The notes under the pieces: generated by a model
What the model was told of the DNA's origin: nothing
Database searches by the model: none
What the model saw: the letters and a program-made list of their open reading frames with translations, nothing else
Part shown: piece after piece, positions 1 to 18,071 of the stretch
Numbering within the stretch: position 1 is the stretch's first letter
How the letters are laid out: each line of letters starts with the position of its first letter
Program-made: the position numbers and the translations under genes
Source of the DNA: Candidatus Mcinerneyibacteriota bacterium
GTDB taxonomy: Bacteria; AUK180; JAQVHJ01
Direction of reading: 5' to 3'
DNA length: 18,071 nucleotides
Assembly: GCA_030630935.1 (NCBI GenBank)
Contig: DAOVMD010000011.1
Span: 1-18,071, forward strand

Positions 1-821
1 AAGGTTTCGAAAAATAACAGTTTGAAATCCAGCATATCTTTTTCAATTGGGTACTTAATCTTATACATATGATTAAGTTGAAGATTTTCATTTATTGACC
101 ACATCTCTTTTGCTTTATTTGAAATTGCAGGGAAGAATTTAATCGGCAGCTCGAACTTCTTAAAATTTCTACCAAGGAAATAGAAATAAATGAAAAAGTG
201 TTTTTCAAATGGAATAATAGATAAAGAATCAAGGTTTTTTGATATAATTGTATTAAAAACAAAATCAAAGAATAGATTCCCGGTTGAATCTTCAACTAAT
301 TTTAATAACATCTCCCGTGGTATGGGCTCAGCTACTAATTCTAATTGTGTCTTTGCCTTTTCTTTTTCACCTGAGATAATCAAGGTAATATCGGTTATAA
401 TTTTCTTAATAGTCTCAACATCAGAAATACAAACATTTAAATTGAATCCTGTTATCTTCTCAAGTTTTTTCAATGTTTCAAAATCAGTAGGGTCAGCAAC
501 ACAGATTGTAAGTTCATTCCCGGATTTGGACAAGGGCAGGATATTATAGGTCTTGAATGTCTCCTTAGGAATGAGGGATATTAACTCGATATCCACCATA
601 GCCTTTGTTATTGAAATTTGTGGGATATTGAATTGTTCATGGAGGACCCAGTTAATATCATCCTGAGTAAGAAAATCTAACTTAATTAAGGTTGAACCAA
701 GTCTCAAGCCAAATTCCTTTTGTTTTCCAAGGGCTTCCTTTAATTGGCCTTCTGAAATCAGTTCATTAGTAACTAAAATATCGCCTAATCTTTGATGCTG
801 AATTTTCTCATAAAATACCAT
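1..821 (-). CDS. GspE/PilB-like protein: MshEN domain plus divergent N2-like domain (partial, runs off left edge)
   Basis: An uninterrupted minus-strand frame starts at ATG 821-819 and is still open at base 1 (273 codons visible). Residues 10-31 contain RLGDILVTNELISEGQLKEA, the signature of the MshEN/GspE N-terminal domain of type II secretion and type IV pilus assembly ATPases, a domain that binds cyclic-di-GMP in some members. The domain continues to about residue 150 (for example LPLSKSGNELTICVADPTD, 96-114). Residues 183-273 follow the order of the GspE/PilB N2 subdomain, but the usual SDIHIEP motif reads DSLSIIP (198-204) and the RRLPQDGR-type segment is not recognisable. The Walker motifs would lie beyond the window. 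The Shine-Dalgarno is AGGAAGG, with a promoter just upstream. It is divergent from the giant TPR gene. It could be a true secretion ATPase, a degenerate relative, or a shorter MshEN regulator. The domain call is firm; the function is open. Confidence 0.82.
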   Translation of the reverse strand, partial: MVFYEKIQHQRLGDILVTNELISEGQLKEALGKQKEFGLRLGSTLIKLDFLTQDDINWVLHEQFNIPQISITKAMVDIELISLIPKETFKTYNILPLSKSGNELTICVADPTDFETLKKLEKITGFNLNVCISDVETIKKIITDITLIISGEKEKAKTQLELVAEPIPREMLLKLVEDSTGNLFFDFVFNTIISKNLDSLSIIPFEKHFFIYFYFLGRNFKKFELPIKFFPAISNKAKEMWSINENLQLNHMYKIKYPIEKDMLDFKLLFFET

Positions 822-846
822 CTCAATGCCTTCCTACTTTTTTTTT

Positions 847-875
847 AGTATATCACAGCATTCCTTTGAAGTCAA
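847..875 (-). promoter_or_regulatory. Sigma-70-type promoter for the GspE/PilB-like gene
   Basis: Read on the minus strand: -35 TTGACT (875-870), a 17-nt spacer, and -10 TATACT (852-847) preceded by TGA, giving a TGn-extended -10. The predicted transcription start near 840 leaves a leader of about 20 nt that carries AGGAAGG before ATG 821. The same promoter architecture recurs at two other gene starts in this window. Confidence 0.65.
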
Positions 876-933
876 GTATTTTATTGTATGAAATTTCCAG
901 GAGTAAACAATGTGGGAGATATACTTAGAAAGT

Positions 934-974
934 AGTAGGGGGTAAGGATCTTAACCCTGACCATATGAATTTAA
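934..974 (+). repeat. Palindromic intergenic repeat, copy 1 (AGTAGGGG-palindrome-CCCTGACCAT type)
   Basis: The layout is AGTAGGGG, then an imperfect palindrome around GGTAAGGATCTTAACC, then CCCTGACCATATGAATTTAA (955-974). A second copy at 17608-17649 has the same left edge and an 18/20-identical right edge (CCCTGACCATTTGAACTTAA), but a different self-complementary centre. Conserved edges with an exchanged, still palindromic centre suggest a repeat family selected for a hairpin. Confidence 0.6.
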
Positions 975-1009
975 TCCTTCCAAATGAAAATAAAAAAAAA
1001 GAGAAAATT

Positions 1010-1063
1010 TTTCACCGCCCCGAAGTGAATCCGGAGTTATCCCGTTTTTTCGGTGCGGTGAAA
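1010..1063. repeat. Long inverted repeat, 15-bp arms, copy 1 of a dispersed element
   Basis: The left arm TTTCACCGCCCCGAA-type sequence (1010-1024) pairs with the right arm at 1049-1063 with a single mismatch. The loop contains CCGGAGTTATCCCG. The segment from CGGAGTT through the T6 run to GCGGTGAA reappears at 17876-17909 with few differences. The neighbouring 15-mer CCGAAGTGAATCCGG is present there in inverted orientation (17856-17870). It could act as a bidirectional terminator or be a miniature mobile element. Confidence 0.6.
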
Positions 1064-1110
1064 TAGTTATTCTTTTATTGTTTTAATTTGTCTTGTAAAA
1101 AAAATGATAT

Positions 1111-1173
1111 TGAAGCAGTCGCTACGCTCCTGGACGCAGGCTAGATCTTGCTTCGCTGCGATGCGCAATGACA
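1111..1173. repeat. Probable dispersed GC-rich intergenic repeat
   Basis: A patch clearly richer in G+C than its surroundings contains two similar segments, GTCGCTACGCTCC and TTGCTTCGCTGCGATGCGC, ending in GCAATGACA. Sequences of the 'cttcgct...gcgcaatgac' type are common dispersed intergenic repeats in several low-GC bacterial genomes. This is recognition from memory, and no second full copy occurs in this window. Confidence 0.4.
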
Positions 1174-1334
1174 ATAAGTCGTTTTCTAATTATAATTACA
1201 AGTCTTTTAAAAGTCACTGTTAAAATTTTCTTTTTTTTGTTTTTTTTTCATTATATATAATTCTTCTTGTTTTTTTACCAACTTTTTTGGATATAAACCT
1301 TTTATTTTAATGTTCTGAGAGTTTGATTTTTTTC

Positions 1335-1363
1335 TTGACTTTAATTACTAATTCTGTTACTAT
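1335..1363 (+). promoter_or_regulatory. Sigma-70-type promoter for the giant TPR gene
   Basis: -35 TTGACT (1335-1340), a 17-nt spacer, and -10 TACTAT (1358-1363) with TG at 1355-1356, giving a TGn-extended -10. The predicted start of transcription near 1370 lies inside the upstream extension of the open frame, so that extension (1323-1403) cannot be translated from this transcript. This supports the ATG at 1404. Confidence 0.6.
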
Positions 1364-1393
1364 TACACAATATAGTAAAGAATCGAAGTTTTC

Positions 1394-1406
1394 GGAGGAA
1401 TCAATG
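1394..1406 (+). promoter_or_regulatory. Ribosome binding site fixing the TPR gene start at 1404
   Basis: GGAGGA (1394-1399) stands 4 nt before ATG 1404-1406. The open frame extends 27 codons further upstream to a TTG at 1323, but that TTG has no Shine-Dalgarno and lies upstream of the predicted transcription start. Confidence 0.85.
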
Positions 1407-4400
1407 ATTGATTATAGTGATGTCCCTTTAGAAAAGCAAATTCAGGATACAAAGGAAGAGATAATTGCTCATGGTGAGAGCTTTGAATTATTAAGTCGGA
1501 TGGGCGACTTATATTATCGACTTCCTAACCTTCAATTAGCTTTAGAGTGCTTTTTCAAATCGACAGAGTTTAGTAAAGATGTTCCTGATATCTATGGAAA
1601 GATAGCAATGATTTATACCGAGATGCTTGATTTCGAGAATGGAATAACATATCTGAACAAAGCCATTGCATTAGATCCTTCACAACCTGAATTTTATACA
1701 TTAGCTGGCGAGATTTACGAGGAGCAGGGTGAGATTGAAGAAGCTATTACATTTTTCAAGAAGGCGCTTGAGCTTGCCCCTGATAATAAAAAGATAATAA
1801 TTTCACTTGGTGATATTTATCTCAGGAATAACCGTACTGATGATGAAGCAATTAATATTTATGATAAAATGATTAAACTAGGTCGAGTAGATGCCAGAAT
1901 TGAGAAAAACATGCTGGATTATATTATGCAGATGGATGAAGTTAAGGAGGCGCATTTACCGATTCTTGAGAATGTTTATAAGAAAGATAAGAACATAGTA
2001 GTTCGCGGTAAGCTATCGGAAACTTATTTTCGATTAAATAGAACTGATGATCGTGCAAAGGATATTTATAATGATATTTTAAAGGAAGACCCGGATAATC
2101 TTCAGATCTTAGAGATTGTTTCAGATATTCAAGCCAAGAGCAATCTGATGCGGAAGGAAGACATTATTTTATATAAGCGTGCCTTTGAACACAAGGTTGC
2201 GCGGGAAGCAGTAATCAGGACTTTAGGTAAATATTTTATCAAGAAATATCAGATTGATCCTTTCTCGATAAGTGTACTTGAGAGATATTATCAATATGAA
2301 CCTGAATCAGAGCAGCTTATCAATATTCTTGCAGAGGCTTTCATTATACGAGATGAGTTGAATGAATTTGAGAGGAAAATTTTAAAGAAAGCTTATGTAT
2401 TAAATCCTGAATCAAAGAAGATTTTCTTAAAGCTGCTTCATTTAGGTGAACCTATCACAGCAGTTGGAGATAGTTCATTAGAGATGTATGAGAGACTTTA
2501 TGAAGATGACCCTGAAGATACGGATGTTATAACAATTCTTGGAAATGCTTACTTGAACTCGCGCAGGGTTGATATAGAAGCAATTAATATTTATGATAAG
2601 TTACTTAAGCTGGAACCGGAGAATAAAAGATTAATTGAGGTTCTGGCAAATAAATATGTTGAGATGAACTTAATTAGTCCTATTTCCCTGGAAGTATTCG
2701 AGAAAAGTTTTTTACTGGGGAATAGAGATGAGAGACTCTTCGAGATCTTATTCAATAAATTCTTCTCAGATGATAGGTTTGATAATCTTGCCATTCAACT
2801 TTATAAGGAATATTTCGAGAAATTTCGAAGTCCTGATTCCAGGAAGAAAGTATTAAACTTTCTTTTACCGAAATTTGAAACGGGGAAATATGTCCCTGAA
2901 GACTTAGAGTTCAAGCAGGAATTATTAAAGAATTGGTTATTTCTTCATCCGGAGAACCCCACAGTTCAAAAAGAGTTATTTGATATCTACAATTCAGTCC
3001 AGGCTTTAGACGAGACTGCTTTAAACCTCTACAAAATAATTTATAATACTAATCCCAAGGATATTGATAATCTTCTAATGTTAGCCAGGAGTTTCATTAA
3101 TCGTGGAACAATAAATGATGAAGTTGTAAAGATTTATATGGAAGCATATCCTCATATGCAGGATGAACCAATGTTAATTCTTTTACTTGCAGAATATTTC
3201 AGGGGTTCAGAGCAGAAGGATGATTTTGCAATCCATATAATTGAGAAGGCCGCGGAGTTAGAGAAAGACGGTTATAAGGCCAAGGGTAACATTGAGGATC
3301 TTTGTAAGATTTATCTTGGTAAGCAGAGAAAAGACGACGAGGCAGTCAAGATTTATAAAGATTATCTCGCGATTGACCCTAAAAATATCCCTGTTGTATT
3401 AATGCTCTCAGAGATTTATATTGAAGAAGATGATACATCAGATGAGGCAATGAACGTATTAGAATTAGGATATGGTTTTAAGCGTGACTATGCAAATCTA
3501 ATTAAATTATTAGCTAAATGCTTTTCAATCAGGGAACGGCAAGATGAGTTTGCATTTGAGGTTTATATCAAGGCGACTGATTATGGTTACCGTGAAAGTA
3601 GGATTATTCGATTAATTTTAACAAAGTTTATTCCCGAAGAGAGGAGCGATTCTGCTGCCTTAAGAATTTATGAAGTTGCTGAGGAATTAGGAATAATTGA
3701 TAGTAGTTTATACTATCTCATGGCAAAGTTATATTTTAATGATGGTAACTTTGAGAAGCTCATGAATATCCTTGATATTGTACAGCAGCAGCCGATTGAA
3801 TCCCCGGAAATAGTTTTATTTATTGCAAAGAGTTATATGGAGATCGCAGAATTTGATACTGTCACCCAGGTCATTTTGAATTTTGAACAAAAAACCCCGC
3901 AACTCCTTGTAATGCTTGCATACAGTTACTATCATAAGGGTGATTATGTAAACCTTGGTAATACTCTTGCGGAACTTTTTGAAGCGGATTACTCACCACC
4001 TCATGTTACGGAGATGTTTTCAGATTATTTTTATTATATAATTCAGGATATGAAGAAAGCGAAAGTTCCATTATCGAAATTAATTGCTGATGACGACCTT
4101 ATTGATAAGGAAGTTTTAATTAAGCTTGCGCGAATAAATTTTGTTTTAGAAGACTTCCAGGAATCCTTAAACTTGTACCAGCGCCTCCTGAAGACTGACC
4201 CTGAATTTATAGAAGCTTATCTTAAGATATCAGAGATTTATCTGAAGAAAGAACAATATTATGAGGCTCTGGATTTCTTAAAGAAATTGATTATTAAAGG
4301 ATATCATTCTCCAACTGTTTATATTAACATTGGTGATATTTACACTAAATTGGAGCAGGTAAACAGGGCAATTGATGCATACGAGAAGGCCATTGAAATT

Positions 4401-7400
4401 GAACCTAATAATGTTAAGTTTCATTATAAATTAGGTTATTTATATGTTCAGGAAGATTTAAAGGAATTTGCAATTGAGCATTTTAACAAAGCTCTTATTT
4501 TAGAAGATGATGATGCTGAGATCCTTCAGACACTTGCCGTAATTTATTATGAAGAGGAAAACACATCCGAAGCCGCCAAGGAAGTTTACGAGAAGTTATA
4601 TGACCAGAACCCTGGTAATATTGACATGAAGCTCATGCTTGCGCGGATTTATGCCATTAAGGGCCGGAATGACCCCGAAGCAATTGAGATGTATGAAGAT
4701 CTTATTAAGAATGATAAATCAAGTTATGAAATTAACCAGAGATTAAGTGAATTTTATATTTCTCAGAATATAAGTTCTCCGATTGCAATAAAATTAATTC
4801 GAAAAACCTTTGGTGAACGTACAGATAATAAGGTAATCCTTGACTATCTTGGGAATTATTATATTTCGAGGGAAGAGATTAATGAAGAAGTTGAAGCGGT
4901 ATACATGGAATTATTTAAGGAAGGTAAATGGAAAGAGAAATCCGGATATCTACTTGCAAAGGTATATACAAAACAGGGGAAGTATGAAGAAGCAATCCCA
5001 TACCTTGAAGAAGTTATCTTTATTAATCCATATAATGAGAATATTTATATTTTGCTCGGTGAAATTTATTTCCATATTGAGAAATATGATTTATCTAAGA
5101 AAAGACTTAACAAAGCAATTCAATTAAACCCCAAAAACTCAGAAGGTTATTATCTTTTAGGCTTAGTAGAAGCAAAGCAGCAGAATAAGATGTTTGCAAT
5201 TGACTTATTGAAGAAGGCATTAGAAATTATGAATAGGGGAGTTTATATCGCTGCACTTGCTCAGATTCATCATGATCTTGACAAGATTGACGACGCGACG
5301 ACTTTAATGAAGAAGGCAATTAAAATTGCCCCTGAGATTGTCGAGAATCATTTCTTACTTGGTCTATGGTATTTTGAAACTGAAGAGAATGACCGGGCTC
5401 GGGAGTATTTTAACTACTGTATTAAAGCAGACCCGAGTAATATTAAGTATCAAATTTATCTTAACAGGAATCTCTCAAAATTAATGATGTTCCAGGAAGC
5501 AATTAATAATCTTGCTAAATTAGAGATGCAGAAGGAAGTTCTAATTGAACTCGGTAAAATTTATATACTTGCAGGTCGACATGACGAAGCGAAGAGTGTT
5601 TATTCAGAAGCTGTAGGTATCGATCCAAATTGTATTGAAGCCCGGGATGCATTAGGAGTAATGTATTTCGATATTGATAAATCATTCCAATCAGCAACAG
5701 GTGAATTCGAACAGATTCTAATGATCGATGAAGAGCATCAGAATGCAAATTTATATTTGGGCCGGTTGGAATATTCTAAACAACCCAGAAATTATCAATT
5801 AGCAATTAAGCATTGGGAAAAGGTTGACAGGATTGAAGATTCTAAAACAAGATTTGCTTTCGGTCATTCATATTTCCAAATGAGGAATTTTTCCAAAGCA
5901 CTTTCAACATTACTGAAACTTTCTGCGGTTGAATTTAATCCTGACGCATTATTACTCCTTGGTAAAATCTATGAAGAACTTGGTGATTATCAGAATGCAT
6001 TTAATATTTACAAAAAGATAATTGATAAGGAGAATAAATATCAGAATGCCTGGTATTGCTTAGCTGACCTTACTGATAAGCTTAATCAGATTGATGATTC
6101 TAAAGATTATTATACATATATCATTACAAACATTAAGAAGGACCCTGAAATTTATAAAAGGCTCGGTGAATTATTCATATATCACTTTGCAAATAATAAA
6201 TTTTCAATCGAAGGATTTGAAAGATATGTCGAGTTGAAATATAAAGATAATATTACAAAAATTCCCCCGGACCTGGTTCGGATAATTTCTCTTGTCTATC
6301 TGAAAGAAAAAGACTTCCAGAAATCAAGGAATTATGCTGCAACCCTCACAAAAGGTAAAGATTTTACTGAATTTATTCTGAGTATAAATAATTATCAAAT
6401 GGAGGACTGGGAACTTTGTTATAATCACCTTAGCATTTTATCTGAAAGATATTCAGCACAAAAATGGTTTATTCCATATCAGATCACTTTAGCAGAAGTT
6501 CAGGAGTATCGAGGGAAGTATGCGGAAGCTTTAAAGATTTATGAACAGGTCTTATTATTGGACCCAAAACTTTCAGAAGAAATTTATTTTAGATTTGCAC
6601 ATATCATCTACAATCTAATCAGGGAAGTAAAACGTAGAGAATGGGTACATTCAATCAAGGAGAAAAAACCCAAGAAAATTGATAATTTCATTATGGATAG
6701 TATTGAAGAAATTATCAAATTAGTTCAGAAATCCAAGTTATTAAAGAGGACGGAAAAGCAATTTTCTTCAGAAGAAACATATCTTAAAATTCTTGCGAGC
6801 TACAGTTTATCAATCAAGGATTTTTCCTATGCAAAGAAGAGATATAAAATACTCTCTAAGAATGATAAATTTGAGGTATTTGGAAAGATTAAACTTATTC
6901 AGACGGAATTCCTGAATAAGTTAGACTCTAATAAGGGTTCAAAATCAAAGAAGAAACCTGATTACACAAAATATGAAAAGGAACTTTTAAAAGTTTTAAA
7001 AGCGTCTCCGGATAATTATGACGGTGTCTTATTAAAATATGAGTTGAAAAAGCAGAGGAATAAGCAGAAAGCCATACAGATTCTTCGAGATGCCTTCTTT
7101 AAAATAAATGATCCTGGTAAGAAGATGGATATCCTGATGAGAACAGTTGATGAATTATTAAAGCTTGGTGATAATGAGAATTCAATTCAGATTCTAAAAG
7201 ATGTTTTAACTTCTGCCCCCAAATTTATTCCTGCAATTATCAGGTTATCAAAAGTTTATTTTAATATAAAGGATTACAAGGAAGCTTCTAAATATATTGG
7301 GAAACTACCTTTTATTTTACATCTTGAAGATGAATTTTTCATAATGAAACTTGTAACAAATTTCAATCTTAATAACTATACTCAGGTTCTTGAACAATTT

Positions 7401-10400
7401 GTATTTACCGATTTCTCAATGGATATGTGGCTTGAAGATAATCCGAATTATTTTATTTATGTTGCGTATTCTCTTTTTAAGCTGGGTTCAATCCTCAAAG
7501 CACATGAGATAGTTGAGAAATATAAAGCTGATAATCGAAATGAAGATTATTATCTTTATTATCCTGAGATGCTTCAATTCAAAGATGATAAATCTACTGC
7601 AAACAAGTTACTACTTGAGGGTATAAAAGAATTTTCAAACTCAATAAGAATAAAGAAACTTTATATTGATAACCTTATTCTCATGGAGAAGTATCATGAT
7701 GCAGAAACTTTTTACAATACTTTTAATGACGAATTAAAGAATGATTCAGAAGTCTTATTTTCAATTGCTCAGCTTGAGGAGAAATTAAAAGATTATTCTT
7801 CAACTGAGAGTATGTTAATAAATATCCAGGAAAAGCTTAAAGACCCACTCAAGGGTGAAGAGCTTCTAGCAAATGTATATATAAAAACTGGAGATATAAG
7901 TAATGCAATTAGATTACTTGAATCAGTTCGAAAAAAGTATGTTGACAGATTTGATACAGTTAAAGAGACATTAATTCCACATCTATATTTATTTTCAAAA
8001 GACCCTCTGAGTATTGAGAGAATTAAATTATTTGAAAAGATTAAGGACTTGGACTATAAACTTGTAGAGTTATATCAGACGCATAAGGAATATGATAAAT
8101 TTGAAGATACCGTTAAGTCTCTAATTGATCGATTTCCCAATGATACAGCTCTCTATTATAAAATTATTAAAATCAGGATTGAAAAACTTGATGAACCACA
8201 AGGAACTATTGATTATATCAACTCAATCTTAGACTTTTCGCCTGATGCACCTGAAGCAAAGTATTATAAGGCTTTTATTTATTCCAATATCCTTAATGAA
8301 ACTGAGAATGCTTTGGATCTAATGAAAGAAGTTATCAGCAAGAAGGAAGAGGTAAAATACCTGATTCTTTTAGGTGAGATTTACCTTAAGATGGAAAGAA
8401 CCACGGATGCAGTTGATATGTTCTCAATTGTAATTGAAAGAGAACCTGAGAATTTTAAAATATATAAACTCCTGAGCGAGATAGAATTTAATGCAGAGAA
8501 CTTTGATAAATCTCTTGAGTTAATTAATAAAGCAATTGATATGGGCCTGAATAAAGATGAGGTTCTTGAGCAGATGGCTAATATCTATGTTAATACAAAT
8601 CGATATGAAGAAGCGATTGCAGTTTTTGAAGAGTTATTAGATAAGGGAATTGGTGAAGGTAATATTCATGCACAGCTTGGTGCGGCTTATTTAATGCTTG
8701 GGAATAATGTGAAAGCACAGCAGAATCTTATGCATTCAATTGAACTTGATCAAAGTGCCGGGGAGTGTTTTTTCAAGATGGGAGAGATATTCCTTAAACA
8801 AAAGAAATTTGTCCAATCAATTAAAACTCTTGAGAAAGCTAAGGAGAAAAAGTTTGATGATCAGAACCTGCATTTTTATTTAGGGGTTGCTTATCATAGT
8901 ATTAAGAAGGAAGACCTTGCCCAAAGAGAATTTGAGATTGCATTGCAGGATCAGCGTGACGACTATTTCGTTCACAAATACCTTGGTGAAATTTATTTCT
9001 ATCAAGAGAAATATGAGAAAGCCGCGATTGAATATTCCAGGGCTCGTGAGATTAACCCGAAGAAAATCGAAATTTATTCTTTTCTTGCTCGATCTTATCT
9101 TGAGACTAAAGAGTACCAGAAGGTCATTGAGTTGGTTGATTATGTTTTGAAATTTGAGAAGCAAAATATTCAATTACATATTATGAAATGTTCAGCTTTA
9201 TTCCAGCTGGAGAAATATGAAGATGCAGAGAAGATACTAACACAAGTATTGAAAGTTGATTCAAATAATCAGGACGCTTTAAATCTAATTGGTAAAATAT
9301 TCTTCTCCCGTGAATTACATAATGAATCACTTAGATATTTTGAGAAGTCTTTAGAACTTAATCCAAATAACTTTGATGCATTGAAATACTCAGGTATGAT
9401 TAATCTTCATAAATTCCGCCTTAAACTTGCAGAAGAGCAGCTGTATAAAGCTCAATACTTATTCAATGCGGATCCTGATATTCCACTCCTGCTTGGGAAT
9501 ATTTTTATGAAGGAATCCAAATGGATCGATGCAATTATTCAGTTTAGAAAAGCAATAAAATTAAATATCACTAATTATGAAGCCTTTGTAGGTTTGGGCG
9601 ATATTTATCAATTTAAGCAGCGCTGGCCAGAAGCAATCCAGGAATACGAGAGGGTACTAACGTTTAATTATTACCTTCCTAATATCCATTATAACCTCGG
9701 TAGATTATATGAAAAGATTTCGATGCCTGATAAAGCGGAGCAATATTATCGTCAAACAATCAAAATGGACCCTGAGAATTATTCAGCAATGGAGAAACTC
9801 GGATTATTATTAATCTCTCAACACAGATATAATGAAGCTCTGACTTTTGTAATAAATGCTCTTACAAAAGAACATGATAATGTAAAAATTATGATTCAGT
9901 TAATTGACTGTTATCGTAATTTAGACCAACTTGACCAGGCAAAGAAAATTCTCAATCAGGCAAGTGAACTTGCCCCGGATGATTTTGATTTAATTAAGGC
10001 CTGGGGTGATTACCATCTTGATCTTGAGAATCTTAAAGATGCAAGGAAGAGTTATGAAGCATTAATTCTGAAAGACCCTGATTATATCCCGGCATTACTT
10101 AAACTGGGTCATATCTATACAGGTTTGAAGGATTACGAAAAAGCAGAGGAGTTATATAAAAAGATAATTAGAATGACTGCTACTAGAAAGGATATTGCAT
10201 TTTACGGTTTAGGATTTCTTTATGAGGATCAAGGTGATAACGAAAATGCAATACAATGGTATCTCCGGGCGATTTCTGAGAATAATAATTACCTGGCTCC
10301 TTTATTACGACTGGGAAATATTTATTATAATGAAGGCAATTTTATCAGGTCTATTGATTATTGGGAGAATGCAATTAAACAAGGGGTTGACGAGACCGAA

Positions 10401-11042
10401 GTATTTTATTACCTGGGAAATGCATACCTGAAGATTGAAGAGAATATTAAGGCATTAAATATTTTTGAAGAGGGTAGAAAACGCAGTCAGGATCTACAGT
10501 TTAATTATGGAATTGTTGAAACATACTTATCTCTAAAACAATATGAACTTGCTCTTGAACTTTTAAAGAACCTCAAGATGAAGGATAAAGATGAATCTGA
10601 ATCATTGCATCTTTTCATGAGTAAAGTTTATATTCACTTGAATCAACCGGAAAAAGCTCTAATAGAAAATTATATTCTATTTAAAAAGGGTGTTAATCAG
10701 ATTGATTCGATGTTCCAGGTCGCGAAGATCTATATTAATTTTTTAAATAGACCGCAAGCAGGTAATTACATTTTAGAGAAACTTGTTAAAGGTGAACCGG
10801 ATAACTTGAACTTCAACACTTGGTTATTTGAGAGTTATAGAAAACTCGGGAACTTTGAAAAAGCAGAAGACCTCCTGAGAAAAGTTAATGCTTTTGAAGA
10901 AAAATCTCCGGAACTTTATGTTGCGATTGGTAAATTCCATGAAGATAGGGGAGATAAGAAGCTGGCTAGAGATGCATATATAAACGCTCTTAATATTAAT
11001 CCTCATCTTGAAGAGATACAGGATAAACTTGGAAATCTTTAA
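1404..11042 (+). CDS. Giant tetratricopeptide-repeat protein (3,212 aa)
   Basis: A single uninterrupted frame begins at ATG 1404, with no signal peptide or membrane segment, so it is probably cytoplasmic. Helical-hairpin repeats start near residue 25 and reach the C-terminus. Canonical TPR motifs (W/Y-x2-LG-x3-Y...A-x3-F/Y-x2-AL-x3-P) are clearest at about 25-150, 940-1070, 1190-1330 and throughout 2320-3212. Much of the first 900 residues has degenerate units built on D-x2-A-I-x-I-Y, spaced about 35-36 residues. Basic, lysine-rich interruptions at about 1740-1790 and 1841-1855 divide it into two superhelical halves. Arithmetic allows about 90 repeat units. No enzymatic domain is visible. TPR arrays are protein-binding scaffolds, so a role in assembling or tethering a large complex is inferred, with partner unknown. 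It is transcribed from its own promoter, and its stop overlaps the VanZ-like gene by one base. Confidence 0.93.
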   Translation: MIDYSDVPLEKQIQDTKEEIIAHGESFELLSRMGDLYYRLPNLQLALECFFKSTEFSKDVPDIYGKIAMIYTEMLDFENGITYLNKAIALDPSQPEFYTLAGEIYEEQGEIEEAITFFKKALELAPDNKKIIISLGDIYLRNNRTDDEAINIYDKMIKLGRVDARIEKNMLDYIMQMDEVKEAHLPILENVYKKDKNIVVRGKLSETYFRLNRTDDRAKDIYNDILKEDPDNLQILEIVSDIQAKSNLMRKEDIILYKRAFEHKVAREAVIRTLGKYFIKKYQIDPFSISVLERYYQYEPESEQLINILAEAFIIRDELNEFERKILKKAYVLNPESKKIFLKLLHLGEPITAVGDSSLEMYERLYEDDPEDTDVITILGNAYLNSRRVDIEAINIYDKLLKLEPENKRLIEVLANKYVEMNLISPISLEVFEKSFLLGNRDERLFEILFNKFFSDDRFDNLAIQLYKEYFEKFRSPDSRKKVLNFLLPKFETGKYVPEDLEFKQELLKNWLFLHPENPTVQKELFDIYNSVQALDETALNLYKIIYNTNPKDIDNLLMLARSFINRGTINDEVVKIYMEAYPHMQDEPMLILLLAEYFRGSEQKDDFAIHIIEKAAELEKDGYKAKGNIEDLCKIYLGKQRKDDEAVKIYKDYLAIDPKNIPVVLMLSEIYIEEDDTSDEAMNVLELGYGFKRDYANLIKLLAKCFSIRERQDEFAFEVYIKATDYGYRESRIIRLILTKFIPEERSDSAALRIYEVAEELGIIDSSLYYLMAKLYFNDGNFEKLMNILDIVQQQPIESPEIVLFIAKSYMEIAEFDTVTQVILNFEQKTPQLLVMLAYSYYHKGDYVNLGNTLAELFEADYSPPHVTEMFSDYFYYIIQDMKKAKVPLSKLIADDDLIDKEVLIKLARINFVLEDFQESLNLYQRLLKTDPEFIEAYLKISEIYLKKEQYYEALDFLKKLIIKGYHSPTVYINIGDIYTKLEQVNRAIDAYEKAIEIEPNNVKFHYKLGYLYVQEDLKEFAIEHFNKALILEDDDAEILQTLAVIYYEEENTSEAAKEVYEKLYDQNPGNIDMKLMLARIYAIKGRNDPEAIEMYEDLIKNDKSSYEINQRLSEFYISQNISSPIAIKLIRKTFGERTDNKVILDYLGNYYISREEINEEVEAVYMELFKEGKWKEKSGYLLAKVYTKQGKYEEAIPYLEEVIFINPYNENIYILLGEIYFHIEKYDLSKKRLNKAIQLNPKNSEGYYLLGLVEAKQQNKMFAIDLLKKALEIMNRGVYIAALAQIHHDLDKIDDATTLMKKAIKIAPEIVENHFLLGLWYFETEENDRAREYFNYCIKADPSNIKYQIYLNRNLSKLMMFQEAINNLAKLEMQKEVLIELGKIYILAGRHDEAKSVYSEAVGIDPNCIEARDALGVMYFDIDKSFQSATGEFEQILMIDEEHQNANLYLGRLEYSKQPRNYQLAIKHWEKVDRIEDSKTRFAFGHSYFQMRNFSKALSTLLKLSAVEFNPDALLLLGKIYEELGDYQNAFNIYKKIIDKENKYQNAWYCLADLTDKLNQIDDSKDYYTYIITNIKKDPEIYKRLGELFIYHFANNKFSIEGFERYVELKYKDNITKIPPDLVRIISLVYLKEKDFQKSRNYAATLTKGKDFTEFILSINNYQMEDWELCYNHLSILSERYSAQKWFIPYQITLAEVQEYRGKYAEALKIYEQVLLLDPKLSEEIYFRFAHIIYNLIREVKRREWVHSIKEKKPKKIDNFIMDSIEEIIKLVQKSKLLKRTEKQFSSEETYLKILASYSLSIKDFSYAKKRYKILSKNDKFEVFGKIKLIQTEFLNKLDSNKGSKSKKKPDYTKYEKELLKVLKASPDNYDGVLLKYELKKQRNKQKAIQILRDAFFKINDPGKKMDILMRTVDELLKLGDNENSIQILKDVLTSAPKFIPAIIRLSKVYFNIKDYKEASKYIGKLPFILHLEDEFFIMKLVTNFNLNNYTQVLEQFVFTDFSMDMWLEDNPNYFIYVAYSLFKLGSILKAHEIVEKYKADNRNEDYYLYYPEMLQFKDDKSTANKLLLEGIKEFSNSIRIKKLYIDNLILMEKYHDAETFYNTFNDELKNDSEVLFSIAQLEEKLKDYSSTESMLINIQEKLKDPLKGEELLANVYIKTGDISNAIRLLESVRKKYVDRFDTVKETLIPHLYLFSKDPLSIERIKLFEKIKDLDYKLVELYQTHKEYDKFEDTVKSLIDRFPNDTALYYKIIKIRIEKLDEPQGTIDYINSILDFSPDAPEAKYYKAFIYSNILNETENALDLMKEVISKKEEVKYLILLGEIYLKMERTTDAVDMFSIVIEREPENFKIYKLLSEIEFNAENFDKSLELINKAIDMGLNKDEVLEQMANIYVNTNRYEEAIAVFEELLDKGIGEGNIHAQLGAAYLMLGNNVKAQQNLMHSIELDQSAGECFFKMGEIFLKQKKFVQSIKTLEKAKEKKFDDQNLHFYLGVAYHSIKKEDLAQREFEIALQDQRDDYFVHKYLGEIYFYQEKYEKAAIEYSRAREINPKKIEIYSFLARSYLETKEYQKVIELVDYVLKFEKQNIQLHIMKCSALFQLEKYEDAEKILTQVLKVDSNNQDALNLIGKIFFSRELHNESLRYFEKSLELNPNNFDALKYSGMINLHKFRLKLAEEQLYKAQYLFNADPDIPLLLGNIFMKESKWIDAIIQFRKAIKLNITNYEAFVGLGDIYQFKQRWPEAIQEYERVLTFNYYLPNIHYNLGRLYEKISMPDKAEQYYRQTIKMDPENYSAMEKLGLLLISQHRYNEALTFVINALTKEHDNVKIMIQLIDCYRNLDQLDQAKKILNQASELAPDDFDLIKAWGDYHLDLENLKDARKSYEALILKDPDYIPALLKLGHIYTGLKDYEKAEELYKKIIRMTATRKDIAFYGLGFLYEDQGDNENAIQWYLRAISENNNYLAPLLRLGNIYYNEGNFIRSIDYWENAIKQGVDETEVFYYLGNAYLKIEENIKALNIFEEGRKRSQDLQFNYGIVETYLSLKQYELALELLKNLKMKDKDESESLHLFMSKVYIHLNQPEKALIENYILFKKGVNQIDSMFQVAKIYINFLNRPQAGNYILEKLVKGEPDNLNFNTWLFESYRKLGNFEKAEDLLRKVNAFEEKSPELYVAIGKFHEDRGDKKLARDAYINALNINPHLEEIQDKLGNL

Positions 11043-11395
11043 TGCAAAAAAAAATATTAAGAGTTTTCCCACTTATTTTATATTCCTGTGTAATATATTA
11101 TCTATCATCACTAGAATCGGGAAAATTACCTGAAGCATATTTTATTAATTTTTTTATAGCAGCTCATTTTATTGAATATTTTATCTATGGAATGTTAACT
11201 AATTTTGCTTTCCATAAAAATCCCAAGGTACTAAGTATTTTAATAGGGGTATTTTATGGTGGGTTTGATGAATATCATCAATCCTTTATCCCGACCAGAA
11301 CTCCTGATTCTTGTGATTTTATTGTTGATATCCTGGGAGTTATTGCAGGGGTTTATTTCATCTCATTCTTAAGGAGAAAATTTTATGAAAGGTAA
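11042..11395 (+). CDS. VanZ-like family membrane protein
   Basis: This 117-residue protein has VanZ-family landmarks: PLILYSCVIYYLSSL in the first membrane segment (10-24), HFIEYFIYG in the second (42-50), then YGGFDEYHQSFIPTRTPDSCDF with the conserved acidic and histidine residues (D76, E77, H79, R86, D92), and D96-ILGVIAG in the last membrane helix. Family members are small integral membrane proteins. The name comes from a teicoplanin-resistance accessory gene, but most chromosomal homologues have no known role, so resistance should not be inferred. Its ATG overlaps the TPR stop codon as TAATG with only a weak Shine-Dalgarno, so its translation is probably coupled to that of the giant protein. 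Confidence 0.85.
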   Translation: MQKKILRVFPLILYSCVIYYLSSLESGKLPEAYFINFFIAAHFIEYFIYGMLTNFAFHKNPKVLSILIGVFYGGFDEYHQSFIPTRTPDSCDFIVDILGVIAGVYFISFLRRKFYER

Positions 11396-11501
11396 CATTG
11401 AGGAGTTTATTAAATTTAGGGAAGAGATGAATAAGAAGATTTTGGAATCGGATAATATAATAATTAAAAGAGCTGTAACATTGTTGCTTGACACTGAATA
11501 A
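11385..11501 (+). pseudogene. 38-codon ORF resembling the truncated N-terminus of a carboxymuconolactone decarboxylase-family (AhpD-like) protein
   Basis: ATG 11385 is preceded by AAGGAG (11371-11376) and overlaps the end of the VanZ-like gene by 11 nt; the stop is TAA 11499-11501. The peptide follows a pattern F-x3-R-x2-MN-x2-IL-x2-DN-x3-KR...LDT, which I recognise from the first ~40 residues of CMD/AhpD-like proteins of about 110 residues. The catalytic part of that family (with its C-x2-C motif) is absent, and the next bases are promoter sequence. I infer a deletion remnant. It might still be translated as a small protein, given the good Shine-Dalgarno. The resemblance is from memory and covers only a short stretch. 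Confidence 0.5.
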
Positions 11502-11517
11502 ATGATTATGTTATAAT
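11488..11517 (+). promoter_or_regulatory. Near-perfect sigma-70 promoter for the two-component operon
   Basis: -35 TTGACA (11488-11493) and -10 TATAAT (11512-11517) are both exact consensus, with an 18-nt spacer and TGT immediately before the -10 (TGn extension). The predicted transcript starts near 11524, just ahead of AGGAGG. The -35 lies within the last codons of the 38-codon remnant. Such a strong promoter suggests substantial constitutive expression of the kinase and regulator, unless repressed. Confidence 0.8.
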
Positions 11518-11537
11518 TTAGGTAGTTCCAAATTTCC

Positions 11538-11552
11538 AGGAGGTTTTTGTTG
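11538..11552 (+). promoter_or_regulatory. Shine-Dalgarno and TTG start of the histidine kinase
   Basis: A full AGGAGG (11538-11543) precedes tandem TTG codons at 11547 and 11550, and no ATG is nearby. Spacing is 3 nt to the first and 6 nt to the second, so I chose 11550. A non-AUG start behind a perfect Shine-Dalgarno and a near-consensus promoter may hold kinase output below regulator output. Confidence 0.7.
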
Positions 11553-12986
11553 GAAGTACAATTTAAACAACGACTTCAATTTAAACTTATAATTGTATTC
11601 ATTCTGTATTCCTTTCTTATAATTACGATCAGTGCTGTTTATGCATATAAAAACTTAAAGACACTCTTAGATGTCGATCTTGGAAGAAGGTTGATTCAAA
11701 CAAGTATTTCGTTAAGTGAAACAATCTTGCCATTTCAACTTTCACTTGGTCACGGTTCTGAAGAGACTAAGACTTATAAAAACCTTCAAAAACGATTAAC
11801 TTCTTATATTAAAACATTTGATTTAAATTATATGATTATTCTATCCCTGGACGGAAATGTTCTTGTCGCACCATATAATGATTATAAAATTGGAGATAGT
11901 TATGAACTCATTAAACTTGATGAAGAGGAATTCGAATTAGTAAAAACTGGGATTGCAGTAGATTCTATGCTGTATATTGGAAAAGATGGTAAGTATTATA
12001 AATCTGCTTTTATTCCGATTAAAGATAAAGGTGATCAGGTTATTGCGATTATTGCAACTGAAGCATCGGCAAAGTTCCTGACTACATTAGATAAAATCAA
12101 AAATATCTTTGTTACAAGTGAGATCATTGCTTTTATTATTTCACTTCTGATCGGTTGGTTAATAGGGAAGTCTTTAACTTATCCCCTTAATAAAGTTGTT
12201 TCAGGACTTCAAGAGATTGGAGAAGGTGACCTGGAACATGAAATAATTGTTACAACTAAAGATGAAATAGGTTTTCTTGCACATTCATTTAATTTAATGG
12301 TAAAAAAATTAAAAGAGAGAGATTCAGAACTAAAACAATTAGCAGCCGGAGTTGCTCACGAGGTTAGGAATCCGTTGATGGGTATTAAAGGAAGTATAAC
12401 TTTAATTTCCCGGAATATTCAGGATGAGGAATCAAAGGAGCTGATTGTGAATATTATTAATGAGATCAGGTCACTTGAGAAACTCGTAAATGAATTCCTG
12501 ATGTTTGCAAGGTTTTCAACTCCTGTTTTTAATAAAATAAATATTATTCCTGTTTTAGAACAGGTACTTTGCTTATCTTCCGAAATCTTTGATAATAAAA
12601 GGATAAAAATTAAAAGGTCTTTTCCGACTGAACTTGAAATTGAGTGTGATGCAGATAAAATTAAACAGGTATTTACTAATATTTTTCAGAATGCAGTTGA
12701 TGCAATTGAAGAGAAGGGCGTGATAAAAATTTCCATTTTAGAGTTTAAAGATGATATTAAAATTGAGATTTCTGATTCGGGAAAAGGTATTGAAGTTGAA
12801 TCAGTTGAACAATTATTAGAGCCATTTTTTACTACAAAAGAAAAAGGTACAGGTCTTGGGTTAGCAATTGTTAAAAAAATTATTGAACAGCACTCGGGTA
12901 AAATTGCTTTAGCTCCAAATAGACCAAGAGGATTAGTTATAACTATTTTATTACCAAAAATAAATTCAAAGCAATTCAGGAGTTAG
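11550..12986 (+). CDS. Membrane sensor histidine kinase, NtrB-like transmitter, partner of the downstream regulator
   Basis: This is a 478-residue protein (TTG at 11550). The N-terminal membrane helix spans about 12-33, an extracytoplasmic sensor region about 34-186, the second helix about 187-207 and HAMP about 208-258. The HisKA H-box has phospho-acceptor His270 in AAGVAHEVRNPL, the form typical of NtrB-class kinases. The ATPase domain shows the N-box (N377/N381 in NIFQNAVDAI), G1 DSGKGI (409-414), F-box PFFTT (425-429) and G2 GTGLGLA (433-439). All catalytic elements are intact. It should autophosphorylate on His270 and pass phosphate to the regulator whose ATG is 1 nt past its stop. The sensor region is unassigned; its size and placement between two helices suit a Cache/PAS-like fold, but no ligand motif is visible. 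Confidence 0.93.
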   Translation: MEVQFKQRLQFKLIIVFILYSFLIITISAVYAYKNLKTLLDVDLGRRLIQTSISLSETILPFQLSLGHGSEETKTYKNLQKRLTSYIKTFDLNYMIILSLDGNVLVAPYNDYKIGDSYELIKLDEEEFELVKTGIAVDSMLYIGKDGKYYKSAFIPIKDKGDQVIAIIATEASAKFLTTLDKIKNIFVTSEIIAFIISLLIGWLIGKSLTYPLNKVVSGLQEIGEGDLEHEIIVTTKDEIGFLAHSFNLMVKKLKERDSELKQLAAGVAHEVRNPLMGIKGSITLISRNIQDEESKELIVNIINEIRSLEKLVNEFLMFARFSTPVFNKINIIPVLEQVLCLSSEIFDNKRIKIKRSFPTELEIECDADKIKQVFTNIFQNAVDAIEEKGVIKISILEFKDDIKIEISDSGKGIEVESVEQLLEPFFTTKEKGTGLGLAIVKKIIEQHSGKIALAPNRPRGLVITILLPKINSKQFRS

Positions 12987-12987
12987 A

Positions 12988-14364
12988 ATGAAGAATCTTT
13001 TAATTGTAGATGATAATAAAACAATATGTGATATCTTAATAAAAACTCTAAGTAGAAAAGAGATTAAAATTTTTGTTGAGTCCAATGGTGAGGATGCCAT
13101 TTCCACGTTAAAGGAACAGGAAATTTCAGTAGTTGTAACTGACTTAAAACTTCCGGGGAAATCAGGCTTAGAGATACTTGATTTTGCAATGGCGATGGAG
13201 TCGTCTCCTGAAGTAATCTTGATTACTGCATTTGGTACAGTCGAAACAGCGGTTCAGGCAATGAAGAAAGGAGCTTTTGATTTCGTACTAAAACCATTTG
13301 AACTTGATGAAATTGAAGTAAAGTTTGAGAAAGCTCTCGAGAGTTGGAATTTAAAGAAAAAGAATGTTGTATTGGAACATGAGAATGTATATTTAAAAGA
13401 ACAACAGAGTGAAAGATTTAATTTTAATGAGATCATTGGAGTTTCTAATGCAATTAAAGCAGTTTTCGAGTTAGTAAAAAAAGTATCCCAATCAAAAACT
13501 TCTATCTTAATCCGGGGTGAAACAGGTACAGGAAAAGAGTTGATTGCAAGAGCAATTCATTTTAATTCTGAACGGAAAGATAAACCTTTTGTCAGAGTTA
13601 ATTGTGCAGCGCTTGCCCCCGGAGTTCTTGAGTCAGAGTTATTCGGGCATGAAAAGGGGTCTTTCACCGGTGCAGATTATAAAAGGATTGGGAGGTTTGA
13701 ACTTGCAAATGAAGGTACAATCTTCCTTGATGAGATTGGAGATCTGCCAATGGGTACGCAGATAAAATTATTAAGGATTATTCAAGAACGTGAATTTGAG
13801 AGAGTCGGGGGGAATAAAACTATTAAAGTAGATGTTCGATTGATTGCAGCAACAAATCAGAACCTGGAAGAGAGGATTAAGAAAAGAACTTTCAGGGAAG
13901 ATCTATTTTATAGAATAAATGTTGTTCCTATGTTTGTACCGCCTTTAAGAGATAGGAAAAAAGATATTCCGCTTCTGGTTAAGCATTTCCTAAAGAGGTT
14001 CTCAAGAGAAATGGGTGTAGAAGAGAAAAGCTTGTCTGATAATGCAATAAAAAAATTAACTGATTATGGTTGGAAGGGAAATATTAGAGAATTGGAAAAT
14101 GTGATTGAAAGGATTGTTGTATTATCTCAGGATTCTTTTATTGATATTAATGACCTTCCATTTGAACTACAAGCAAATGTAATGGTCGACTTATCTAAAT
14201 TAGAAAACCAAACTCTTCCTGAATTGATTGAAGAATTTGAAAAAGGTATAATCTCAAAGTTACTTGTTGAGGAGAATGGAAAGAAATTAAATGTTGCAAA
14301 AAGACTCGGTATTAAGTCCAGCACTCTTTACTATAAGATAGAGAAACTTGGACTTTCTGATTAA
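12988..14364 (+). CDS. NtrC-family sigma-54-dependent response regulator
   Basis: This 458-residue protein has three domains. The receiver (1-120) has acidic pair D8/D9, phospho-acceptor D52 (VVVTDLKLPG), T80 and K102. The AAA+ sigma-54 interaction domain (about 146-375) shows Walker A GETGTGKE (177-184), a GAFTGA-type loop reading GSFTGA (224-229), Walker B TIFLDEIGDL (244-253), sensor-I region RLIAATNQN, and GNIRELEN (364-371). The C-terminal Fis-type helix-turn-helix (about 412-455) ends in the recognition helix region IKSSTLYYKIEKLG. All hallmarks of an active, phosphorylation-controlled sigma-54 activator are present. AGGAG (12978-12982), inside the kinase's last codons, serves its ATG. 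The sigma-54 promoter 150 bp beyond its stop is its likely target (inference from position). Confidence 0.95.
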   Translation: MKNLLIVDDNKTICDILIKTLSRKEIKIFVESNGEDAISTLKEQEISVVVTDLKLPGKSGLEILDFAMAMESSPEVILITAFGTVETAVQAMKKGAFDFVLKPFELDEIEVKFEKALESWNLKKKNVVLEHENVYLKEQQSERFNFNEIIGVSNAIKAVFELVKKVSQSKTSILIRGETGTGKELIARAIHFNSERKDKPFVRVNCAALAPGVLESELFGHEKGSFTGADYKRIGRFELANEGTIFLDEIGDLPMGTQIKLLRIIQEREFERVGGNKTIKVDVRLIAATNQNLEERIKKRTFREDLFYRINVVPMFVPPLRDRKKDIPLLVKHFLKRFSREMGVEEKSLSDNAIKKLTDYGWKGNIRELENVIERIVVLSQDSFIDINDLPFELQANVMVDLSKLENQTLPELIEEFEKGIISKLLVEENGKKLNVAKRLGIKSSTLYYKIEKLGLSD

Positions 14365-14435
14365 AATTTTAGAAGATCTTTCAAAATTCTGAATTGTTTT
14401 TTTTAATTTTTTTAAAAATCATGAAAAAACAGGTA

Positions 14436-14451
14436 AAAAATACGTATTTTT
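14436..14451. promoter_or_regulatory. Perfect 16-bp palindrome, candidate activator site
   Basis: AAAAATACGTATTTTT is fully self-complementary and is centred about 97 bp upstream of the predicted sigma-54 transcription start, within the usual range for enhancer sites of NtrC-family activators. It is A/T-rich, so chance is a real alternative. Confidence 0.4.
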
Positions 14452-14457
14452 GGATAT

Positions 14458-14474
14458 TTCCGCAATATACGGAA
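14458..14474. promoter_or_regulatory. Inverted repeat TTCCG-N7-CGGAA, candidate activator site
   Basis: The arms TTCCG (14458-14462) and CGGAA (14470-14474) are separated by 7 nt. The centre is about 74 bp upstream of the predicted sigma-54 start. Dyads with G/C-containing arms about 12 bp apart centre-to-centre fit a dimeric Fis-type HTH site. Assignment to the adjacent regulator is inference. Confidence 0.45.
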
Positions 14475-14513
14475 TTATTTTTGTATTTATTTCAGATTGA
14501 AATATTTATATTA

Positions 14514-14529
14514 TGGCACAATTTATGCT
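14514..14529 (+). promoter_or_regulatory. Sigma-54 (-24/-12) promoter for the exported-protein cassette
   Basis: TGGCACAATTTATGCT matches the -24/-12 consensus TGGCAC-N5-TTGCW except for one base, with the invariant GG (14515-14516) and GC (14527-14528) exactly 10 nt apart. The predicted start is near 14540. It stands directly downstream of the gene for a sigma-54 activator and upstream of three co-directional genes with no other evident promoter. Confidence 0.8.
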
Positions 14530-14559
14530 ATTAATAATTGTGAAACTATGGTGTTTAGA

Positions 14560-15432
14560 ATGAAAAGTTACAAGTTGTATCTTATGACATTTCTGATTTT
14601 AATTCTTATCTCCCAGGTTGCTGCTGCATTTCATCCGGTCGAGATTAATAATGTTGATATTATTAAACTGCGTAATGAAGTGAAGAACTTAGAGGAGAAG
14701 ATTAAGGATATTGAAAATGAGATAAAGGAATATACTAATATAATTGATGGACTCTCTAAAGATAAAGCTAAATTAAAGAAGCAATATAAGAAAAAACCAT
14801 CCCCATTTCTTGAGACAAGATTAAATAAAGTTTTGAGTGAACTGCGCTATAAAATTGAAGAGATGAATAAATTAGAAGTTGATAAGAATATAAAGAAAGA
14901 ACAACTTAAAAAAGTTGGGATTGAATTAATAATATTATTAAGTAATGAAATCGGGGATTTATTAACTGAAATCAGCGACTTAGAAAAGAAGAATGAGACC
15001 AGCGGAATTTTTGAAAAGATTGAAATTATTTTGAAGATTCAGGAAGAGATAAATTATTTATATAAAAATATTAATGAGAAATATCCTGAGGTTTCAAAAG
15101 TTGTTATAGAGATTGATGATGATGATTCACCTGAGATTCTAAATGAGAAATTGGATTTTGTAAATGATCAATTATTTCTATTAAATATCCGGGAGCAAAG
15201 ATTAAAAGCCAATCGTGACCGGTTACTCCTGGAATATAAAATTCTTCAACTGCTTATTGATTTTTACAATGACCCTTCAACTGAGAAGGAAGAGATGTTT
15301 GATCAGATGGAGATAATTTCAGTTCAGATAGAAGAATTAAATAATTCATTTAAGAAAAATAAGGAATTAATAGAAACGAATAATAAATTAAAACTTGAGA
15401 TAACAGAATATTTAAAAAATTCAGGAGGATGA
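14560..15432 (+). CDS. Exported coiled-coil protein (cassette gene 1)
   Basis: I place the start at ATG 14560 (290 residues). The open frame runs further upstream, but those codons overlap the sigma-54 promoter, and ATG 14548 is too close to the predicted transcript start. Residues 1-23 form a signal peptide (lysines at 2 and 5, hydrophobic LMTFLILILISQV, then AAA before F24). The mature protein is almost entirely charged heptad-like helix: coil one about 33-145, a helical segment about 150-175, an acidic hinge EIDDDD (184-189), and coil two about 192-286, ending SGG. Lys and Glu dominate and Cys is absent. No named family is recognised. A periplasmic rod or tether between membranes, or a chaperone-like coil for the following secreted proteins, would fit, but this is inference. 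AGGAGG for the next gene lies in its last codons. Confidence 0.8.
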   Translation: MKSYKLYLMTFLILILISQVAAAFHPVEINNVDIIKLRNEVKNLEEKIKDIENEIKEYTNIIDGLSKDKAKLKKQYKKKPSPFLETRLNKVLSELRYKIEEMNKLEVDKNIKKEQLKKVGIELIILLSNEIGDLLTEISDLEKKNETSGIFEKIEIILKIQEEINYLYKNINEKYPEVSKVVIEIDDDDSPEILNEKLDFVNDQLFLLNIREQRLKANRDRLLLEYKILQLLIDFYNDPSTEKEEMFDQMEIISVQIEELNNSFKKNKELIETNNKLKLEITEYLKNSGG

Positions 15433-15433
15433 T

Positions 15434-16180
15434 ATGAAAGGAATTTTGTTATTTGTGATTTTAGTTTTATTAATGCCCGTGGCATTCGGGGAGAATAATC
15501 TATTAAATGAAGATATTGACCCGGAGAGACGTGAAGAGTTAATTGAATACCTCGAGGATAGAGATGACTATAGCGATTACTTAATAAAGAAAATGCTTAA
15601 ATCACAACGTGATGAAAATTTATTTATACTTGATCGTGAACTTGGATTTTTGACAACATTCGAAGGTAGATCATTTTATGTGGAAAGAGTATATGAAAAT
15701 TTTCAAATGCATATATTTGACATAAAAACCGGAAAACAATTAATGTCAATTCCTTATATTTCAATTCAGGAATATTCAATTGATGAAGCAGGGGAATTTT
15801 ATATTGCTGTTCTTGAAGATGGTACAATTATCAAAATTCCAATTTTCATAAATGAATCAAATTTTAGTGATATTACAATCACTGATCAGTATGGAAACCC
15901 TATTGATATTCAATTCTCTCCTATATATTCTGATTTTGGTATAATTGGCGCACGGCTGCAATTGGGAAATAATGTTATATTTGATTATAAAAATCCACTC
16001 TATGGAAATTCAGGTGTCACAATTTTCGGGGATGTCAGTGATGATGGGATAGGTGATTTATACACGAAAGAAAAGTTCGTTTTATATATGAACTATTCCC
16101 TGGATCTTGATGAAGACGATGATGAGGACGATAAGAATGATCCCGATGATAAAGATAAGAAAAAAGATAAAGAAAAGTAA
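15434..16180 (+). CDS. Secreted protein with acidic/lysine tail, unknown function (cassette gene 2)
   Basis: This 248-residue protein has a signal peptide (hydrophobic ILLFVILVLLMPVAFG, cleavage near 19/20). A helical acidic segment (about 28-60) is followed by a beta-rich region (about 62-190) with repeating strand-turn pieces such as FDIKTGKQLMSIPY and EFYIAVLEDGTIIKIPI, reminiscent of propeller blades but too short for a whole propeller. GDVSDDGIGDLY (199-210) resembles Asp/Gly calcium-binding loops of the dockerin or FG-GAP type. The last 25 residues are almost only D, E and K, acidic first (224-239) and then lysine-rich (240-248). The start is set by AGGAGG (15423-15428) 5 nt before ATG, and the previous stop is 1 nt away. 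No family is recognised. Location is probably periplasmic or surface. Confidence 0.8.
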   Translation: MKGILLFVILVLLMPVAFGENNLLNEDIDPERREELIEYLEDRDDYSDYLIKKMLKSQRDENLFILDRELGFLTTFEGRSFYVERVYENFQMHIFDIKTGKQLMSIPYISIQEYSIDEAGEFYIAVLEDGTIIKIPIFINESNFSDITITDQYGNPIDIQFSPIYSDFGIIGARLQLGNNVIFDYKNPLYGNSGVTIFGDVSDDGIGDLYTKEKFVLYMNYSLDLDEDDDEDDKNDPDDKDKKKDKEK

Positions 16181-16216
16181 ATGAAAAATAATTCAAATTA
16201 TAAAGGAAAAAAGTAA
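16181..16216 (+). other. 11-codon mini-ORF exactly bridging cassette genes 2 and 3
   Basis: An ATG directly abuts the stop of gene 2 (TAA-ATG) and encodes MKNNSNYKGKK, and its own stop again abuts the ATG of gene 3 (TAA-ATG). The 13-mer AAAGTAAATGAAA occurs at both junctions. It has no independent Shine-Dalgarno; the AAAGGA inside it probably serves gene 3. It could aid re-initiation or be the product of a small duplication. Coding function is unproven. Confidence 0.3.
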
Positions 16217-17356
16217 ATGAAATGTAGAAGAAAAATTCAATTCTTATTCTTGTTATTTCTGATATTCTTAGTTCCAATTACAATATCAGCAAAAGAGAAA
16301 TATGAACTTAGTATTGATGAATTTATTTTGTATGACGATTTCTACAGTATCTACCAGGATTCCATAAAAATGGAATTGAAACATAAATCATACGAAACAT
16401 ATAAAGCAATCGGTTCTATGAACTTTGAATCAGAGATAAAATACCAGAATGGTGAAACTGTCGAAGAATCTTTATGGCATTTAGAAACATTTTCAATTCA
16501 ACACCGTTATGTACTTAGTACAAAGTGGAAAGTAAGGTTAAAATCCGAACTGGCCTATGACCATCATTATGATCCGTTATTCCGGAATACTACTTTTTCT
16601 AATGCGATAACATTCTACTATTATTATAATCTATTCTTTTACCTTAAACTGGAGTTTCAACTTCAAAAGGAATATTATACTGAATCCAGTATCCTTGATA
16701 ATCGTTCAAAGCAACTCCTGCTAAAAATTATGAAGAGACAATCAGTATTTAATTCTTATTATATTATGCTAATTGCAGGCGAGAGGAATCTCCCGTTTTG
16801 GCCCATCCCGAACGTATCCTCAGTGAGTAATAGAGTTGATAGTAATTTTAATCTGGTATTCTCAAATATCAATAGCGTTACAAAGAAAATATTTAATGAA
16901 TTTAATTTCCAGTTAGAATTTTATAAATCAAATATTAATGCTTATGAACTCTATAATATCGGTCCATACTTCCTGTTTGAATTCCCTGATGATAACTCGG
17001 AAACTAGAAAATTGATCAATGATTATTTTAATTATTACTTAAGAAAATTCTCGAATGTTACAACTTTTATTTTACCAAAAGATTATATCTTCCAGTTGAG
17101 TTTAACGTATCAATTGAAAGATTATCAGTCTAAAAATGCAAGAAACGAATTAGGGGTAATTAAAAAAACTAAAGAATGGGATGAGCAATATAATTTTTCT
17201 GTTAATATCATGAAGAATAAATTATTCTCAAAAAAAATATCCCTGAAATTCGGAATGCTTTACCAGGTAAGTTCATCAAATAATAAATTTAATCAATATT
17301 ACCTTTATGACGGGGAAAGATATTTGTTTACTCTTGGAATCAGCTGGAGAATGTAG
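16217..17356 (+). CDS. Predicted outer-membrane beta-barrel protein (cassette gene 3)
   Basis: This 379-residue protein has a signal peptide (MKCRRK, then hydrophobic FLFLLFLIFLVPITISA, cleavage near 25/26). The mature protein is rich in Tyr, Phe, Asn and Ser, with many amphipathic alternating segments ending in turns, for example WKVRLKSELAYDHHYD, FYLKLEFQLQKEYY, NEFNFQLEFYKS, FQLSLTYQLKDY and KISLKFGMLYQVSS. It closes with a final strand YLFTLGISWRM. This is the layout of outer-membrane barrels, though the last residue is Met after Trp-Arg rather than the usual terminal aromatic. No named family is recognised. It could be a porin-like channel or the surface anchor for the two exported proteins encoded before it (inference). 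A moderate AAAGG precedes ATG 16217. The gene ends at TAG 17354-17356, which overlaps a strong hairpin. Confidence 0.75.
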   Translation: MKCRRKIQFLFLLFLIFLVPITISAKEKYELSIDEFILYDDFYSIYQDSIKMELKHKSYETYKAIGSMNFESEIKYQNGETVEESLWHLETFSIQHRYVLSTKWKVRLKSELAYDHHYDPLFRNTTFSNAITFYYYYNLFFYLKLEFQLQKEYYTESSILDNRSKQLLLKIMKRQSVFNSYYIMLIAGERNLPFWPIPNVSSVSNRVDSNFNLVFSNINSVTKKIFNEFNFQLEFYKSNINAYELYNIGPYFLFEFPDDNSETRKLINDYFNYYLRKFSNVTTFILPKDYIFQLSLTYQLKDYQSKNARNELGVIKKTKEWDEQYNFSVNIMKNKLFSKKISLKFGMLYQVSSSNNKFNQYYLYDGERYLFTLGISWRM

Positions 17357-17382
17357 GTTCGATTAACTCTGTTAATCGAACC
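17356..17382 (+). terminator. Hairpin at the end of the exported-protein cassette
   Basis: GGTTCGATTAAC (17356-17367) and GTTAATCGAACC (17371-17382) form a perfect 12-bp stem with a 3-nt loop. The stem begins on the G of the stop codon of cassette gene 3. No T-run follows, so it may act as a 3' stabilising hairpin or a Rho-assisted terminator rather than a classical intrinsic terminator. Confidence 0.6.
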
Positions 17383-17430
17383 GAGAACAGATAGCAGAGA
17401 ACAGAGAGCTGAGAAAGAATATTGTTAGTA

Positions 17431-17505
17431 TTTGCTTCCAACCTTTGAGTGTTATTGAGAGAAGCAAAAGGTGTTATTGTTATTTCCAACGTCTGAGTGT
17501 CATTG
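17431..17505 (+). repeat. Imperfect 22-nt direct repeat pair inside a small inverted repeat
   Basis: TTCCAACCTTTGAGTGTTAT and onward (17436-17457) is repeated at 17484-17505 with 19 of 22 bases identical, 48 bp apart. TTTGCTTC (17431-17438) and GAAGCAAA (17461-17468) also form an 8-bp inverted repeat around the first copy. Confidence 0.55.
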
Positions 17506-17521
17506 TCCCGACGCGTCGGGA
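17506..17521. repeat. Perfect 16-bp palindrome TCCCGACGCGTCGGGA
   Basis: Fully self-complementary and very GC-rich for this DNA; it directly follows the second direct-repeat copy. Related TCCCGA/TCGGGG stems recur at 18033-18048. Confidence 0.6.
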
Positions 17522-17607
17522 TGACTTCCGTTACACTCCAGCCACGCGCTAAAGCAAATTGCGGCAATCTAAGTAATCCGAAGACAAAAGAATTGTTTGC
17601 CAAACAA

Positions 17608-17649
17608 AGTAGGGGCTTCCGGCCGGAAGCCCTGACCATTTGAACTTAA
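17608..17649 (+). repeat. Palindromic intergenic repeat, copy 2 (AGTAGGGG-palindrome-CCCTGACCAT type)
   Basis: AGTAGGGG leads into a perfect 20-bp palindrome (17613-17632, centre CCGGCCGG) and then CCCTGACCATTTGAACTTAA. The edges match copy 1 at 934-974, while the palindromic core differs completely. Confidence 0.65.
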
Positions 17650-17673
17650 ACACCCGTATGAAACTATATGGAG

Positions 17674-17706
17674 TGCATCAGGTAAATCAATGATTTTCCT
17701 GATGCA
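17674..17706. repeat. Inverted repeat with 16-bp arms, 1-nt centre
   Basis: TGCATCAGGTAAATCA (17674-17689) faces TGATTTTCCTGATGCA (17691-17706); 15 of 16 positions pair. As DNA this is a nearly continuous palindrome. Confidence 0.6.
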
Positions 17707-17707
17707 A

Positions 17708-17791
17708 GGGAATTTATTCCCATTATATTTCGTAGGCCTGGGTTTAAACCCAGGTTCAACAATTCACCAAATGTCACAGGAATTTATTCCT
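17708..17791. repeat. Trio of palindromes with a central TTTA core
   Basis: GGGAATTTATTCCC (17708-17721), CCTGGGTTTAAACCCAGG (17737-17754) and AGGAATTTATTCCT (17778-17791). The first and third share the same 12-bp core; the middle one is a perfect 18-mer. All are G/C-flanked stems around an A/T centre. Confidence 0.6.
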
Positions 17792-17841
17792 AATATGGGG
17801 ATTAAAAATATTTTTTTCTTTTCTTTTTATTTTTCTCTGCG

Positions 17842-17909
17842 TCCGGAGTTTATCCCGGATTCACTTCGGAGTGTACGGAGTTTACCCCGTTTTTTCGGGG
17901 CGGTGAATA
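17842..17909. repeat. Dispersed element copy 2, with CCCCG-T6-CGGGG hairpin
   Basis: TCCGG-N8-CCGGA (17842-17859) is followed by CCGGATTCACTTCGG (17856-17870), the exact reverse complement of a 15-mer in the element at 1010-1063. Then comes CGGAGTTTACCCCG, a T6 run, and CGGGGCGGTGAA (to 17908), nearly identical to 1032-1062. The CCCCG/CGGGG arms (17885-17900) form a hairpin over the T6 loop. Confidence 0.65.
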
Positions 17910-18032
17910 TTTTTACATTCGCTTATTTAATAAGTACCTTCAGCTCAAAATAAGTGCAGCATAATAATTAAAGCAAAAACATTATTCATTTTTCATTGTT
18001 CACTTTTCATTCTTATCCCGATGTTAAAAAAT

Positions 18033-18048
18033 CCCCGACAAATCGGGG
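18033..18048. repeat. Hairpin CCCCGA-CAAA-TCGGGG
   Basis: A 6-bp perfect stem with a 4-nt loop. It is followed by GTAAACTC and AATAAACTCC, which echo in reverse complement the GGAGTTTA motif of the preceding element. The element may continue beyond the window edge. Confidence 0.5.
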
Positions 18049-18071
18049 TAAACTCAATAAACTCCCTTTGG

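Follow-up and report, generated by a model that had tools for sequence, protein, structure and literature searches.

We describe a bacterial locus in which a sensor histidine kinase, an NtrC-type activator and three exported proteins are encoded side by side, and the persistence of this arrangement among relatives supports the view that they constitute one conserved unit. The locus lies in a window of 18,071 bases (the whole stretch of DNA that was analysed, contig C376 of a 3.16 Mb draft genome that is ~80% complete) and was compared across seven genomes of the class (G000–G006), several of them fragmented, which yielded six complete copies of the unit from two families. In all six (G000–G005), seven genes are kept on one strand in the order TPR–VanZ–kinase–regulator–P4–P5–P6. 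The nearest relative, G001, belongs to the family of the window, and the four further genomes with a full unit represent a second, sister family of the class; the genes flanking the unit differ between the two families. An initial annotation, made from the sequence of the window, had proposed a self-contained module of five genes, from the kinase to P6, at 11488–17382. All five are intact where it placed them, as both Pfam and the gene coordinates confirm, and they stay together as part of the larger unit in the six genomes with a complete copy, in none of which P4–P6 are found apart from the regulator. The proposed extent has to be revised, however, since the conserved unit begins with the TPR gene at 1404. 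The elements of the locus are the following.

1335–1363, + strand: sigma-70-like promoter before the TPR gene, TTGACT-17-TACTAT, with 3 mismatches to consensus
1404–11042, + strand: giant TPR protein, 3212 aa; the ATG at 1404 was chosen over the mechanical TTG start at 1323; the TPR gene has the same position in L013–L017
11042–11395, + strand: VanZ-like membrane protein, 117 aa (Pfam PF04892, 47.2 bits against a gathering cut-off of 30.1), syntenic in 7 of 7 genomes
11488–11517, + strand: sigma-70 promoter before the kinase gene, TTGACA-18-TATAAT, matching the consensus at 12 of 12 positions
11547–12986, + strand: sensor histidine kinase (Pfam HAMP, HisKA and HATPase_c) with two TM segments
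12988–14364, + strand: NtrC-type response regulator (Pfam receiver, Sigma54_activat (AAA+) and Fis-type HTH)
14458–14474, + strand: inverted repeat TTCCG-CAATATA-CGGAA, its core CAATATACG conserved in G001, ~40 bases upstream of TGGCAC
14513–14529, + strand: -24/-12 sigma-54 promoter ATGGCACAATTTATGCT, GG at 14515–14516 and GC at 14527–14528, predicted start ~14540
14560–15432, + strand: P4, signal-peptide protein of 290 aa, mostly coiled coil (alternative start at 14548)
15434–16180, + strand: P5, signal-peptide protein of 248 aa with a beta-rich core and a charged (D/K-rich) tail, of a family found only in this lineage
16217–17356, + strand: P6, signal-peptide protein of 379 aa, likely an outer-membrane beta-barrel, as judged from homology of its C-terminal half and composition

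The seventh genome, G006, contributes a 3.4-kb contig with the VanZ, kinase and regulator genes; because this contig stops 149 bases past the regulator, the missing TPR and P4–P6 genes are uninformative there. G004 also contains the P4 frame, which a longer antisense frame overlies. The TPR and VanZ-like proteins, conserved as they are, may only be bystanders of P4–P6.

Pfam domains agree with the identities that had been given to the kinase and its activator, and the features that define an NtrC-type two-component system were found: a regulator with receiver, AAA+ and Fis-type HTH, a partner kinase with HisKA and HATPase_c, rpoN (present in 7 of the 7 genomes of the class) and, in the family of the window, a -24/-12 site. 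The sigma-54 activator domain of the regulator is intact, its loop reading GSFTGA in this family and GAFTGA in the others, and the periplasmic region of the kinase gave weak matches to Cache. No counterpart of the sigma-70 promoter before the kinase gene was seen in G001.

The gap between the regulator and P4 holds ATGGCACAATTTATGCT, the sole site in the window to score at least 24.5 of 28 in a scored scan, and when the gap was shuffled 5000 times with dinucleotides preserved, no shuffle reached that score. At the same spot in G001, TTGGCACAGAAAATGCC is the only strong -24/-12 site in 14.5 kb, with a score reached by 1 of 5000 shuffles. The well-formed sigma-54 promoter that had been proposed here is thereby borne out, and the start expected near 14540 agrees with the position predicted from ATGGCACAATTTATGCT. 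The inverted repeat at 14458–14474 is a candidate activator-binding site or, alternatively, a candidate terminator of the kinase–regulator operon; the combination of CAATATACG with TGGCAC occurs once each in the genome of the window and in G001, and is absent from the other five genomes of the class. Elsewhere in the lineage, most strong sigma-54 sites precede genes, which suggests that these organisms make use of the motif, and sigma-54 in general has been linked with regulation of the cell exterior (PMC3162934). Gene content, synteny, domain identities and the sequence and conservation of the promoter are observed, whereas activation of this promoter by the adjacent regulator is what we infer. 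That a local control circuit operates in the family of the window is very probable. The likely target promoter of the regulator can be named to the base, which offers a handle on the envelope biology of an uncultured lineage.

The two families differ in the way in which the cassette is tied to its regulator. In the second family, P4 shares 4 bases with the end of the regulator gene and P5 shares ~14–20 with P4; the unit looks like a single operon throughout, preceded by a sigma-70-like sequence near the start of the TPR gene, and the scored scan returned no strong sigma-54 site within the unit or upstream of the TPR gene. Since the cassette there runs on directly from the regulator gene without a strong sigma-54 site, the dedicated promoter is specific to one family, whereas cassette and regulator are linked in both. 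The promoter was either gained in the family of the window or lost in the second family, whose regulator, given the lack of a strong site at the cassette, may act elsewhere. The comparison thus points to regulatory rewiring, with the cassette in the operon of the regulator in one family and behind its own sigma-54 promoter in the other.

P4, P5 and P6 each have a signal-peptide-like segment at the N-terminus. All three effector genes are under selection at the protein level, as judged from codon comparison with G001, in which position 2 differs at 0.11–0.26 of sites and four-fold sites at ~0.7. In Pfam and NCBIfam, all three proteins stay below the curated cut-offs. The sequences of P4 and P5 fit their earlier descriptions as, respectively, a coiled coil with a signal peptide and a secreted protein with a charged tail, here a D/K-rich one following a signal-peptide segment. 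For the proteins that occupy the P4 place in the two families, homology was not demonstrable (hhalign probability 0.7%). Pfam matches of P4 to MscS_porin and others (E 0.003–0.5) were dismissed as coiled-coil noise, and a 221-aa exported protein encoded after the NtrC gene in G070 was compared with P4 and showed no relation to it. P5, in turn, shares 64% identity with its counterpart in G001 and 28–29% with those of the second family; ~380 other genomes gave only three near-threshold matches over short stretches, and when 84,980 species were scanned with a pattern, a search of limited reach, all hits were members of this lineage. The structure model of P5 has a mean pLDDT of 46 and is poor outside residues 108–188. 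Two assignments of P5 were rejected: that to FecR-domain proteins (hhalign 1.5% against FecR sequences, aligning the signal peptide only) and that to beta-propellers, for which many WD40 chains appeared among the Foldseek hits at E ~1e-3, but with a TM-score of ~0.15 on a model of pLDDT 46. The initial annotation had recognised none of the three effector families. This remains true of P4 and P5, for which HMM searches gave no confident match to a known family, and no longer of P6, whose C-terminal half falls in a wider barrel superfamily. A lineage-wide conserved locus is thereby defined, two of whose protein families are matched by no database model.

P6 shares 55% identity with its counterpart in G001 and 22–25% with those of the second family. 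The C-terminal half of P6 shows homology to a superfamily (alignment A6; hhalign 98.3%, E 2e-14, with searches in both directions) whose members are barrel-like, measure ~400 aa and occur in ~4% of the other genomes searched, while its N-terminal half is not alignable. P6 is a distant member of this outer-membrane barrel superfamily, and superfamily homology and composition make the barrel predicted for it at the outset likely as well. The count of amphipathic strands was no better than in shuffled sequences (287 of 1000 reached it), and the single-sequence structure model has a pLDDT of 33. P6-like barrels in other lineages have FecR, kinase and NtrC genes as neighbours in G070 (L088), FecR and kinase genes in G341 (L104) and an NtrC gene in G350 (L103). 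A recurring barrel–FecR–NtrC unit may exist in these lineages; the pattern comes from few of them and does not amount to a test. Other P6-like barrels stand beside CHASE2 cyclases, in G189 and on contig C251 of G000, where a second P6-like barrel gene directly precedes that of a CHASE2 adenylate/guanylate cyclase (L091, 455–3600).

On the basis of these data, we consider it probable, taking the circuit and the envelope function together, that the locus encodes a two-component system with a set of envelope proteins under its own control. The kinase would sense a periplasmic signal via its Cache-like region and phosphorylate the NtrC-type regulator, which in the family of the window would switch on the promoter at 14513–14529, such that P4, P5 and P6 would be made only with the signal; in the sister family, P4–P6 would be expressed from an operon shared with the regulator. 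Of the exported proteins, P4 and P5 would reach the periplasm and P6 the outer membrane, with the VanZ-like protein in the inner membrane and the TPR protein as a cytoplasmic scaffold, localisations that we infer together with the joint function of these proteins. The exported proteins would most likely assemble or maintain a structure of the surface or envelope, in an amount tuned to the state of the envelope; "envelope (stress) response", as a description of the locus, is unproven, and so is the suggestion of the initial annotation that the set could span the envelope as one structure. A more specific proposal, which we regard as unlikely, is an undescribed, lineage-specific trans-envelope assembly in which the TPR scaffold, the VanZ-like protein, the periplasmic coiled coil with P5 and the outer-membrane barrel would be joined, their state being read by the kinase of the locus and the outer parts made on demand via sigma-54.

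In its layout the locus is reminiscent of a known type of surface-control system. In the PEP-CTERM system, PrsK, PrsR and PrsT (a kinase, an NtrC-type regulator and a TPR gene) accompany sigma-54 sites before exported proteins (PMC1569441), much as the tandem kinase and NtrC-type regulator described here have a TPR gene alongside and a sigma-54 site before exported proteins. Alternatively, then, the locus may govern exopolysaccharide or surface proteins in the manner of PrsK/PrsR/PrsT, the NtrC system and the TPR protein controlling an EpsL-like barrel and helpers for export or anchoring. This analogy draws on the TPR protein, which scores 619.8 bits against PrsT (TIGR02917, cut-off 312.2), and on P6, whose C-terminal half shares its superfamily with one member that matches EpsL (TIGR03014). 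The PrsT score, however, is summed over 13 stretches, so that the TPR match is inflated by repeats, and the cut-offs for MamA and PilW are passed as well; the TPR protein greatly exceeds the 899 positions of the PrsT model in length and carries neither a lipoprotein signal nor any other export signal. The EpsL model gave no match to P6, that of the P6 homologue in L086 is weak (E 7e-6, 25.3 of 275 bits), and a further difference from EpsL is that no polysaccharide genes lie beside P6; glycosyltransferase genes, likewise, were noticed neither within the unit nor as a shared feature of its flanks. The regulator scores 407.8 bits against PrsR (TIGR02915), below the cut-off of 502.6, and has AtoC as its best match. 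Control of this kind is, on balance, an unlikely alternative to the preferred reading. Membership in the PEP-CTERM/exosortase system proper was ruled out, given that the exosortase EpsH/Xrt (PF09721) is absent from 7 of 7 genomes and that the regulator falls short of the PrsR cut-off; the exported proteins, too, match no PEP-CTERM model.

Two other known systems bear a partial likeness to the locus. AtoS/AtoC and ZraS/ZraR, which are among the best full-length matches of the kinase and regulator, likewise exert local control of a sigma-54 promoter, but the scores fall far short of the curated cut-offs (484.7 against 714 for AtoC), and the neighbouring genes are unrelated. The BiofilmReg operon of Burkholderia, which encodes a CreB-family regulator, a LysM/FecR protein and a CHASE2 kinase (PMC5192318), also unites two-component genes with exported proteins lacking an assigned function, but contains neither a barrel nor a sigma-54 activator.

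P4–P6 could also lie on the input side of the circuit, as a sensing arm in which the barrel and its periplasmic partners signal to the kinase and the sigma-54 promoter provides positive feedback. The placement of the trio in an overlapping operon with the kinase and regulator in the sister family, as for sensor accessories, somewhat favours this arrangement, and so do the related barrels of G070 and G341, whose genes directly precede that of a kinase and adjoin that of a FecR protein. In the family of the window, by contrast, the trio has its own promoter of an inducible type, more typical of output genes, and no sensor-accessory fold was found; we regard a sensing role as rather doubtful. That the genes are unrelated chance neighbours is extremely improbable, as seven of them stand together in six genomes of two families despite changing flanks.

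Several further observations concern the surroundings of the unit and its lineage. Neither a signal peptide nor a TM segment was found in the TPR protein of the window; its counterpart in G003 measures ~3140 aa when the coordinates of L059 and L015 are joined. In L059, L060 and L061, a sigma-70-like TTGAAA-17-TAAAAT/TACAAT stops a few bases 5' of the TPR ATG, a spacing that suggests a leaderless TPR transcript. Perfect -24/-12 sites lie ahead of Hsp20-like genes in six genomes of the class (L039, L040, L045, L047, L048, L056), with a DnaK-like gene just 3' of the Hsp20-like gene in L047 and L056 (product names assigned by eye, not by family search), which suggests that heat-shock genes are under sigma-54 in the lineage. 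Directly 3' of P6, a hairpin GTTCGATTAAC-TCT-GTTAATCGAAC at 17358–17382, which has no T-run, possibly marks the end of the operon. Finally, similar GC-richer stretches (CCCGTTTTTTCGG..GCGGTGAA) lie near both ends of the contig, at ~1010–1065 and 17840–17910 of the window, and may represent a dispersed repeat that perhaps caused the contig breaks.
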